Source: a virus. From it: a stretch of DNA of 64,000 bases. The stretch is taken from positions 1 to 64,000 of the IMG/VR virus record IMGVR_UViG_3300005366_000001; one strand, given 5' to 3'. Within the stretch, counting starts at the first letter, position 1. Every line of letters starts with the position of its first letter. Both the position numbers and the translations under genes were made by a program. Shown here piece by piece: positions 1 through 64,000 of the stretch. Below the pieces are notes generated by a model. The model was not told the DNA's origin and searched no databases. It saw only the letters and a program-made list of their open reading frames with translations.

Positions 1-10
1 GGACGGCGAC

Positions 11-235
11 GTGATTTCCCCGACGACGCAGCGAGACGGGCATCCCGATCTACTGGCCGAGCGTGAGGTGCTGGACCACGTTGCAAAGTTCGACGCCACC
101 ACCTGTGCAGCACTGGCGCGAGAAGTGCTGCGGCTGCGAGATCTGGCTTCCCAGTTCGCGTTTGAGGAGAGTGGCGGATCTGAAGAACGAACTGAGACAC
201 TACGCACATTTCACGGAAAGGATCAGTATGAGTAA
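11..235 (+). CDS. hypothetical protein, possibly 5'-partial
   Basis: This 74-residue frame uses a GTG start, but it is open to the window edge, so the true start may lie upstream. It is mostly charged and helical, with a Leu-rich stretch around residues 25-45 and no family I recognise. It ends inside the start of the next gene (stop at 233-235, next ATG at 228), which is the tight packing of a phage early operon. Confidence 0.5.
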   Translation: MISPTTQRDGHPDLLAEREVLDHVAKFDATTCAALAREVLRLRDLASQFAFEESGGSEERTETLRTFHGKDQYE

Positions 236-413
236 TTATCCACCGGGAGTCACCGATATGGATGACCACTTTGATCTTCCGAGCGCGGGCGACGCCGAAG
301 GTGACGGCGAGTTATGCGAGCACGGTAATCTTATTGATGACGAGTTTTGCGATGAATGCGCTGAGGAGCACTGGAAGTTGTCAGAGTCATTTGGACCACT
401 GGAGCAGCCATGA
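228..413 (+). CDS. small acidic Cys/His-containing protein
   Basis: This 61-residue protein starts at ATG 228, 5 nt after AAAGGA. It is strongly acidic and carries a CEHG...CDEC cluster (residues about 33-46) that could bind one zinc ion. The start overlaps the upstream gene and the stop overlaps the next start (ATGA). The function is unknown. The Cys pattern is shared with several other mini-proteins of this early region. Confidence 0.6.
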   Translation: MSNYPPGVTDMDDHFDLPSAGDAEGDGELCEHGNLIDDEFCDECAEEHWKLSESFGPLEQP

Positions 414-607
414 AGAATGATTCACCACAGGCGCAACAGGAGTGTACCGAGTGCAGCTCGACTAAGGGCCATCGGATGTCGTGCGTCAGAGGCAATGAAC
501 TAGCCGCTAAGTATCAAGGTTCATTAGAGCGAAAACACGCCATCAAGCAACTTGAAGAAATCCGCAACTGCGACAAGTGCGATTTATGCGAGGACCATCA
601 TGGCTGA
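410..607 (+). CDS. small Cys-rich protein
   Basis: This 65-residue protein has CTEC near the N-terminus and CDKCDLCEDHH at the C-terminus, which suggests a zinc-ribbon-like fold in a basic, helical context. ATGA overlaps couple it to both neighbours. No family is recognised. A role in early host takeover is inferred only from position. Confidence 0.55.
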   Translation: MKNDSPQAQQECTECSSTKGHRMSCVRGNELAAKYQGSLERKHAIKQLEEIRNCDKCDLCEDHHG

Positions 608-1202
608 ATCTACTGAACCACAGGCGCAACCACCGGAAAGAGTCTGGCTATGGCCGAACGCAAAAGGGCAAACAGCTTACGAGTGGCATGAGACAGGAAG
701 CACGGAAGAAGGGGATATCGAATATGTTCGCGCCTCTCTTCCCCGCGCAGCAGCGGACAGCGATAACTACGTCTCAACTGTCGAAAGCATTATTAGGCGC
801 TTAGAAGACTTACGGACGAATCCCCTCTGGAACGCCAACGGGTATGACACCGCATTATGCAATCTGATTACCAATCTAAGAGCGTATCCCGCTGACGCCA
901 GAGAGTTCGAGAGGCGCTCCGCAGCCTTTGTCGCGGCGGTTGAGAACGCCGCCACTCCCCGCGTTGAGACAGGATTAACAGTGGAAGCGGCGCTGAAAGA
1001 GCTTCGAGAAATGTTTCCTGATCACGCTCGGCGGATTCAGGTAACTGAGACGCTCTTGACGACCAATAGTACGACGGTTGTTGTTGGCGGTCAGAGCGCA
1101 ACTTATCAAATAGGTTCGGCACGGGAGAACTTAGATAGCTGTATGGCAATGGCGCGACGTTGGGCCAAGTCCCGCGCAGAGAGGGAAGGAGAGAAATCAT
1201 GA
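600..1202 (+). CDS. hypothetical early protein
   Basis: This 200-residue protein is read from ATG 600; its first residues contain the motif QAQPPERVWLW. A compact N-terminal part (to about residue 50) has the composition of small phage proteins that open with an RVWLW strand. The rest is helical and charged. The start overlaps the previous stop by 8 nt, and the TGA overlaps the ATG at 1199. The function is unknown. Confidence 0.6.
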   Translation: MAESTEPQAQPPERVWLWPNAKGQTAYEWHETGSTEEGDIEYVRASLPRAAADSDNYVSTVESIIRRLEDLRTNPLWNANGYDTALCNLITNLRAYPADAREFERRSAAFVAAVENAATPRVETGLTVEAALKELREMFPDHARRIQVTETLLTTNSTTVVVGGQSATYQIGSARENLDSCMAMARRWAKSRAEREGEKS

Positions 1203-1399
1203 ATCAAACATTTACCTGTGGACGATGTAAAACAAATGGCGCAGTCAGGATTCGCCTTTATGAAGACATATGGTCGGTAGCCCAGAAGATTGCGCTTAGG
1301 CACCGGCAACTGAAACCGGAATGCGCTGCTAACTTGAATGAAATACAGGCGCATTCTCAGTTGGGAATTATCAAGACACAGAAGGCGGCAGCGAAATGA
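1199..1399 (+). CDS. zinc-finger-like mini-protein, copy 1
   Basis: This 66-residue protein has one CGRC pair near the N-terminus and a further Cys near residue 42, and ends in EIQAHSQLGIIKTQKAAAK. It is a paralogue of the gene at 53358, and its last third is identical to it at DNA level because it lies in the 117-bp perfect repeat. It starts at ATG 1199 after GGAAGGAG and overlaps both neighbours. Confidence 0.75.
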   Translation: MNQTFTCGRCKTNGAVRIRLYEDIWSVAQKIALRHRQLKPECAANLNEIQAHSQLGIIKTQKAAAK

Positions 1400-1455
1400 C
1401 TGAGATTGTAGATCGTGCGACTGATCACGACTTGCGACGCTGCGAACGGTGGAAT
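1339..1455 (+). repeat. 117-bp perfect direct repeat, copy 1
   Basis: Bases 1339-1455 are identical to 53498-53614, with no mismatch in 117 nt. The repeat covers the 3' end of one mini-gene and the 5' end of the next in both places. Identity at every third codon position argues for recent duplication or gene conversion. Confidence 0.95.
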
Positions 1456-1572
1456 AACTTGTTTGATGACCGCCAGCAGGCGTACAACCCGTCACGGCCC
1501 TGTACGTGTATGCCCGATCCACGGTTCGCGCCTCGGTCTGAGCGCGAAGTAAAAGACGGTGAATCATCGTGA
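1396..1572 (+). CDS. truncated paralogue of the 53555 gene
   Basis: This 58-residue protein begins MTEIVDRATDHDLRRCERW, identical to the start of the 193-residue protein at 53555. It then matches that protein loosely through the CTCxPDPRFAP motif and stops. It lacks the C-terminal 130 residues present in the other copy. It is probably a deletion derivative. It overlaps the 1199 gene by ATGA. Confidence 0.7.
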   Translation: MTEIVDRATDHDLRRCERWNNLFDDRQQAYNPSRPCTCMPDPRFAPRSEREVKDGESS

Positions 1573-1584
1573 GAACTAATCGCG

Positions 1585-1710
1585 CAGTGCTTCGAATGGC
1601 TGTCATTCTGTCTGTCGATTGGCTGGAGCAAGTCAGATCTGGATCGACTTGGAGAACTTTGGTGGGAATACCACGATGATTACGGGAACCTGAAAGGCTC
1701 AACAACATGA
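1585..1710 (+). pseudogene. frame-broken remnant of the 55339 gene
   Basis: The frame 1585-1710 encodes QCFEWLSFCLSIGW..., about 25 of 36 residues identical to the protein at 55339 (ending WWxYHDDYGxL in both). The homologous GTG at 1569 is in another frame because about 8 nt are missing between 1574 and 1590. No start codon lies in the homologous frame. This supports decay after duplication of the 53-55 kb block. Confidence 0.7.
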
Positions 1711-1883
1711 GAGTTAAGCTTCTCCTCGCAATCGTCCTCTCGGTAATCGTCTCCGCGCTATTGACGATCATCATCGTGTCACACTCTCTCCCCGATCCCT
1801 GTATGGAGAGCAAACCGGAGGCCCCAGACAGATCAGTCGGCAGCTATCCGATTAGACCGAGAGAAGAAAGGATCAAGCGGTGA
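1707..1883 (+). CDS. small membrane-anchored protein
   Basis: This 58-residue protein has a single N-terminal hydrophobic segment (about residues 4-24) followed by a Pro- and charge-rich tail with one Cys. The topology is like a signal-anchored periplasmic mini-protein. A spanin-like or membrane-signalling role is possible but unsupported by any motif. Its stop overlaps the GTG of the next membrane protein. Confidence 0.6.
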   Translation: MRVKLLLAIVLSVIVSALLTIIIVSHSLPDPCMESKPEAPDRSVGSYPIRPREERIKR

Positions 1884-2044
1884 ATAAACCTAATCTCACG
1901 CACTCGCTACCCTTACTGTTGAGTGTAGTTTTAATAATCCTAGTGCTGTTCATTGTAGCTAGTGGCCCCAAGCCGCAAACAGTTTTGAGGATCAACATCA
2001 CAGAACAGGTGAAGTGCAAAGGCGTGAAGTGTCCAAATGAGTAG
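1880..2044 (+). CDS. small membrane-anchored protein
   Basis: This 54-residue protein starts at GTG 1880, four bases before the upstream stop ends. A hydrophobic helix spans about residues 9-29. A short tail with a CKGVKC pair follows. It is paired with the preceding membrane protein, so the two may work together; an embedded spanin pair is a speculative reading. No family is recognised. Confidence 0.55.
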   Translation: MNKPNLTHSLPLLLSVVLIILVLFIVASGPKPQTVLRINITEQVKCKGVKCPNE

Positions 2045-2054
2045 GGAGTTTCAA

Positions 2055-3275
2055 ATGAGACGGATTAATGAGATTCGAGAGCAAGCGACGCTGACAAATC
2101 ATTCTCTTGTGGCGCTGGTGCGTAGCGGCAACGTGCAGGAGTTGGAGTTGCGCATTGTCGCAGCGCTCTCCCAGCTTAAAGACGGTGGAGCGGCGGCGAT
2201 GTATGCACCGTCGTCTTTGCGCGAGCTAAGCAGACTACTGGACGCGATTGAGCAAAGTATTCGCAGTCTGTCTCAACCGCTTGGACCAAACGAAACCGCA
2301 ACGCGAGTGACACTGGCTGCTGACCACGGCTTGGCTTACGTGGCCGCGTTACGAGAACGATTATCGGCAGACTTCGCCACCGCCCCAACCGAGACGAGCG
2401 CGCGATGTCCTGACTGTGGACATGAATCGCTGTTTAGCGATGAAGGGACAGTACCCTGCCAGAAACCTGTCCGCAGACCTGAAAGCAAAGACAAGTCAAC
2501 CACCGAGACACATGCCGATGACTTTATAGCCTGCGGTTGCAAGTACGTATTCCCTGCATCAACTGAACAGGCGGGGGAGAGCGTTGTGCTGGTGCGCCGT
2601 GAAGACGCGGCAAGAGCGGCTGAGTTAGTCAACGACTCCGTCAAAGCGAAGGGCAAGTTTGCGGCAGCGATACTGATGATGCCGCCTTATCCTGCGCCGG
2701 ACTGTCCGATCTGCGGATACTCGATCGACAATCAAGGGCTTTGTGTTTTGGATGCTGCGCACACCGCCCCTGCTCCAGTAGCGCAACCAGAAGCCGATCC
2801 GTGTCCGCTGCATTCGCCTTGTGGTCAAGCTTGGCACGATTGGTTTGAGCGTGTAGGCGAACACGCGACCATTGATGTTGTGAACGCCACCGCCAACCTC
2901 GTTATTATCGAGCGCGAAATCCACGCAAGCACTACCACACCATCCACTACAGCAGTAGAAGCAGCAAGGGAGATCGCTGCGCTCCTGTTTGCCCATATCT
3001 TTCATCCGTCTGGCATGGGCGGTATCAGCGAAGAGCGCGAGGCCGAGATCGCCGCCATTATCTCTCGCTACTTACCAGTACAGCAACCAGAAGCCGATCC
3101 GTGTCCGCCGCACTCTCCCTGCGGTAAAGCATGGCATGAGTGGTTTGGACGCGTCGGCCAACATGCAACCATTGATGTTGTCAACGCTACCGCTACTCTC
3201 GTTATAAAAGAACGCGAAATTCACGAAAGCGCCACCACTGTTGGAAGCGCAACAAGAGAAATAAATCATGAGTGA
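2055..3275 (+). CDS. Cys-rich protein with a 100-residue internal repeat period
   Basis: This 406-residue protein is read from ATG 2055, 8 nt after AGGGAG; an upstream ATG at 2037 has no good ribosome site. It has a zinc-ribbon CPDC (about residue 116), a CPICGYS motif near residue 220, and two units beginning ADPCP(L/P)HSPCG and ending IEREIH or KEREIH. The DNA of the units starts near 2782 and 3082, exactly 300 nt apart. The function is unknown; duplicated Cys/His modules suggest metal or nucleic-acid binding. Confidence 0.7.
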   Translation: MRRINEIREQATLTNHSLVALVRSGNVQELELRIVAALSQLKDGGAAAMYAPSSLRELSRLLDAIEQSIRSLSQPLGPNETATRVTLAADHGLAYVAALRERLSADFATAPTETSARCPDCGHESLFSDEGTVPCQKPVRRPESKDKSTTETHADDFIACGCKYVFPASTEQAGESVVLVRREDAARAAELVNDSVKAKGKFAAAILMMPPYPAPDCPICGYSIDNQGLCVLDAAHTAPAPVAQPEADPCPLHSPCGQAWHDWFERVGEHATIDVVNATANLVIIEREIHASTTTPSTTAVEAAREIAALLFAHIFHPSGMGGISEEREAEIAAIISRYLPVQQPEADPCPPHSPCGKAWHEWFGRVGQHATIDVVNATATLVIKEREIHESATTVGSATREINHE

Positions 3276-3474
3276 ACCAAAGAGCTTATACGATTCGATA
3301 GGTGCACTGATTGATGCGTGGGCGTTGCTTCCCAATGACCTGAAAAGCGATCTGCGAGAGGCGTCACCTGCGTTTACTGGAGCGATAGAGGGCATCTCTG
3401 GCGCAATGGAATTCTACGGTAGTTTTGGCCCCGCTGCGAAAGATGCCGATGCCTCAAATGGTCGCGCAACGTAA
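3268..3474 (+). CDS. hypothetical protein
   Basis: This 68-residue protein overlaps the previous stop by 8 nt. It is helical with an Ala/Gly-rich C-terminal half and no recognised motif. It is the last gene of this early-type block, followed by a terminator-like hairpin. Confidence 0.55.
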   Translation: MSEPKSLYDSIGALIDAWALLPNDLKSDLREASPAFTGAIEGISGAMEFYGSFGPAAKDADASNGRAT

Positions 3475-3509
3475 ATCTATACGCCACAAGCCTAACTGTG
3501 ATAATGTGC

Positions 3510-3530
3510 AGGCCCAAGAGTAGGCCTTTT
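3510..3530 (+). terminator. weak rho-independent terminator
   Basis: AGGCC (3510-3514) pairs with GGCCT (3523-3527) around an 8-nt loop and runs into TTTT. The stem is short, but it sits exactly between the 3268 gene and the 3548 gene, where the module changes. Confidence 0.5.
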
Positions 3531-3547
3531 CACCCTGAGGACACTGT

Positions 3548-4054
3548 ATGAATCGCAGAACACTATTAAAAACAGGCAGCGTAGGAGCACTTGGCTTTCT
3601 AACGCTTGGCGCGAAGGGCTGTGGTAAGAACCTCTCGACTTATGTGAACGTGGTTATTAGTACGCTGCAAGAGTTAAGCCCTCTTTTGCCCGGTCAGGCC
3701 CAGTTTATCTCCAAGGCAGTCGGCATAGCAAAAACATTTGACGATGCTTATCGTGCCGGCAAGTTCATGGATGCGACTGCGTTGTTTGAGAATCTCGCTG
3801 GAGTGATTAGCCAGATTGCGGACTCAGCCGGACTATCCAGCCCTTCGGTGAAAGTAGCGATCGCGGTTGTTAGTATTGCAATGAGAGGGATTGCAGTGTT
3901 GCTGAAAGACCAGACATCAGATCCGACTATCGCGGCGATTGTGAGTGAAAGCGCGAGCAAGAATCCGGCCGTCAGGCGTCAGAAGTCGCTGGTTGAGAAA
4001 CTCGCAGACGAGAAAGAGATCGATGCTCTGTTTGCGGAGGCTGTACCGCGATGA
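3548..4054 (+). CDS. exported protein with Tat-like lipoprotein signal
   Basis: This 168-residue protein begins NRRTLLKTG, a twin-arginine-type motif, followed by a hydrophobic stretch and Cys near residue 25 (GAKGCGK), consistent with a folded, lipid-anchored export product. The mature part is Ala-rich and helical (ISQIADSAGL, KVAIAVVSIAM). AGGACACTGT precedes the ATG. An exported lipoprotein in a phage suggests a lysogenic or superinfection-exclusion role. That is inference. Confidence 0.65.
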   Translation: MNRRTLLKTGSVGALGFLTLGAKGCGKNLSTYVNVVISTLQELSPLLPGQAQFISKAVGIAKTFDDAYRAGKFMDATALFENLAGVISQIADSAGLSSPSVKVAIAVVSIAMRGIAVLLKDQTSDPTIAAIVSESASKNPAVRRQKSLVEKLADEKEIDALFAEAVPR

Positions 4055-4449
4055 CCGCATTTCTTCTCTTCTTCATTTTCTCAGTTCCACAGGAGCCGAA
4101 GATCATCAGTTGTGTAGTGACGGTACCGCGGCAAGCGATTACCTGTGATGGTCATAGACTTCTGGATGTAACTGTTCTCTCTGCGGAACAGTTAGACGAA
4201 TGGGAGTTAGTCGCCCCGATGCAGGGGGAATCTCCAAACTCTGACGCGCCGTTATCAAAGCACTCTCTCAAGAAAGGCGACAAGGTTAAGCTGTTAGTCG
4301 AAGCGGATGGTATGACACCCATTGCGAACTGCAAGGTAAGAGTGTGGCGCAAGCTAAAGGATTACACCTTAAGTCATCCCGGCGATCGCGTACCGTTTAC
4401 GCTACGAACTGAGCCCGATGATTGTCAGCCTTGGTATGGGAAGAATTGA
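4051..4449 (+). CDS. secreted or membrane-anchored hypothetical protein
   Basis: This 132-residue protein overlaps the previous gene by ATGA. Residues 2-11 are hydrophobic (a short signal-like segment), and the remainder is beta-rich with four Cys that could form disulfides outside the cytoplasm. No family is recognised. Coupling to the Tat-type lipoprotein gene suggests the two act together. Confidence 0.6.
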   Translation: MTAFLLFFIFSVPQEPKIISCVVTVPRQAITCDGHRLLDVTVLSAEQLDEWELVAPMQGESPNSDAPLSKHSLKKGDKVKLLVEADGMTPIANCKVRVWRKLKDYTLSHPGDRVPFTLRTEPDDCQPWYGKN

Positions 4450-4451
4450 AA

Positions 4452-4793
4452 ATGATGTCAAACCCATTCCGCAAGCCGCAAGTCCAACACTTTGAGTTCG
4501 GACCCGAGTCCGCAAAGCAGATCGAACGGCTCATCAAGGCCGTTAGTGATAACCCACCAATAGGCGAAACCTCCGTCGCGCAGAAGTTGGACGCGATCAT
4601 TGAAATGCTTCGCTCACAAGCGAACGTGGCGGCGGATCTTGCGCTCGTCAAAGAGGAACTGAGCATCGTTCACGGTCTGCTAGACGACTTGGTTAATGCC
4701 GATCCTGAGAAGATTAAGGAATTAGCCGCGAGTGTTAAAGCAGTTCGTGAAAAACTACAAACATCTGTTGATAATCAAACAAAGGAGACTTAA
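4452..4793 (+). CDS. coiled-coil protein
   Basis: This 113-residue protein starts at ATG 4452 or 4455 after GGGAAGAA. Residues 25-110 are heptad-like (IERLIKAVS, LDAIIEML, VKEELSIVHGLLDDL). Proteins of this type near phage tail and lysis genes are often structural or membrane-complex adaptors, but no specific family is recognised. Confidence 0.6.
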   Translation: MMSNPFRKPQVQHFEFGPESAKQIERLIKAVSDNPPIGETSVAQKLDAIIEMLRSQANVAADLALVKEELSIVHGLLDDLVNADPEKIKELAASVKAVREKLQTSVDNQTKET

Positions 4794-4798
4794 ACGAA

Positions 4799-5029
4799 AT
4801 GCCTGCTGACTTTACGCCATTGGTAACTGAGGTTACCGATCTTACCACTGTTGCTGATTCCGCCGTTGCGTTAATGGATGGCTTTGACCAGCGATTGAAA
4901 GACGCTATTGCCGCTGACAATCTCGCAGACGACACGAACGTAGCTAAGCTGTCCGCAGACTTCAGTGCTCAGAAAACCAAGCTGGCTGACGCGGTCACGC
5001 GCAACACGCCCGCAGCGCCAACGACCTGA
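4799..5029 (+). CDS. small acidic helical protein
   Basis: This 76-residue protein is Ala/Asp/Thr-rich, with two predicted amphipathic helices and a Pro/Thr tail. Its composition resembles small virion or coiled-coil proteins. It follows the coiled-coil gene at close spacing. Confidence 0.55.
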   Translation: MPADFTPLVTEVTDLTTVADSAVALMDGFDQRLKDAIAADNLADDTNVAKLSADFSAQKTKLADAVTRNTPAAPTT

Positions 5030-5116
5030 GAAAAGTTCACCTTTCGCCCTTCGGCTATCGGGGGAAACTTGTTTGGTAAGGCGATGGCTGGAGGGCGAAT
5101 CGTTTATTTTCAACCT

Positions 5117-5362
5117 ATGAAAAGACTAATTACCTTCGCAGTATCCGCATTAATAGTCTTAAGCGTCGTGATCAGCACGCCAAAGAATGCGCGATTCTGC
5201 ATGACTTGTGAGCAACAATGTATACAGGATTACGCTCAGTTAGTTGTAGACTGCTCGGCAGATGGCACACCTGTTTCCGTCTGTGAGACGCGCAACAAAG
5301 ACTTCATGCGCACCTGCGGAGTGGTTATGTGCCCGGTGTGCTCGTGGTATGAGAACTATTAA
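5117..5362 (+). CDS. secreted Cys-rich protein
   Basis: This 81-residue protein has a classical signal peptide (MKRL then a hydrophobic run to about residue 20) and eight Cys in about 55 mature residues (CMTCEQQC, CGVVMCPVC), suggesting a disulfide-knotted exported peptide. The leftward protein at 40385 has the same plan and a similar C-terminal CxxxxxCPV pattern. A phage-encoded secreted peptide implies action on the host envelope or on competitors; the function is unknown. Confidence 0.6.
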   Translation: MKRLITFAVSALIVLSVVISTPKNARFCMTCEQQCIQDYAQLVVDCSADGTPVSVCETRNKDFMRTCGVVMCPVCSWYENY

Positions 5363-5391
5363 GGCTCTTTATCTGACCGGAGACAACGTGT

Positions 5392-5979
5392 TTGGCCGAA
5401 CAGCGCACAGGGATGGGCGTAGACGCGATGGGCGGTCCTGTGATCGACCCGACAAAGAACGTCCTCGATCTAACCAACGCGGCCAACAAGCGGCAAGACG
5501 ATCTGCGCGAGATGTACAACCGCTACATTGTGGCGGAGATAGGGCGGATAGAAGAAACAGTCAAGCGGGTTGAACAGCTTTCAGATCTAAGGGCCGAACA
5601 TGCCCGAGAAGTGAATCTGATTCACCAAAGCCATGATAGAGAAATCCACAAGATGGAGCAGGACAAGCTGGCAGCGTTTCGAGCCAGCGATGAAATGGCC
5701 CGCATCACAGAGGCAAACAGAAGTCTTGCGGCGATTCAGGTAGTTGAGCGTACTCTGAACTCGACAGCAACCGCACTAGCGAGTCAGAACGCAGAAAACA
5801 ACGTTGAAGTAAATCGCAGGCTGGCAGCACTTGAAAAATCAAGCTATGAAGGTGCGGGTAAAGGCACGGGCGCAAAGAATACAGTCGCCTATGTAGTGTT
5901 GGCAGTTGGTTTACTTGTTTCGCTGATAACAATCGGATCAGTAATAATAGCGATCGCATTCGCAATTCGCACAAAGTAG
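5392..5979 (+). CDS. coiled-coil protein with C-terminal membrane helix
   Basis: This 195-residue protein starts at TTG 5392, about 8 nt after a CCGGAG site. Residues 25-145 form a long charged helix with heptads, and residues 164-192 are one hydrophobic helix. A tail-anchored coiled coil fits a holin-associated or membrane-scaffold role, but there is no recognisable lysis family signature. Confidence 0.65.
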   Translation: MAEQRTGMGVDAMGGPVIDPTKNVLDLTNAANKRQDDLREMYNRYIVAEIGRIEETVKRVEQLSDLRAEHAREVNLIHQSHDREIHKMEQDKLAAFRASDEMARITEANRSLAAIQVVERTLNSTATALASQNAENNVEVNRRLAALEKSSYEGAGKGTGAKNTVAYVVLAVGLLVSLITIGSVIIAIAFAIRTK

Positions 5980-6013
5980 TTGAAACCACATAGAACAAGG
6001 AGCAACCTCCCAA

Positions 6014-6166
6014 ATGAGTAAACAACATGAAAGCAAACCATCGGATAGACCGGATCCGCAGCCGGATGCACCCGATCCTAAGGGGCCACCAGTCAAGCCT
6101 AGTGGGGATGTTGACGCGCCGGGTAAGAATCCGCCACCCCCGCCGCCACCGCCATCGGGAGGTTGA
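6014..6166 (+). CDS. proline-rich mini-protein
   Basis: This 50-residue protein is preceded by AAGGAGC. It is about one third proline, with a poly-Pro run near the C-terminus and no hydrophobic core, so it is presumably disordered. Translation is coupled to the next GTG by a GGGAGG that lies inside its last codons. Confidence 0.5.
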   Translation: MSKQHESKPSDRPDPQPDAPDPKGPPVKPSGDVDAPGKNPPPPPPPPSGG

Positions 6167-6170
6167 AAAC

Positions 6171-6668
6171 GTGCAGCCGATGATTAGTTCTGACTCAATC
6201 CGTGAAGTTTGGAAGGTCTCGGAGTGGAAGTGGAACATCGACAAAGGCTCGCCTTGGTGGAAACAGGCATTCTTTCACTACATCTTCCTTCCATTTCTGA
6301 ACTTTTCTTTTGGGACCATGAAAGTCCCGGCTCCAAAGGAAGTAACCGTTGAAGCGGATGAACAGGGACGCATCAAACGTACCTACTCATGGTTTGAGGA
6401 TATTGCAATCCTGCCAGATGAGGACATGGCCGATAATGCCTGTTTGACTGAACACCACGGCTATAAACGCATGGTTTACGGTCGCGTTGCGCCCTCAGAA
6501 TCGGCCCAGTATTCAGGAACGATATTCCCTCGCAAAAACAAGAACTCACATAAATGGGCCAATCCAGCATTGAGTTTGGTCATCAAAGATCGCAAACAGG
6601 ACGAACTCAAGGATCAAACTCTAGCCTTAGCATTAACCAAACTGAATCAGGTACTTGACCGACGATGA
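6171..6668 (+). CDS. hypothetical protein
   Basis: This 165-residue protein starts at GTG 6171, 8 nt after GGGAGG (6157-6162). It is Trp- and aromatic-rich at the N-terminus (WKVSEWKW, PWWKQAFF), which may dock to a membrane, followed by a mixed alpha/beta soluble part. No family is recognised. Confidence 0.55.
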   Translation: MQPMISSDSIREVWKVSEWKWNIDKGSPWWKQAFFHYIFLPFLNFSFGTMKVPAPKEVTVEADEQGRIKRTYSWFEDIAILPDEDMADNACLTEHHGYKRMVYGRVAPSESAQYSGTIFPRKNKNSHKWANPALSLVIKDRKQDELKDQTLALALTKLNQVLDRR

Positions 6669-6672
6669 GACG

Positions 6673-7098
6673 ATGCAGCCCGATATACACGCTATTCCTC
6701 AAAGCCTCGCACAAGTGTTCTGGCTTGTGCTTGCATCGTCCCTTGGATGGATAGGTGGCTGGCTGACTCGACGCAAGCGAGAGCCTCACGAGATTGCAAA
6801 GATCTCTGCGGAAACCCGACAGATTACGGTTAACACAGACGTGTCACTGATTCAGGCTGCTACTGCCGCAATCTCGAAAGCCGAGCGTCTTCAAGACGAG
6901 AGGGACCACTGGGAGCGTAAAGCAACTGACCTAATGTTAGACCTCGAAGACTCACGCAATGCCAACGCAGAAAAGGACATCCGCTTAAAACTGCACGAGT
7001 ACCAGATGAAGCGAATGAAGGGGCTTTTGGACGCTCATAGTATTAGCTATTCCGAGATGGACACGCCGCGGATCTCTGACTCAACGGATACCCACTAA
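6673..7098 (+). CDS. membrane protein with coiled-coil tail, holin-like topology
   Basis: This 141-residue protein starts at ATG 6673 (a TTG at 6655 is possible and would overlap the previous gene). One hydrophobic helix (about residues 11-30) is followed by RRKREP (positive-inside) and a long coiled coil. This N-anchored layout is seen in some phage membrane proteins encoded near holins. Without an endolysin nearby a holin call is only a guess. Confidence 0.55.
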   Translation: MQPDIHAIPQSLAQVFWLVLASSLGWIGGWLTRRKREPHEIAKISAETRQITVNTDVSLIQAATAAISKAERLQDERDHWERKATDLMLDLEDSRNANAEKDIRLKLHEYQMKRMKGLLDAHSISYSEMDTPRISDSTDTH

Positions 7099-7107
7099 AA
7101 CACAAAA

Positions 7108-7129
7108 GCCAGAGAATTTCTCCTCTGGC
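7108..7129 (+). terminator. hairpin between convergent genes
   Basis: GCCAGAG (7108-7114) pairs perfectly with CTCTGGC (7123-7129) around an 8-nt loop, between the rightward 6673 gene and the leftward 7178 gene. The T-tracts on either side are poor, so it is a probable bidirectional terminator. Confidence 0.55.
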
Positions 7130-7177
7130 GTCAATTTCTAAGTTATTATCTGCAACAGAAAAGGCCAGCCGTGAAGC

Positions 7178-7578
7178 TCATTTTCCCTGAGACCTATCAA
7201 GGTAGGTTACCGCGCTGATAAGACTGTCACGCCGATCTTTGAAGCACCCAAGCCCTATGTTGCAGGGAGAACAGAGTAGTCCGCGCACATAGCCGGTGGC
7301 GTGATCGTGGTCCACCCCCGCAACTCGCTACAGATAGCACATCTACGTCCTTGCGTTTCGTACCGGCGCTTATAAGAGAAATAGGTCAGCCCGTATTGTC
7401 TTAGTCGTTCATCGATGCGAATGCGCCAAGGAGGGGCCGCGGGCGGCGCGTCTTTAATTCCGCGCAAGGTAGCGCACTCCATGCAGAAGGTCTTGCCCCT
7501 AAACAGGCAGAGAGGTAGATTCTTAATGCAACCGGGGCACAGTTTTTTGGATTCTATGTTAGATTCAGCCGAAGCCAT
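7178..7578 (-). pseudogene. frameshifted endonuclease VII (HNH, T4 gp49-like)
   Basis: From ATG 7578 (AGGAG 11 nt upstream) the leftward frame gives a zinc-binding CPGC...CMEC, an arginine-rich linker and [11 protein letters not shown]. It then loses homology. One frame back, from 7315 to the stop at 7178, the sequence continues [19 protein letters not shown], the conserved active-site and zinc-knuckle part of recombination endonuclease VII. The two frames meet in a run of five G (minus strand) at 7319-7315. Joined by a -1 shift the protein is about 133 residues, normal for the family. It is either a one-base error or mutation in the G run, or programmed frameshifting. When intact it resolves branched DNA before packaging. 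Confidence 0.75.
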
Positions 7579-7615
7579 TTGGTCGCGATCTCCTAACAGA
7601 TTGCGAAGGATGGTA

Positions 7616-7650
7616 GAGCGGTCAGATCGTTTCAGGCGTTCTGACCGCTC
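7616..7650. promoter_or_regulatory. 11-bp perfect inverted repeat between divergent genes
   Basis: GAGCGGTCAGA (7616-7626) is followed after 13 nt by its exact complement TCTGACCGCTC (7640-7650). It lies between the divergent starts at 7578 (leftward) and 7681 (rightward) and has no T-run, so it looks more like an operator or structured leader than a terminator. Confidence 0.55.
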
Positions 7651-7680
7651 GCATTGTAGCACACGGGGTAAAAGTCGGGG

Positions 7681-7825
7681 TATGCCTGTTTCTTGTGTTG
7701 GCTGTGGCGGAAAAAAGAAACGAACAGCGCTATTTTGCAAAAAGTGTCGATTTGGCTATTTAGCGGCACGGCGCGCAGAAGCCGAATTGGACGATATGTT
7801 TATGAGTGCAGTTGAACGCGATTAA
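7681..7825 (+). CDS. mini zinc-ribbon protein
   Basis: This 47-residue protein has CVGC (residues 5-8) and CKKC (residues 19-22), a compact zinc ribbon, followed by an amphipathic helix ending AELDDMFM. The start is ATG 7681 after GGGG; the frame extends upstream without a better start. It is divergent from the endonuclease VII gene. The function is unknown. Confidence 0.55.
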
Positions 7826-7873
7826 CGCTTTTCTCTTTCACCAAAGCAGAGTAATGCCTTATAGTGCGAGAGC

Positions 7874-9922
7874 ATGAGCCTTCCCCTAACCTTCGTTAAG
7901 GCAATTTTAGTTTCACTTGCGGTTGTGTTCTTTGTTGTTGCTCCGCGAGTTACGCTATCGCCTTTTGGAAGCACCTATTACGTCTCACCGCAAGGCAGCG
8001 ATACTAACGACGGCTCTTTTGAGCAGCCGTGGAAGACATTGAATAAAGCCTGTGCGGCCGTCGCTTCAGGATCTACAATCATCATGCGTGGCGGTTCATA
8101 TCCAGATAACTACTGTCACGGCACAACCCCCAACATCATACTAAAGGCATCAACCGGGGAGATACCTGTTATTACCGGAAATCCTACCTATGGCATGTTT
8201 TTGAATTTGAGTTCTGGCTGGATAGTGGATGGGATAACGATCTCTGACACGGCCGTGTCAACTTCAGTTCAGGTAAGTATTCAAGGAGCGGGAACGATAT
8301 TGAGAAATTCTCGCCTGAAGAACAACGCAGGTGACACGATGGTCCGCGTACTCAGCTCGAGCTCGATCACGATTGAGAACTGTGTTTTTGATACCACCGG
8401 CGGCGATCTCGTGCCCACTGATACGACTTCAGGATTTGGCGCGGGAGATCATATTTACGTCTTAGGATCGCATCACGTACTCATCCAGGGAAATCAATTC
8501 TCGCGCGCCGGCCACGCCGCAATGGACATTATAAACTCTGGCAGTGGCACGAGTGATCCGGCTTTTGTCGCTAGTCACGACATCGTGATTCGCCGTAATC
8601 GAATTGAACAGCATTGGGGTGGCGGAATCTATATTTCTCGAGGCTCTTATCGCACACTGGTCGAAGAGAATGAGATCTACTACGCTGGTGAAGGTGTGAC
8701 ATCCTATCCCAAGACTGGGCTGCAAATTGCCGGCGAGTCAGGCATCTGGCGTCGCAACATCATTGGCTGGCCTAGTGTTTCACCAATGGCGAATACGGGA
8801 ATAACCGTTGCAGGTTACTACTACGGCGGAATCATTCAGAACGTCAGACTGAATCGCGTATACAACAACGTGGTCTATAAAGCAGGCTGGATGCCTTTCA
8901 TTTTGATTCAGAAGGATGATTCAGCAGCAACCCAAAACAAGTTCGCCAACAACGTCTTCTACTACTCTCGGCTCGCTGGAATAAAGAATCCGTATTGGCC
9001 AGACGGGTCAACCTATCTCGGCTTCGACACCTATCATGCCAATGTGCAGTGGACCGACTTCCCACATGAGAACTACTTCCTTGGCAACGACATCCTGCAT
9101 GCAGACGCGAGTGGGGATAAGCCTGACAACCCACGCATTATCTATCACCAGTCTCGAGAGGTTGCCGATCTTGCTTATTCCCTTACACAAGCCGAGCAGC
9201 AATTCCCTGGATTCTTTGTGAGCAACCGCGCAGTCAACCCACAATTTGTCAACGCCGATGCAAGGGACTTCCGCTTAGCTAGTGGCTCGCCAATGATTGA
9301 CTCTGGAGTATCGCTTGCACGCACAACGGGAGCTGGAAATAGTAACGTCATTCCGATGGATGATCCGTACTGGTTTTCTGATGGATTTGGCGTAATCACG
9401 GGAGACGTGATTCGCATTGGAACTGCAACAGCAACGATTACAAACGTAGACTTAGCAGGAAAGAAATTGACGGTTGATCATGCTGTGACGTTTGAATCAG
9501 GAGCGGCGGTTAATTTGGATTATCGGGGGGCAGGACTGGACGTGGGCGCGATTGAGAGCGGAGGCGGAACTACAAGTCCAAGCCCAACACCAACACCGTC
9601 TGCAAGTCCGACGCCCTCGCCGATTCCGAGTCCGTCTCCTACTCCTGTACCTACTCCAACACCCTGTACAATGACAGTTGATAATCCAGTTGTGCCTCAG
9701 TGGGGTAACGGAAAATTAGTAGTAACGTTTGCTGGTATAACTCAACCGGGAAATGTGAGCGCGAGTGCGACCTCAGGACAGGTCACGGTGAGTCCGAGCT
9801 CTAGATTAGTGAGTGGAACATCAATGATCGCAGAGTTTCTACTCCAAGCAAAAAAGAAATCCAGCAGTGTTATAGTTACCGGACCATGTGGATCTAAAAC
9901 TGTGATGGTGAATGTTCAGTGA
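7874..9922 (+). CDS. beta-helix receptor-binding or surface protein (DUF1565-like)
   Basis: This 682-residue protein has a hydrophobic N-terminal segment (residues 7-25), a DUF1565-like entry motif YYVSPQGSDTNDGS, then a right-handed parallel beta-helix to about residue 470 (repeated G/N-rich turns such as ITIENCVFD, IVIRRNRIE). It ends its helix domain with a GAIESG motif typical of these proteins. A PTPSPS-type linker (about residues 565-600) leads to a C-terminal beta-sandwich with two Cys. Such proteins act as tail spikes or as host-like surface polysaccharide-binding proteins. The signal-like start is odd for a virion protein. The location next to fibre genes favours receptor recognition. 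Confidence 0.7.
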   Translation: MSLPLTFVKAILVSLAVVFFVVAPRVTLSPFGSTYYVSPQGSDTNDGSFEQPWKTLNKACAAVASGSTIIMRGGSYPDNYCHGTTPNIILKASTGEIPVITGNPTYGMFLNLSSGWIVDGITISDTAVSTSVQVSIQGAGTILRNSRLKNNAGDTMVRVLSSSSITIENCVFDTTGGDLVPTDTTSGFGAGDHIYVLGSHHVLIQGNQFSRAGHAAMDIINSGSGTSDPAFVASHDIVIRRNRIEQHWGGGIYISRGSYRTLVEENEIYYAGEGVTSYPKTGLQIAGESGIWRRNIIGWPSVSPMANTGITVAGYYYGGIIQNVRLNRVYNNVVYKAGWMPFILIQKDDSAATQNKFANNVFYYSRLAGIKNPYWPDGSTYLGFDTYHANVQWTDFPHENYFLGNDILHADASGDKPDNPRIIYHQSREVADLAYSLTQAEQQFPGFFVSNRAVNPQFVNADARDFRLASGSPMIDSGVSLARTTGAGNSNVIPMDDPYWFSDGFGVITGDVIRIGTATATITNVDLAGKKLTVDHAVTFESGAAVNLDYRGAGLDVGAIESGGGTTSPSPTPTPSASPTPSPIPSPSPTPVPTPTPCTMTVDNPVVPQWGNGKLVVTFAGITQPGNVSASATSGQVTVSPSSRLVSGTSMIAEFLLQAKKKSSSVIVTGPCGSKTVMVNVQ

Positions 9923-10107
9923 ACGTTGAGTTTGAAATTAACCGACTCAGTCGTCAAGTTGAAAGCCTTAAACGTGAACTGAGGCAAAAGAGCAAGCTTT
10001 GGGACACAGTCTGCTCTGCACCTTGGCAAAGGTTTTTGTGGTTCCTGCAAGGGTTTAGATTGTGGCGTGTTGGTCGGTGGTATGGGAAGACAGACGGTTT
10101 GAAGTGA
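9919..10107 (+). CDS. small coiled-coil protein
   Basis: This 62-residue protein starts at GTG 9919, overlapping the beta-helix stop. The N-terminal heptads (INRLSRQVESLKRELRQK) are followed by a Trp-rich basic tail. It may be a chaperone or assembly factor for the adjacent fibre protein, inferred from coupling only. Confidence 0.55.
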   Translation: MNVEFEINRLSRQVESLKRELRQKSKLWDTVCSAPWQRFLWFLQGFRLWRVGRWYGKTDGLK

Positions 10108-10114
10108 GGTAGTT

Positions 10115-10537
10115 ATGCCAATTACAAGCAACGAAGATTTTGTGCTGACCTACGACGCTGACTCTCAAGTTGCATCGACACGTGTGTTCTCTCATGACGC
10201 ACCAACCCAACTAGAATTCGGTGGACAATGTCTGATTATTGAGATTGTCCGCGGTGTGTTGGCTGACGGCATCTCGGCAGACGATTGGAATAACACTGGG
10301 GAAGGATTCAGGTTCGCAGACCAAGCCGCTTGGGATGAATGGTTTTTAGGTATACGCAACGCCGCTCAGGAGCGGGCCGCACTGAACGTCGCATCGCACG
10401 TAAACGAATTAACCGAAGCACAGTTGGGCCAAGCGGCAAATCTGGCCGCAAACTTCTGCGAGCGTGGCTATGTAGGTGTCATGGCGGGAACGCAGCAAGC
10501 CGATAAGATCACGTTTACGAGGCTAGGGGGAATCTAG
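10115..10537 (+). CDS. hypothetical structural-region protein
   Basis: This 140-residue protein starts at ATG 10115 after GAGGTAGTT. Mixed beta strands are followed by a helical Ala-rich C-terminal half. It is surrounded by fibre and baseplate-type proteins, so a virion role is likely, but no family is recognised. Confidence 0.55.
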   Translation: MPITSNEDFVLTYDADSQVASTRVFSHDAPTQLEFGGQCLIIEIVRGVLADGISADDWNNTGEGFRFADQAAWDEWFLGIRNAAQERAALNVASHVNELTEAQLGQAANLAANFCERGYVGVMAGTQQADKITFTRLGGI

Positions 10538-10539
10538 CC

Positions 10540-11181
10540 ATTGCTTCTCTGCTCTATTTAAGGAATTCCCAACTCCACGGTATAAGCGGGACCGGAGACG
10601 GAATTCTTTATGACATGCTGAAGGACGCGCCCGGATCTTCAGCCGATACGGTAGTGACCAATACGGTAGCAAGCGGCACTGAGATTCAGGCGACAAAAAC
10701 TGCCGGTGGATCGTCGGTAGCTTGGATTAGCGGTCGCGTTCCTGCCGGCGGCTTCACGCTCACGGCGGTGGACATTTCGCTATGGCAAGTCGAGTCAAAC
10801 ATGAACGCCAACATCGGAGGGCGGTTTAGATTATTCAAACGCACGGCGGCCGGGACAATTACAGAGTTGGGCGGGGGGCCGTTTGACGATGGAGCCGAAA
10901 TGGGAACCTCCAACACGGAGGACACATGGACTGGCAATCCTACCGATACAGCATTCTCCGAAGATGATCGGATTATCCTTCGTTACTATCTAACTAACAT
11001 TCTAACTATGGGCGGGAGCTTTACAGGAACCATGACTTTCAATGCTGCCGCAGGGGCAACTGGCGATTCGTTTCTCAACCTTGCGGAAACCGTAGCGTTC
11101 AAATCCGATGGAGGCCTGTTTCCTTTCTTCCAAGATAATTCGCTTACAGGGGGACTGCAATCGGGCGGATTTGGAGATTAA
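10540..11181 (+). CDS. beta-rich tail/fibre protein, probable ATT start
   Basis: The frame has an ATG at 10615, but the reading frame is open upstream to 10540, where ATT follows AGGGGG by 9 nt and gives the N-terminus ASLLYLRNSQLHGI. A YLRN-type opening is typical of a family of phage tail proteins, whereas ATG 10615 has no close ribosome site. The remainder (TASGTEIQ-like strands, SGRVPAGGFTLT, WTGNPTDTAFSEDDRI) is a beta-sandwich as in siphophage fibre or carbohydrate-binding proteins. Length is 213 residues from ATT or 188 from ATG. Confidence 0.65.
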   Translation: MASLLYLRNSQLHGISGTGDGILYDMLKDAPGSSADTVVTNTVASGTEIQATKTAGGSSVAWISGRVPAGGFTLTAVDISLWQVESNMNANIGGRFRLFKRTAAGTITELGGGPFDDGAEMGTSNTEDTWTGNPTDTAFSEDDRIILRYYLTNILTMGGSFTGTMTFNAAAGATGDSFLNLAETVAFKSDGGLFPFFQDNSLTGGLQSGGFGD

Positions 11182-11187
11182 AAACTC

Positions 11188-12141
11188 GTGTTAGTAGATT
11201 ATAAGCGCGGTACGACTTCAATCATCCTGCGGGTCAAGATTCGCGATAGTACGGTATCCACTGGCGCCGGAAAAACAGGTCTGACAAGCTCGTCCTCTGG
11301 TTTGATCATTTCAACGATAGCGAACAACGAAGCGACACCGACTGTCTACGCACAAGCCTCGTCAAACGTTGAGACGATTACAACGTTGGGTACTTATGCG
11401 GCCCCGACTGCTAGTAAGTGTCGTTTCAAAGAAGTTGACGCGACCAATCACAAAGGCATCTACGAAATCCAGATTGCCGATGCGCGGTTCGCCGTTTCAA
11501 ACGCCCGCACCTTGCTTGTTTCGATTTCTGGCGTCACAGGCATGGCAGAGACAGACTTTCTCATTCCCCTTCGTGACGTTGATCCTTATGATGCGGTGCG
11601 CTTCGGCCTCACGGCATTACCTAATGCGGCGGCAGAAGCATCAGGCGGTTTGTACACGAGGGGCACAGGAGCCGGACAAATTAATCAGCCCGCAAATGGA
11701 ATGGTTGATACAAACGTTGTTCGTAATGCCGGGACCGCGATTACTGCGGCTTCAGGTGTCCAGGAAGTGAAGGTAGCGAGCATCGCCGCAAACGCTATTA
11801 CAGACGCAGCGGTGTCAACGGACATGGACAGTTACATAGCAAAGGTGTGGGTTACTAAACAGGGAACCACGCAAGATGAATACTCAGTTACGTTTTATAA
11901 GAACGGGACACCGATAGAATCAGGTATTACCAGCCCGCTCATTGATTACGTCAAAAAGATGACGGACGGCACAATCCTCGTGAACGACGCAACGTTAACC
12001 GAACAGAGCAATGGTGATTACTATTACGTGGAATCCACAAATAAGTTAGTTGCGGGTAAGGCTTACATGTCGCGAGTGACAGCGACTATTGATGGATCAA
12101 CTCGGGTAATGAAGCAGAACGTTAGCAGAGACTCTACTTAA
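11188..12141 (+). CDS. tail/baseplate structural protein
   Basis: This 317-residue protein starts at GTG 11188, 11 nt after GGAG. The N-terminal domain with LRVKIRDS, KTGLTSSSSGLIIS and YEIQIADARFA motifs belongs to a common phage baseplate/fibre head type, resembling BppU-like N-domains. A collagen-poor linker and a C-terminal beta domain (VWVTKQGTTQDEYSVTFYKN) follow. It is the last gene before a terminator. Confidence 0.65.
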   Translation: MLVDYKRGTTSIILRVKIRDSTVSTGAGKTGLTSSSSGLIISTIANNEATPTVYAQASSNVETITTLGTYAAPTASKCRFKEVDATNHKGIYEIQIADARFAVSNARTLLVSISGVTGMAETDFLIPLRDVDPYDAVRFGLTALPNAAAEASGGLYTRGTGAGQINQPANGMVDTNVVRNAGTAITAASGVQEVKVASIAANAITDAAVSTDMDSYIAKVWVTKQGTTQDEYSVTFYKNGTPIESGITSPLIDYVKKMTDGTILVNDATLTEQSNGDYYYVESTNKLVAGKAYMSRVTATIDGSTRVMKQNVSRDST

Positions 12142-12169
12142 GGAATTGTTTTAAGGCGCCACCGAAAGA

Positions 12170-12197
12170 GGGTCGGGGTAAGTGACCCGGCCTTTTT
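12170..12197 (+). terminator. rho-independent terminator
   Basis: GGGTC (12170-12174) pairs with GACCC (12184-12188), followed by GGCC and TTTTT (12193-12197). It separates the 11188 gene from the repeat-fibre gene at 12212. Confidence 0.7.
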
Positions 12198-12211
12198 AAT
12201 TAGCACTATCC

Positions 12212-14317
12212 ATGACATTCCCTACCACTTCAGTCGTATACAACTTCAACGGAGCAGATACAGGCCCGCCTATGCCTAATTGGGCAACGGTTAATGATCT
12301 CTTCGGTTCTGTCAGTCGTGGATTCAAGATTGTCAGCAATCAGGCTGAAAACAGTGCTAACTCAGTCAATTGCGATTACTACAGTTTGTCAACATTTGGA
12401 CCAGACGTTGAAGTCTACGCAACGATGGTAGCCCGAGGGTCAGGGGTAGACTCGAGCGGCGTAAGTTTTTTGAGCGATCCCGCCGGCACTCCACAAGGGT
12501 ACACCGTTCTCAGTACAGGCAGCGTTATAAGGGTTTATCGGGTAGACGGTGACTCAAATCATTCACAGTTAGGTGCCGATATCTCCCAAGCGTTCACCGC
12601 TGGAGACTCGATAGGGTTCGTGCGCAATTCTGCCACGGGAGCGATTGATGTCTATTACAAAGTAGGGGCAGGGGCGTGGACGTTTCTCGACAGCCGTACA
12701 GATTTTACCTACACGTCCACCGGGCGGCTGTGCTTGTGGGCTGATGGCGGATCCATAGGTTCGGCCAAGTTTGATGATTTCGGCGGCGGTACGCTTAGCA
12801 CAGCAACAGCGGCTGGGCCTGCTTTATTCCGTGGACGCAATACTCCGTTCTTTGATGACGATCAGGTAAATAGATTTGAGTTCTGGCCAGCAGCGACCGC
12901 AGTTCAAAACTATACCATGCCGACAACGGCTGGAGCGTTCGCTCTAACAGGTAACGCGACAGGACTTAGGACGGATCGACGGCTTACGGCTGCGAGCGGA
13001 GCATTTTCAGAAACTGGCACTGCTACCAATCTCAAGCTCGGGCACAAGTTAACTGTCACCACGGGAGTTTTTAACGAAACCGGGAATAGTGCGTCTCTAT
13101 TATTTGGCCACAAGTTGAGTGCGGTTGTCGGTCCGTTTGTTGAGACAGGAAACGCGACGGGTTTATTAGCCCAACGTAAACTCAGCGCCGCCGCAGGAGC
13201 GTTCAACGAGAGCGGGATCGCCGCATCGTTATTGCGCGGATTTCGTGTGTCCGTGACTCCTGGATCTTTTGCGCTCTCAGGGAATGCCGCCTTACTTCGA
13301 CGCACCGGATTGTTACCTGCCTCTGGCGGAAGTTTTGCGCAGACAGGGCAGAGTGCCGGACTCAGGGCATCACGAACCATTGGTGCCACAGTCGGCACGT
13401 TTAACCTTACAGGAAACGCCGCCACACTAACCAAAATATCGTCTCTGACGCTTTTAGCATCAACTGGAGCGTTTAACCTTGCAGGCAATGCGGTCGCGTT
13501 TCCGGTCAATCATGTGTTAGCCGTGAACCCCGGCAGCTTTTCGCTCACAGGAAACGCTCTTAATCTGCTTTACGGAAAGAAGATCTCGGGCACGACAGGC
13601 ATCTTCTCGAACACTGGTAACTCCGCCGGTCTTACGTCTCAGCGAAGGCTAGCGGGCTCTGTGGGTGCTTTTGTGGTGATCGGTAATGCATTAGGTCTAT
13701 TAGCATCAAGGAAATTAATAGCGAACGCTGGCATATTCAGTCAGTTGGGCCAGAGCGCAAGCCTCAGAACATCGCGATTGCTCACTGTAACGACAGGCAC
13801 ATTTAATCTCACAGGTAATAGTGCCACTCTCACACAGGCGGCAGCCCGGACCATCGTTGCAAGTGTGGGTAATTTTGCTTTGGCCGGGCAGGATGCAGAC
13901 TTATTCGCGACAAGGCTGTTCGGGGGCAATACCGGATCATTTACATTAGCGGGAAACAGTGTTGCTCTTAAGTCTTCGCGAACCGTAACCGTTACCACAG
14001 GAGAGTTTCAACTCGGCGGTCAATCTGCACAATCCGGAATCAGCCGAACACTGACTGTTACATCTGGATTATTCAGCACTACGGGTCAAGATGCAGAATT
14101 TCTAAGCGCAAGACTACTCCCAGCAGCAGCGGGATTATTTACACTGACAGGTGGGCTGGTTACATTTGGCTTTAGCGGTCTTGATTTAACCGTTCAGCCC
14201 ACGGCACTCATTTCTGTGGTCGAAAAACCTACAGCCGTGCTATCTTTAATCGCGAAGCCTTCTGCAACGATTACGATTACAAATAAACCAAGTGCCACAA
14301 TCACGAAATGGCTGTAG
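12212..14317 (+). CDS. tail-fibre protein with about 19 tandem 22-residue repeats
   Basis: This 701-residue protein has an N-terminal lectin-like (concanavalin-type) beta-sandwich to about residue 200. Then come roughly 19 tandem units of about 22 residues, consensus (T/S)xGxFxLTGNAxxLxxxRxL, spanning about residues 230-660. A short Pro/Thr/Lys tail of repeated KPxA motifs ends it. The period and Gly/Thr content suit a fibrous beta-solenoid shaft. The gene begins just after a terminator with no clear Shine-Dalgarno site. It overlaps the next gene by 10 nt. Confidence 0.75.
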   Translation: MTFPTTSVVYNFNGADTGPPMPNWATVNDLFGSVSRGFKIVSNQAENSANSVNCDYYSLSTFGPDVEVYATMVARGSGVDSSGVSFLSDPAGTPQGYTVLSTGSVIRVYRVDGDSNHSQLGADISQAFTAGDSIGFVRNSATGAIDVYYKVGAGAWTFLDSRTDFTYTSTGRLCLWADGGSIGSAKFDDFGGGTLSTATAAGPALFRGRNTPFFDDDQVNRFEFWPAATAVQNYTMPTTAGAFALTGNATGLRTDRRLTAASGAFSETGTATNLKLGHKLTVTTGVFNETGNSASLLFGHKLSAVVGPFVETGNATGLLAQRKLSAAAGAFNESGIAASLLRGFRVSVTPGSFALSGNAALLRRTGLLPASGGSFAQTGQSAGLRASRTIGATVGTFNLTGNAATLTKISSLTLLASTGAFNLAGNAVAFPVNHVLAVNPGSFSLTGNALNLLYGKKISGTTGIFSNTGNSAGLTSQRRLAGSVGAFVVIGNALGLLASRKLIANAGIFSQLGQSASLRTSRLLTVTTGTFNLTGNSATLTQAAARTIVASVGNFALAGQDADLFATRLFGGNTGSFTLAGNSVALKSSRTVTVTTGEFQLGGQSAQSGISRTLTVTSGLFSTTGQDAEFLSARLLPAAAGLFTLTGGLVTFGFSGLDLTVQPTALISVVEKPTAVLSLIAKPSATITITNKPSATITKWL

Positions 14318-14667
14318 CAGATCAAGATTTGGAAATTGACCGAGGCGATGACGAGCGACTACTTGCTGTGATAACGCCATTCACTGCCGCAACGGAATTA
14401 CATTTCACTGCAAAGAAGCGACTAAACGATACGGATGCTAGCGCAGTAATCACCAAAACTTTAGGGGCTGGCATCTCAGTCACAGTACCAGGAGACGTGA
14501 ACACGCCGGCACAAGCACAGATCGCAATCAACAAGGCTGATACACAAGCGCTGCCAAATAAAGTAAGTCCGCCCGTGGTTCTGTTTTATGATTTGACGGA
14601 CGGAGCAAATCACACTTTGGCTAAAGGAAAGTTAACGATCAAGCCCGAGGTAAGGTTAGCAGGATAG
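14308..14667 (+). CDS. small baseplate/fibre-associated protein
   Basis: This 119-residue protein overlaps the fibre gene. It is a compact beta protein (LHFTAKKRLNDTDASAVI, VVLFYDLTDGANHTLAKG) resembling the N-terminal domain of upper-baseplate proteins of siphophages. It probably links fibres to the tail; the specific family is not certain. Confidence 0.6.
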   Translation: MAVADQDLEIDRGDDERLLAVITPFTAATELHFTAKKRLNDTDASAVITKTLGAGISVTVPGDVNTPAQAQIAINKADTQALPNKVSPPVVLFYDLTDGANHTLAKGKLTIKPEVRLAG

Positions 14668-14677
14668 GAGATAAAAC

Positions 14678-15091
14678 ATGGCGAGCTTTCAAAAGTTCAA
14701 CCAGTTCGCAGAAGACGTCTATGAAAAGGTCCATAACATGGGAGCAGACCAATTCACGATCGCTCTGACGAACACAGCCCCGGTCGCCGCTAATTCCGTG
14801 ATCGCGGACATCACTGAAATCTCCTATACAAACGTGTCCAGCCGAAATGTAACTACGTCCTCATCCGTGCAAACATCCGGAATTTATAAGCTAATTCTTG
14901 CCGATCTCGTGTTGACTGCCTCAGGCTCAGTTGGCCCATTCCGTTACGCCGTTCTATTCAACAACACGCCAACATCGCCGCTTGATCCGTTAGTAGGATT
15001 TTACGATTACGGATCGTCAATCAGCCTGAACACAGGAGAAACCTTCACCGTTGACTTCGACGGATCTGCCGGAGCAATTACACATCAGTAG
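14678..15091 (+). CDS. conserved siphophage structural protein
   Basis: This 137-residue protein has the pattern FxxFxEDVxEKxHNMGxDxFxIALTNTAP, found in a widespread phage virion protein usually encoded next to fibre genes. The remainder is a beta-sandwich ending in a Gly/Asp strand. The precise role in the particle is not established. GGAG lies 7 nt before the ATG. Confidence 0.7.
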   Translation: MASFQKFNQFAEDVYEKVHNMGADQFTIALTNTAPVAANSVIADITEISYTNVSSRNVTTSSSVQTSGIYKLILADLVLTASGSVGPFRYAVLFNNTPTSPLDPLVGFYDYGSSISLNTGETFTVDFDGSAGAITHQ

Positions 15092-15100
15092 GAGTCGCTA

Positions 15101-15460
15101 ATGAGCAGAATCAGAGACATCAAAGAAATCAAAGACGAACTCGAAGCCGCACGCACCGACTATCAAGGCAAAGCGAATACCCTGCCCGCCTCAGAACTGC
15201 GCCCGCTCACTGATAAGATCAAAGAGTTACAGGCTGAACTAGCGGCTTGGATATCAGATGGTGCATTGGCTTGCACTGTGTGCGAGATCTCCCCTCACGG
15301 TATGGAGCAGCAAGTCGCGATTAAAGGTCAGGCAATGCCTATTTACGAAGTCGGCTGCCTTGTGTGTCCTGATCGGCGTGCACAGGGATTCACTCCAGAG
15401 GGCGCAGTTAAAGCATGGAATGAAGAGAAGTTCCTGCCGCCAAAGAAAGAGGTCGCGTGA
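15101..15460 (+). CDS. Lar-like zinc-ribbon protein
   Basis: This 119-residue protein has an N-terminal helical pair (to about residue 50) followed by CTVC (about residue 59) and CLVCPDRRAQGFTPEGAVKAWN. The two-knuckle ribbon with a terminal AVKAWN motif is characteristic of Lar/restriction-alleviation-like phage proteins. Known Lar relieves type I restriction, but many relatives are uncharacterised. AGGAG precedes the start. Confidence 0.65.
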   Translation: MSRIRDIKEIKDELEAARTDYQGKANTLPASELRPLTDKIKELQAELAAWISDGALACTVCEISPHGMEQQVAIKGQAMPIYEVGCLVCPDRRAQGFTPEGAVKAWNEEKFLPPKKEVA

Positions 15461-15585
15461 TGGATAGCTCCAAACTTTATGACGCCATTTTTATCTCATT
15501 ATTCCTACTTGGTGCGGGGGTTTGTTTGAAGGTGATTTACGGCGGCGTAAAGCTCTACTACAAACCAGAAGATTCGCGTAGGTAA
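15460..15585 (+). CDS. single-span membrane mini-protein
   Basis: This 41-residue protein is coupled to the previous stop (TGATG). Residues 9-29 are hydrophobic, followed by a basic, Tyr-rich tail. It may be part of a small membrane-protein set with the next gene, but the function is unknown. Confidence 0.5.
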   Translation: MDSSKLYDAIFISLFLLGAGVCLKVIYGGVKLYYKPEDSRR

Positions 15586-15591
15586 AGAAAA

Positions 15592-15759
15592 ATGATTTCA
15601 ACTCCCTTTTTAGTCTGTCTTATAGGTGCTTTGCTCTGGTTGATCTTCACTAAGTGGCAGAAGATCGCGGATGCCTGGGTAGCAGAGTTTGGTAAGTGCA
15701 TGTTTGTAGTTGGTCTATTTTGGACTGTAGCGCCTTATGCTGGGAAGGTGGCGTGGTGA
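15592..15759 (+). CDS. two-span membrane mini-protein
   Basis: This 55-residue protein has two hydrophobic stretches (residues 4-19 and 37-52) joined by a Lys/Glu loop (FTKWQKIADAW), a holin-like hairpin topology. It overlaps the next gene by GTGA. A holin role would need a partner endolysin, and none is seen nearby. Confidence 0.55.
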   Translation: MISTPFLVCLIGALLWLIFTKWQKIADAWVAEFGKCMFVVGLFWTVAPYAGKVAW

Positions 15760-16151
15760 GGATAACGTGGGGCGGAACGCGAACAGTGCTGCTGACGAAG
15801 CGTTATGCTTTGAAGGTGCCTCGGTTTTATCCGTGGTCGTGGATACTGTTCAAACTAGGATTTCACTGTAATCGGCATGAGCGTAAGCACTCACAATCGG
15901 GTCATCCAAAACTCTGTCCTGTGCTGTTCGCGGATCGCTTCGGCTTACTGGTAGTCATGCCGCGATGCACGCCGATTGTGCCGATGGAGCCGTGGAAAGA
16001 CACAGCGTCGCGGGCAATGTGTCCGGTTGAGTACGCATACTGGCAATCACAAGGGCTTCCGTTTGATAACTATCACTTCAACTTCGGACGGCTTAACGGG
16101 CACTTGGTAGCTCTTGACTACGGAACCGACTACCGGATGGAGTTGTGTTAA
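15756..16151 (+). CDS. minimal kinase-like fold protein
   Basis: This 131-residue protein starts at GTG 15756 inside the previous stop. The motifs resemble a stripped protein-kinase or phosphotransferase fold: YALKVPRF (like the VAIK lysine strand), GLLVVMPRC (like a hinge), NFGRLNGHLVALDYG (an N...DYG pair where kinases have N...DFG). The HRD loop is not evident and the length is half of a normal kinase. It is conserved-looking, possibly an inactive or minimal kinase. This is motif-level inference. Confidence 0.55.
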   Translation: MRITWGGTRTVLLTKRYALKVPRFYPWSWILFKLGFHCNRHERKHSQSGHPKLCPVLFADRFGLLVVMPRCTPIVPMEPWKDTASRAMCPVEYAYWQSQGLPFDNYHFNFGRLNGHLVALDYGTDYRMELC

Positions 16152-16238
16152 ATGAGCACGGGCGAAGGGATATTGATAGCGATTGGCGTTAGTTTTCTAG
16201 TGGGTTTATCGCTGGGGCTGATACTGGCCTTGAAGTAA
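16152..16238 (+). CDS. 28-residue membrane peptide
   Basis: The frame encodes one hydrophobic helix (residues 7-27) after MSTGEG. It is packed exactly between the upstream stop and the ATG at 16239 with no spare bases. The tight packing is the main support. Confidence 0.4.
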   Translation: MSTGEGILIAIGVSFLVGLSLGLILALK

Positions 16239-16535
16239 ATGCGCACAATCCGTACATCTGAAGGCCGTGTTTACTTGCTGTGGTGCGAAGGCAGCACCTT
16301 GTTCAAGATAGGGTTTACACGCGGCGGCGTTGACGACCGTGCGCGCCAAATCCAAACATCATGCCCACTGCCTATTAGAATCCAAGGAGAGTTGGCGGGC
16401 TCCACAAGAGACGAGGATCTGCTACACAAGGAATGCCGCCCTTATCGTACCGTGGGAGAGTGGTTCAATCTTCCCGAAGCGGTTGTCTGGAAGCTGTTGG
16501 TATGGTTTGGAAGGGGAACAACTTGTCAAAGTTGA
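16239..16535 (+). CDS. T5orf172/GIY-YIG-like domain protein
   Basis: This 98-residue protein shows VYLLWCEGSTLFKIGFTRGG, then DRARQIQTSCPLPI and a terminal RTVGEWFNL. This matches the T5orf172/Mug113 branch of GIY-YIG folds (VYLL...KIG... pair, R at the helix, then E and WF). These proteins are suspected nucleases or DNA-binding adaptors. It overlaps the small terminase start. Confidence 0.65.
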   Translation: MRTIRTSEGRVYLLWCEGSTLFKIGFTRGGVDDRARQIQTSCPLPIRIQGELAGSTRDEDLLHKECRPYRTVGEWFNLPEAVVWKLLVWFGRGTTCQS

Positions 16536-16993
16536 CACCTATACGACGCCAAACGTTCCTTGATTACCTCCGAAATGGCTGGAGCATATCAGCAGCAGCG
16601 AAGGGGATCGGCGTTACCCGGCAGGCGCTTTACGCTGTAAAACTTTCAGATCCCGGCTTTGCGGAACAATGGGAAGACGCGTACGAATCAGGCACGGATC
16701 TATTTGAGGACGAGGTTAAGCGCCGCGCCCTTGAGGGAATCGACAAGCCAGTGTTCTACAAAGGTGAGATAGTCGGCCATATCAAAGAGTATTCAGATAC
16801 TCTGATGGCCATCGTGCTTAAGGCGAGGCGTCCAGAGAAGTACCGCGAACGCTTTGACGTTGAGATTAAAGACGCTCGCAAGCGTGCTGAGATTGCCATT
16901 GAGCAGATGATGAGAAACGCTGGCGTGGGTCGCGCTGAAGCGATCGATCTACTTAAGCCACACATACCACAAATCTCTGAGTTGCTTCATTAG
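16523..16993 (+). CDS. terS: terminase small subunit
   Basis: This 156-residue protein starts at TTG 16523, 6 nt after AAGGGG. An N-terminal helix-turn-helix (FLDYLRNGWSISAAAKGIGV, TRQALYAVK) is followed by the small-terminase core DEVKRRALEGIDKPVFYKGE, EYSDTLMAIVLKARRPEKYR and a coiled C-terminal part. It recognises the packaging site and loads the large subunit, whose gene follows after 7 nt. Confidence 0.85.
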   Translation: MSKLTPIRRQTFLDYLRNGWSISAAAKGIGVTRQALYAVKLSDPGFAEQWEDAYESGTDLFEDEVKRRALEGIDKPVFYKGEIVGHIKEYSDTLMAIVLKARRPEKYRERFDVEIKDARKRAEIAIEQMMRNAGVGRAEAIDLLKPHIPQISELLH

Positions 16994-17000
16994 AAAATGA

Positions 17001-18395
17001 ATGCAGGAAGCGGAACACATTGCCCGTCAAGTAGCCGCAGCGTTTCATGCGAGCACTATTCTCGATGAAACTGACGCCGGATTTGTAGATTCCCCCGAAG
17101 TTGAACCTCCTCACGCGCCTACTAACGACGCAGAGTTAAAGACATTTCTTGCCGACAGATTTGGAATTCGTATACCGGATACGCAAGTCTGCCCAAACCA
17201 TTCAACACCATTCAGAGCCTTTGCGGATGCTTACTTCGCGCGTTATGGCGTGACCGTATGGAAAGCCTCACGAGGGCTCGGTGGCAAATCTTATCTGCTC
17301 GCGTTGCTTGGACACTTAGAGGCCAACGTGCTTGCGGCAGACGTGACAATTCTGGGCGGTTCAGGCGAACAGGCACTACGAGTCATCGAATACCTTCAAA
17401 AACTTTCTGGAGACGAAGAGAACACGCAAAGACGCACACTCTACAGTAGTGGCGGGCGTGTAACCGCACTAATGGCGTCTTCAAAGTCAGCTCGTGGACC
17501 CCATCCACAAAGAATGCGTCTTGATGAAGTTGACGAAATGGAATTAGTGATTCTCGATGCCGCAATGGGTCAGCCAATGGGTACTGAGAAGATCGCTAAG
17601 CAGACGGTGATGAGTTCGACGCACCACTATGCTGACGCGACGTTTACGGAAGTTCAAAGGCGCGCGGCAGAAAAGGGCTGGCCTGTTTATGAGTGGTGCT
17701 ACAAAGAAACGAGCGCGGAGCCGGATGGATGGCTAACCACTGAAGAGATTGAATCGAAACGCGGCGAAGTTACGGATTCAATGTGGAAGGCGGAGTATGA
17801 TCTCCAAGAGCCAAGCCCGGAAGATCGCGCAATCTTACCAGAGAAGGTTGATCTTTGTTTCGACAAGGAGTTAGGTGTATTTCCGGGCGACTTAGGGAAG
17901 ACAGTCACGATAGAAGAACCGATCTCGGGCGCGACCTACGCGACCGGCTGCGATTGGGCAAAGAAAAAGAACTTTACAATCATCGACACGCTTAGGACCG
18001 ATGTCCGCCCCATGAGAAGAGTTTGCTGGACGCGCACAGGCCGGCTGCCGTGGCCGATGATGGTTGCGAAGTTCGACACTCAAGTAACAAAGTACAAAGG
18101 GAATGCGTGTCATGATGCTACAGGCATTGGAGATGCGCCAGATGATTATAAGTCAGTAACTGCAGAGGGTGTCATACTGACCGGGCAGACACGAGGTGAC
18201 GTATTCACTCAGTACATTGCTGCGATTGAGGGAGGGCATATCAAATCACCAAAGATCCGCTATTGCGAAGGTGAGCATAGATACTGCACGAATAACGATT
18301 TGAGCGGCTCAGGCCATCCTCCAGACAGTTTCGTTGCCGGCGCGCTCGCCTACAGGGCAAGCCAGCAAAAGAGCGGTAAACTTCTCACTTGGTAA
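17001..18395 (+). CDS. terL: terminase large subunit (packaging ATPase-nuclease)
   Basis: This 464-residue protein has a Walker A motif RGLGGKS (about residue 90), a Walker B MRLDEVDEM (about residue 173), and a C-terminal RNase H-like nuclease domain with acidic residues in CDWAKKKN, CHDATGIGD and HPPDSFVAGALA. The length is typical. It drives DNA into the prohead through the portal encoded downstream and cuts the concatemer. Confidence 0.93.
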   Translation: MQEAEHIARQVAAAFHASTILDETDAGFVDSPEVEPPHAPTNDAELKTFLADRFGIRIPDTQVCPNHSTPFRAFADAYFARYGVTVWKASRGLGGKSYLLALLGHLEANVLAADVTILGGSGEQALRVIEYLQKLSGDEENTQRRTLYSSGGRVTALMASSKSARGPHPQRMRLDEVDEMELVILDAAMGQPMGTEKIAKQTVMSSTHHYADATFTEVQRRAAEKGWPVYEWCYKETSAEPDGWLTTEEIESKRGEVTDSMWKAEYDLQEPSPEDRAILPEKVDLCFDKELGVFPGDLGKTVTIEEPISGATYATGCDWAKKKNFTIIDTLRTDVRPMRRVCWTRTGRLPWPMMVAKFDTQVTKYKGNACHDATGIGDAPDDYKSVTAEGVILTGQTRGDVFTQYIAAIEGGHIKSPKIRYCEGEHRYCTNNDLSGSGHPPDSFVAGALAYRASQQKSGKLLTW

Positions 18396-18417
18396 CTTGA
18401 ATGATTAGGGAGACGAA

Positions 18418-18582
18418 ATGAATCAGGCGGATAGCGTTATGAGGGACTTCCAACAAGAGATCGCGAATGAGATAGATCGTCAATATCTTGAGGAGTGCAA
18501 TCTGTTTTGGCCGTCTGATTTGTTCTGGCCTTTAGTGGTCGTTGCACTCGTTTTGACGGTTGTTTGCCTAGGTGCTCGATAA
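18418..18582 (+). CDS. small membrane-anchored protein
   Basis: This 54-residue protein begins 5 nt after GGGAGACG. The N-terminal half is charged; residues 34-52 are hydrophobic. It is inserted between terminase and portal genes. No family is recognised. Confidence 0.5.
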   Translation: MNQADSVMRDFQQEIANEIDRQYLEECNLFWPSDLFWPLVVVALVLTVVCLGAR

Positions 18583-18584
18583 GA

Positions 18585-19961
18585 ATGATAGAAGATCTCA
18601 AATGGGCCTTAGGTGAGTTTGCGAGACTGGCGAACGGTTACAAGATTGCTCGCGATTATTACGACGGAGATCATCGTCTCGCATTTGCCACTGAGAAGTT
18701 CAAAAGCACGTTCGGTTCCCTGTTTGCGGCCTTCGCGGATAACCTCATGCCTGTAATAGTTGAGACTCCCCGAGACAGACTCAAGCTCGGTTCGTTTAGC
18801 CTGGAAAACGAATCCGCTAAAGAACAAGCTACAGAGATTTGGCGGCGCAATCGAATGAAGAAACGGGCGGGTGAAGTGCATCTCGACTCGTTTATTGAGG
18901 GCGATGCTTACGTAGTCGTATGGCCCGATGCTGATGGGTTTCCAGTCTTCTATCCAAACCGTGCTTCGAGGATCGTGATTCAGTACGATGACGAGCAGCC
19001 GGGATACATAGTTAAAGCAGCAAAAGCGTGGATTACGGTAGATAAACTCGCACGAATAAATCTCTACTACCGTGATCAAATTGAGAAGTACGTCACCCGA
19101 AGTAAGGTGCACGGCGGACTCCCGATCAACAATAAGCTATTCATACCATTTGAAACAGAAGGCGAAACATGGCCGCTTGATAATCCTTACGACAAGGTTC
19201 CTGTGTTTCACTTTGGGAATCGCACCAGCGTGGGGCAGTTAGGTAAGAGTGAGTTATCAGAACCGATTCCGCTACAAGACGCGCTTAATAAGTCCATTGC
19301 CGACATGTTGGTAGGCTCAGAGTTCTACGGTATCCCGCAACGCTGGGCTATTGGACTCGAAGAGATGGACGAGGAAACCGCCAAAAAGAAGTATGGATTG
19401 ATGGCTGGTGGTGTATGGGGAACTACCAGCGAAAAGGCATCATTTGGCGCTTTCCCGACTGGTGACCTGGATCAGTTTGTGACGGTGATCAATGACTTTC
19501 GCAAAGAGATCGCGCGAGTCTCACGCACGCCCTTACATCATTTCACCTTAGAAGGGACTCCTCCGTCAGGCGAGTCGATGAAGACTGCTGACAGTCCATT
19601 ACTCGCAAAGGTAGAGGACAGGCAGGAGGCTTGGGGAATGGTGTGGTCAGACGTAATGCGATTTGCCTTGGAAATTACCGGGATAAAAGACACTGAGCCA
19701 GAACCTGTCTGGATTGATACGACGCCTCGAAATGAGACAGATGAGATCAATAACGCGGTAACGAAAGTCGAGCACTTAGGCGTAGACATGGAGACGGCTC
19801 AAAAAGAGATCGGGTACACCGATATTCAAATCCAGAAGTTTGCAGATGAGCGTGTTAACAGCGTGACGAATGGACCGCTCGCCGCTAAGGTTGCAATACA
19901 GAATGCACCGCCGGGAATTAAAGGGCTTCTGACCGCCCAAAGTAACGGGCGTGGCCGATGA
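18585..19961 (+). CDS. portal protein (SPP1 gp6-like)
   Basis: This 458-residue protein starts at ATG 18585, two nt after the previous stop. The features are those of the SPP1-type portal family: ADNLMPVIVETPRDRLKLG near the N-terminus, a central beta region, then a helical crown with PSGESMKTADSPLLAKVEDRQ. It forms the dodecameric channel at one capsid vertex, binds terminase during packaging and the connector proteins afterwards. Confidence 0.9.
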   Translation: MIEDLKWALGEFARLANGYKIARDYYDGDHRLAFATEKFKSTFGSLFAAFADNLMPVIVETPRDRLKLGSFSLENESAKEQATEIWRRNRMKKRAGEVHLDSFIEGDAYVVVWPDADGFPVFYPNRASRIVIQYDDEQPGYIVKAAKAWITVDKLARINLYYRDQIEKYVTRSKVHGGLPINNKLFIPFETEGETWPLDNPYDKVPVFHFGNRTSVGQLGKSELSEPIPLQDALNKSIADMLVGSEFYGIPQRWAIGLEEMDEETAKKKYGLMAGGVWGTTSEKASFGAFPTGDLDQFVTVINDFRKEIARVSRTPLHHFTLEGTPPSGESMKTADSPLLAKVEDRQEAWGMVWSDVMRFALEITGIKDTEPEPVWIDTTPRNETDEINNAVTKVEHLGVDMETAQKEIGYTDIQIQKFADERVNSVTNGPLAAKVAIQNAPPGIKGLLTAQSNGRGR

Positions 19962-19995
19962 ATCAAGGTGACCGGCTTGCCTGCTTAGAATTGAT

Positions 19996-20202
19996 ATGGG
20001 AGTGTGCGAGGGCTGCACCTATCAATACTTTAGCTGCACGACCGAGGCGCGAATTTACGTGGTTGGTCGATCCGTTGCTGATCGGTTGCTATCGGCGAGA
20101 GCGATGGTCAAAGCGGACTCTGAGAAATCTATGGCTCAAGGAGCATCGCAATTAGCAAGCTGCTCCGAATGGAAGAAAGTAGTGCTTTACAATCCCTTCT
20201 AG
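19996..20202 (+). CDS. small Cys-containing protein
   Basis: This 68-residue frame begins MGVCEGCTYQYFSCTTEARI, a plausible small zinc-binding or virion-associated protein. A competing 65-residue frame (19958-20155), coupled to the portal stop by ATGA, is Arg/Leu-rich and less protein-like. Neither has a strong ribosome site. I prefer 19996 on composition. Confidence 0.45.
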   Translation: MGVCEGCTYQYFSCTTEARIYVVGRSVADRLLSARAMVKADSEKSMAQGASQLASCSEWKKVVLYNPF

Positions 20203-20228
20203 TCGCATACAATTTAGCTTTCTGAATT

Positions 20229-20255
20229 GACCGGGATTTACGCTCCCGGTCTTTT
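20229..20255 (+). terminator. rho-independent terminator
   Basis: GACCGGGA (20229-20236) and TCCCGGTC (20244-20251) form a perfect 8-bp stem with a 7-nt loop, followed by TTTT. It ends the terminase-portal transcript. Confidence 0.85.
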
Positions 20256-20318
20256 CATTGCCCTCTCAATACCTACTTGCATTCCTACAGGGTGTAGGGC
20301 GATGTAGCACGAATTGTA

Positions 20319-20347
20319 TTGCGTTGCATGACGCCGCGCATTACAAT
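20319..20347 (+). promoter_or_regulatory. sigma70-like promoter giving a leaderless transcript
   Basis: TTGCGT (20319-20324), a 17-nt spacer and TACAAT (20342-20347) make a good promoter. Transcription would begin at about 20354-20355, which is the A of the next ATG, so the mRNA would be leaderless. ATTGTA upstream (20313-20318) mirrors the TACAAT of the -10, and GTAGGG mirrors CCCTAC at the start, so an operator may overlap the promoter. Confidence 0.6.
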
Positions 20348-20354
20348 ACCCTAC

Positions 20355-20783
20355 ATGAGTGAGGTTAAGACACGATCAATCAGGCTGGATGATGAAAACT
20401 GGCAATGGCTGGCCAATTTGCCTGGGCGTACTTCAAACGACGCAGTAACGGCGCTTCGAGCATCCGCAGAGCAAAAAGGCGATACAGTTACAGGTTCGCC
20501 AGAAGAGTTGAGCGAGTTAGTTGAGTTGGTCCGCAGTTTGCCAGATTCAACCGACATGCGACAGCTTATGCAAGAAGTATTTAGTGAATTGAGATTTGAG
20601 AAAGTAGCCGCTCATGCGGACGCGGAAATCACGGACAATCGCCCAAAGAACGCCTACTGCAAACACTGTGGAAGCCGTTTTGTTGGGGCGAAGTTCGCAA
20701 CCATTTGTCCTGAATGTAAATCCAGTGGGCATACTTTAACTCCTGCTGATTGTCCTGTATGTGGGGAGGGAAGGGCTATATGA
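20355..20783 (+). CDS. ribbon-helix-helix-like zinc-ribbon protein
   Basis: This 142-residue protein has an N-terminal TRSIRLDDENWQWLANLPG segment (strand plus helix, like ribbon-helix-helix DNA-binding domains). A linker follows, then two zinc-binding knuckles (CKHCG...CPEC, CPVCG). It follows a promoter with the start codon at the predicted transcription start and inverted elements around it, so autoregulation is plausible. The operon continues into head genes. Confidence 0.65.
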   Translation: MSEVKTRSIRLDDENWQWLANLPGRTSNDAVTALRASAEQKGDTVTGSPEELSELVELVRSLPDSTDMRQLMQEVFSELRFEKVAAHADAEITDNRPKNAYCKHCGSRFVGAKFATICPECKSSGHTLTPADCPVCGEGRAI

Positions 20784-21148
20784 GCGAGAACCTAATGAGA
20801 AATGATCTAACAACAAAAGAGGTTGTTGGAACCGCCGACGAGAATTCGCCAGTTGGTCAGGAATGTCTGAAAGACTTTTCTCTTGCGCAAGCTGCATTAG
20901 CCCGCAGCGATGCCCAAGAACTATTTGTGTTGTATCAAAAAGCGATCCGCCAACGAAATGAAATCGTCGGTGCTATGGAAACGATCGTGGGCCATTTTAT
21001 GGGCAAGAACAAAGATCCGCGGCTCAGCAGTGTTGAACTGCCCGATTCAGTAGCCGCCATGCGAGAGGTAGCACTCAGTGCATTAGCTCTTGCTAAATCA
21101 CTTGTCGAGAACCAAGGCCGAAACGGCTCACAGCGGGAGAGCCTATGA
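20780..21148 (+). CDS. helical hypothetical protein
   Basis: This 122-residue protein starts at ATG 20780, preceded by GGAGGGAAGGG and overlapping the previous stop. It is nearly all alpha-helical (LAQAALARSDAQELFVLYQK, MREVALSALALAKSL). Its position between portal and head genes suggests an assembly accessory. Confidence 0.6.
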   Translation: MSENLMRNDLTTKEVVGTADENSPVGQECLKDFSLAQAALARSDAQELFVLYQKAIRQRNEIVGAMETIVGHFMGKNKDPRLSSVELPDSVAAMREVALSALALAKSLVENQGRNGSQRESL

Positions 21149-21183
21149 GTGATAACAAATTCCCTTTCAGGAGGTAAACTCGA

Positions 21184-21378
21184 ATGGAAAACGAACTAAC
21201 CGGGATTGAGGAGATCGACAAAGAGATCCTCGAACTGCTACCACAGACACAGACCATGTCCGCGGTGAGCGGGATGAATGACCGCGTAAGCCAATTGGGC
21301 AGCATGGCGGCATCGCAGAGAATTGCTGGATTAAGACAGGCGGCAGAGATTATCAAAACGCGCGAGAGCGACAAATGA
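21184..21378 (+). CDS. small helical protein
   Basis: This 64-residue protein is preceded by AGGAGG. Acidic N-terminal helices (EIDKEILELL) are followed by a basic one. It overlaps the next start by ATGA. No family is recognised. Confidence 0.55.
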   Translation: MENELTGIEEIDKEILELLPQTQTMSAVSGMNDRVSQLGSMAASQRIAGLRQAAEIIKTRESDK

Positions 21379-21755
21379 TTTGGGACAAAGTTCAGCGCAG
21401 ATTTGAGAACGATGACGGCACGCCCCTGACCTCTGCCGAAGTAAAGAAGCATATTCACGACTTCATCGAATCAGAACAGAAGTTGATTGCAAAGCAAGCG
21501 GAGAAACTTGTACGCGATGGGTTGACTGTAGCTGAGTTCTTTCAGTTCATGCGCCACAAGATTACAGCCATGCATCAAGTCACCGGAGCGATTGCTTATG
21601 GTGGTCAATCCCAACTCAACAGAGAGCGGCAAAAGAGAATCAATCAAAAGATACTTTCAGAGTTAGCCTATCTGAATGAGTTTGAAGCACAAGTTGAGCA
21701 ATCGTTTGCGGTAGTTGATAGAATAGCTGATAAGGTTGCGACGGGAGGCAAGTAG
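21375..21755 (+). CDS. N-terminal portion of a MuF-like head morphogenesis protein
   Basis: This 126-residue helical protein (RDGLTVAEFFQFMRHKI, HQVTGAIAYGG) resembles the N-terminal helical domain of minor head proteins, which contact portal and capsid. The C-terminal MuF-type domain is encoded separately at 21992, with another frame between, so the head protein seems split into separate genes. Confidence 0.55.
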   Translation: MIWDKVQRRFENDDGTPLTSAEVKKHIHDFIESEQKLIAKQAEKLVRDGLTVAEFFQFMRHKITAMHQVTGAIAYGGQSQLNRERQKRINQKILSELAYLNEFEAQVEQSFAVVDRIADKVATGGK

Positions 21756-21978
21756 CAAGACGGATAAAATAACTGAACCTGTAAATGGAGAGTACATCGC
21801 GGGCTGTGTGATTTGCGGCGAGCAAAAGCCAGTAATGCTTTACCCGCATCGACGCGGAACGCTGATTGTGGGCTGGGTGTTCGTCTGCGTTGACGATCAA
21901 TCGCAAGTAGCAGGAGCCGATATCTCGCTGATACAGCCGTTAAAGCCAATCACGTTGGGCGCAGGAGCGCAAGCGTAG
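21736..21978 (+). CDS. small Cys-pair protein between MuF-like parts
   Basis: This frame of up to 80 residues carries GCVICGEQKPVMLYPHRRGT and a beta-rich rest. The start is unclear: TTG 21736 has a poor site, while GGGAGG at about 21742 would suit a rare start near 21760. It overlaps the upstream gene by 20 nt. It looks like a small zinc-knuckle protein. Confidence 0.5.
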   Translation: MRREASSKTDKITEPVNGEYIAGCVICGEQKPVMLYPHRRGTLIVGWVFVCVDDQSQVAGADISLIQPLKPITLGAGAQA

Positions 21979-21991
21979 AGCGAGTATTACA

Positions 21992-22489
21992 GTGGCGCGG
22001 AAAGGCTCACGTAAAGACATCCAGGATGAGATCAGGCAGAAGGTAAGAAGAGCAATTCTCACCGCGGCTCCCTCTGAGGCTGAAGATCTCATTGCTGAAG
22101 CCCTCGGTGAAGACGTAGAGATTCCTGCTATTGAAAATCTTGCTGAAGATTTAATCGGCGGGCAGATTGTCAACCGAGCGACGATGTACGCTGAGTCCGC
22201 GTATGCAACTTACGCAAACAACGTTGTCGAGAGAGAGAAAGACGAAGGCGTAACACTTGGGCGCCGGGTACTTGAGGAAGGCGACAATTGCGAAGATTGC
22301 ATTGCAGCAGCAACCGAAGAATTCATCCCGCTAGATGAGATACCGGAAATTTCTGACAGCATTTGCGGCGTAAGATGCAGATGCAGCATAGAATTTTCGG
22401 TAGGAGGCGTACAGTTTTCAACCTCTGATTTATTCAGTGCAGTTGTTGGTGGTCAAGATCAGTATGGTGGAGACGTGGAGATTCAGTGA
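21992..22489 (+). CDS. MuF-like head morphogenesis protein (C-terminal part)
   Basis: This 165-residue protein starts at GTG 21992. Its C-terminal half shows the minor-head signature: GRRVLEEGDNCEDCIAAATE, PLDEIPEISDS, CGVRCRCSIEF, with paired Cys and a terminal strand. In related phages the same domain is fused to N-terminal helices, here probably the 21375 gene. It is a minor capsid/portal-proximal protein. Confidence 0.65.
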   Translation: MARKGSRKDIQDEIRQKVRRAILTAAPSEAEDLIAEALGEDVEIPAIENLAEDLIGGQIVNRATMYAESAYATYANNVVEREKDEGVTLGRRVLEEGDNCEDCIAAATEEFIPLDEIPEISDSICGVRCRCSIEFSVGGVQFSTSDLFSAVVGGQDQYGGDVEIQ

Positions 22490-22740
22490 GATACCCTGAG
22501 ATGATCGACGGAGAAGGCGTTGAACTAAAGCCCCGAGGCCGTAAGGGCAGAGCATGGCAGATCCTTCGACTTGCATGTTGCGACTGCGGGTTAATTCATT
22601 CGCTGGCATTTGCGATCGAGGATAATGGCAACTTGGGTATCGCTGCCCGGTTAGAGAAACGTCGCACGGCAGCGCATCGACGCGCGGCGAAATTCAAGGG
22701 ATTGAAACTCCCCTATAGCAAACGTAAGAAGAGATCGTAA
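22486..22740 (+). CDS. small basic protein with Cys motif
   Basis: This 84-residue protein starts at GTG 22486, overlapping the previous stop. The core LACCDCGLIHSLAFAIEDNG is followed by a strongly basic tail (RRTAAHRRAAKFKG, SKRKKRS). It is likely nucleic-acid binding. It lies between minor head protein and scaffold genes. Confidence 0.6.
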   Translation: MRYPEMIDGEGVELKPRGRKGRAWQILRLACCDCGLIHSLAFAIEDNGNLGIAARLEKRRTAAHRRAAKFKGLKLPYSKRKKRS

Positions 22741-22915
22741 ACGGCGCACAACAAACACCGATGCGATAGCGAGCGGCTCTGGAGGCTCTGGAGGCGGTGA
22801 CACGTTTCAGGGCCGCTTTACTTGTCTCAAGATTACCCGTCTACCACGCCTCGGAACAAAACTCTTTGACACACTGACGGTAATTCGTGATACATTCAGC
22901 ACGGTTAATCCAAAG
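22741..22915 (+). other. 175-nt gap with an open frame lacking a start codon
   Basis: No standard gene fits here. The frame of the downstream gene (start ATG 22916) stays open up to about 22706 and encodes a coherent segment with a GSGGSGGG linker and DTFQGRFTCLKITRLPRLG, but it contains no ATG, GTG or TTG in frame. It may be decayed coding sequence or be reached by a frameshift from the 22486 gene. Confidence 0.45.
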
Positions 22916-23257
22916 ATGCGTCAAAAAGACTCGCAAGCCAAGTCCGATAGCAAGGTTGATACAAGCAGATTGACTGATGCCAAGGCTAAAGCGCAAACAG
23001 TTAAACAGGAACCGCACACTTCGTTTGGGCAGAATGGTTCGTGTCCTGATTGTGAGGCTGACAAAAGTTCGCTCACAGACGAGGAGTGTGACTTCATTAT
23101 CCGGCGCTTGCTTTGGAGGTTAAGAGACGCAACCAGTCCAATTGATTTCTTTCGTGAGATGAAGCGAGGGGTGGTGTTTGAAGTTTCTGACGCAAGTAAG
23201 GCCCGTGATTTAGTACGGCTATTTGCGAAGGCTGAAACACCTACGATCACAAACTAA
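22916..23257 (+). CDS. hypothetical head-region protein
   Basis: This 113-residue protein starts at ATG 22916 without a clear ribosome site. A disordered Lys/Ser N-terminus is followed by CPDC and a folded helical part (DEECDFIIRRLLWRLRDA, SDASKARDLVRLFAKA). The open frame continues upstream, so the real product may be longer. Confidence 0.5.
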   Translation: MRQKDSQAKSDSKVDTSRLTDAKAKAQTVKQEPHTSFGQNGSCPDCEADKSSLTDEECDFIIRRLLWRLRDATSPIDFFREMKRGVVFEVSDASKARDLVRLFAKAETPTITN

Positions 23258-23258
23258 C

Positions 23259-23810
23259 ATGGCAGACGATTCCACTACCGATACAACGTTAAAAACCGGA
23301 GACGAACCGGATAAACAAACGGACGTTGCTAAGGACAAGAGCACTCAGCTCGAAAAAACTCCTGAGACGAAGGCGCACACACCTGAAGAGGTCTCACGCA
23401 TTGTTGCCCGCGAGATAGCCAAGGAAAAAAAGAAGTGGGAAGAGGCTACCAAGAAGGCGCAAGACGATGCGACAAAGACTGAAACAGAACGGTTGTCGGG
23501 AACGATTAACGAGCTGAAGGCTGAGATCCTTGAACGCGATACCCGTGATGCGGTTCTAAAGGCGGCACAGGAGAAGAAGTTCCTTGCCCGGAATCCGAAC
23601 GCGGTGTATCGACTCGTGAAGGATGAGCTTGAGGTTGACGACAAAGGTCAAATCAAGAATCTCAACGAAGTGCTAACTCAGGCCAAAGCCGACTATCCCG
23701 AACTGTTCGGACCTAAGCCGTCCGGTACAGCAAACGGTGGAGAAGGTTCACAGCAAGCTCCGAAGTTTGATATGAACACTCAAATACGCCGTCACGCTGG
23801 CTACGGATAG
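23259..23810 (+). CDS. capsid scaffolding protein
   Basis: This 183-residue protein has an acidic Thr/Asp/Lys-rich N-terminus, a long charged coiled coil (about residues 45-105) and a C-terminal folded region ending in NTQIRRHAGYG. The composition, coiled coil and position immediately before the major capsid gene are the hallmarks of scaffolding proteins. A basic C-terminal tail would contact the capsid interior. Confidence 0.75.
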   Translation: MADDSTTDTTLKTGDEPDKQTDVAKDKSTQLEKTPETKAHTPEEVSRIVAREIAKEKKKWEEATKKAQDDATKTETERLSGTINELKAEILERDTRDAVLKAAQEKKFLARNPNAVYRLVKDELEVDDKGQIKNLNEVLTQAKADYPELFGPKPSGTANGGEGSQQAPKFDMNTQIRRHAGYG

Positions 23811-23824
23811 AAGGAGTTGGCTAG

Positions 23825-24763
23825 ATGGCCTACGACAACATAATCTCCAGAACTGACGCACAGGCTCTCATCCCTGAAGACGTTGCGGCAGAGATAATCC
23901 AAAATACAGTCAAACAGTCCGCAGCCCTTACGCTAATGCGGCGCGCGACAATGGCGACGAATCAGCAACGTATGCCAGTCCTGTCTGCGCTCCCGATTGC
24001 CTATTTCGTCAACGGTGATACCGGGCTCAAGCAGACAACCGAAGTAGCGTGGGGCAACAAGTTTCTCAATGCAGAAGAGATCGCGTGCATCGTCCCTATC
24101 CCTGAAGCCGTGTTGGAAGACGCGAGCTTTGATGTGTGGGGAGAGATTCGGCCCAAGCTGGAAGAGGCAGTAGGCCGCACGTTGGACGCAGCGATATTCT
24201 TTGGCACTAACAAGCCTTCAAGCTGGCCAACTGACATCGCGGCATCGGCTGTCTCTGCCGGCAACGTCATTGCCCGGGGAACAAACAACGCAGCCGCCGG
24301 CGGAATTGCTACCGATATATCAGACACGATGGCGACTGTGGAAGCGGATGGTTTTGACGTGAATGGGTTTGTTACTTCCCGATCCTATCGTCGGTTTCTC
24401 CGTAATGCCCGTGACACCACAGGCCAAAAGCTTCTCGATATCGCGTTGAACACTATCGAAGGTGAACAGGTGGTCTATGCGCTTAATGGTCTATGGCCTA
24501 CAGGCGCGAGTGCGGCTGAATTGTTTACCGGAGACTGGATGCAATTTGTCCTTGCTGTTCGACGCGACATGACCTACAAACTGCTCGATCAGGCGGTGAT
24601 TCAGGACAACACCGGAGCCATCGTCTATAACCTAGCCCAACAGGATATGGTTGCGATGCGGTTGACGTTCCGCGCAGCGTGGCAAGTCGCAAATCCGATC
24701 AGTTATGACAATCAAGTCGAAGCCAACAGATATCCAGTTGGCGTACTTCGTTCGCCTGCCTAA
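23825..24763 (+). CDS. major capsid protein (HK97 fold)
   Basis: This 312-residue protein has the HK97-fold landmarks: N-terminal EIIQNTVKQSAALTLMRR, ALPIAYFVNGDTGLKQTT (E-loop entry), IPEAVLEDASFDVWGEIRPK (spine helix), and the P-domain/A-domain motifs VTSRSYRRFLRNARD and LRLTF-like MRLTFRAAWQVANP. AAGGAG lies upstream. It is preceded by scaffold and followed by a decoration protein. Confidence 0.88.
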   Translation: MAYDNIISRTDAQALIPEDVAAEIIQNTVKQSAALTLMRRATMATNQQRMPVLSALPIAYFVNGDTGLKQTTEVAWGNKFLNAEEIACIVPIPEAVLEDASFDVWGEIRPKLEEAVGRTLDAAIFFGTNKPSSWPTDIAASAVSAGNVIARGTNNAAAGGIATDISDTMATVEADGFDVNGFVTSRSYRRFLRNARDTTGQKLLDIALNTIEGEQVVYALNGLWPTGASAAELFTGDWMQFVLAVRRDMTYKLLDQAVIQDNTGAIVYNLAQQDMVAMRLTFRAAWQVANPISYDNQVEANRYPVGVLRSPA

Positions 24764-24796
24764 AGCTAGCGAGCTAAACTAACGGAGAAAATCATT

Positions 24797-25213
24797 ATGG
24801 CTAACGAAGGCGCACCACTTGTCACTTCGCTGAGAAACACTGTTCCTGGCGCTACCATTGCCGCCACAGACTCTTTCTCGCTGGGGAAGGCTCCAGTCGC
24901 GGGAACAGTTACGGCAATTAGCTACACGCCCGATGCCGCAGCAACCGGCGACAATACCAACGCACGGACCTTCACGGTTGTGAACAAAGGTCAGTCAGGT
25001 GTTGGAACAACTGTAATCGGCACGCTCGCACTAACCACGGGCGTCAACCTCGTGGCCTTTGACGAGAAGGCGTTTACCTTGTCAGTGGTCGCGGGTGCTC
25101 TAACTATCGTAGCGGGCGACGTGCTGGCTTTTGTATCGACTGCGACCGGCACTGGTGTTGTCGATCCGGGCGGTACGGTGCAGATCGATATCAGTCGCGT
25201 CGCGGGATCATAA
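24797..25213 (+). CDS. head decoration-like protein
   Basis: This 138-residue protein is beta-rich and Thr/Ala-rich (GTVTAISYTPDAAATGDN, RTFTVVNKG, VAGDVLAFVSTATG). This composition is common in phage head-surface proteins encoded directly after the capsid gene. GGAG precedes the ATG. Confidence 0.65.
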   Translation: MANEGAPLVTSLRNTVPGATIAATDSFSLGKAPVAGTVTAISYTPDAAATGDNTNARTFTVVNKGQSGVGTTVIGTLALTTGVNLVAFDEKAFTLSVVAGALTIVAGDVLAFVSTATGTGVVDPGGTVQIDISRVAGS

Positions 25214-25214
25214 A

Positions 25215-25397
25215 ATGGCGCTGACTGTTGAAGACGAGAAGGCGGTTGCGTATCGGCGCCAATGCGAGCGACGACGGGAGTTTCAAGAACTACTCGCTCA
25301 AAAACTCAAAGGCGATGATTACGCGCGCCGCCAACTCTGCTTGAAAACAAAGCCAGCTATGAAGGGACCAAAGGGGGATACAAGTCATGACGACTAA
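25215..25397 (+). CDS. small basic helical protein
   Basis: This 60-residue protein starts at ATG 25215 one base after the previous stop. It is an Arg/Lys/Glu-rich helix (AYRRQCERRREFQELLAQ) with a basic tail. No family is recognised. It overlaps the next gene. Confidence 0.5.
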   Translation: MALTVEDEKAVAYRRQCERRREFQELLAQKLKGDDYARRQLCLKTKPAMKGPKGDTSHDD

Positions 25398-25575
25398 GAA
25401 GGCGGATGATAATCTCGGGGCTGCCGAGGTTCAAAAGAAAGTAGACAAGGAAGTAGATCAGGGCTTCAGTGGGGAGGTTCCAGATGAAACCGCGAATGAA
25501 AACTACACCGTGGGCGGCGTAATCAAGGGCAAGCCAACTCCCGAAACATCAGCACCAGAAAAGACAAAGAAGTAA
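25387..25575 (+). CDS. small charged protein
   Basis: This 62-residue protein is hydrophilic and probably disordered apart from a YTVGGVIKGKP strand. It overlaps the previous gene by 11 nt. Such proteins occur at the capsid-connector junction of siphophages; the role is unknown. Confidence 0.5.
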   Translation: MTTKKADDNLGAAEVQKKVDKEVDQGFSGEVPDETANENYTVGGVIKGKPTPETSAPEKTKK

Positions 25576-25576
25576 A

Positions 25577-25900
25577 ATGGCTCTTTCAGCGGCACAGATC
25601 GAATCCGTGAGGGAAATGGTAGGGGATAAAACGTTCGCTACCATTGAATCCCTCTGTGCGGAAATGAATGCCGCTCAGGAATCGGCAATGTCTGATGACG
25701 TTGATGAATGGGATCGGATCAAAAATAAGCACGTGCGGCTTTCGGGGGGTCATGATGGCATTGATGTTGACAACGAGCGTAGCCGCTCAGCGTTGAAGCG
25801 CCGCGCAAGACTCAGGCTTAATTTGCCCGTTACTAGTAGTTCGGGCGGCATCTTTCAAATACCCGTGGGTACGGTTATGGGTAATGCGTGTGATTGGTAG
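25577..25900 (+). CDS. head-tail connector (adaptor) candidate
   Basis: This 107-residue protein is helical, with LSAAQIESVREMVGDKTFAT and a C-terminal beta hairpin. It occupies the gene position of adaptor proteins (gp15/gp6-like) that bind the portal after packaging. The assignment rests mainly on order. Confidence 0.5.
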   Translation: MALSAAQIESVREMVGDKTFATIESLCAEMNAAQESAMSDDVDEWDRIKNKHVRLSGGHDGIDVDNERSRSALKRRARLRLNLPVTSSSGGIFQIPVGTVMGNACDW

Positions 25901-25903
25901 TCA

Positions 25904-26302
25904 ATGGGACTTGACCTTGCAGATGTTATTGACGATGTACGCTTGGAATTGGATCAGGTTGGTCCCGATATCTTTACAGATCTTTGCAATTTGATTATCC
26001 CCGGCGCAACGGTTCCTGATGGCTTTGGAGGCGAGACGCAATCAACGCCTGTGGTGCACTCGAACATCCCTTGCAAGGTAGAAGTGCTGAACAGATCAGA
26101 TGTCCCAATCGGAGGAGCGCAGATAACCACTCAGGGACATAAGTTAACGATGGGGGCAAACGCGGTCACAAAACAGATCAAGCAGCATTATCAAATTGTT
26201 GTGTTGGCCCATCACAATCAAGCTGAGCAGACTTTTGAGAACCCGATAACGCTGATGGGTTCGTTTGATATGTTCATGAAGGTCGCTGCGACAAAGATAT
26301 GA
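25904..26302 (+). CDS. head closure protein candidate
   Basis: This 132-residue protein contains a beta-barrel-like stretch (IPCKVEVLNRSDVPIGGAQI, QHYQIVVLAHHNQAEQTFEN) as in head-completion (stopper) proteins. It sits between the adaptor candidate and the gp10-like gene, the usual place. It overlaps the next start. Confidence 0.6.
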   Translation: MGLDLADVIDDVRLELDQVGPDIFTDLCNLIIPGATVPDGFGGETQSTPVVHSNIPCKVEVLNRSDVPIGGAQITTQGHKLTMGANAVTKQIKQHYQIVVLAHHNQAEQTFENPITLMGSFDMFMKVAATKI

Positions 26303-26634
26303 GCGTCGTAATCAAAAAGACTGGCTTCAATCTGTCGGCCCTATCGTTGCGAACGCGAACTAACATCGCGAATGTGCTGAATGAGGGAGCGAGCTCTTGC
26401 GTATCGCTGGCCCAACAACTTGCCCCGGTTGACACTGGATTCATGCGAGACAATGTTAAGCAGACAGAGGAGGCAACGCCCGATCACTTGAAAGTCACGA
26501 TGGAATCACGGGCTGATTACTCTGCGTTCGTAGAATTCGGCACTGTTTCACAAGATCCGCAGCCCTTCATGACTCCAGCTTTTGAATCGGCACGGAGACA
26601 AGTCAATAACGGTTTATTGAGGGTGTTGAAATAA
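26299..26634 (+). CDS. HK97 gp10-like neck/tail completion protein
   Basis: This 111-residue protein has the HK97-gp10 signature: LAPVDTGFMRDNVKQTEE, RADYSAFVEFGT, QPFMTPAFESAR. It acts in joining head and tail. Overlaps of 4 and 1 nt with its neighbours show tight translational coupling. Confidence 0.8.
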   Translation: MSVVIKKTGFNLSALSLRTRTNIANVLNEGASSCVSLAQQLAPVDTGFMRDNVKQTEEATPDHLKVTMESRADYSAFVEFGTVSQDPQPFMTPAFESARRQVNNGLLRVLK

Positions 26635-26903
26635 TGGCTAACAAGTATGCGAGCGACGAAGAATGGCTGACTGAGGAGGAGATAGCACGTGTACGTGGGC
26701 GTGTGGTGCCATACTTTCCTGACGCGACTATAGATCGTGATGGAACGTTTACTGAGCACGTCATCACTATTGCCGAAATGCTAGATCGTCTTAATGCGCC
26801 CCTGTTGCCGCTTGATGAAACCGCACGGTATGACGAACTCAAAGCGCATTGGGACGCCGGGAACGGCACAGCAAAAGGCTTCCGTTGTGAGATAGTAAAA
26901 TGA
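26634..26903 (+). CDS. small acidic protein
   Basis: This 89-residue protein is acidic and helical, ending GFRCEIVK. The same ending (GFRCEIAK) and much of its DNA recur at the end of the 27113 gene. It lies between neck genes; no family is recognised. Confidence 0.55.
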   Translation: MANKYASDEEWLTEEEIARVRGRVVPYFPDATIDRDGTFTEHVITIAEMLDRLNAPLLPLDETARYDELKAHWDAGNGTAKGFRCEIVK

Positions 26904-26915
26904 AACGGTATTGAG

Positions 26916-27116
26916 ATGAAAGCGAGTGAGTGGCGCGAATTGATTATCTCGGCTGTTCAGCAGTCCGTCGCTGGGGATGATAGTACGCTCCAGTTGTTAT
27001 CAGAGGCGCTTGAGGAAACGGACACTGCCAAGCAGGAGTTGCGCTCGCGTGGTTACGGCGTGACCGGACAATCTTTACTTGCGACTGTTCAAATGATCGA
27101 AGCGAGGACAGCATGA
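26916..27116 (+). CDS. small helical protein
   Basis: This 66-residue amphipathic helical protein is acidic in the middle. It overlaps the next ATG by 4 nt. No motif is recognised. Confidence 0.5.
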   Translation: MKASEWRELIISAVQQSVAGDDSTLQLLSEALEETDTAKQELRSRGYGVTGQSLLATVQMIEARTA

Positions 27117-27229
27117 AGTGGAAGATCGTATACATCGAACTAACAGCGAACGATTTAGAACACCTAGAAGCTTTCTGGCTTGGCGGCTTCAGCAATGCCA
27201 TCGGCTTTCGCTGCGAGATAGCAAAATGA
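27113..27229 (+). CDS. 38-residue protein sharing the 26634 C-terminus
   Basis: A short frame starting inside the previous stop (ATGA), ending AIGFRCEIAK. The last 25-30 nt resemble the end of the 26634 gene, pointing to a local duplication. It may be a truncated copy. Confidence 0.4.
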   Translation: MKWKIVYIELTANDLEHLEAFWLGGFSNAIGFRCEIAK

Positions 27230-27230
27230 A

Positions 27231-27674
27231 ATGGGCGATATTTCAGAGATCCAGCAAGCAAAGAAGTGGATCTACGATTCACTCCACGCTGACACATACA
27301 TTGCAAGCCAAGTCGGCACTCGCATCAAAGACAGCTACGTTTCTGAGCCTCCTGCTGATCGGGTTTATCCTTACATTGTTTATAACTTCATGGGCGGGCT
27401 TGATGTTGATGCGCTTGGCACTAGCCGCCTTCTCTCCCGACCTCTCTTCCAAGTCCGCGTTGTGTGCGAAGGACGACCAGACGACGCTATCAGAAAGATC
27501 GATAAACGGATTGACGAAGTTTTGCAGCACGCGGTCTACCAACTCTCGGGTGATTGGTACTTTAGCGCACGGCGTGAGCAGCCAATTGATCGGCCCGAGT
27601 TCGATGCGTCTACAGGAAAACATTACGCCAACATCGGAGGCTTGTATCGTCTTTATATCGGGAGAACAGTATGA
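27231..27674 (+). CDS. tail terminator/completion protein (DUF3168-like)
   Basis: This 147-residue protein shows KKWIYDSLHADTYIASQVG, RVYPYIVYNFMGGLDVD and LFQVRVVCEGRPDDAIRKI. The mixed fold with DRVYPYIVY and F.VRVVCEG motifs is typical of tail-completion proteins that cap the tail tube at the neck. The gene position agrees. Confidence 0.65.
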   Translation: MGDISEIQQAKKWIYDSLHADTYIASQVGTRIKDSYVSEPPADRVYPYIVYNFMGGLDVDALGTSRLLSRPLFQVRVVCEGRPDDAIRKIDKRIDEVLQHAVYQLSGDWYFSARREQPIDRPEFDASTGKHYANIGGLYRLYIGRTV

Positions 27675-27871
27675 GAATTGAGAACTGCACTTTCAGAGTG
27701 AACAAACATTCATCGGCAACGGAAGTCTTTATCACGAGCAAGACAGGAGTCAACACCGTTCTGTATTTACCACCTGATGCGGAAGTTGATCCGACAAAAC
27801 CACTAGAGTTTATTCCCGCGCCTCCTCCACCTACTGAGGAAGCAAAGAAGACTGAGACACCGAGCAAGTAG
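27671..27871 (+). CDS. small protein with Pro-rich tail
   Basis: This 66-residue protein overlaps the previous stop. Beta-rich N-terminal residues are followed by FIPAPPPPTEEAKKTE, a disordered tail. It lies immediately upstream of the major tail protein; the role is unknown. Confidence 0.5.
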   Translation: MRIENCTFRVNKHSSATEVFITSKTGVNTVLYLPPDAEVDPTKPLEFIPAPPPPTEEAKKTETPSK

Positions 27872-27890
27872 CTCGCAGGAGGGCTAGGTT

Positions 27891-28865
27891 ATGGGCCGTG
27901 GAACCGTTAATAGGCAAGTCCAGGTTGGCGTAGAAACGACGCCGGGAACTGCCGTGGCCGCAAGTAAGGTCCTTCCGTCGATGTCGATGGTGATAACTCC
28001 TCTCACACGAACAAAGGAGATTAGAACTCAGGGATTCAAACCCGCTACAGACGTTCAGAATCTTGGCGGTCTAAGTCAAATCGCTTTGACGGGACCTCTC
28101 AACTACACAGAAATTATTTACCCGCTGAATATGATTGTTCTCGGGGTGATTACCACTCCAGCAGGGGGCACACTCTCACGCCAACATTTATTCAGCCCAA
28201 CAGCGCAGGGTACAGACACGTCAAAGACACTCACAGTACAAGAAGGTGATGCGACCGCAGCAACACAAGCAGCAGGCGTGTTTCTCGCTAACTGGGGCTT
28301 TGTGGCCGCCGATGCGGGAGTTGATATCACAGGGGAGTTACGCGGGCGTTATCCCACTGCCGTGAGTCTGACGGGTTCGCCTACGTCAGTAGCGCAATTG
28401 CCGGTTAACCCGCGAGAGATTGATATATACATCGATCCGACATTTGGTGCGCTTGGTACGACTAAAGTATCGGACGGCCTAAACGTGCAATACGGGCTTA
28501 CAGACAAGCAACGCGAAAAGTTTGTCCTCAATACGAGTTTTGCTTCGTTCAGTGAGTCGATCGAAGTTGTACCGACTCAAACCTTCTCATTCATTACTGA
28601 GCACAACGCGCAGTCGCGAGCGATATTTGCTAGCATTCCTTCAGGGTCTGTTCAGTACATGCGAATGAAAGCAACGGGACCGCTAATCGAGGGCGCAATC
28701 AACTATCTATTTCAGTTTGATGTGCCAGTTAAAATCACTGCGACAGCACAAGAAGACGCAGACGGAGTGTGGGGCTATCGATATGACTGTCTGCCGAAAT
28801 ATGACTCAGCCTTTGGTAATAAGATGTGGGAGATTAAGGTGATCAATACCATCACCGCGCTCTAA
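27891..28865 (+). CDS. major tail protein
   Basis: This 324-residue protein begins VNRQVQVGVETTPGTAVAAS, a frequent opening of siphophage tail-tube proteins. It is beta-rich throughout, with LTGPLNYTEIIYPLNMIVLG and a long C-terminal Ig-like portion. GGAGGGC precedes the ATG. It is followed by the chaperone pair and tape measure, the standard order. Confidence 0.78.
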   Translation: MGRGTVNRQVQVGVETTPGTAVAASKVLPSMSMVITPLTRTKEIRTQGFKPATDVQNLGGLSQIALTGPLNYTEIIYPLNMIVLGVITTPAGGTLSRQHLFSPTAQGTDTSKTLTVQEGDATAATQAAGVFLANWGFVAADAGVDITGELRGRYPTAVSLTGSPTSVAQLPVNPREIDIYIDPTFGALGTTKVSDGLNVQYGLTDKQREKFVLNTSFASFSESIEVVPTQTFSFITEHNAQSRAIFASIPSGSVQYMRMKATGPLIEGAINYLFQFDVPVKITATAQEDADGVWGYRYDCLPKYDSAFGNKMWEIKVINTITAL

Positions 28866-28867
28866 TT

Positions 28868-29386
28868 ATGGAACTCTCTTCGTTCAGTGAAAACATAATC
28901 AAGGTTCCCTATACACGCTCGGGCGAAACAGTCAACCTTGAGATCAATATCGACGTGTTCACGCCGGAGTTCTTTCGTCGCGTTGGTAAAAGATTCGAAG
29001 AGCGCATGAGAGGATATCAAGCAATCGATGCGCAAACAAAGGCGAAAGGGAAATCAAAGGTAAAACCGAAGGTCGATCAGTTTCAGGGCGCTAAGGACTT
29101 CTTCGAAAACGAGGCACGCGGACTGGAAATCAAACGTGAAATTCATGCTGAGCTTTTAGCGGGAGGCGTGTTGAAGGGCTGGGATCTGGTTGAGAACGGT
29201 CTGCCGATTCATCCTACTTACGATGTCTTGATAAAACTCCCGCCCTTGCTAGTTGAAGACATTTGGAACCTCTCACTGGAGAAGGCAAAGACGGTAAAAA
29301 AAAGGGTGGCAGAGGAAACAGAGGAGACCTTGGAGAACTCGCCCAGTGGTACAAGGGCACTTCACGCAGTCGGCCAGACTGGGTAG
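28868..29386 (+). CDS. tail assembly chaperone G
   Basis: This 172-residue protein is the unshifted product, just after the major tail gene. The N-terminal part is a folded alpha/beta domain (FTPEFFRRVGKRFEERM); the region near 29290 is Lys-rich because it carries the slippery A-run. It acts with the GT fusion to hold the tape measure during tail polymerisation. Confidence 0.75.
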   Translation: MELSSFSENIIKVPYTRSGETVNLEINIDVFTPEFFRRVGKRFEERMRGYQAIDAQTKAKGKSKVKPKVDQFQGAKDFFENEARGLEIKREIHAELLAGGVLKGWDLVENGLPIHPTYDVLIKLPPLLVEDIWNLSLEKAKTVKKRVAEETEETLENSPSGTRALHAVGQTG

Positions 29387-29559
29387 ATGATGAAGCCTTG
29401 TCAATAAGTTTCGGCATTCCACCGTGGGATCTGAAATACGTCGCCATTCACTATCAGGAAAGGCGGCGTGTTTATTTAATGGCCCGTTACGAGGCGCGAA
29501 TGGAACTAGCAAAGAAGCACGAATGCAGTCCTGAGAAGGTTGTATTACCGGAGTTCTGA
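28868..29559 (+). CDS. tail assembly chaperone GT (-1 frameshift product)
   Basis: A -1 shift at A29296-A29302 joins the G frame to the overlapping frame ending at 29559, giving about 230 residues. The T part reads KGGRGNRGDLGELAQWY, then WVDDEALSISFGIPPWDLKY, and stops on the ATG of the tape measure. A downstream frame with no good start of its own, tail position and slippery heptamer match lambda G/GT. Confidence 0.85.
29296..29302 (+). promoter_or_regulatory. -1 ribosomal slippery heptamer A AAA AAA
   Basis: The 0-frame codons read GTA AAA AAA AGG, with eight A at 29296-29303, a textbook X XXY YYZ site. Slipping back one base continues as AAG GGT GGC in the T frame. Confidence 0.85.
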
Positions 29560-32102
29560 TGTCGATTGAGATTGGAAGATTAACAGCAGTCTTCGATGCT
29601 GACACGCGAAAGTTAGACTCGTCGCTAAAGGCGTCAGAGGAGCGCATTAAATCCCTCCGCGCAAACATAGCATCAATCAAAACGGACGACATCGGGTTTA
29701 AGTCACAACGAATAGCTGGCCTAAAGAGCTTGCTCGACAAGGCTCTCAGCGATCATAAGGCTCTTCAGGCCGCACAGAAGGCAACGGCTCAAAGCGCCAA
29801 GGCTATGTCAAACGACATGAAGGCGGCGCTTGATGTTATCTCGCCTCGTCTCGGTAGGCTGACAGAACTAGCAGGACCACTGACGGCAGTCGCGGTAGGG
29901 CTGGCTGCCATTGCGGGGGTTGCAGTAGGTTTGTTTGAGCTCGCTAAGTCGGCCGCCAAAACAGGCGGTGATTTATTCGACCTTTCGCAAAAAACCGCTT
30001 TCACGGTTGAGACTCTCTCAGGTCTGTCGATTGTCGCAAAAACAACCGGATCGGATATCAACGGACTGTCTCCGTCTCTCGTAATCTTTCAAAAGAATAT
30101 GGAGGCGGCTAGCGACGCCACCAGCAAGCAAGGCCGATTATTCCGCAGTTTGTCAATCGACACCCACGACAACGAGAAGGCTTTAAGACAGGCATTCGCC
30201 GCATTGGGAAGGATGCGTGAGGGTTCGCAGCAAACCGCGCTTGCAATGCAGTTGTTTGGGCGGTCTGGTAAGGACGTATTAGCAATCGTCAAAGAGACGA
30301 ACGGCAACCTTGACGCAGCAATCAAACGATATGGCGACATGGGGCTGATCATCTCAACAGGGGCCGCAGCAGCCAGCGACAAGTTTAACGATCTACTAGA
30401 AGAGACAACCTTACAACTTGAAGCGGTGACGCGAAGCATTGGCATGGAACTGCTACCCGTTGTGACCGATGCGTTGCAAAGTATTTCCGCCGGCTTGCGA
30501 GCGAATAAAGACGAATGGGCCTCATGGGGAACATCTATCGCCAATGTCATGCGCGGTCTTAGTGTGGCGGTGCATAGCGAACTCGGACAAATGCTTGGTC
30601 GCATCTCAGAGTTTAGTATCAAGTGGCTATCTCTAACGGGCTTAATTGTTCAGGGTCTTGGTGCGCTTGGTGCCGGCGCTGACAAGCCCAGCGAGGATTT
30701 CTTTGGTCCGGGTGGTGCTGGACGCGGTGGAAGAAAGACCCTGCCCGGCACGCCTGAATTTAAGGCCGCTCAACGAAGATTAGGATCTGATCTTCCAAGC
30801 CTAGCAGGCGGCGGAGGCAAGAAAGGCGGAGGTGGTGGCGAAGATCCGGCAAAGACGGCACAGCGAATTGCATCGCTTCAGCTCGAAGCGGTGATTAATG
30901 GGTTAAAGGCCGAACAGGAAGCAAATAGACGTGCTCTGGATCTTCGTCGTCGTGACTTCAACGATTACGCGAATCGCTACATGGTAATTGAAAACCGTCG
31001 CCATGATGCGGTGATAGCTGGACTTGATAAGGAAAAGGGGGCCGCGGAGAAGTTAAAGAAGGGTCGCGAAGTTGCGTTACAGGAGATCGCAAACAAGCGC
31101 ACAGAAGAAAACACGACTCACGAGCAAAACCGAAACAAGGTACTGGATGAGCGTGGCAAAATTCTAGATCAGATAAATGACTTCCTCCGCGATCAGGATC
31201 GGGAAATCTCAGGGCTGACAACTTCAACCGATCAGTGGGATCAGGCATATCAACAATTAGTTGACACGCTGAAAGAAGAAGGAGTCACGCTTGAGGAGAA
31301 TACTAAAAGCCGCATTGAATCAAATATCGCGATACTCAAAGAAATCGATCTCGTAAAACAGCAAATTCGTGTACGTCAGGTATTGAAAGACTCAACTCGT
31401 GATCGCTTTGAAACCAGAGCAGGAAGAGAAAGACCGCCGTGGATTGATCTTGGTGGAGGCTCTACCGTGGGAGGTGAGCCAGCAACAACCACTAGACCAC
31501 GTATCGCGACTGCGGACGAACAAGTCATGCGTGACCAGCTAGAAAGAATCCGCGGACGAATGCGCGATCTCGGGTTTGAATTAACTGACATCTTTGCTCA
31601 AAGTGTAGGCGATGGATTCAATCGAGGAATCAAATCAGGACTCGAAAGCCTCTCGCTTGGCTTACTGCGCATAGTTGAGGATGTCTTTCTGAGACGGATG
31701 GCAAAAGGACTCGGAGATCTACTCGGTAACATCGGAACGGGAAGCGATGGGGGTGGAGGATTCTTTGGCGGACTACTGAAATCTATACTCGGTAGCGTAG
31801 CAGGAGTCCGCGGCGGCGGGTCTGCTGGCGGATTAGGAACCGGGATCGCTGGTGCTATCGGTCGTGATTCTGGTGGTCCTCTGTGGCCTAAGCAACTTTA
31901 TAAAGTTCACAAAGATGAATACATTGTGCCGACAGCTCCGGGGTTTGTGATACCAAAGGGCGGCATGGGCCAGCAAACAGTTGTTAATAAATACTACACA
32001 ATCCAATTACCGCCTGATTCGCGTGGTAGCTACAACTCGCCCCGATCCAAACGCCAACTCAGTGAGACTTTGATAGCAGCGTTAGAGGCTTCCAAAGCAT
32101 AA
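29559..32102 (+). CDS. tape measure protein
   Basis: This 847-residue protein has an N-terminal coiled coil (to about residue 90), a hydrophobic stretch (about residues 100-130: LTAVAVGLAAIAGVAVGLFE), a long helical middle part and Gly-rich C-terminal region (GGGFFGGLLKSILG). It is the longest helical protein of the tail module and directly follows GT. At about 1.5 angstrom per residue it predicts a tail near 125 nm. It also helps DNA entry. Confidence 0.9.
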   Translation: MSIEIGRLTAVFDADTRKLDSSLKASEERIKSLRANIASIKTDDIGFKSQRIAGLKSLLDKALSDHKALQAAQKATAQSAKAMSNDMKAALDVISPRLGRLTELAGPLTAVAVGLAAIAGVAVGLFELAKSAAKTGGDLFDLSQKTAFTVETLSGLSIVAKTTGSDINGLSPSLVIFQKNMEAASDATSKQGRLFRSLSIDTHDNEKALRQAFAALGRMREGSQQTALAMQLFGRSGKDVLAIVKETNGNLDAAIKRYGDMGLIISTGAAAASDKFNDLLEETTLQLEAVTRSIGMELLPVVTDALQSISAGLRANKDEWASWGTSIANVMRGLSVAVHSELGQMLGRISEFSIKWLSLTGLIVQGLGALGAGADKPSEDFFGPGGAGRGGRKTLPGTPEFKAAQRRLGSDLPSLAGGGGKKGGGGGEDPAKTAQRIASLQLEAVINGLKAEQEANRRALDLRRRDFNDYANRYMVIENRRHDAVIAGLDKEKGAAEKLKKGREVALQEIANKRTEENTTHEQNRNKVLDERGKILDQINDFLRDQDREISGLTTSTDQWDQAYQQLVDTLKEEGVTLEENTKSRIESNIAILKEIDLVKQQIRVRQVLKDSTRDRFETRAGRERPPWIDLGGGSTVGGEPATTTRPRIATADEQVMRDQLERIRGRMRDLGFELTDIFAQSVGDGFNRGIKSGLESLSLGLLRIVEDVFLRRMAKGLGDLLGNIGTGSDGGGGFFGGLLKSILGSVAGVRGGGSAGGLGTGIAGAIGRDSGGPLWPKQLYKVHKDEYIVPTAPGFVIPKGGMGQQTVVNKYYTIQLPPDSRGSYNSPRSKRQLSETLIAALEASKA

Positions 32103-32103
32103 G

Positions 32104-32829
32104 ATGGCTATACTCTTCGATGAGCTATTGTTTGATTCTTCCCTCTTGACCGAGGAGTCGGCAGTTGGTTCGCCTGAGTATGCGAACACAATGATTCGCA
32201 ACCCCGCAACAGGGGTTTATAAGACTAATGTCAATCGCTACGACTTTCAGAACGTTTGGAATATCAACACGAACCTCTTGAGTCCGGCACAGCTTGACTA
32301 CTTCATTGAGTTTTGGGCAGGGGGGTTCGGCTCAGCTTATGGGTTTCGCATCCGGATCATCACCGACTTCTATATGATCGATGAAGTGATTGGGACGGGT
32401 AATGGCTCACAGACCGTCTTCCCGATCATCCGCACTTACACGCGGCCGGGCGCAAGCCATAACTATCAGCGGAGGATCATCAAGCCAGTCGTAGTTCCCT
32501 CGCCTTTAGGTTCTAGTGTGGCTCTGTTTGAAGCGAACGGAACAACGAATCGGATTATTCCCAGCGCACTTGGGGCAGCTTTAGGTGTGCCAGCTTTCAC
32601 GGTGAAGCTCAATACGACACCAACAACCGCGTACACTATTAACAACACAACAGGCGTGATCACTATGAACTCTGCGCCGGGTGCAGGAGTGAGCGTAAAA
32701 GTCTCCTGTGAATATGACACGGCTGTGCAATTCCTGAATAACTCATATCAAATGAAGCCGGGTGTTAGTTCCGACGTAGGCGGTTTGCAGTTGTGCGAGA
32801 TACTACCCGCGACTCTTGGTATTACTTAA
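32104..32829 (+). CDS. distal tail protein (DUF2460-like)
   Basis: This 241-residue protein has the FYMIDEVIGTGNGSQTVFP-type central motif and EFWAGGFGSAYGFRIR typical of DUF2460 (TIGR02217) proteins, which form the distal ring in siphophages and gene transfer agents. With the next three genes it follows the gene order of the Rhodobacter GTA tail tip. Confidence 0.75.
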   Translation: MAILFDELLFDSSLLTEESAVGSPEYANTMIRNPATGVYKTNVNRYDFQNVWNINTNLLSPAQLDYFIEFWAGGFGSAYGFRIRIITDFYMIDEVIGTGNGSQTVFPIIRTYTRPGASHNYQRRIIKPVVVPSPLGSSVALFEANGTTNRIIPSALGAALGVPAFTVKLNTTPTTAYTINNTTGVITMNSAPGAGVSVKVSCEYDTAVQFLNNSYQMKPGVSSDVGGLQLCEILPATLGIT

Positions 32830-32836
32830 ATCCGTT

Positions 32837-33685
32837 ATGACCGTTTCAGTTTCCATGATCAGTCACCTAGCGTCCAATGTTTCGTTTATAGTTCCGATCT
32901 GGTCCATGCTTTCTGCCGATGGTACTCGCGCCTCATATTGCGCTCACACCCGAAACTTAACCTACAACTCACTCGCCTACACCGCCGCTCCCGTCGAGCC
33001 CTCCCGTTTCTCTCAAACTCTAGGACTCGACGCCAACCACGTAGAACTCTTTGGGGTATTTGATGACATCGTGACGGAAGAAAACCTACAAGGTGGGAAG
33101 TGGAAGAACGCAGAGATCGTGTTCGAGTACATTGCATACGATCCTGCAACTGGCGCAGCAAGCACAACTGTTATCGGATCAGTCGGGAAAATGAAGGGGC
33201 AAGCGGGAAAGTTTTCAATCAATAACGGATCTTTCAGGATGGAGTTTAGATCGCTGTCGGATTTGTTGAATCAAGAAATAGGAGAGCTCACGAGTCCGAT
33301 GGCGCGTAATCGGCAACTCTCGGATCTGGTTTCTGACGTTGCGCCCTACACGTTTGCCCGCACAATTACCGCGTTCACCGATCGTCGCAACTTCACAGTC
33401 AACGGCACCGCGCAAGTCAACGACTATTTCAAGTACGGCAAGGTGACTTTCACGAGCGGCGCTAACAACGGGCGCTCAATGGAAATTAAAGCCAGCGTTG
33501 GAAACGTGATCGAGTTACAGCTTCCAATGTTGGGTGTAATCGCCATCGGCAATACCGTCTCACTTGTTGCCGGGTTTGATGGTAGCAGGGAGCAAGCGAG
33601 AGACAAATTCGGCGCAATGGAAAACTTTAATGGTGAACCGGACTTGCCCGGAATTGCGCAAGCGATCCTGAAGTATCCAGAATGA
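32837..33685 (+). CDS. tail protein (DUF2163-like hub)
   Basis: This 282-residue protein is read from ATG 32837 (a TTG at 32816 overlaps the previous gene). The N-terminal SYCAHTRNLTYNSLAYTAAP and YDPATGAASTTVIGSVG motifs resemble DUF2163 (TIGR02218) tail proteins, followed by LNQEIGELTSPMARNRQL. The GTA-like hub protein is usually followed by an NlpC/P60 peptidase, as here. Confidence 0.75.
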   Translation: MTVSVSMISHLASNVSFIVPIWSMLSADGTRASYCAHTRNLTYNSLAYTAAPVEPSRFSQTLGLDANHVELFGVFDDIVTEENLQGGKWKNAEIVFEYIAYDPATGAASTTVIGSVGKMKGQAGKFSINNGSFRMEFRSLSDLLNQEIGELTSPMARNRQLSDLVSDVAPYTFARTITAFTDRRNFTVNGTAQVNDYFKYGKVTFTSGANNGRSMEIKASVGNVIELQLPMLGVIAIGNTVSLVAGFDGSREQARDKFGAMENFNGEPDLPGIAQAILKYPE

Positions 33686-33786
33686 GTGATTTTAAGCAGG
33701 AGACAGGTGATCAGCCTGTTTGTCCGCTACCGTGACGGTCTGTTGGGCGCTCCTGCTAAGTCGCCCCGCGGATTTGAACCGCAATC
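33686..33786 (-). ncRNA. antisense tRNA-like/structured RNA cassette A
   Basis: On the minus strand a TATAAT (33798-33793) is followed 7 nt later (G at 33786) by a T-arm: TGCGG, loop TTCAAAT, CCGCG (33783-33767). GGGCGAC follows (33766-33760), which can pair with AGCGCCC (33751-33745) if one A is bulged. Next come a D-like CCGT...GCGG and an arm ACAGG, loop CTGATCA, CCTGT (33719-33703). AGCAGGAG (33757-33750) pairs perfectly with CTCCTGCT (33702-33695), overlapping the first pairing in pseudoknot fashion. The order T-arm, acceptor, D-arm, anticodon-like arm is that of a permuted tRNA, but spacing is less canonical than cassette B. Confidence 0.4.
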
Positions 33787-33801
33787 AAGTTAATTATACC
33801 G

Positions 33802-34302
33802 ATGTCAACCACACTTGCACAACGAATAGTCAGTGAAGCGGAGACGTGGATCGGCACCAGATATCAAGAACAGGGTCGTCTGAAATTCCAAGGCGTTGAC
33901 TGCGTTGGCTTCATTTCCGAAGTCGCCAAAGGCGCTGGCATTAAGACCGTCGTTATTCCGAGTAACTATACGTCGAGCGGCGACGGAACAGTGATGCTTG
34001 GTTTACTTCGTGAACACATGACGATGGTAGCAACCGAAGACATGCAGGCCGGTGACGTCCTGGCCTTTTGCGATCAGGCGCTACAGGAGCCCGATGTGCC
34101 GCGGCATTTGGCATTCGTGCAGGAAGTAACACCAAAGACTGCTTTCATCATTCACAGTTCTGAGCACGGAGTTAGAAGACACCGGATAGATGCGGCGTGG
34201 CGTCGGAGAATTCATTCAGTGTGGAGAATCAAAGAAGACACAGATCCGAAGATTCAAATCGCCCCTAACGCATTTATTCCGTTAGACGCGTTTGTTGAGT
34301 AA
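33802..34302 (+). CDS. NlpC/P60-family tail peptidoglycan peptidase
   Basis: This 166-residue protein has the catalytic Cys in KFQGVDCVGFISEV (about residue 36), a His in PRHLAFVQEV (about residue 106), and a further H/polar pair in FIIHSSEHGV. It follows the DUF2163 gene as in gene transfer agents, where the enzyme sits in the tail tip and cuts wall peptides during entry. There is no ribosome site better than a weak one. It is flanked on both sides by antisense tRNA-like cassettes. Confidence 0.82.
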   Translation: MSTTLAQRIVSEAETWIGTRYQEQGRLKFQGVDCVGFISEVAKGAGIKTVVIPSNYTSSGDGTVMLGLLREHMTMVATEDMQAGDVLAFCDQALQEPDVPRHLAFVQEVTPKTAFIIHSSEHGVRRHRIDAAWRRRIHSVWRIKEDTDPKIQIAPNAFIPLDAFVE

Positions 34303-34316
34303 TCGAATGAGAAACG

Positions 34317-34424
34317 AAAAAAGCAGAGCGTTGGCCCTGCTCTTTCCGGCAGGCGTGTTTGCCGATTTCACCAGATCAGCCGCGCGCAGCCGATCACGGG
34401 ACTTGAACCCGTAGACTCCTGCTC
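34317..34424 (-). tRNA. candidate circularly permuted tRNA-like gene (cassette B)
   Basis: Read leftward from about 34424: GCAGG (34422-34418, positions 39-43), variable AGTCT (34417-34413), T-arm ACGGG TTCAAGT CCCGT (34412-34396), acceptor GATCGGC (34395-34389). A short linker follows, then acceptor GCTGATC (34380-34374), TG at positions 8-9, a 17-nt D-arm GTGAAATCGGCAAACAC (34371-34355), G26 and CCTGC (34353-34349, positions 27-31). Both acceptor strands pair over 7 bp (one G-U; 10 bp with two G-U if extended). CCTGC pairs with GCAGG across the permutation. The G-U pairs are consistent with minus-strand RNA only. A downstream copy of GCAGG (34340-34336) can also close an 8-nt loop CGGAAAGA. 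A terminator with six T ends at 34317. Confidence 0.6.
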
Positions 34425-34430
34425 AATGAA

Positions 34431-34458
34431 ATTATAGACGCATGATCGAAGAACTCAA
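34431..34458 (-). promoter_or_regulatory. promoter for permuted tRNA-like cassette B
   Basis: On the minus strand TTGAGT (34458-34453), a 16-nt spacer and a perfect TATAAT (34436-34431) point at a start near 34424, two bases before the GCAGG that opens the tRNA 3' half. The -35 lies inside the first codons of the rightward tail-tip gene. Confidence 0.6.
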
Positions 34459-37400
34459 AGAGAAATGCCAAGCCCTCGCGATCCGACAGCGCAAGGATCT
34501 CGAAGTGCGCAAGCGCGAAGAACTTGAATCCGCTCTTGAAGAGCACAGGGTTGCCGATCCCTTTAGCAGCACGATCCTGATTGGTCTCTTAGTGTCCTCT
34601 GCCGTTTCTGCGGCCTCCTACCTGATTTCAGCCGCTTTTGCTCCTAAGACTCCCCGTCAACAGCAAGGTAAGCTAACAGGCTCCTTACAACTTCAGAATT
34701 CCGAGCAGGGCATATTCATACCCGAAATCTACGGAGGAAGCCCTACAACGAGTTTGGTTGCCGGGGCTAACCCTACCTACCAGAATCTTGCAAACGTCAC
34801 TTCAGGGGCAAATGGGAGCATAACAAAGACCTCTGGAGGCACAACCTGGAACGCGGGCGCAAGTCATAACGTCGCTATTACGGCCGGGCAGGACGCCTTC
34901 TTTCAATTCACGGTAGGCACCGGGTACGCAACTGCGGGGTTCACGTTAGATTCAAGCCCGACCAGCGGAAATACTGACTTTCTGTTTGCGATTCAATGGA
35001 ACCCGGACGGTTCAATCACAATCAAGTACAACTCAACTCAATTACTCGGGGCTGTAACTACCTACGTGGCGGGCGATGTCTTTCGACTAGAATTGCGATC
35101 TGGCAGATTCAGACTTTACAAAGGTTCGGCTGAGATCGTGCCACCTAACTTTATCTTCCCTTCTCCAAGCTATCCACTCTACATGGGGATTGCCATGCAG
35201 TTTATTGGGGCTGGCATCTCTGCCGGCAAGGTTCAGATCGGATCCATTGGCGCAGCACCGAACTCAGGTCGAGGCGGGATTAAGGTTCCAGCGATCATTA
35301 TTTGGAGTTCGGGAATACGAAAACTAGTCACGACAACTCAAGTCGCCACAGGTGGAGGTAAAGGATTCGGACATCATACGCAGACCGTTGATAACATTAC
35401 TTACAACATCGACCTTGGATTAATGTTTGGGCGTGGCCCGAACAGCCTGATCCGTCTCTATGCCAACGCCGACATCCTGATAGATCAATTCTCTCAATCG
35501 CCTAATCCCTCGGGCGTTTACGATCCGACTGTTGGCCCTGATCCTGATTACGATCCGAAATTACCGCCTGACCCAACACTGAATCACATGCCGTCATTCT
35601 TGCGCATCGATGGAGACATTCCATTCGACGGTGACAATGTAGGCACGGGAACAATTCAGGGCGGTGGGTCTGGCTTTGCAATTTATCCCGGCAATAACAC
35701 TCAGCAACCCGATCCAACGATTGAAGCCGACATAGATGGAAAATTTGGAGCGGGATCTACGCCTGCCTATCGGAACCATTCTTTAACAGTGCTCTCAACT
35801 CTGTCGTTGTCACGCTGGGGTGGCGTCGTTCCTAACATTACTGGAGTTTGGGAACATGAGACCTTCAGAACGCTTGATTTGATCTACGCCTCGTTATGCG
35901 ATCGCGTGGGACTATCAAGTACCGATTACGACTTCTCGGATATTGAAATCGCATCCCGCGGCTTATTGATTTCCGGCCGTCCCTTTCAGCCAAAAGAGAT
36001 TATCGGCTCTCCCGATCTGCAACTGGCCTATAACTACTTCGTCACTGAAGCGGATGGTCAGATTGTTGGTTACACCGAAGGCAACGAACCGTCCATCACT
36101 ATTCCTGATACAGAGATTGGATGGCTTGAAGGCGATGCGGATTTACCAGACATCGCGCCAGAAGTCGAGTCGATGATAGCTTCTGAAATCAGTCTCCCGC
36201 GCGAGGTGCATGTCAAGTCACTGGATCCTGACAAAGACTGGGAACCAAATACGGCGAGCGCAATGAGACAGATCACCGATGGCTCGAAAGTCGAATTACT
36301 GGAAATTCAGATCTGCCAATTATCGGATGAGCGCAGAGAAACTGCACAGCGAAAACTCTATCGTGACTATGTAGCTGGAACTGCTCACAAATTCACTCTC
36401 CCGTGGACCTATCTCTATTTGCATCCCGGTTACAAGATCACAATTACCCGAGCTGAAGGCTTCACGCATGTAATGAGGCTGACTTCTATTTCTGGAGGGA
36501 TCGGAATTCTTGAGTGTGAAGGGATCGCGTTAGAGCCTGAGACATTTAATCAACCCGCAAATGGAGTCTTTCCGCCCGGTTACATTCCACCACAACCTAT
36601 CCCTGCAATGATCGTTATGTCGATGATTGACTTGCCTCTATTCCGTGAGGCTGACGCAGGTAAACTAGGCTTTTATGCAGGCGGCACACCGCGCACAGGC
36701 GTTAATCAATCGTTTCAAGGATGGACCTTACAGTCCCAACGTAATAGCGTTTGGTCTTTACGAGCATCCTCAAACCTCCCTGCAACCATCGGGGCGGTTG
36801 TCAGCGCCACTGCCCTATCAGACGATCCCACTACGTTTGATAATGTCGGTACGATTACGATCGATCTCTACGGCACCGACATGACCCTTTCATCCGTGAC
36901 TGAGGCGGATGTTTTAGTGGGTATAAACAAGTCCGCGATCAAGGACTTCATATGTGGGTTTAAAACCGCGACTCAGGTTGCGGGCTTTCCGAATCGATGG
37001 ACACTCAGCGGGCTACTGAACGGACTGCACGAAACGTCCACACAAGTTGCCGGCGATTTAACCGGAGCAAGGTTTGTATTACTCGATCAAGCTGTAGTCT
37101 TTGTTCCCACTACCGAAGATGAACTAAACCTACTACTTGATTACCGCGGGGTTGCTAATGGACAATCTTTAGGCGATGCGGCCACGTTTGAATTTGCGTG
37201 GACCGGGCAGATCCTGAAACCCGAGCGGCCAACCTCAATCGATGGCCAATTCGATCTAGCCGATGGCTCTCTGTTGGCCGAATGGGAGAATGAGATCTTC
37301 CTAACCGCCGATGATACTTACGACTTCATTGTCAGAAGTGCGGCGGATGGTGGCGGCTCAGTACTGTTTGGGCCGATTGAAATTAAGCCTTTGGATTTAG

Positions 37401-38155
37401 CGAGAGTATCCAACACACCGCCACTGTTAGCGATAGAACCTTCGAGTGATTATCTACCGCTAACCGCATATACATATGTTGTGCCCGGTGGCTTTGACGC
37501 GACTTATACCAAAGCACAATGGAATGGCACTATCACTCTTCCTTTGATTTCCGACGTCACGATTGCTGACAACTTCACGGTCCGGGGAGGCGCATTTCTC
37601 GAAATGCAAGTTCCCGATGCGTTCGATCCGCTTAACAATACTCTGGTTCCATCGACTTTCGGATTCATTCAGAAAGTGGCTGCTACTGTGTTTGCTTCGT
37701 GGTTATTTGATCGGGAGCTGACCGAAGTTGGCTTGCCAGTAACCGCGCGCCCAATTGATGCTGTAGGGAGCGATTTCGATTACACAATCAGTTCGCGCGA
37801 TCGATTCTCTATTCACATTCAACCAGACGGTACAGTGACCTTTTACATTAACTATCAAGGCGCGATGTCCGAGCCTTGGTACATCTCGCCTAATCGAGTT
37901 GATGTAACAGTTCTGCACCGTGCTTACTATCTAAATGAGCCGGGCTATGAAATCGCTGGAAGCACGCTCACAATTGGCGCTCGCAACACACGCTTGCTTC
38001 GCAACGTGCCTGAATTCCGATACCCCGGCGATGAGCAAAGGAGTCACAATTCAGGATCGTTACCAGCCGCAGTCCATGTAGGCGTGCGCAGGCGATCATC
38101 GCATCCGCTTGGACCACCGAGCGACTGGTTATACGCTACATTTACGAGACCATAA
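34442..38155 (+). CDS. tail tip / host-specificity protein (GTA/J-like)
   Basis: This 1237-residue protein begins with a charged coiled coil, then a hydrophobic segment (about residues 42-66, LIGLLVSSAVSAASYLISAA) as in the J-like tail-tip proteins. The central part contains the Phage-tail_3-like stretch (TFRTLDLIYASLCDRVGLSS, EPSITIPDTEIGW). A lectin-like insertion (about residues 110-280) and fibronectin/Ig-like C-terminal domains follow. It probably forms the central spike contacting the receptor. It is preceded by the NlpC/P60 gene as in gene transfer agents. Confidence 0.8.
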   Translation: MIEELKEKCQALAIRQRKDLEVRKREELESALEEHRVADPFSSTILIGLLVSSAVSAASYLISAAFAPKTPRQQQGKLTGSLQLQNSEQGIFIPEIYGGSPTTSLVAGANPTYQNLANVTSGANGSITKTSGGTTWNAGASHNVAITAGQDAFFQFTVGTGYATAGFTLDSSPTSGNTDFLFAIQWNPDGSITIKYNSTQLLGAVTTYVAGDVFRLELRSGRFRLYKGSAEIVPPNFIFPSPSYPLYMGIAMQFIGAGISAGKVQIGSIGAAPNSGRGGIKVPAIIIWSSGIRKLVTTTQVATGGGKGFGHHTQTVDNITYNIDLGLMFGRGPNSLIRLYANADILIDQFSQSPNPSGVYDPTVGPDPDYDPKLPPDPTLNHMPSFLRIDGDIPFDGDNVGTGTIQGGGSGFAIYPGNNTQQPDPTIEADIDGKFGAGSTPAYRNHSLTVLSTLSLSRWGGVVPNITGVWEHETFRTLDLIYASLCDRVGLSSTDYDFSDIEIASRGLLISGRPFQPKEIIGSPDLQLAYNYFVTEADGQIVGYTEGNEPSITIPDTEIGWLEGDADLPDIAPEVESMIASEISLPREVHVKSLDPDKDWEPNTASAMRQITDGSKVELLEIQICQLSDERRETAQRKLYRDYVAGTAHKFTLPWTYLYLHPGYKITITRAEGFTHVMRLTSISGGIGILECEGIALEPETFNQPANGVFPPGYIPPQPIPAMIVMSMIDLPLFREADAGKLGFYAGGTPRTGVNQSFQGWTLQSQRNSVWSLRASSNLPATIGAVVSATALSDDPTTFDNVGTITIDLYGTDMTLSSVTEADVLVGINKSAIKDFICGFKTATQVAGFPNRWTLSGLLNGLHETSTQVAGDLTGARFVLLDQAVVFVPTTEDELNLLLDYRGVANGQSLGDAATFEFAWTGQILKPERPTSIDGQFDLADGSLLAEWENEIFLTADDTYDFIVRSAADGGGSVLFGPIEIKPLDLARVSNTPPLLAIEPSSDYLPLTAYTYVVPGGFDATYTKAQWNGTITLPLISDVTIADNFTVRGGAFLEMQVPDAFDPLNNTLVPSTFGFIQKVAATVFASWLFDRELTEVGLPVTARPIDAVGSDFDYTISSRDRFSIHIQPDGTVTFYINYQGAMSEPWYISPNRVDVTVLHRAYYLNEPGYEIAGSTLTIGARNTRLLRNVPEFRYPGDEQRSHNSGSLPAAVHVGVRRRSSHPLGPPSDWLYATFTRP

Positions 38156-39766
38156 ATGCCACTAAGAGACAACGTTCCCGGTCCCGATACTTTTCTACCT
38201 AAACAGGTTGTGGCGCTCGCTGACGCAATCGATGTAGATATCGATGCGACTCGGAGCGCACTCAGCTTTACTTTCGATGGTACAGAACTTTGGGATAACG
38301 GTTATTGGATCTCACAAACTGGATTCCATCAACATTCTCCACTGGCTCGTGCACTGTTCATTACCAAAGCTACAAGTGTTGATATTGACGTGTACGCCAA
38401 CTTTACCCCGGATTCAGGGACAGCTATTCAAGTTTATGTCAACGGATTTCTACATGCTTCACCCGGTCTATCGTTTAGTTCGGGGGCTCAAACCATCACG
38501 CAATCACTACCATCGGGATCAAAGTTAGTCACGATTGTTGGCGGCGTGCAGGCGATCATTAGCGGCTCGATCATTGGTACTTTTCTGATTGGGTGCGAGT
38601 TCAATCAGCCAGCTTTGCAAATCCCTCCCGAGGCCCCATCTCGTTTACTGGTTTATGGTGATTCAACCTCTCAGGGTGGAGGGGGTGGAGGTACAGGGAA
38701 GAATGTTGATACGGCATGGCCCACTCAGTTTCGAATGCTTTCTACCCGCTCAATAATCGTGGAAGCAGCATCGGGCCGGGCGCTTCATGACGATGCGAGT
38801 TTAAGTACTCCACGCGCAGCCTTTGTTGCCAAACTGGTAGCGATGAATCCGGCGTCTATTCTCTTCCTGATCGGAACTAACGATCACGGAGCCAATGCCT
38901 GGAGTGCAGCCAGTTTCGGCACAGCTTATGCGGCGACAATCGATGATCTCCATACGGCACTCCCGAATATAAGAATCTATTGCATGACTCCTTTGTTCAA
39001 AGCAAACAGTATTGAAGGCGCAAACGGTTCAGGAAATAATTGCGAGGATTATCGAGAGCAGATTCGGACTATTGCCGCAGCGCGGGCTCCGTGGGCAGTC
39101 CTGATCGAAGGCACTGCGATACTCGGAAAAAACGAGATGCTGAGCGAGTCAAGCACGTGGCTGCATCCTAACGATCTTGGAAATCGCAACCTTGCTTTGT
39201 ACGTTGACCGCTTTCTCAGTGGCTCCGACTCAGTAAGGTTCACTCCCGATCCCTTCAGCACTACCGCAGACGTGGTATGGGCTAACACCGCGAACGTAGC
39301 AACTACCGGAAACAGTATTCAAAAGAATGCAGGCACTGACGGGGCGGCAGATGCCGGAGGGTTTTCTACCAAAGCCGTTGGACGGGCGCCTTGGTTCGTT
39401 AGCATGAAGATTACCGAGACGAACAAAACTAGAGTCTTTGGTGTCTCAAGTACAAGTACGGGAATAAACATCGCCAATATCTTGTACGGCTTTAACATCT
39501 TTTCTACCGGCGCACTGTTGCTGTGGGAGAACGGCACTGGTTACGAATCAGGCGGACAGGCGTATTCAGCAAATGATGTTTACCAAGTAAGATCACCCGA
39601 TGGAGTAAATGTCTATTTTGTGCGGATTCGCAGCGGAGTAGTAACAGTGTTGCGCAAGGCTTCGATACCGATCACGCCTTCAATGTATCCTCTTTTCGTT
39701 CAAGCAAACATCTTAGGATCCACAGGAACGATCACGGACGCTAAGATTCATGGGCTCTTGCAGTGA
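38156..39766 (+). CDS. tail-associated SGNH/GDSL esterase
   Basis: This 536-residue protein has an N-terminal beta domain (to about residue 160). An SGNH hydrolase core follows: YGDSTSQGG (nucleophile Ser), LIGTNDHG (block III Asn) and SSTWLHPNDLGN (block V His). A C-terminal beta-sandwich (about residues 360-536) completes it. Such tail enzymes deacetylate or de-esterify surface glycans. It starts one base after the tail-tip stop, so it is probably a fibre or its enzymatic head. Confidence 0.8.
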   Translation: MPLRDNVPGPDTFLPKQVVALADAIDVDIDATRSALSFTFDGTELWDNGYWISQTGFHQHSPLARALFITKATSVDIDVYANFTPDSGTAIQVYVNGFLHASPGLSFSSGAQTITQSLPSGSKLVTIVGGVQAIISGSIIGTFLIGCEFNQPALQIPPEAPSRLLVYGDSTSQGGGGGGTGKNVDTAWPTQFRMLSTRSIIVEAASGRALHDDASLSTPRAAFVAKLVAMNPASILFLIGTNDHGANAWSAASFGTAYAATIDDLHTALPNIRIYCMTPLFKANSIEGANGSGNNCEDYREQIRTIAAARAPWAVLIEGTAILGKNEMLSESSTWLHPNDLGNRNLALYVDRFLSGSDSVRFTPDPFSTTADVVWANTANVATTGNSIQKNAGTDGAADAGGFSTKAVGRAPWFVSMKITETNKTRVFGVSSTSTGINIANILYGFNIFSTGALLLWENGTGYESGGQAYSANDVYQVRSPDGVNVYFVRIRSGVVTVLRKASIPITPSMYPLFVQANILGSTGTITDAKIHGLLQ

Positions 39767-39768
39767 CC

Positions 39769-40132
39769 TCAAGGGGTGAGACAATGCTCTGCCTCCGCTT
39801 CGCCTTCGCCTATAATTTCCCTTATCCCGGCCCAACGGTTGTTACGGCCTTCTATAGCAAGTTCGATGTTCTCAATGCGTCGATGGAGATCCATTGCACA
39901 TTCGCTAACCGAGATAATTGGCCCTGACATAAATGCACCCTCGCAGCGTATTCCGGCATCGTGCAAGCGCCTACAAATACAAGACGGGCAGAGCAACCCT
40001 CCGTCGTCTTTTGTGGGCGAGATTTTCTTCCATGCCCAGTAGGGGATGACAATAACATCGTGCGACGTTCTCCTCGGTCATTGTCATTCTTCTCCATTCG
40101 TCTTTGATGAAAACCTCTTTGTCCGAGACCAA
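39769..40132 (-). pseudogene. frame-broken conserved phage protein (zinc-finger type)
   Basis: The leftward frame ending at 39769 encodes DVIVIPYWAWKKISP, GGLLCPSCICRRLHDAGIRC and EGAFMSGPI, an entity I recognise from many phages but cannot name. It has no start codon after an in-frame TGA near 40078 other than TTG 39996, which would delete conserved residues. The missing N-terminus (SDKEVFIKDEWRRMTMTEENVA) lies in another frame from TTG 40132 or ATG 40087. A one-base shift near 40065-40075 would fuse them. Confidence 0.5.
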
Positions 40133-40134
40133 CG

Positions 40135-40317
40135 TTATCGAACCAACACCGAACGCGGCTGCCGCACAGATTCTTTACGAGACGACACAGGTTGAGCAGC
40201 GTTAACTACTTTGGGCTTCGTTTGCTCAATAGGGACTTGCTGACAGTTACAAGTAGTTGTTCCATCTGCGTACATGAACAGAAAACACATAACAGTAATG
40301 GTAAGAAAGTCGATCAT
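40135..40317 (-). CDS. secreted or membrane mini-protein
   Basis: This 60-residue leftward protein starts about 8 nt after GGAG. The first 17 residues are hydrophobic, followed by CNCQQV and a basic Ser/Val tail. It is the downstream partner of the 40385 Cys-rich protein. The function is unknown. Confidence 0.5.
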   Translation of the reverse strand: MIDFLTITVMCFLFMYADGTTTCNCQQVPIEQTKPKVVNAAQPVSSRKESVRQPRSVLVR

Positions 40318-40384
40318 CTCCTTTGCTCCTTTGTTTTGTATAAGTGGGAAGTGGGCTGGGTCCACTTCCCCCTTTCGTTGAGTT

Positions 40385-40774
40385 TCAAAAGACAACGAAG
40401 ACCGGGCATCCCCACGCCGCCATACAGCCGTTGTAGATCTGGTTGCTCCTATCCATACAACTAGACCAATTTTGATTCCCTTCAATCAGCAAGCAAGACT
40501 TCAGGTAAGCGGCCTCTTGCGCCTGGCAGTCCTGGTTGGCCTGTATGTAGCTTGGACATGTGGCGCATTCTCCGGTTGGCGCGATCATCTCAAGCGTCGA
40601 CTCAATAGGCGTTAAACCCGCATGTTGTTGCGCTGCGCTGTCTTGTAATTCGTTGAGGCCAGCGGTCGTCTGTCTTCCGTGTTGGCGGGCGGGAATAGCT
40701 GCTATGGCCAGCAAACCGAGCAAGCCCAGCGACAATAAGATCACACGTAGGTTCCGGGTTGATATAAACTTCAT
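40385..40774 (-). CDS. secreted Cys-rich protein
   Basis: This 129-residue protein has a signal peptide (hydrophobic residues 10-26) and a mature part with six Cys (CATCPSYIQANQDC, CMAAWGCPVF). It shares its layout and a C-terminal CxxxxxCPV with the 5117 protein. AAAGGA precedes the ATG. It is likely exported and disulfide-bonded. Confidence 0.6.
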   Translation of the reverse strand: MKFISTRNLRVILLSLGLLGLLAIAAIPARQHGRQTTAGLNELQDSAAQQHAGLTPIESTLEMIAPTGECATCPSYIQANQDCQAQEAAYLKSCLLIEGNQNWSSCMDRSNQIYNGCMAAWGCPVFVVF

Positions 40775-40928
40775 TTCGTGAGTTTCCTTTCTCTGAGTTT
40801 AAGGGTTTAGGATTTAAGGAGCCGGACGCAACCGCACTCCCTATGACTTTCCTTCCAAGTGAACTGTGGCTTTGCCTCATAAATGAAAGTTACCGTAATA
40901 ATCCGCGAGATTTTTCAAAAATCAGATT

Positions 40929-40957
40929 GACCGCTTCGCGCCGCGAGCGCAAAGGTC
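40929..40957. terminator. bidirectional terminator downstream of the repressor
   Basis: GACC (40929-40932) and GGTC (40954-40957) enclose a GC-rich stem (GCGC...GCGC) with loop CGCGA. It is followed by TTTTC rightward and by an AT-rich tract with TTTTT leftward. It lies after the 40966 stop, ending the leftward regulator transcript. Confidence 0.6.
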
Positions 40958-40965
40958 TTTTCAAA

Positions 40966-41208
40966 TTAGAATTCTAAAATCAAATCATCGTCAATGATTA
41001 CCTCTACGCGCACTCCAGCAACGCGGGAGTATGCGAGCAAGATTGCAAGTGGTGGCTCGTTGACACCGTGCTCATACTTGCTGATGTTGTTATATGGGAT
41101 CATTCCGTCAAAGCGTTTCGCCAGTTGCGGCTGAGAGAGTCCGAGTGTCAATCGGATCTGTAACAGCTTCGCTGCCAAGTGCTTTGGGCGTGGTCTTGCG
41201 TGGCCCAT
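40966..41208 (-). CDS. Cro/CI-type HTH repressor
   Basis: This 80-residue protein contains an XRE helix-turn-helix: LLQIRLTLGLSQPQLAKRF, then NNISKYEHGVNEPPLAILLAYSRVAGV. It has no C-terminal protease or dimer domain and resembles Cro-like regulators. It overlaps the upstream 41208 gene by one base. It is the best candidate for a lysogeny regulator here. Confidence 0.8.
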   Translation of the reverse strand: MGHARPRPKHLAAKLLQIRLTLGLSQPQLAKRFDGMIPYNNISKYEHGVNEPPLAILLAYSRVAGVRVEVIIDDDLILEF

Positions 41209-41519
41209 TAGAGTCTCACTCCTAACGTCTCGATCAACGCTTCCTGTGCCCTTGTGGCGCGTCCTTCGATAGCAACGCGATACAGTTCATAAGCGCCTTT
41301 GTGGAAGTCGCTGTGCGAGTACAGAACCTCTGCCGCTTCATCTATCGCGGAGAGTGCCTGTGGCACGTCCGGAGTCTTACTCTTTAGGCTTTGACTCAGA
41401 ATCATCAAAAGACGCCCTAGACTAAGGGCCGCTTCGGGATGTCCCGCGTAAGGCTCAAAAGCAATTTGCCAGTCCTCGGTGTCCAGTGACGGATTCTCGG
41501 TGTTAGGATTGTCTTGCAT
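41208..41519 (-). CDS. helical protein coupled to the repressor
   Basis: This 103-residue protein is preceded by AGAGGAG and a structured leader. It is acidic and helical (LGRLLMILSQSLKSK, LSAIDEAAEVLYS), possibly a partner of the HTH protein. No family is recognised. Confidence 0.55.
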   Translation of the reverse strand: MQDNPNTENPSLDTEDWQIAFEPYAGHPEAALSLGRLLMILSQSLKSKTPDVPQALSAIDEAAEVLYSHSDFHKGAYELYRVAIEGRATRAQEALIETLGVRL

Positions 41520-41554
41520 GGTCGAACTCCTCTTATCCAGGATTCGGCTGTGAA

Positions 41555-41603
41555 GGGATTGGCGAGTGTTGATAGCACTTGCCAGTCCCGCCTCTTGCGA
41601 GGC
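41555..41603 (-). ncRNA. structured 5' leader of the 41519 transcript
   Basis: Between the promoter and the 41519 start the minus strand forms GCCTC-GCAA-GAGGC (41603-41590). It then forms a long hairpin (41588-41555) of three helices, GGGA/TCCC, TGGC or GGC/GCC and AGTG/CACT, separated by small symmetrical mismatches. It may control translation or termination of the regulator operon. No known riboswitch is recognised. Confidence 0.5.
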
Positions 41604-41608
41604 TGCCC

Positions 41609-41637
41609 ACTATAGAGACATTGTTTCATCCGTGCAA
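41609..41637 (-). promoter_or_regulatory. leftward sigma70-like promoter
   Basis: On the minus strand TTGCAC (41637-41632), a 17-nt spacer and TATAGT (41614-41609) lead into the structured leader and the 41519-40966 operon. Both elements are good matches. Confidence 0.75.
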
Positions 41638-41678
41638 GCTTTAACTACGGGTAGGCTTCTAATTGCGTGGTGCTAAGT

Positions 41679-42170
41679 CTATGCTGAAAACCCCGGCTTC
41701 TTGCGGATTAGCTTGGATTCGTAGAGTTCGTTGATGAATGCGGAGAAATCGTCCGCTAATTGAACAGCCGAGATCGAAACCGCAGACATGTCGATATTTT
41801 CTGTGTCTGTGCGCGCATCCTTTGCCTTGAATTTCAACCTTGAAGGAGCGCCGCTATCAAAGTCTACAAACCACCATGAATGGACAATTCGATTTCGATC
41901 AGCATTGATCTTTTGCGCTCTGGAAATCAAATGGTCAAATCTTTTGACTGTCTCGGGAACCTTAACTTCGTAGTGAAAGATAGACGATAGAAGATCAAGC
42001 AGTTTGCTAAAGGGGACCATAGCTGTAACGCGCTGGCCGATATTCTCATCAGTAGCGGCCATGATCCAGATCAGTCGGACGATCAGAAATTCGAGATGTT
42101 GGAAATTTACGACTACTCGACCTACATCTCTTACGTGATCTTCAGGTAGTAACGATTTGTTTGCCATCAT
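41679..42170 (-). CDS. HEPN-like protein
   Basis: This 163-residue protein is helical and contains NADRNRIVHSWW, an R-x4-H motif in the position typical of HEPN domains, which are RNases in many defence and toxin systems. Two long helices precede it, as expected. It overlaps the upstream partner by ATGA and sits in an operon with an HTH-metalloprotease. A toxin or anti-phage function is inferred, not shown. Confidence 0.55.
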   Translation of the reverse strand: MMANKSLLPEDHVRDVGRVVVNFQHLEFLIVRLIWIMAATDENIGQRVTAMVPFSKLLDLLSSIFHYEVKVPETVKRFDHLISRAQKINADRNRIVHSWWFVDFDSGAPSRLKFKAKDARTDTENIDMSAVSISAVQLADDFSAFINELYESKLIRKKPGFSA

Positions 42171-42643
42171 GCCGCTTGCTTCTTGCTCTTTGCAATGTGC
42201 TCTTGTTCGGCAACGTCTGGCCCAAAGTCGAGCGGTAACTGTATCGACTCGCCTTTGTTGTAGAACTCGTTAAAGCTATCCACGTCCTGTTTGAGTTGAT
42301 AACAGTCACCGATGATTTGATTGCGGCGTTGCCTAAAGGCGGTTTCGATAAACGAGTGGGCGGCCTTCCTCATGTCGCCCCACAGCGTTACCAGCTTGCC
42401 GCCTCGACGGACTCTGGCCGCATGGTTCATCCGAACACGCCGACCGCTTGGATCGTCCTCAAAGTGCTCGCGCAGCGCCTCAGCGAAATCTTGCGCGCAC
42501 TGGTTTAATGCCGCTTCATCGTGACGTTGCCACTTCTCATTGATGATTGCCCATCGTGCCATTTCACGTGTGGTCGCGGTTCGCTTACCTGTGGCCTCGC
42601 AAAACTCGAAGTACAGGTCTAACATTTGTTGCTTGTAACTCAT
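42167..42643 (-). CDS. conserved phage protein near ImmA/IrrE genes
   Basis: This 158-residue protein has the widely seen pattern FEFCEATGKRTATTREMA, QCAQDFAEALREHFEDDPSG and RRVRMNHAARVRRGGK, followed by FRQRRNQIIGDCYQLKQDVD. Phages often carry it next to ImmA/IrrE-type genes, but no activity is known. It is mostly basic and helical. It is coupled to the HEPN-like gene. Confidence 0.65.
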   Translation of the reverse strand: MSYKQQMLDLYFEFCEATGKRTATTREMARWAIINEKWQRHDEAALNQCAQDFAEALREHFEDDPSGRRVRMNHAARVRRGGKLVTLWGDMRKAAHSFIETAFRQRRNQIIGDCYQLKQDVDSFNEFYNKGESIQLPLDFGPDVAEQEHIAKSKKQAA

Positions 42644-42652
42644 GTCAAATCC

Positions 42653-43792
42653 TCATGCTACACGGCGGTTACTATCGTTAAGGCTGGGTTTATAGCCCCA
42701 GCCATCGGTTAAGGCTGAATCCGAAATCAGGTGTCTAACCTTAACGAGTAAGTCTCTATACTGAGAGTAGGGGATCTCGCCTCGGTATTGCAGTTGGCCC
42801 ACAACAATTCCCGCGTTGGCGTTCTTTAGCTCTGCAAAGGCTTTAATCTTGCGCTTGGAGTAAAGCGGCCTAACACGAGCTATAAAGTTTTCTAAGTCCG
42901 CTTTCTTTACAGCAAACTCAGCCGCAAAAAGATCGGCTCGCTTTTCCATTTCCGGCTTGTCATTCATGTACTTGGCGTCCTCGCCGACAAGGTTTAAATC
43001 CAGGATCGGATTGTCTTGTCCCTCATGGTGCTTAACGTGGTGCATTTCATGTAAGAGCGTGTGCCAAAACCCATCTATCCGATCTAATCGTTGCGAAAGA
43101 CCGATCACAGGTGAGGTTCTATCTAGCCATGTACAAACGCCATCAATTCGCGTTGTCGGCAAAGCCTCAACTAAAACAAATCGAATACCGCTCTCCGAGA
43201 GAATACGCGGCACATGCCTGACTTCTTCAGGATCGCGCATCAACGGACGCAAGTTTTCCAGTGCCTCGTTGCAACGACGATCCGTGTATTTAACAGCAGG
43301 AACATATTGAGCCAATTGACGCACGCGAACCATCCACGCGACTTGCGCCGAAGTTGCTTCCATTTCAGACGCCGACTTTCTCGCCGCAAAATTGATCTTT
43401 GGCTGCTCTTCCATTGAGGCAATCCCTAAGAACTTGCAGATCCGTTCCTCTAACAAGCCCATGTCGGCGCTCGGCTCAATCCAGCCCCGTTTGATCATGT
43501 CTTTGACCGGATAGTTTTCATAAAGCCGAAGCCGTTGGGTTACGCCCCCGTTATCGTGCTCAAGTTTCGTTAGGCGATAAGCGGCCTCTAACGCAAGCCA
43601 GTATTCGGCTGTATTACCTAGTGCGGTTGCTAACCCCTGAGCAACCTCAGGATTAATCGGCTTTGTGCCAGCCACTAAGCCGCTGACCTCGGAAGGGTGG
43701 CGTCCGAGGATGAACGCTAGATCGCGTTGCTCCCAGCCGCGACGCTCTAGTTCTTCCTTTATTACTGAACCGGGAATAATGATCTCACTCAT
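42653..43792 (-). CDS. HTH (HigA-type) plus ImmA/IrrE metallopeptidase
   Basis: This 379-residue protein has an XRE helix-turn-helix (about residues 8-65: RRGWEQRDLAFILGRHPSEV) and a C-terminal zinc metalloprotease with LLHEMHHVKHH (HExxH, about residue 243) and a following E-rich helix. ImmA/IrrE proteins cleave repressors to induce mobile elements, and HigA-type HTHs bind operators. A fused protein could be both sensor and regulator. AAAGGAGG precedes the ATG, and a 36-bp palindrome lies upstream. Confidence 0.82.
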   Translation of the reverse strand: MSEIIIPGSVIKEELERRGWEQRDLAFILGRHPSEVSGLVAGTKPINPEVAQGLATALGNTAEYWLALEAAYRLTKLEHDNGGVTQRLRLYENYPVKDMIKRGWIEPSADMGLLEERICKFLGIASMEEQPKINFAARKSASEMEATSAQVAWMVRVRQLAQYVPAVKYTDRRCNEALENLRPLMRDPEEVRHVPRILSESGIRFVLVEALPTTRIDGVCTWLDRTSPVIGLSQRLDRIDGFWHTLLHEMHHVKHHEGQDNPILDLNLVGEDAKYMNDKPEMEKRADLFAAEFAVKKADLENFIARVRPLYSKRKIKAFAELKNANAGIVVGQLQYRGEIPYSQYRDLLVKVRHLISDSALTDGWGYKPSLNDSNRRVA

Positions 43793-43858
43793 GAATCCTC
43801 CTTTGAGAGAGACTGGTTTGGAACGGACTGGATTGTCTCACCATAAGGCGGGCTTGTC

Positions 43859-43894
43859 AATTCACTAATTCATGAATTCATGAATTAGTGAATT
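43859..43894. promoter_or_regulatory. 36-bp perfect palindrome (operator candidate)
   Basis: The half-site AATTCACTAATTCATGAA is followed immediately by its exact complement, centred on GAATTC. It contains two overlapping TTCATGAA elements. It lies 67 bp upstream of the leftward HTH-protease gene and next to the -35 of the rightward transposase promoter, so one regulator could control both. Confidence 0.75.
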
Positions 43895-43900
43895 ACACTC

Positions 43901-43929
43901 TCGACAAAACGAGGACCAAAGAGTATAAT
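43901..43929 (+). promoter_or_regulatory. rightward sigma70-like promoter for the transposase
   Basis: TCGACA (43901-43906), a 17-nt spacer and a perfect TATAAT (43924-43929). A hairpin GCCCTG...CAGGGC (43945-43977) lies in the leader, before the ATG at 44064. Confidence 0.7.
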
Positions 43930-44063
43930 TCCGGCATCGAAAAAGCCCTGCCAGTTGCTTGTAACAACCGACAGGGCCATTGAAAATCAAACGCGATTGC
44001 TCACGAGTGACTTCCAGCGACTTCATTGTGAGCCATCGCCTAACCAAAAGGCAAGAGGACACA

Positions 44064-45320
44064 ATGACACTGACAGACCGCCAGATCACTGACCGCGAAA
44101 TCAAAGCACTCCAGATCGCCGCTAAGACTCAACTGAAACGCAAAGGCAAAAGCAACGTGTGGTTGGTTCCATCGCAAGCGGGCCACGGCGAATATGAAGT
44201 CCGCCCCGATCCGCAAGCGCCGCGATGCACATGCCCTGACTACGAATTCAGAAACGCTCGCTGCAAACATATCGTTGCGGTCGAATACGTTTTGATGCGC
44301 GAACAGAAACCGGATGGCAGCACGGTTGTCACCGAGACAGTGAAGGTCACGCGACAGACTTATTCGCAGAATTGGAAAGCCTACAACTACAGCCAAACGC
44401 ACGAGAAATCAGAACTGCAAGCGTTGCTGTATGAACTCTGCAAAAACATTCCTGAATCTGAGAAACCAAGAGGCAAGGGCAGACCGTCGCTATCGTTGCC
44501 GGACATCATTTTCTCCAGCGTGACGAAAATCTATAGCACGATCTCAGGGCGACGCTTTGACACGGATCTCCGCGACGCAAAGGCGCGTGGCTATCTGATG
44601 CGACTGCCGCATTACAATTCAGTGTTTCGTTATCTCGAATCAGAAGCATTGACACCTTACCTCTACGAACTGATTACGCTGAGCGCAGCGCCGCTCAAAT
44701 CGATTGAATCAGACTTTGCGGTTGATAGTTCAGGATTCAGCACCGGACAGTTTATGCGCTGGCTGGATGTCAAATACGGCACTAAGGAAGATCGTCGCCA
44801 GTGGCTCAAGCTACACTTAATGGTGGGCGTCAAAACGAACATCGTCACGAGCGTTGAAGTCAGCGACGGTTATGCACATGATTATCCGTTCTACAAAGGT
44901 TTGGTTGATCGCACGGCTGACAGTGGATTCAAGATGAAAGAGGTAAGCGCAGACAAGGGCTATCTCGGTGCAACGAACATGCTGGCGACGCTGCAACGCG
45001 GCGCGATCCCTTACATTCCATTCAAATCGAATTCAGTGCCGGACTCACGCGGAAGCTATGGCCCTAAATCAGAACTTTGGACGCGCATGTATCACTTTTA
45101 CGCGCTCCATCGTGCAGAGTTTCTACAGCACTATCACAAGCGGTCCAACATCGAAACAACCTTCCATATGATCAAGGCGAAGTTCGGTCAACGGCTGCGA
45201 AGTCGAACACTCACGGCACAGATTAACGAGGCTCTTTGTAAGGTACTTTGTCATAACCTCTGCGTGGTGATCCAGTCCGTGCATGAACTAGGGATTGAAA
45301 CAAACTTCGAGGCAGCGTGA
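44064..45320 (+). CDS. SWIM-finger DDE transposase
   Basis: This 418-residue protein starts at ATG 44064 after GAGGAC. An N-terminal SWIM finger (CTCPDYEFRNARCKHIVAVEY: CxC...CxH) precedes an IS4/IS5-type DDE catalytic domain: FAVDSSGF (D), VSADKGYLG (D) and RSNIETTFHMIKAKFG (E). All three catalytic acids are present. No terminal inverted repeats or target duplication are visible at the flanks, and the right flank is only 21 bp from the next stop, so it may be a domesticated or degraded insertion sequence rather than a fresh one. Confidence 0.8.
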   Translation: MTLTDRQITDREIKALQIAAKTQLKRKGKSNVWLVPSQAGHGEYEVRPDPQAPRCTCPDYEFRNARCKHIVAVEYVLMREQKPDGSTVVTETVKVTRQTYSQNWKAYNYSQTHEKSELQALLYELCKNIPESEKPRGKGRPSLSLPDIIFSSVTKIYSTISGRRFDTDLRDAKARGYLMRLPHYNSVFRYLESEALTPYLYELITLSAAPLKSIESDFAVDSSGFSTGQFMRWLDVKYGTKEDRRQWLKLHLMVGVKTNIVTSVEVSDGYAHDYPFYKGLVDRTADSGFKMKEVSADKGYLGATNMLATLQRGAIPYIPFKSNSVPDSRGSYGPKSELWTRMYHFYALHRAEFLQHYHKRSNIETTFHMIKAKFGQRLRSRTLTAQINEALCKVLCHNLCVVIQSVHELGIETNFEAA

Positions 45321-45341
45321 GACAAGATGCAAGCGTGGTTG

Positions 45342-46160
45342 CTACTTTTCGTCATAGCTATCGAGCAGAGCAGGCATTACGTAAACGTGATGAAAGAATT
45401 GCTCGACACAAGCAATCATCGCTTGCGCGTCTTTTTCTTCAAACGAATTCAGATCATCGTTGTCGTCACCGTGTAATTTTTCATTCGCGGTGAGCCTTAC
45501 TCGGTGAGCCATTCTCTTTAACGGTTCGGTAATTTTCCCTTGAGTAAATAGGTCGTCGATCTTCGCGTTAAGATTCTTACCTTTGGCTCCTAACTGCTTA
45601 CAGCTCGCCTCGACCGATCTCCGGCACATCGCAACGGATGCTTTGTACGACTTAACCCAAAAACAGCGCATGGCCTCCGCAAAATCTTCGGCTATATCTT
45701 GGGGGACGCTTGAGTCAACAACATCTTGAGGCTTACCTACAGGATAATGATGCAGATAGCCGAGTTTTGATGGCTCATTAAGGCTGCGCGTTTTTAGGGC
45801 TGTCGCTAGAATGTGCTCAAGACATCCTTGACACTGCATCCCAACAGCAAGTCTCTGCGCCCACTGTCCAAGTTCTTCCGCGTGGACCGTCGTTACTTGT
45901 ATAAAGACGGTTCCTTGTTGACAGTGCGGACACGTGCCTCGCAGAGAAAATTTGCCGGATTCAGCTTCGAGTTCTGTAAGGTCCATGTGCTTAGGCCAGT
46001 CTTTCCAGAGAACGGCCAACGAGTCACAAAGAAAAGAAATTAGGGAGCGCCCGTCTTGGTTGAAGTTCTCCGGCGCATTGTCTACTGATTCAACGCTTTT
46101 TCCAAGTCCTAACATTTTCATTAAAAGGGCAGGATCGATAGTTTCAGTAATAATCACCAT
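45342..46160 (-). CDS. DUF4145-type protein with zinc ribbon
   Basis: This 272-residue protein has an N-terminal CPHCQQG...CQGC ribbon (about residues 77-114) and a C-terminal DUF4145 helical domain: KSYKASVAMCRRSVEASCKQ, AHRVRLTANEKLHGDD. DUF4145 occurs in restriction and defence loci and has a HEPN-related fold. It overlaps the 46144 gene. An anti-phage or superinfection role is possible. Confidence 0.7.
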   Translation of the reverse strand: MVIITETIDPALLMKMLGLGKSVESVDNAPENFNQDGRSLISFLCDSLAVLWKDWPKHMDLTELEAESGKFSLRGTCPHCQQGTVFIQVTTVHAEELGQWAQRLAVGMQCQGCLEHILATALKTRSLNEPSKLGYLHHYPVGKPQDVVDSSVPQDIAEDFAEAMRCFWVKSYKASVAMCRRSVEASCKQLGAKGKNLNAKIDDLFTQGKITEPLKRMAHRVRLTANEKLHGDDNDDLNSFEEKDAQAMIACVEQFFHHVYVMPALLDSYDEK

Positions 46161-46698
46161 TTATGAGGCAAAGCCCCGTTTGCCCGTTCGCAGCCGGGCT
46201 TTCGCCAATCGACGAACCTTCCGATTCCGATGTGCGGTTGATCTCTTGCCCATGACTCAGCCTCTCCAATTCAACGATGCGCTCTCGTGCAGCCTTTAAT
46301 GCCCCCTTCACGATTCGGTGCGCTTGTAGCGACACGGTTGGCTCCTTGCGGACTAACGGCACGTCGTGGATCTCGCTATCAATTTCTTTGTTGCCGTTCT
46401 CTGTGAGTAGGGCCTGAATACCAATCTTCAGACCAGTATCGAACTGCATCCGCATCAATAGGCCGATATACTTGCCGATAATCAACCGTTGGCCTTCTGT
46501 CAGCCCGTGCATGATTTCGCCAAATTCTTTCTTTAGCCGCTCGATTGATTTGCGCTGCCTGTCCGTCAACCCGCTCCGGTGCATCCAGTAACGTTTGACG
46601 AGCGATGCTATGTGGTCTGTAAATCCTTCGGTCCCGAGCAGTCGGGCGATCACGACGGCGCTGTTAACTCGTGGTTTTGGGTTTCCAGTATCAGGCAT
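46144..46698 (-). CDS. hypothetical helical protein
   Basis: This 184-residue protein is basic and helical (SIERLKKEFGEIMHGL, LIIGKYIGLLMRMQFD), ending in a Ser/Gly-rich tail. Its stop overlaps the DUF4145 gene start, so the two are co-translated. No family is recognised. Confidence 0.55.
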   Translation of the reverse strand: MPDTGNPKPRVNSAVVIARLLGTEGFTDHIASLVKRYWMHRSGLTDRQRKSIERLKKEFGEIMHGLTEGQRLIIGKYIGLLMRMQFDTGLKIGIQALLTENGNKEIDSEIHDVPLVRKEPTVSLQAHRIVKGALKAARERIVELERLSHGQEINRTSESEGSSIGESPAANGQTGLCLINGDYY

Positions 46699-46724
46699 CT
46701 TGCTCCTAGTCTAAGGGATTTAGG

Positions 46725-47159
46725 CTACGCTGCTTCCTTAAACTCATGAAAGCCCGGCGTACTTGATAAATGGTGAATGTTGTCATCTGCCGATTTCACG
46801 CACTGCACACATGATCCAGACTGAATTTCTTTCGCCTTCTTTACGCCCTCGGCGATGTTGGTTTTCACAGCATCAGGTAGAACTTTCTTAGCCCGAGACT
46901 TCCTTAACTGAAACTTGTGTTGATACTCACCGGGGCCATGTATCGGATCATTCTCCGCGGCCCCGCAGACTTCGCTATCTGTGAGCGGGAACTTACAAGG
47001 ATGACTCTCCATTGCCTTGATGTTTGCCGGCGCAGATTGAGATCCTTCTGCTAGTGGAATAAACTCATCCAAGATTAGATCGAGTACGTCTTTGTTCTTT
47101 CGCAACTCTGCGATTATTTCCTTTGCTCGATTTTGGATTAGTGGAATTCTGCTTCTCAT
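46725..47159 (-). CDS. hypothetical protein with Cys/His residues
   Basis: This 144-residue protein is read from ATG 47159, 9 nt after GAGAGGA. A helical N-terminus is followed by HPCKF...VCG and SCVQCVKSADDNIHH, possible metal ligands. Neighbours are accessory genes. The function is unknown. Confidence 0.55.
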   Translation of the reverse strand: MRSRIPLIQNRAKEIIAELRKNKDVLDLILDEFIPLAEGSQSAPANIKAMESHPCKFPLTDSEVCGAAENDPIHGPGEYQHKFQLRKSRAKKVLPDAVKTNIAEGVKKAKEIQSGSCVQCVKSADDNIHHLSSTPGFHEFKEAA

Positions 47160-47179
47160 AAACGTTCGTCCTCTCAATA

Positions 47180-47434
47180 TCAGATTGCCGGTTGAAACTC
47201 GCCCCACTCTGGCTTGTGGTCCGCAAGTAGAGCCGCGTTAAAGTCGGCCATGTTCTTAATTGAATTCCATCGCTCAGCGAGTGTCTTATGGACCGGACAT
47301 TGAGCACTCGGACGCGCCTGACGAGAGCCAAGCGGAATCAACGCCCCAAAGCAGGTACAAAGCCCACGCTTAGCTGCCAGATCCGCGATACTCAAATGGC
47401 AGTCGCATTGTGGATTGTCACACGTCTCATTCAT
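47180..47434 (-). CDS. small Cys-rich protein
   Basis: This 84-residue protein begins with TCDNPQCDCHLSIADLA and continues CTCFGALIP...CPVH, at least two zinc-binding clusters. GAGGG precedes the ATG. It is probably a DNA- or protein-binding mini-protein of the accessory operon. Confidence 0.6.
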   Translation of the reverse strand: MNETCDNPQCDCHLSIADLAAKRGLCTCFGALIPLGSRQARPSAQCPVHKTLAERWNSIKNMADFNAALLADHKPEWGEFQPAI

Positions 47435-47459
47435 CGTTTTACCCTCTCAGTTAAAAACA

Positions 47460-47492
47460 ATGGGCGATGAAGTTTCCCCCGACACCGCCCAT
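47460..47492 (-). terminator. rho-independent terminator (leftward)
   Basis: ATGGGCG and CGCCCAT (47460-47466 and 47486-47492) form a 7-bp stem; leftward the transcript continues TGTTTTT. It follows the 47545 gene stop. Confidence 0.75.
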
Positions 47493-47544
47493 CTCAAATA
47501 ACGTCTCAATGGTTTGTCACCGCCCCAAGACGCTATCAAGAGGA

Positions 47545-48060
47545 CTATTTCGTCAACTGTCTTTGCACCCATGCCAGCATCCGTTGATAGCGGGCTTCTG
47601 GAGTGATCGGCACCCAAGCCTTAGGTATTTCGCCATACCATCGGTACGGGCCTTCCAATGTAACGAGATCCGAACCGTCTAACTGGATGTCGTTAATTTC
47701 GACCACTTTCCACGCAACCAGACGCGGCATTCCTAACTCCATGCCGATCTCTTCCATCTCGCCACCGCCATCGATCTCATCGTCAAAGTGATCAATACCG
47801 ATGTCCGCAAGTTGCTCACGAGTCTCGGCAATCAGATCCCTGCCCTTGTGTTTCGCAAGCGCCCCGATGGCGCAAACGTCGCCTTCGCGATCAATCATCT
47901 TGTGGGCTATGAGTCTCTTATCGGGGAGCGCAAGCAAAGCGGCCTCCAACTCGTGCAACGCAGCCTGCCGGGCTTTACCCTTAAGCGAGCGCTGGCAGTT
48001 ACCCTGCCACAGCGCAAACTGACCGGGATACTCTTCGTCTTCTGAGTAGCCAATTCTCAT
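47545..48060 (-). CDS. conserved phage protein of unknown function
   Basis: This 171-residue protein opens MRIGYSEDEEYPGQFALWQG and has ARQAALHELEAALLALPDKR and REGDVCAIGALAKHKGRDL. These features mark a protein found in many actinobacterial and other phages without known activity. GAGGAGG precedes the start. The N-terminus resembles an acidic regulatory domain. Confidence 0.65.
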   Translation of the reverse strand: MRIGYSEDEEYPGQFALWQGNCQRSLKGKARQAALHELEAALLALPDKRLIAHKMIDREGDVCAIGALAKHKGRDLIAETREQLADIGIDHFDDEIDGGGEMEEIGMELGMPRLVAWKVVEINDIQLDGSDLVTLEGPYRWYGEIPKAWVPITPEARYQRMLAWVQRQLTK

Positions 48061-48101
48061 TTTCAGACCTCCTCGACCTCGGAACTAATCTCGTATTGCA
48101 T

Positions 48102-48350
48102 TTAGGTGTCCTTTCGGGAAGTGGATTTCTTGTTGCCGTTCCGTTTGGCTGGTTTCTTTTTACCGTTATTGGCGGCAGTCTGTTTTGCCCGAGGTCGCAC
48201 GTAACAAGCATCTACGTCATCGGGATTGAGCACGTAGACGTTGCCGACCTGGATCGCGTTCAAACGCTTCTGTCTAATCAGGTAATAGATCCATTGCCGA
48301 CTACAACCACGGCGTTTCGCTGCTTGTGTAAGTGTTATTAATTCGGCCAC
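48102..48350 (-). CDS. excisionase/MerR-type HTH protein
   Basis: This 82-residue protein has the excisionase-like helix-turn-helix ELITLTQAAKRRGCSRQWIY and VGNVYVLNPDDVDACY, followed by a long Lys/Asn-rich tail. It is divergent from the 48422 gene across a short shared promoter region. With no integrase in the window, its role as an Xis is unconfirmed; it may be a transcription factor. Confidence 0.75.
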   Translation of the reverse strand: MAELITLTQAAKRRGCSRQWIYYLIRQKRLNAIQVGNVYVLNPDDVDACYVRPRAKQTAANNGKKKPAKRNGNKKSTSRKDT

Positions 48351-48381
48351 GGCGCTTAATATACTTTATAAGCATCAAGAA

Positions 48382-48415
48382 AGTCTAGACTAATTTGTTG
48401 ATATTTATCTATAAT
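48382..48415 (+). promoter_or_regulatory. promoter with 10-bp palindrome for a leaderless gene
   Basis: AGTCTAGACT (48382-48391) is a perfect palindrome. TATAAT (48410-48415) lies exactly 7 nt before the ATG at 48422, so transcription should start at the A of the start codon. The -35 is weak, suggesting an activator, perhaps bound at the palindrome. Confidence 0.6.
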
Positions 48416-48421
48416 GGATTT

Positions 48422-48667
48422 ATGGAAACAATCATCATCGAAGAAAACATAGAAATGCCGCGCCGGGGAAAGTCACATACTGAATTCTCCAAAGCCGTGG
48501 AGTCGGCTCTAAAACAAATGAAGGCTGGAGATAGTTTTAAGTTTGGCGATGAATCGGAACATCTGAATCGTCACCGAGCGGTGCGGTATCTAGCCAAGCG
48601 GTTATCGATCAAGGTCACGGTTCATAAGATCGCAGAAGGGGAATACCGTGTATGGCGGATGACGTAA
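48422..48667 (+). CDS. small basic protein, leaderless
   Basis: This 81-residue protein is charged, with VESALKQMKAGDSFKFGD and HRAVRYLAKRLSIKVTVHK, a compact alpha/beta protein such as a small nucleic-acid binder. It is coupled to the sigma4-HNH gene by a 16-nt overlap. It is the first gene of the rightward early block. Confidence 0.6.
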   Translation: METIIIEENIEMPRRGKSHTEFSKAVESALKQMKAGDSFKFGDESEHLNRHRAVRYLAKRLSIKVTVHKIAEGEYRVWRMT

Positions 48668-49854
48668 TCATAGAAATCGAGACGGGTATTCCGTTGCCCA
48701 CATTCCGCTCGCCTAGGTTCGAAGGTTCTTGCAATCAGTGCCACAGGATTCCAAGACCGGGCTATTCAACCTGTAACTTCCATTTAGGTAAGGTTAAACA
48801 GGCCAGAATTAAACGTGTCGCAGCCAATCTCTGCACTTGGGGAAGTTGTAAAGAAGAGCCCGGCGAGGGACATTCTGTCTGTGCCGCTCACCGCCGGGCG
48901 ATGGTTCAAAACAATACATCCATGCGGGCGAAGCGCAAGGCGAGGGGTATGTGTGTTTATTGTAATCAACGGCCGGGATGGTTCGGGCTTTACTGCGCCA
49001 TTTGTCGGATCACGCAGCATCGTGCGGCTCCGAATTCGTTACCCGCTGGGGCGAGAAGGGCGCTCAAACAATACCGTCGATTTGAGTCCATCAATGATCG
49101 CCGCGCCAAAGCCGAGGAATTGCTCAGCTTTGTTGATGATGAGCGAGCGCATCAGATTATCGCTCTCCGTCAAGGCCTGCCAGATGGCATAGATCACACA
49201 CTGGAGGAAATCGGAGCCGAACTCGACATCACCAGAGAGAGAGTCCGTCAAATAGAAGACAGAGCATTAAAGCTTTTGGAGTATCAAGGCCATGATGTCT
49301 CGCTTATTCGTCCGCCATTCAAGGCTGTTCAGCGACCGCGTAAGAAGCCTCCGATTAGCGAGGAGCAAAGAAAGAAAAACCGGGCTCATCACATGGTTAC
49401 ACAAGCTGTTAAGGCCGGAGATCTCGTAAAACAACCGTGCCAAGAGTGTGGGGATATCAACGCTATTGCCCACCATCATGATTACGATAAGCCTCTCGAC
49501 GTGGAATGGCTTTGCCGCCGACACCATATGGCTGCACACGGACGAGGAAAAGGCACACAGCCGCATCCGAAGATGAACGCTAAGGGAAAGCACAAGGGCA
49601 CGTGGCTGAATAAAATCGTCCCTGTAAATGAGCATTACGACGCAACTAAGATCGTTAGAGTTCTCCGCGCTCACAAAGCAAACCAGCAACATATCTGTGC
49701 GGCGACCGGACTGAAGCGCACCGCCTTGATTGATATTGCTCACGGTAGGCCGGTCTCAGACCATGAGTTATTGATAATGCTGCGATTTATCGAACGACTT
49801 CAACCTTCTGAGAAAAATCTCAACAGACCTATTGACAGATTTCTTGATAACTGA
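48652..49854 (+). CDS. zinc-ribbon, sigma70 region 4 and HNH fusion protein
   Basis: This 400-residue protein joins several Cys-rich modules (about residues 25-125: CNQCHRIP, CTWGSC, CVYCNQRPG...CAIC), a sigma70 region-4 helix-turn-helix (about residues 180-215: HTLEEIGAELDITRERVRQ) and an HNH-like zinc finger (CQECGDINAIAHHHDYDKP, WLCRRHHMAAH). Region 4 normally contacts the -35 element. Here it could direct an HNH nuclease to promoters or be a phage sigma-like factor. It is preceded by a strong -35 element only in its own 3' end, which belongs to the next transcript. Confidence 0.7.
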   Translation: MADDVIIEIETGIPLPTFRSPRFEGSCNQCHRIPRPGYSTCNFHLGKVKQARIKRVAANLCTWGSCKEEPGEGHSVCAAHRRAMVQNNTSMRAKRKARGMCVYCNQRPGWFGLYCAICRITQHRAAPNSLPAGARRALKQYRRFESINDRRAKAEELLSFVDDERAHQIIALRQGLPDGIDHTLEEIGAELDITRERVRQIEDRALKLLEYQGHDVSLIRPPFKAVQRPRKKPPISEEQRKKNRAHHMVTQAVKAGDLVKQPCQECGDINAIAHHHDYDKPLDVEWLCRRHHMAAHGRGKGTQPHPKMNAKGKHKGTWLNKIVPVNEHYDATKIVRVLRAHKANQQHICAATGLKRTALIDIAHGRPVSDHELLIMLRFIERLQPSEKNLNRPIDRFLDN

Positions 49855-49990
49855 CAATATATCTCCGTGGGGGAGCTTCCCGAGGGTAGGGCGAAAGCAG
49901 CACATAGGGGGCAAGCTGCCAAGTAGCGGATCCAGATTCGCCGCGCTGCCCTTGGGGAGGCTGAAAAGACTTTGAGCGAACAGGAGAATG
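49832..49990 (+). promoter_or_regulatory. early promoter and GC-rich structured leader
   Basis: A perfect TTGACA (49832-49837) is followed 17-18 nt later by CAATAT/AATATA (49855-49861). The region down to the ATG at 49993 is non-coding and rich in short hairpins (GGGAGCTTCCC, GCGAAAGC, GGCAAGCTGCC). It probably drives the small early genes. I recognise no known RNA family in it. Confidence 0.55.
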
Positions 49991-49992
49991 AA

Positions 49993-50157
49993 ATGAAAAA
50001 CTTACGTTATCAGGTGTGGTATTCAGGCGGCCCAGGCGCTTCCCCGGAACGTTATCTATGCTCTGAATGGCAGACACTCGACGCCGCGCAGGGATATATC
50101 GAGCATTATGATCACTTTGGCGCAGGATGGGAAATTGTTGACACTGAGGCTGAATGA
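49993..50157 (+). CDS. small early protein
   Basis: This 54-residue protein starts at ATG 49993 after AGGAG. It opens with a strand (LRYQVWYSGG) and ends acidic (GWEIVDTEAE), a compact small fold. No family is recognised. Confidence 0.6.
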   Translation: MKNLRYQVWYSGGPGASPERYLCSEWQTLDAAQGYIEHYDHFGAGWEIVDTEAE

Positions 50158-50172
50158 ACAGGAGAGATTGAG

Positions 50173-50361
50173 ATGGGGACCAAAACATACGACCAAAAGT
50201 GCGCTGATCTAGCGGAAGAGTTTCTGTCAGACGAGGGGTGGTATCGGCAGGCTCCGTTACATGATCGCCTGCGTTTTATTGAGGAGTTGGCGGGCAATAT
50301 CCAAGAAACAATTGAGAGCGAGATTAAGCATTATCGCGACTCGCTCCATGTGGATTACTGA
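50173..50361 (+). CDS. small acidic helical early protein
   Basis: This 62-residue protein is preceded by AGGAGAG. It contains LAEEFLSDEGWYRQAPLHDR and ends in helices. The function is unknown. Confidence 0.6.
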   Translation: MGTKTYDQKCADLAEEFLSDEGWYRQAPLHDRLRFIEELAGNIQETIESEIKHYRDSLHVDY

Positions 50362-50382
50362 CAGGTGAAGGGAGTTGAAACG

Positions 50383-58146: not shown

Positions 58147-59064
58147 ATGTATCGTATTCGCGATTGGAACTTACACTTTGAAAACAACCGCACTCGCGAG
58201 TTGAAAGAGTTGCGATTTGTGATCATTCCAAATAAGCAAGACGGAGACGGCTACACCGAACTAATGGATCACCCCAACGGACCGTCACACTACGCTGCAT
58301 GGATCGGAATCCTCCAAGTCGCGTCGAAGGGTTCTCATCCCGCAGGGGGGTGCGGGATTCCCGCAGGGTGCTGCGAGTGTCGCGGCACTCTCCTGCGGGA
58401 CGGTGCGAGATCGCATGATCCAGCCTCCCTCGCAAGATTGACGCGAATCCCTGCTTCCGTATTCGAAGAGGCGTTACCGCGGCTTGTGGTCATCGGATGG
58501 CTTGACGTGGAAACTATTGAGGAACCGGGAGTTACAGATATCCCGCAGGAAGTCGCACAAATCCCGCAGGGGGGTGCGGAAAAGCGCGAGATTAGTGCGG
58601 CCCTCACGCGCGCGCGCGGAACAGAACAGAATGGAATAGAACAGAATAGAAAACAAGAAGAAGAAACAACACCGTCTCGCGCAAAGCGCTCGACTGAGCA
58701 ACGCGGTTCACGTCTACCCGATGATTTTGAGCTTTCAGAAAGCCTTAAAGCGTTTGCGGTATCGGATGCCCCGCATGTAAGGCTAGAAATCGCTCTTGCG
58801 GAGTTTAAGGACTATTGGCGCAGTATTCCCGGCGCACGTGGGAGAAAGATAGACTGGGAAGCAACTTTCCGTAATCGATTAAGGGAACTGGAGGGAAGAA
58901 GAAATGGCAATGGAACGAGTCAACCCCAGCCAAATCAAACGGCTGCTGAACGAAGGAACGCCGCAATCATTAGGAACCAGCAACGTGCAGCCGAGCTACG
59001 CAGCCTCGGTGATGAGCGAGTTGGATCGATACTTCGCAGGGAACCCGGCTCGTCCAGTGGATGA
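58147..59064 (+). CDS. replication initiator / replisome organiser
   Basis: This 305-residue protein has an N-terminal winged-helix-like domain (HYAAWIGILQVASKG, PASLARLTRIPASVFEEALP, VIGWLDVE). A charged linker follows, then a DnaT/DnaD-like C-terminal segment (RLPDDFELSESLKAFAV, EFKDYWRSIPGARGRKIDW). This domain plan is that of phage O-like initiators. Iteron-like repeats lie in its own gene, as in lambda O. A terminator and attenuator-like RNA precede it. Confidence 0.78.
   Translation: MYRIRDWNLHFENNRTRELKELRFVIIPNKQDGDGYTELMDHPNGPSHYAAWIGILQVASKGSHPAGGCGIPAGCCECRGTLLRDGARSHDPASLARLTRIPASVFEEALPRLVVIGWLDVETIEEPGVTDIPQEVAQIPQGGAEKREISAALTRARGTEQNGIEQNRKQEEETTPSRAKRSTEQRGSRLPDDFELSESLKAFAVSDAPHVRLEIALAEFKDYWRSIPGARGRKIDWEATFRNRLRELEGRRNGNGTSQPQPNQTAAERRNAAIIRNQQRAAELRSLGDERVGSILRREPGSSSG
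58338..58570 (+). repeat. iteron-like repeats (candidate origin)
   Basis: TCCCGCAGG occurs directly at 58338, 58359, 58541 and 58562, with pairs spaced exactly 21 bp; its inverted form CCTGCGGGA lies at 58392. All are inside the initiator gene. Spaced 9-mers in an O-like gene match the layout of phage replication origins. Part of the repetition is also codon bias (the encoded IPAG, IPQ motifs). Confidence 0.6.
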
Positions 59065-59383
59065 CGAATTCGACTTGATGGTTGAGGCGTGGACGCTCGC
59101 GTTGCAGGACATAGTGCCGGAGCGCCGGCTTGGTGAAGCGGTGACGCACGCACGGCAATCTCGAAACTCGAACTTCGTACTTGATGTTTCCGAGGTTTGC
59201 TCCGCATGGCAGAGAATCAAAGGGGCCGAGCGCAGTGTGCCTCCCGTGGGAACATATGACTGGCGATCCAAAAACGTTTGCCCGCAATGTCACAACACTG
59301 GAACGCGACTGGTAGTGAGGCGCGATCCACTCTTACAGCGTGACTACACGTATGGCGAACCGTGCGGAACATTGCGCGATTAA
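58904..59383 (+). CDS. hypothetical protein overlapping the initiator gene
   Basis: This 159-residue protein starts at ATG 58904, 8 nt after GGAGGG, in another frame from the initiator, with an overlap of 161 nt. It contains PSYAASVMSELDRYFAGNPA, a helical domain and a C-terminal CPQCHNTG ribbon. The helical part resembles accessory helicase-loader type proteins. The position supports a replication role. Confidence 0.65.
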   Translation: MAMERVNPSQIKRLLNEGTPQSLGTSNVQPSYAASVMSELDRYFAGNPARPVDDEFDLMVEAWTLALQDIVPERRLGEAVTHARQSRNSNFVLDVSEVCSAWQRIKGAERSVPPVGTYDWRSKNVCPQCHNTGTRLVVRRDPLLQRDYTYGEPCGTLRD

Positions 59384-59410
59384 CAATGCAGCATTGAAAG
59401 GATATCAACT

Positions 59411-59617
59411 GTGAGAACCTTACAACGAGATAGTTTGATGAACTTTCTCAAAGGCTTCATCGCCTCCAATGGCTACGGTCCAACCATCAAAGAAATCGGC
59501 GATTACTTCGGCTGGAGTTCAAGCGCTTCTGTTCATGATAAGTTACGAGCACTTGAAAACCTAGGACTGATTAGGCGCTCACGAAGGTGGCGCGGGATTG
59601 AAATTGTCAACGGATGA
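59411..59617 (+). CDS. LexA-like winged-helix DNA-binding protein
   Basis: This 68-residue protein starts at GTG 59411 after AAAGGA. It is a stand-alone LexA N-domain: LMNFLKGFIASNGYGPTIKE, IGDYFGWSSSASVHDKLRAL, ENLGLIRR. There is no protease domain. It may repress LexA-type or phage operators, or be a minimal regulator of early genes. Confidence 0.82.
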   Translation: MRTLQRDSLMNFLKGFIASNGYGPTIKEIGDYFGWSSSASVHDKLRALENLGLIRRSRRWRGIEIVNG

Positions 59618-59629
59618 AGGGAGAAAACT

Positions 59630-59860
59630 ATGCAAATAGAGCGCACGTACAAAAAAACATCATTAAAGTTTGGTCAGACCGTTGTTTGCGATGAAGAAAC
59701 ATTCAGCACCGTGGCTAGACAGACGCAAATGGGCCAACACCAGAAAGGCGAATGCGGCAAGGATTCCTGCACGCACTGTCCTGAGGTTGCTCTCGGTAGA
59801 CTAATGAAGGGCGCGACGGTCGAAAGTTTCTTTAGTAAGTTCAAGCTGATTGAGACATGA
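59630..59860 (+). CDS. small Cys-rich protein
   Basis: This 76-residue protein is preceded by AAGGGAG. It has a CGKDSCTHC cluster, probably zinc-binding. No family is recognised. Confidence 0.55.
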   Translation: MQIERTYKKTSLKFGQTVVCDEETFSTVARQTQMGQHQKGECGKDSCTHCPEVALGRLMKGATVESFFSKFKLIET

Positions 59861-59861
59861 A

Positions 59862-60029
59862 ATGGAAACTCATTTAGTCTGTAACACTCAACCTCTTTGT
59901 CTCTGTCTCGGTGAGGACACGGACAAGTATTCAAAGTACGAATGCGAATGCACTGGCAACATCGTAGGCTTCAGCAAAGAGAAGTGTGAGAACTGCGGAG
60001 CGCCAATGGAGGAGACTGTAGATGCATGA
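59862..60029 (+). CDS. small Cys-rich protein
   Basis: This 55-residue protein has eight Cys, including LCLCLGED, CECTGN and CENCGAP, which could bind two zinc ions. It is coupled to the next gene by ATGA. Confidence 0.55.
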   Translation: METHLVCNTQPLCLCLGEDTDKYSKYECECTGNIVGFSKEKCENCGAPMEETVDA

Positions 60030-60280
60030 GCACACAGCCAAGTTTGTTTGATTCAGTTATCCCAGACTACGTTGATCGATGTCTTGAGTTGGGCGCAAAG
60101 ATTGTCAAACGCGGCAAGGGCACGGTGGGCACGGTGTTGTGTCCGTCCTGCAAGTCAGAAAAATATCTCAGGCCAGAGTTTCAAGATGGAACAATCATCG
60201 CAGATCATTGCGGCTGCGGACACTCATTCAAACCTGAAGAGGCCATGATCCTGACGTTTCAAGGCGTGGATAGAGCATGA
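60026..60280 (+). CDS. zinc-ribbon protein
   Basis: This 84-residue protein shows CPSCKSEKYLRPEFQDGTI and HCGCGHSF, a rubredoxin-like zinc ribbon. It starts in the previous stop (ATGA). It is probably a nucleic-acid or protein adaptor upstream of the methyltransferase. Confidence 0.6.
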   Translation: MSTQPSLFDSVIPDYVDRCLELGAKIVKRGKGTVGTVLCPSCKSEKYLRPEFQDGTIIADHCGCGHSFKPEEAMILTFQGVDRA

Positions 60281-60299
60281 GGAAGGCACGGAGGACAGG

Positions 60300-61733
60300 A
60301 TGAGGCTTGTTTCCTTGTTCAGCGGTATAGGCGGATTTGACTTAGGATTTGAACAGGCCGGGATGGAGTGTGTTCAGCAAGTAGAGATTGATAGAGATTG
60401 TCAGAAGGTTTTAGCGGCAAGGTTTCCTAACACAAAGAGGTTTGAGGATGTCACAAAGATCGGAAAGCTTGAGCCAGCCGATGTTATTTGCGGAGGTTTC
60501 CCCTGCCAAGACTTGTCTGTGGCCGGCAAGCGCGCGGGCTTGGCTGGAGAGCGGTCAGGGTTATGGTTCGAGTTTTTACGAATTATTGAATCAAATCTCC
60601 CGCGATGGATTGTCATCGAGAATGTGCCCGGCCTTCTTAGTTCCGATGGGGGACGAGACTTTGCCGCAATCCTTCGAGGGTTGGTCCAATGCGGGTATGT
60701 GCTCGCGTGGCGGATCTTTGATGCTCAATATGACGGAGTGGCACAGCGCCGCCGCCGTGTGTTCATTGTCGGAAGTCTTGGAGACGGAAGTTGCGCCGAA
60801 ATACTTTTTGAGTCCGAAAGCGTGTCGTGGAATCCTCCGACGCGCAGAGAAGAGGGGCCGGGAGTTGCCGCCACAATTAGAGGCGGCACTAGTGGCGGTA
60901 GCACACACGGAAAACCCAACGGAAGTGATGAACGAGAAATGATCGTTGCGGCAACCTTAGACCAACGAGGACGCGGACCAACGGATGCCGTGATGATGAA
61001 CCTACAAGTTGCCGGATCACTTGCTGCGCACTCACTGGCTCACGGTCACGCAATGACTACGCAGCAGGCCGCCGAGTCAAATCATCTTGTGTCAATGCCT
61101 CTTAAGGCAAAGGCGAATAGTAGCCACGATGAATCCCACGAGACTTACATCTATCACGAAAACATAGATGGCAAGGTTTATGAATCAGCGGAGTGTCCAG
61201 CATTGCGCGACTTCCAGAAGGATACGCCGTTAGTAGCGATAGCATTCGCAGAAAATCAGCGAGCAGAGATCCGCACTAGTGACATCGCGCCTCAGTTGTC
61301 GTGTTCAGGCGGCAAGCCGGGAAGTGGTTATCCTGCAATAGCGTTCGGATGGAACAAGAGCGCTTCGCAAACGATGCGAGTTGATGACGAAACAACCGAC
61401 GCTTTGCAGTCAAGCCCACAGAGCAACCCCGCGATAGCGTTCAGCGCCGGTCAGGGGTCAAAAGCGCGAAGCCTTGCGGAGAGCTACGAGCACACGCCGC
61501 CCTTGAAAGCGGCAGACAGCGGACTCAACCGAGTGCCCGCAATTAGCAACGGCTTCGGAGTCCGGAGATTAACGCCGCGAGAGTGCATGAGACTTCAGGG
61601 CTTCCCTGACAGTTGGTTTGATGGAACAGGGCTTAGTGATTCAGCGATGTACCGATGTTTGGGGAACGCCGTCGCTGTGCCCGTTGCCAAGTGGATTGGC
61701 GAGCGCATAATGAAAGTCGCGGCAAAAGGATGA
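60300..61733 (+). CDS. dcm: DNA (cytosine-5-)-methyltransferase
   Basis: This 477-residue protein has the C5-MTase motifs: I LFSGIGGFDLGFEQAG, IV GGFPCQDLSVAG (catalytic Cys), VI VIENVPGLLSS, VIII DAQYDGVAQRRRRVFIVG, and the C-terminal RRLTPRECMRLQGFPDSWF with LGNAVAVPVAKWIGERI (motif X). A long low-complexity insert (about residues 190-400) lies between VIII and the target-recognition end. It methylates cytosine to shield phage DNA from restriction. GGAGGAC precedes the ATG. Another conserved frame is overprinted at 60442. Confidence 0.9.
   Translation: MRLVSLFSGIGGFDLGFEQAGMECVQQVEIDRDCQKVLAARFPNTKRFEDVTKIGKLEPADVICGGFPCQDLSVAGKRAGLAGERSGLWFEFLRIIESNLPRWIVIENVPGLLSSDGGRDFAAILRGLVQCGYVLAWRIFDAQYDGVAQRRRRVFIVGSLGDGSCAEILFESESVSWNPPTRREEGPGVAATIRGGTSGGSTHGKPNGSDEREMIVAATLDQRGRGPTDAVMMNLQVAGSLAAHSLAHGHAMTTQQAAESNHLVSMPLKAKANSSHDESHETYIYHENIDGKVYESAECPALRDFQKDTPLVAIAFAENQRAEIRTSDIAPQLSCSGGKPGSGYPAIAFGWNKSASQTMRVDDETTDALQSSPQSNPAIAFSAGQGSKARSLAESYEHTPPLKAADSGLNRVPAISNGFGVRRLTPRECMRLQGFPDSWFDGTGLSDSAMYRCLGNAVAVPVAKWIGERIMKVAAKG
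60442..60942 (+). CDS. conserved frame overprinted on the methyltransferase
   Basis: The +1-type frame of the same DNA encodes 166 residues with the sequence SPKACRGILRRAEKRGRELP, SFEGWSNAGMCSRGGSLMLN and VCSLSEVLE, a conserved phage hypothetical that I recognise as occurring near or within dcm regions of other phages. Both frames are open for 501 nt, and both carry family-like sequence. No strong ribosome site precedes the ATG; a coupling or frameshift from dcm is possible. Confidence 0.5.
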   Translation: MRMSQRSESLSQPMLFAEVSPAKTCLWPASARAWLESGQGYGSSFYELLNQISRDGLSSRMCPAFLVPMGDETLPQSFEGWSNAGMCSRGGSLMLNMTEWHSAAAVCSLSEVLETEVAPKYFLSPKACRGILRRAEKRGRELPPQLEAALVAVAHTENPTEVMNEK

Positions 61734-62296
61734 AACGCTCTCGCATAGGACCAAAGACCTACGAGGCCGCACTTGCTTTGAGGATCGCTCAGGACGCACG
61801 AAGGCGGGAGAAGGTGTCTCAGAAGCCTCATAAGTCTCAAATCGCCTCAGGGAAGCCGCTAGAACGTAAGCAGGGACTATTACAGCGCCGTAGCAAGCCG
61901 ATGAAAAGAGTCTCGGGAGCAGCCAGTCTGAAGAATAGGGCTTGGAGAGAGTTCTCAGTCTTCATTCGGCGTCGCGGCACAGATGAGCGCGGTTATGTAA
62001 AGTGTGTTACCTGTTCAGTCGTAAAGCACTGGACGGTGATGCATGCCGGACACTTTGTCTCAGGCCGTGGTAATTCAATTCTATTTGATGAGCGGGGATG
62101 CTGGGCACAGTGCTTCAATTGCAACGTGACCTTCTGCGGAAATCTGTCGGCGTATGAAAAGGTCATGCAGGAAAAGTTCGGACAGAAGGTCGTTGATGAG
62201 TTGAAGTCCCAGCGAGACAAGACGGTGAAGTGGCTACCTGATGAGCTAAAGAGCATTGAGGGGCACTATCGTCGGATTAATCGGAGCAAAAAATAA
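61730..62296 (+). CDS. ninG: NinG/Rap-type recombination nuclease
   Basis: This 188-residue protein starts at ATG 61730 inside the dcm stop region after AAAGGA. A basic N-terminus precedes the zinc/HNH-like core VKCVTCSVVKHWTVMHAGHF, VSGRGNSILFDERGCWAQC and FNCNVTFCGN, as in lambda NinG, which helps process Holliday-type branches. It is adjacent to other recombination genes. Confidence 0.82.
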   Translation: MKRSRIGPKTYEAALALRIAQDARRREKVSQKPHKSQIASGKPLERKQGLLQRRSKPMKRVSGAASLKNRAWREFSVFIRRRGTDERGYVKCVTCSVVKHWTVMHAGHFVSGRGNSILFDERGCWAQCFNCNVTFCGNLSAYEKVMQEKFGQKVVDELKSQRDKTVKWLPDELKSIEGHYRRINRSKK

Positions 62297-62308
62297 TCCC
62301 GCTGGCTA

Positions 62309-62337
62309 TAGACACGTCTACATAGTTATGCTATCTT
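62309..62337 (+). promoter_or_regulatory. sigma70-like promoter with inverted repeat
   Basis: TAGACA (62309-62314), a 17-nt spacer and TATCTT (62332-62337). TAGAC-AC-GTCTA (62309-62320) is an inverted repeat over the -35, a likely regulator site. GGGAGGATAGG precedes the ATG at 62365. Confidence 0.6.
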
Positions 62338-62364
62338 GTCTTCCTTGAAAGGGAGGATAGGATA

Positions 62365-63060
62365 ATGCTACATAATGAACCATGCAGACTTGATAAAACG
62401 CTTAGCCCTGAACGACCGTTTGCAAGCGTGTTAAAGCAGACGTATACGCGACTAGACGGGATAGATGCCAAGTTGCGCGAGTCTATTACGGACTCTGTTT
62501 CTCGAATTGCCGCCGATCCGACTGACGGGATCGCATGGCGAGGTGAGGGGCTTATTGAAGATCAGACAACGTTGTCCGTTCTTATTGAGGCCAGCCACGC
62601 GCTAGCGAAAGCAGCAACACTGGAAGATGTCTTACCCGCATTTGAGCAATTCTGTGAGCGCTATAAGGGCTATGTCATTTCATGGGCGCATCAAGGCGAA
62701 ACATCTTCGTCTTCTATGTCTAATATCGCCAGCCGGACAACGCTGGCGGCGACGGCGAAGATGTTCGGATCGTGGGGCTTTGCGCAGGAGATCGAGCGGG
62801 AGATAAAAAGCGATATTGAGGAAAGCAAAAAGCGGTTCGTGGTCGCCGAGTTTGTGGATTTAAAGGTTGACGAATGGTTTAGAGCGGAGCCGGATCTGAC
62901 TTCTATGGCCTATCGCAAACACTCGCCCCGCAAGGCAATTGAAGGCGTCTGGCCCGTCGAGAAAGCGCAGAAGCGGACGTTCAGTCCGCGCGATCGTGTG
63001 TACATCTTCCGCGTTCCCCTGGAATCCGATGTGCTTTATACGGAGGAAGCGGCAGCATGA
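62365..63060 (+). CDS. hypothetical protein
   Basis: This 231-residue protein is mostly helical (LRESITDSVSRIAADPTDG, SVLIEASHALAKAATLEDV), with a C-terminal beta part. It lies in the recombination/replication block. No family is recognised. Confidence 0.6.
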   Translation: MLHNEPCRLDKTLSPERPFASVLKQTYTRLDGIDAKLRESITDSVSRIAADPTDGIAWRGEGLIEDQTTLSVLIEASHALAKAATLEDVLPAFEQFCERYKGYVISWAHQGETSSSSMSNIASRTTLAATAKMFGSWGFAQEIEREIKSDIEESKKRFVVAEFVDLKVDEWFRAEPDLTSMAYRKHSPRKAIEGVWPVEKAQKRTFSPRDRVYIFRVPLESDVLYTEEAAA

Positions 63061-63230
63061 GACCGTCGCTTAAGCAACTTCACTGCCTTCGCTGTGATGC
63101 CTATTGGTGGCCCAAATCGCTCAAGAAGCCGGAACGCTGCGCAAAGTGCAACTCTCCATACTGGCAGACCGAACGCGGTGCGAAGCAAGGCAGACCAAAG
63201 AAACGAGCAACGAATAACGAGAGTGCCTGA
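63057..63230 (+). CDS. small basic zinc-ribbon protein
   Basis: This 57-residue protein overlaps the previous stop by ATGA. CLRC (residues 10-13) and CAKC (residues 28-31) form a compact ribbon, followed by a basic tail (KKRATNNESA). It probably binds nucleic acid. Confidence 0.65.
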   Translation: MRPSLKQLHCLRCDAYWWPKSLKKPERCAKCNSPYWQTERGAKQGRPKKRATNNESA

Positions 63231-63233
63231 ATA

Positions 63234-63920
63234 ATGGCTCAACGTTGGACAGAGGACGATCTCTACAACTACCTAGCCAAGAAGGCTATGCAGCAAGATC
63301 GTGTTCAGAAAGTTGCGCAACCAATTGAGCATATTCCAGAAGTCTCCACAGGGAAGAGTTATAGCTTTACTGTGTTTGGTGAGCCACAGCCCGCAGGATC
63401 GAAACAGGCATTCCCTTTACTCGACAAGAAAAGGATTTGCAAGTGCGGACCCGTTGTCGGACCACTCCCGCTCAGGCGACAGAACGGCAGCATCATTGTC
63501 AACGTCACTGATGACAACAAGGATACAAAAGCATGGCGAAACCGCGTTTCCCAAACAGCACGAGAGGAATACTCAGGACCACTATTGACTGGCTTTGTAT
63601 CGCTGGAGTGTGTGTTTTATTTGCCGCGGCCAAAAGGTCATTTTGGAACTGGAGCGAATGAGCATCGGATTAAGCCATCAGCACCAGCGTTGCCGGGAGT
63701 GAAGCCAGACGTTGATAAGCTTCTAAGAGCCGTCTCGGACGGTCTTACGCAGGCGAAAAACGTGTACGCTGATGACGCGCTCATTGTCGATAGTATCGGG
63801 CGCAAGCGTTACGGCTCCCCACCAAGAGTAGAAATAGTCATTCAAGAGATCGTATGTGAGCCAAACGAGAATCAGCCGGAATTGTTCCAATCGGAGGGCA
63901 GATCCCCGTGGGAAGTTTAG
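63234..63920 (+). CDS. rusA: RusA-type Holliday junction resolvase
   Basis: This 228-residue protein has the RusA signature: FTVFGEPQPAGSKQ, LECVFYLPRPKGH, KPDVDKLLRAVSDGL and VYADDALIVDSIGRKRYG with three conserved Asp. It resolves branched DNA in phage replication. Together with NinG and ERF/YqaJ it forms a recombination module. Confidence 0.88.
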   Translation: MAQRWTEDDLYNYLAKKAMQQDRVQKVAQPIEHIPEVSTGKSYSFTVFGEPQPAGSKQAFPLLDKKRICKCGPVVGPLPLRRQNGSIIVNVTDDNKDTKAWRNRVSQTAREEYSGPLLTGFVSLECVFYLPRPKGHFGTGANEHRIKPSAPALPGVKPDVDKLLRAVSDGLTQAKNVYADDALIVDSIGRKRYGSPPRVEIVIQEIVCEPNENQPELFQSEGRSPWEV

Positions 63921-64000
63921 AATCAGTATGAATGATTTTCAGCGTGTGCCGGAGTAGTTTAAGCGGAAAAACAATCGTGCGGGTGGTGCACACATGCACG
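63921..64000 (+). other. window end, start of the next transcription unit
   Basis: Only a 9-codon frame (63928 onward) and non-coding sequence are seen. Nothing supportable can be called in the last 80 nt; the next gene, if any, lies beyond the window. Confidence 0.4.

Follow-up and report, generated by a model that had tools for sequence, protein, structure and literature searches.

A permuted tRNA-like RNA between promoter- and terminator-like signals in a phage tail module: a candidate tRNA decoy

A predicted small RNA gene between two tail genes

The stretch of DNA analysed here, which we call the window, comprises 64,000 nucleotides of a phage genome (IMG/VR record IMGVR_UViG_3300005366_000001, positions 1 to 64,000). 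In its tail module a gap of 139 nt separates an NlpC/P60-like gene (33802-34302) from a gene for a 1237-aa tail protein (34442-38155), and most of this gap, in a module that is otherwise tightly packed, is taken up by a predicted small RNA gene lying antisense to both neighbours. A second gap between tail genes, of 116 nt (33686-33801), is found just upstream of this region. Elsewhere the window contains two ORFs (43980-45320 and 56658-57701) that match the phage transposase families phrog_2262 and phrog_506, together with a homologue of transcriptional regulators (42653-43792), and because of these the phage may be temperate or transposable.

The features of the RNA gene are collected in Table 1. 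The -35 element (34458-34453) and the -10 element (34436-34431) together agree with a sigma70-like promoter at 10 of 12 positions. From the position of the -10 element we infer a transcription start at about 34424, and the complete permuted tRNA begins 1-2 nt past this expected start, while the terminator follows directly upon the CCTGC strand at the other end.

Table 1. Features of the predicted small RNA gene, in window coordinates
Feature	Position	Strand	Basis
Sigma70-like promoter, TTGAGT-16-TATAAT	34431..34458	-	Signal match; TATAAT also in the related locus L124
Predicted sRNA, ~108 nt	34317..34424	-	Start estimated from the -10 element, end from the run of T
End-closing stem, RNA 5' strand (anticodon-stem 3' strand), GCAGG	34418..34422	-	Fold
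5-nt variable loop, AGTCT	34413..34417	-	
T arm, ACGGG-TTCAAGT-CCCGT	34396..34412	-	Model R1; local RF00005 match 46-63
Closed acceptor hairpin, GATCGGC-tgcgcgcg-GCTGATC	34374..34395	-	Fold and model R1
Positions 8-9 (TG, 34373-34372) and Leu-type D arm, GTG-AAATCGGCAAA-CAC (34371-34355)	34355..34373	-	Model R1
End-closing stem, RNA 3' strand (anticodon-stem 5' strand), CCTGC	34349..34353	-	Fold
Intrinsic terminator, 15-pair stem, CAAC loop, T6	34315..34348	-	Sequence and RNAfold fold

The minimum-energy structure that RNAfold gives for the linear transcript is the permuted cloverleaf followed by the terminator. The two acceptor strands (34395-34389 and 34380-34374) form 7 bp including one G-U pair, and in the folded model this helix grows to 9 bp with a CGCG loop. 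A single G lies between the CAC of the D arm and the CCTGC strand, and the D-arm stretch is the same as that of a real tRNA-Leu in another locus of our collection (L273). Compared with shuffled sequences the whole RNA has a stability z-score of -2.7, which becomes only mild, at -1.2 to -1.4, when the terminator is left out. The minus strand is favoured, since both the acceptor and the terminator helix contain G-U pairs, which would not pair if the complementary strand were transcribed. A first-pass annotation of the locus had proposed a minus-strand order of 3' half then 5' half, a 7-bp acceptor whose G-U pair favours that strand, and a TATAAT promoter and a hairpin with six T belonging to the RNA itself; every one of these elements was recovered in our analysis.

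Detection and distribution of the RNA

We searched 2.4 Mb of phage loci with a custom finder for the permuted order. This gave 52 entries, with a single RNA accounting for the window and for six loci of the same virus; the window yields one match, and 60 Markov-chain windows yield none. We also built a covariance model, R1, whose 30 permuted modules come from phages and bacteria and exclude both the window and its copies. The window RNA scores 52.7 bits with this model (E 5e-12), the next place in the 64 kb reaching 11.6 bits, and because the model is independent of the window we can set chance aside. The finder selects for acceptor pairing, so that covariation in the acceptor helix of the R1 rows is partly built in. 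Model R1 also scores ordinary tandem tRNA arrays, which leaves the window result untouched because the window has no tRNAs.

Conventional searches behave as expected for a permuted form: ARAGORN reports nothing in the undoubled window, and neither ARAGORN nor RF00005 finds a tRNA over the contig. Once the stretch is doubled ARAGORN does call a tRNA. In a search of 171 bases (34300-34470) the weak RF00005 match is confined to the T arm. At the level of the sequence, then, the presence on the minus strand of a permuted tRNA-like RNA with promoter- and terminator-like signals is confirmed.

The same 171-base search returned a match to the SorX family (RF02784, 23.3 bits, E 0.0008), as would be seen if the locus encoded an ordinary SorX-like sRNA of alphaproteobacterial type, acting in trans, or were a mere terminator. 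This score is, however, half the gathering score of the family (46.6), it rests on the terminator hairpin and CCTG..GGA, and RF02784 is not listed in a 3-kb search. Moreover, the tRNA elbow would be left unexplained. We therefore rejected the match as driven by the terminator and hold this explanation to be highly improbable.

The RNA occurs in four contigs, namely the window and three others that are 100% identical to it over the shared stretch. No divergent homologue was found, so that neither covariation nor purifying selection can be adduced, and this is the chief weakness of the case. Annotated phages contain no exact or near relatives, a scan specific for the D arm returned the same virus and, apart from it, a single ordinary tandem tRNA-Leu, and a query with the NlpC protein recovered only the same virus. 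Three loci found through related tail proteins (L124, L125 and L126) lack the RNA. The first of these is a near relative, with about 88% DNA identity, whose alignment to the window breaks between 33826 and 34429, so that the NlpC gene and the RNA lie within a mosaic block. At the place of the RNA, L124 carries a different minus-strand ORF of 67 aa (4780-4983 of that locus) behind the same TATAAT. From this arrangement we suspect a moron site whose content can be exchanged behind a leftward promoter that stays in place.

Such a distribution invites the thought that the RNA is a functionless relic of a Y RNA or of a tRNA array, a piece of which was captured by recombination. Its occurrence is sporadic, the stretch 33826-34429 is a mosaic not alignable to L124, and there are no homologues of the same form. 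No pair of the fold is broken, however, the well-formed promoter and terminator match the RNA ends exactly, and most of the 139-nt gap in a tightly packed module is filled. We thus regard the relic as unlikely.

Permuted tRNA genes, Y RNAs and related RNAs in other phages

Is the RNA then a working tRNA? The first-pass annotation described it as a circularly permuted tRNA-like gene. To give a working tRNA, the ends of such an RNA would be joined at the anticodon loop, the acceptor loop excised and CCA added. The canonical parts on which this description drew are indeed there, as a complete cloverleaf with canonical arm lengths, and doubling the sequence leads ARAGORN to call a tRNA; a canonical anticodon loop, however, cannot be formed by the residues at the break. 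The joined loop would have CGG... on one side and ...CATTGA on the other, and no 7-nt combination tried by hand among the residues inspected (34348-34341 and 34430-34423) contains U33. CCA is not encoded, a 5-nt variable loop is combined with a Leu-type D arm, the RNA ends pair together, and the terminator comes at once. The circularly permuted tRNA genes of algae and archaea have a BHB motif at the junction and mature via a circle to charged tRNAs (PMC3978253), whereas no BHB-like junction is found here, the sole helix at that place being the end stem. RtcB and RNA ligase (RNA_ligase) are absent from the contig itself. We consider a genuine permuted tRNA gene very unlikely. The missing U33, the missing CCA and the sealed acceptor exclude a tRNA and not a mimic, and for this reason a mimic fits better; the further suggestion in the first-pass annotation that the closed acceptor might make the RNA a mimic or decoy thereby gains support from the sealed hairpin and from an architecture resembling that of the bacterial Y RNA YrlA. 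We rejected an attP copy of a host tRNA, since the locus lies in the tail module and has the two tRNA halves, permuted.

Permuted tRNA-like RNAs with a sealed acceptor turn out to be common in our scans of IMG/VR and GTDB genomes. Within the set of papers searched, no report of permuted tRNAs in phages was found; the earlier belief that phages offer no precedent nevertheless has to be given up, since these RNAs are frequent in phage contigs and YrlA has already been reported in several phages (PMC7765460). In an alphaproteobacterium (L284) two RNAs match the YrlA family RF02553 at 75.3 and 61.0 bits, with a cut-off of 69, and the permuted module of the RNA above the cut-off is one row of model R1. 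Among phage RNAs with a TTACT-TC flank, a TROVE/Ro60 protein is encoded in all eight contigs listed (L179, L190, L209, L221, L229, L233, L241 and L261) as well as in L323, L325 and L327, from which it follows that phages do carry Y RNAs. Those of this type that were scored fall below the RF02553 cut-off, so that phage members are missed by the family model. Two further loci, L181 and L266, have a similar flank, and TROVE was not found in their contigs. RNAs with an ACAGCAA flank form a second set, from phages that have large genomes and no TROVE; Erwinia phage pEa_SNUABM_49 and Cronobacter phage GAP32 are among these, and there the RNAs are unannotated.

Several unannotated permuted tRNA-like RNAs also lie in phage tRNA regions, several of them from jumbo phages: L047 (1150-1700), L276 (3087-3144 and 3867-3922; MW879344) and L277 (4446-4501; JN882285), with further examples in L009, L030, L039, L103, L118 and L324. 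The isotype-like D arms of these RNAs differ, and a short helix, which has (T)TACAGCAA on the 5' side, encloses each RNA. Against the YrlA model, with its cut-off of 69, their scores reach 35-49 bits, in genomes without a TROVE gene. We had considered the flanking helices of the other permuted RNAs as small introns, an idea that was dropped after the YrlA match and the TROVE genes came to light, the ACAGCAA type excepted; in the permuted phage loci no group I intron or other Rfam family was found, tRNA being the only family at gathering thresholds. Nine loci, mostly from Bacteroidota (L281, L290, L292, L296, L297, L304, L311, L312 and L314), contain tRNA-like units arranged in strings, such that the acceptor 3' strand of one unit pairs with the acceptor 5' strand of the next through a loop of 4-8 nt, with weak YrlA matches in some, and in L087 (7500-7700) a permuted Leu-type tRNA apparently sits inside the anticodon loop of another tRNA-like sequence. 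Phages thus hold many unannotated permuted tRNA-like RNAs, some in contigs that also encode Ro60, which tRNA finders miss or misread. None of the others that we saw has just the short stem plus terminator of the window RNA, and scans for poly-T patterns revealed no other minimal mimic of this form.

The nearest described family is the tRNA mimic of the Y RNAs rather than the permuted tRNAs of algae and archaea with which the locus had been compared. YrlA, a bacterial Y RNA, contains a module imitating the D, T and acceptor arms of tRNA, to which PNPase binds and which DusA and TruB modify; the Ro60 homologue Rsr is bound by the basal stem, and YrlA tethers PNPase (PMC8394870). The window RNA has the module order of the YrlA type (T arm, closed acceptor arm, D arm), as its score with model R1 reflects. 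One could accordingly imagine a reduced Y RNA that retains its function with an Rsr (Ro60) protein encoded by the host, or that tethers PNPase. The tRNA-mimic architecture is identical in order, and there exist YrlA-related RNAs of jumbo phages without TROVE in their own genome, that of GAP32 scoring 44.7 bits over the whole model. On the other hand no paired Ro-binding motif (GNCGAA(N)G / CTTGNC) surrounds the module, the end stem has just 5-7 bp, and RF02553 gives no match at E<=10, whether over the virus's own genome, at 33-36 kb or at 34300-34470. A TROVE/Rsr gene (PF05731) is absent from the 65.4-kb contig, which may be incomplete. A reduced Y RNA of this kind seems to us improbable. Judged by its sequence and predicted fold, the window RNA falls short of a full Y RNA and is a tRNA mimic built to the plan of the YrlA module.

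A possible stand-alone tRNA decoy

On balance we favour a stand-alone phage small RNA that imitates tRNA and is likely a decoy rather than a working tRNA. The analysis shows the sequence, its predicted fold, the promoter- and terminator-like signals and the kinship of architecture, and from them we infer the transcription, stability, decoy action and target that the following picture entails. A promoter of its own in the tail module would drive leftward transcription of the RNA, and its own hairpin would end it. The RNA would fold into a tRNA elbow of D arm and T arm, with the acceptor helix sealed by a tetraloop and the anticodon stem built from the RNA's own two ends, an architecture that would amount to the tRNA-mimic module of a Y RNA stripped of its Ro60/Rsr-binding stem. 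Because the acceptor is sealed and the anticodon stem consists of the ends, such an RNA should be neither charged, nor read, nor cut in the anticodon loop. A stable RNA of this kind would present to the host the elbow of a tRNA whose acceptor end is dead and whose anticodon loop is missing. Acting in trans, it would most likely occupy, without turnover, a host protein that grips tRNA by the elbow and the acceptor stem. Candidate targets are an anticodon nuclease of a defence system, PNPase, and enzymes that process or modify tRNA, with RNase P as an alternative, and the gain for the phage would be protection against defences that cut tRNA.

Wolin and colleagues found that the YrlA mimic is not cut by a tRNA anticodon nuclease acting after DNA damage, and proposed it as a competitive inhibitor of that nuclease (PMC7790460). 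The specific proposal that the window RNA is a free-standing mimic of the cut-down Y RNA type, protecting the phage because it titrates away a tRNA-recognising nuclease or sensor of the host, is one we advance only tentatively and would not ourselves expect to be correct in this form. If it were true, such a titrating mimic would do as an RNA what protein mimics do, and would stand beside the solitary-repeat RNA anti-CRISPRs. More generally, a phage RNA that keeps just the tRNA-like part of a Y RNA isolates the module, making its use directly testable, for instance in blocking an anticodon nuclease.

It remains to set the window RNA beside known systems. Like YrlA, it runs from T arm through sealed acceptor hairpin to D arm and is closed by a stem of the RNA ends, and the two are similar in size (~110 nt, against 90-150 nt for YrlA; PMC8394870); it differs in having no Ro60/Rsr-binding basal stem, a Leu-type D arm, and a terminator directly after the end stem. 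With the circularly permuted tRNA genes of red and green algae and some archaea it shares the 3' half placed before the 5' half and a break in the anticodon region, but it has no splice motif, no U33 and no CCA, and its acceptor is sealed by a tetraloop. Permuted, two-piece tmRNA has a similar permuted order with a segment linking the acceptor strands, whereas the window RNA has a real D stem and no tag-coding part; tmRNA (RF00023) gives no match at 33-36 kb or at 34300-34470, and there is no room for a tag reading frame. Solitary-repeat RNA anti-CRISPRs are phage decoys that mimic the crRNA repeat and have their own promoter, and their action has been shown. The window RNA would likewise be a stand-alone, shortened RNA of host type that has its own promoter and ties up a host protein, but it imitates tRNA rather than a crRNA repeat, and here the decoy action is what its architecture leads us to propose.

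Follow-up and report, generated by a model that had tools for sequence, protein, structure and literature searches.

A widely conserved gene overprinted on phage C5-cytosine DNA methyltransferases, with an N-terminus resembling sliding-clamp-binding motifs

Classical overprinted phage genes such as phiX174 D/E and lambda Rz/Rz1 encode two proteins in different frames of one stretch of DNA, with an internal start. Among systems nearer to the locus described here, the ShiLan element is a mobile insertion carrying an out-of-frame HNH gene in a third frame, with uninterrupted methylase on both flanks (PMC11855218). In the two-polypeptide C5-cytosine methyltransferases (MTases) M.EcoHK31I and M.AquI, a small subunit supplies motif IX, and in M.AquI motif X too (PMC3404938). 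Clamp-coupled cytosine methylation has a precedent in eukaryotes, whose maintenance methylase Dnmt1 carries a motif for binding PCNA (PMC9690074). The bacterial clamp-binding motif is QL(S/D)LF with wide tolerance (PMC9690074), in which Gln-1 and the hydrophobic or aromatic residues at positions 4 and 5 are emphasised (PMC4549789).

The window analysed here is a stretch of 64,000 nucleotides, part of a 65,410-base virus record (IMGVR_UViG_3300005366_000001). Its plus strand encodes a C5-cytosine DNA methyltransferase of 477 amino acids (positions 60300 to 61733; PF00145, E=6e-71; PHROG 116, E=1e-96), in which motifs I, IV (PCQ), VI (ENV), VIII (QRRRR), IX and X are found in order in one frame, as expected of a C5 MTase. 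The locus is present at 100% identity in two IMG/VR contigs, and a third contig matches over the part that it covers. Just 5' of the MTase is a small cysteine-rich ORF (60026-60280; CPSC...CGCG), zinc-ribbon-like and with sub-threshold family matches only. On the 3' side, a NinG/Rap-like gene (61730-62296) probably starts at ATG 61730, where its start and the MTase stop overlap as ATGA; a gene for a RusA-like resolvase lies farther downstream (63234-63920). Most of the phage genome is on the plus strand, with a block of minus-strand ORFs at 41679-43792 and 45342-48060.

A preliminary description of this DNA had proposed two family-like proteins in overlapping frames of the MTase gene, the second from an ORF of 501 nt. 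This ORF was found as described at 60442-60942 on the plus strand, in the +1 frame of the MTase, with 166 codons plus stop; it begins with TTG, its frame is open from 60415, and it includes SPKACRGILRRAEKRGRELP. Motifs VI (60618-60626) and VIII (QRRRRVFIVG, 60744-60773) lie within the overlap as had been noted, and so does motif IV (GGFPCQ, 60492-60509), which had not been listed; motifs I, IX and X fall outside it. The second gene, in the +1 frame of the MTase, begins shortly ahead of motif IV and ends about 50 codons beyond motif VIII.

Like the ShiLan element, the shifted ORF is a second, out-of-frame ORF within a phage DNA methylase gene. Unlike it, the ORF overlaps MTase motifs IV to VIII, has no HNH motif, is always in the +1 frame and is clustered on the MTase tree. 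No HNH match was found in any of 90 members of the family, and the window protein had no Pfam match; neither an HNH gene in an alternative frame nor an insertion interrupting the methylase, the marks of a ShiLan-type element, is met by the shifted ORF.

Homologues of the shifted frame were abundant, and the idea of a dual-coding gene, which their absence would have refuted, stands. The window shifted protein as tblastn query matched 162 phage records, and the C-terminal core as query matched 530 plasmids, mostly P1-like dmt. Combined pattern and tblastn scans gave at least 600 stretches with shifted-frame homologues in IMG/VR and nearly 600 rows from bacterial genomes. Typical lengths of the shifted open frame are 135-220 codons. 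Hosts include Escherichia, Vibrio, Mycobacterium, Streptococcus, Lactococcus, Acidobacteria, Treponema, Planctomycetes and a cyanobacterium; the range covers Proteobacteria, Acidobacteria, Actinobacteria, Firmicutes, Spirochaetes, Planctomycetes and Verrucomicrobia together with a cyanobacterial phage.

One member has been annotated before. ORF14 of Streptococcus phage MM1 is the same gene, lying in the +1 frame inside ORF13 (DNA methylase) and starting MTSQQYQMTLF. It is annotated as 'putative methyltransferase', and the matching family PHROG_16143 as 'DNA methyltransferase', although the shifted protein is not an MTase. The PHROG_16143 profile matched the window protein (E=2e-8) and 79 of 90 shifted proteins. 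Neither the MM1 ORF14 record nor that of PHROG_16143 states the dual coding, the conservation or the breadth, and no description of this dual coding was found in the literature (open-access papers only, so that this absence is weak evidence). In phage P1 the shifted frame of dmt (AF234172, 66710-67201) includes the SSKACAGILRRGEKR region, and no CDS is annotated for it in the P1 record. As a separate observation on dmt, in that of phage RCS47 (L008, 1416-3203; compare L323, P1 dmt) residues 5-69 of the window MTase match 1416-1628 and residues 69-202 match only from 2649 to 3203, about 1 kb further on. The C5 homology is interrupted there, as it would be if the C5 domain held an inserted N6-adenine domain.

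For co-location, a profile of the shifted core was combined with an MTase profile. In the first set the core was in the +1 frame of the MTase ORF in all 161 loci, one of which overlaps a fragment of an MTase in a different frame as well. To address the bias of a search by the shifted frame, a second set was drawn by MTase-frame patterns only and so was not selected on the shifted frame; in it 79 of 80 loci had the core in +1. All 80 bacterial loci did so as well. Over the three sets, 321 loci were profiled and the core was +1 of the MTase throughout, save for the one MTase-sampled locus without a core; contigs partly recur between sets, and the two viral sets reduce to 201 distinct cores. No standalone shifted gene away from a C5 MTase was seen in these 321 loci from viral and genome collections. 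The likeness to other phage proteins that had been put forward earlier is borne out by the number of homologues, but not in the sense of independent standalone genes, since every copy examined by profile lies +1 of a C5 MTase.

The gene is not a feature of C5 MTases in general. Among 30 C5 MTases found with Pfam in bacterial genomes that carry the gene, 8 had the shifted core, with 0-1 stops per 150-codon stretch; the remaining 22 gave no shifted-core signal and had a mean of 5.3 stops. On MTase trees, presence of the gene required 2-3 changes, against about 19 with shuffled labels; a larger alignment neither shows nor excludes a single origin. As far as sequence comparison can show it, the overprinted gene is confined to one MTase subfamily.

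At positions where the MTase amino acid is the same, identical codons in the MTase-sampled set were observed 1.21-2.71 times as often as expected over MTase codons 46-210, and 0.99-1.25 times outside the overlap. The ratio climbs from 1.21 (codons 46-60) to 2.71 (codons 181-195) and is 1.07 directly past the shifted stop. In a second architecture (class 2) the shifted frame opens about 26 codons after PCQ, against about 10 codons before PCQ in the other; the gene starts about 27 codons after PCQ, a displacement of about 37 codons towards the 3' end of the MTase gene. In class 2 the codon-identity ratio is 1.1-1.4 up to residue 105 and reaches 1.6-3.0 only beyond the new ORF opening. The boundary of constraint moves with the opening of the ORF, and the constrained stretch therefore tracks the ORF and not the MTase motifs. 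In 31 close pairs, wobble substitutions per site were 0.21 in the overlap and 0.45-0.46 elsewhere. The substitution check that had been proposed by codon position has accordingly found the shifted frame strongly constrained, where neutral rates would have refuted the claim.

Base sharing at MTase codon positions 1, 2 and 3 was 0.47, 0.64 and 0.67 in the C-terminal core (MTase codons 159-205), and 0.73, 0.81 and 0.39 in motifs IX-X. In the core no MTase codon position is better conserved than the wobble base, and position 1, which is the wobble position of the shifted frame, is the least conserved, so that the shifted frame is the dominant coding frame there. In a set selected on the shifted frame, amino acid identity over the core was 0.66 in the shifted frame and 0.57 in the MTase frame. 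The overprinted gene is conserved as a protein, and over its C-terminal core it is more strongly constrained than the MTase.

We also redrew MTase codons synonymously. Redrawn overlaps had a mean of 4.5 stops, and the median chance of staying open was 0.005. The shifted-core HMM gave a median score of 12 and a maximum of 53 on such shuffles, against a real median of 108. For the window, the shifted-domain HMM scored 117.9 with the real sequence and no more than 35 after redraws; with a mean of 4.5 stops per locus in the redraws, the window ORF is beyond chance.

Could there be no gene at all, the pattern merely shadowing the conserved MTase protein or reflecting an RNA or DNA element that constrains the DNA? 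In a +1 overlap, positions 1 and 2 of the MTase codons dictate part of the shifted sequence, and the shuffles do retain a residual HMM score. However, wobble positions are frozen across the ORF only, stops are absent where 4.5 are expected, other C5 MTases do have stops there, and initiation signals are enriched (see below). The synonymous-constraint profiles, the shuffles and the MTases without the ORF rule out the shadow. As for an RNA element, a codon-frame signature such as the weak conservation of MTase position 1 in the core would be unexpected. We consider the absence of a gene extremely improbable. Computation brings dual coding close to proof, and it is virtually certain that the shifted frame exists as a coding gene, although its product has not been directly detected.

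In some loci the MTase frame is broken or switches and the shifted ORF is intact (L148, 2876-3734; L084, 3308-4244; L319, 2667-3945). These may be sequencing errors, or the MTase may have been lost with the hidden gene kept. Candidates for same-frame fusions were rejected, since all five cases resemble MTase frameshifts or broken genes and not designed fusions.

The shifted gene has initiation signals of its own. Among 126 distinct shifted ORFs that carry the N-terminal motif described below, a start codon (84 ATG, 27 TTG) stands mostly 1-2 codons before the glutamine, and 15 lack any start codon in the 7 codons preceding the motif. A Shine-Dalgarno (SD) match of at least 4 nt was found upstream of 77% of shifted starts, compared with 19% of control positions. 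A typical site is TTTAAGGAGTGGCCAG-ATG, in which AAG GAG doubles as MTase codons. Computation shows that the shifted gene begins at its own internal ATG or TTG with an SD site. In the window there are two candidates on the plus strand. The first is AAAGAGG followed by ATG 60448-60450 (60434-60450 in all), read from the window sequence and in line with the family-wide SD enrichment; the second is TTG 60469-60471, two codons 5' of the N-terminal motif, which is the usual spacing in the family. The closest relative (L003) has a TTG at the same place as 60469, with GGAGG upstream. Translation probably begins at ATG 60448 or TTG 60469, and not at TTG 60442, but this is not settled.

These signals bear on whether a separate protein is made. 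Programmed ribosomal frameshifting would instead give a fusion to the MTase N-terminus, in keeping with a frame relation that is always +1 and with the ORFs that have no obvious start codon. We judge it very unlikely: starts usually stand 1-2 codons before a conserved N-terminal motif with SD enrichment, the constraint boundary follows the ORF start, and no conserved slippery site was seen, although no systematic search was made. With homologues in both frames, reduced synonymous change confined to the overlap and a start signal of its own, the locus has what is expected of an overprinted gene. That it is a true overprinted pair, in which the second gene is expressed by internal initiation, is highly probable, without evidence as yet from ribosome profiling or mass spectrometry.

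The N-terminus of the family reads M-x-Q-[LMS]-[STD]-[FLMI]-[FLW]. In the window it is QPMLF (60475-60489, plus strand), which fits Q-x-x-L-F and is like sliding-clamp-binding peptides (consensus in PMC9690074, PMC4549789); in pneumococcal phage MM1 it is QMTLF with AAGGAG upstream. The broad motif was present in 106 of 147 class 1 genes and in 0.65% of synonymous shuffles, and the strict form Q[LM][SDT][LMI]F in 43 of 147 and 0.16%, respectively. In class 2 the strict form was present in 16 of 47 genes, against 0.3%. The strict motif stood at the N-terminus in 26 of 134 proteins and nowhere else in them, with starts placed using the motif; when starts were chosen by SD alone, blind to the motif, the broad motif was within the first 8 residues in 69 of 132. 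The regular expression was picked after inspection of the data, and the resemblance to a clamp-binding motif was found after the fact and has no binding data behind it. The form expected of clamp-binding proteins, a Q-L-x-L-F-like peptide in a disordered terminus, is met, weakly in the P1 branch. Many members have QLTFW or QSDFW in place of the canonical QLxLF, and P1-branch members are mostly without the motif, so clamp binding may not be universal. Class 2 loci such as L094, L155, L101 and L116 start about 37 codons later, yet many retain an N-terminus such as MQLTMFDLF. This suggests that the motif was re-made at a new position, over another MTase segment (ANAIDxxR-like).

The shifted product is about 150 amino acids long. 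AlphaFold2, with 90 natural rows, gave a mean pLDDT of 65, with 70 for the N-terminal ten residues, about 50-65 for the middle and 95-98 for residues 121-150, where two helices are predicted (123-136 and 142-152). In the window this C-terminal helical-hairpin core, which contains invariant columns, is KYFLSPKACRGILRRAEKRGRELPPQLEAALVAVA (60799-60903, plus strand), and a conserved VCSLSEVLET segment in the family alignments lies at 60757-60786 on the same strand. The predicted structure is best read as a short peptide at the N-terminus, followed by a flexible middle part and a small Arg/Lys-rich helical hairpin. There was no significant match to solved structures by PDB sequence profile or Foldseek, and no significant known domain in Pfam, NCBIfam or PADLOC.

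We propose that the shifted protein would be translated by internal initiation from the MTase mRNA and so be made together with the enzyme. Its Q-[LMS]-[ST]-h-[FLW] peptide might dock on the host DNA sliding clamp, for which there are no binding data, with the disordered middle as a tether; the hairpin might bind the methyltransferase or DNA, though nothing links it to either. Newly replicated phage DNA could in this way be methylated near the fork, ahead of host restriction enzymes. That the protein tethers methylation to the replication clamp is an inference which we hold only tentatively and consider less likely than not.

The same N-terminal motif data would suit a protein that binds the host clamp and redirects or slows host replication, not methylation, its place in the MTase gene serving only early co-expression. 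A clamp-binding motif can inhibit, as in SocB (PMC9690074). Among the loci examined, however, no copy occurs apart from a C5 MTase, which suggests a link to methylation, and the gene is retained by temperate phages and by P1-like plasmids, to which a constant block of replication would be costly. We regard this role as unlikely. The tether is preferred to a host-directed inhibitor on two grounds: the gene is strictly linked to one MTase group, and eukaryotic Dnmt1, with its PCNA motif (PMC9690074), sets a precedent.

Strict co-occurrence with one MTase subfamily would also be expected of an accessory subunit or regulator of the MTase without a clamp role, the N-terminal peptide serving for MTase binding or translation control. 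Two-polypeptide C5 MTases do exist (M.EcoHK31I and M.AquI; PMC3404938), and like them the shifted gene is a second polypeptide associated with a C5 MTase. They differ from it, because their small subunit supplies motif IX. The window MTase is already complete, with motif IX (61563-61610, plus strand) and motif X in its own frame outside the overlap, and the shifted protein does not qualify as a motif IX-bearing second polypeptide of the M.EcoHK31I type. The two genes of M.EcoHK31I reportedly overlap in different frames likewise. Since a start displaced by about 37 codons still leaves many members with a QLT-h-F N-terminus, we find a purely accessory role doubtful, though less so than host-directed inhibition.

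Among DNA phages, long overprinting on the same strand is rarely backed by strong evidence for both frames. The case described here recurs in hundreds of phages, prophages and plasmids across many bacterial phyla and has apparently been under constraint for a very long time. The earlier finding of two family-like proteins is correct and larger than first stated, both frames having homologues and the shifted one being constrained: it is a widely conserved hidden gene family, whose breadth, start signals and N-terminal motif the preliminary description did not foresee. Such a gene is hidden even in P1, among the best-studied phages, and callers that allow one gene per locus overlook it. It draws attention to an accessory protein in phage DNA modification that has gone unstudied, and its many natural replicates make it a tractable model of dual coding.

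Like Dnmt1 with PCNA and like bacterial clamp-binding proteins, the shifted protein has a glutamine-led hydrophobic peptide at an unstructured terminus (PMC9690074, PMC4549789). Unlike them, it would carry this peptide on a separate, overprinted protein and at the N-terminus, not the C-terminus, and no binding data are at hand. The fullest form of our proposal is about as tentative as the tether alone: phage cytosine methyltransferases of a large clade, P1 Dmt among them, may carry an ancient overprinted gene whose product tethers methylation to the host clamp and so outruns restriction, a prokaryotic counterpart of Dnmt1-PCNA. Compared with phiX174 D/E and lambda Rz/Rz1, the shifted gene has a much wider host range, and it lies inside the catalytic domain of an enzyme, where in the core the overprinted frame is the dominant one.
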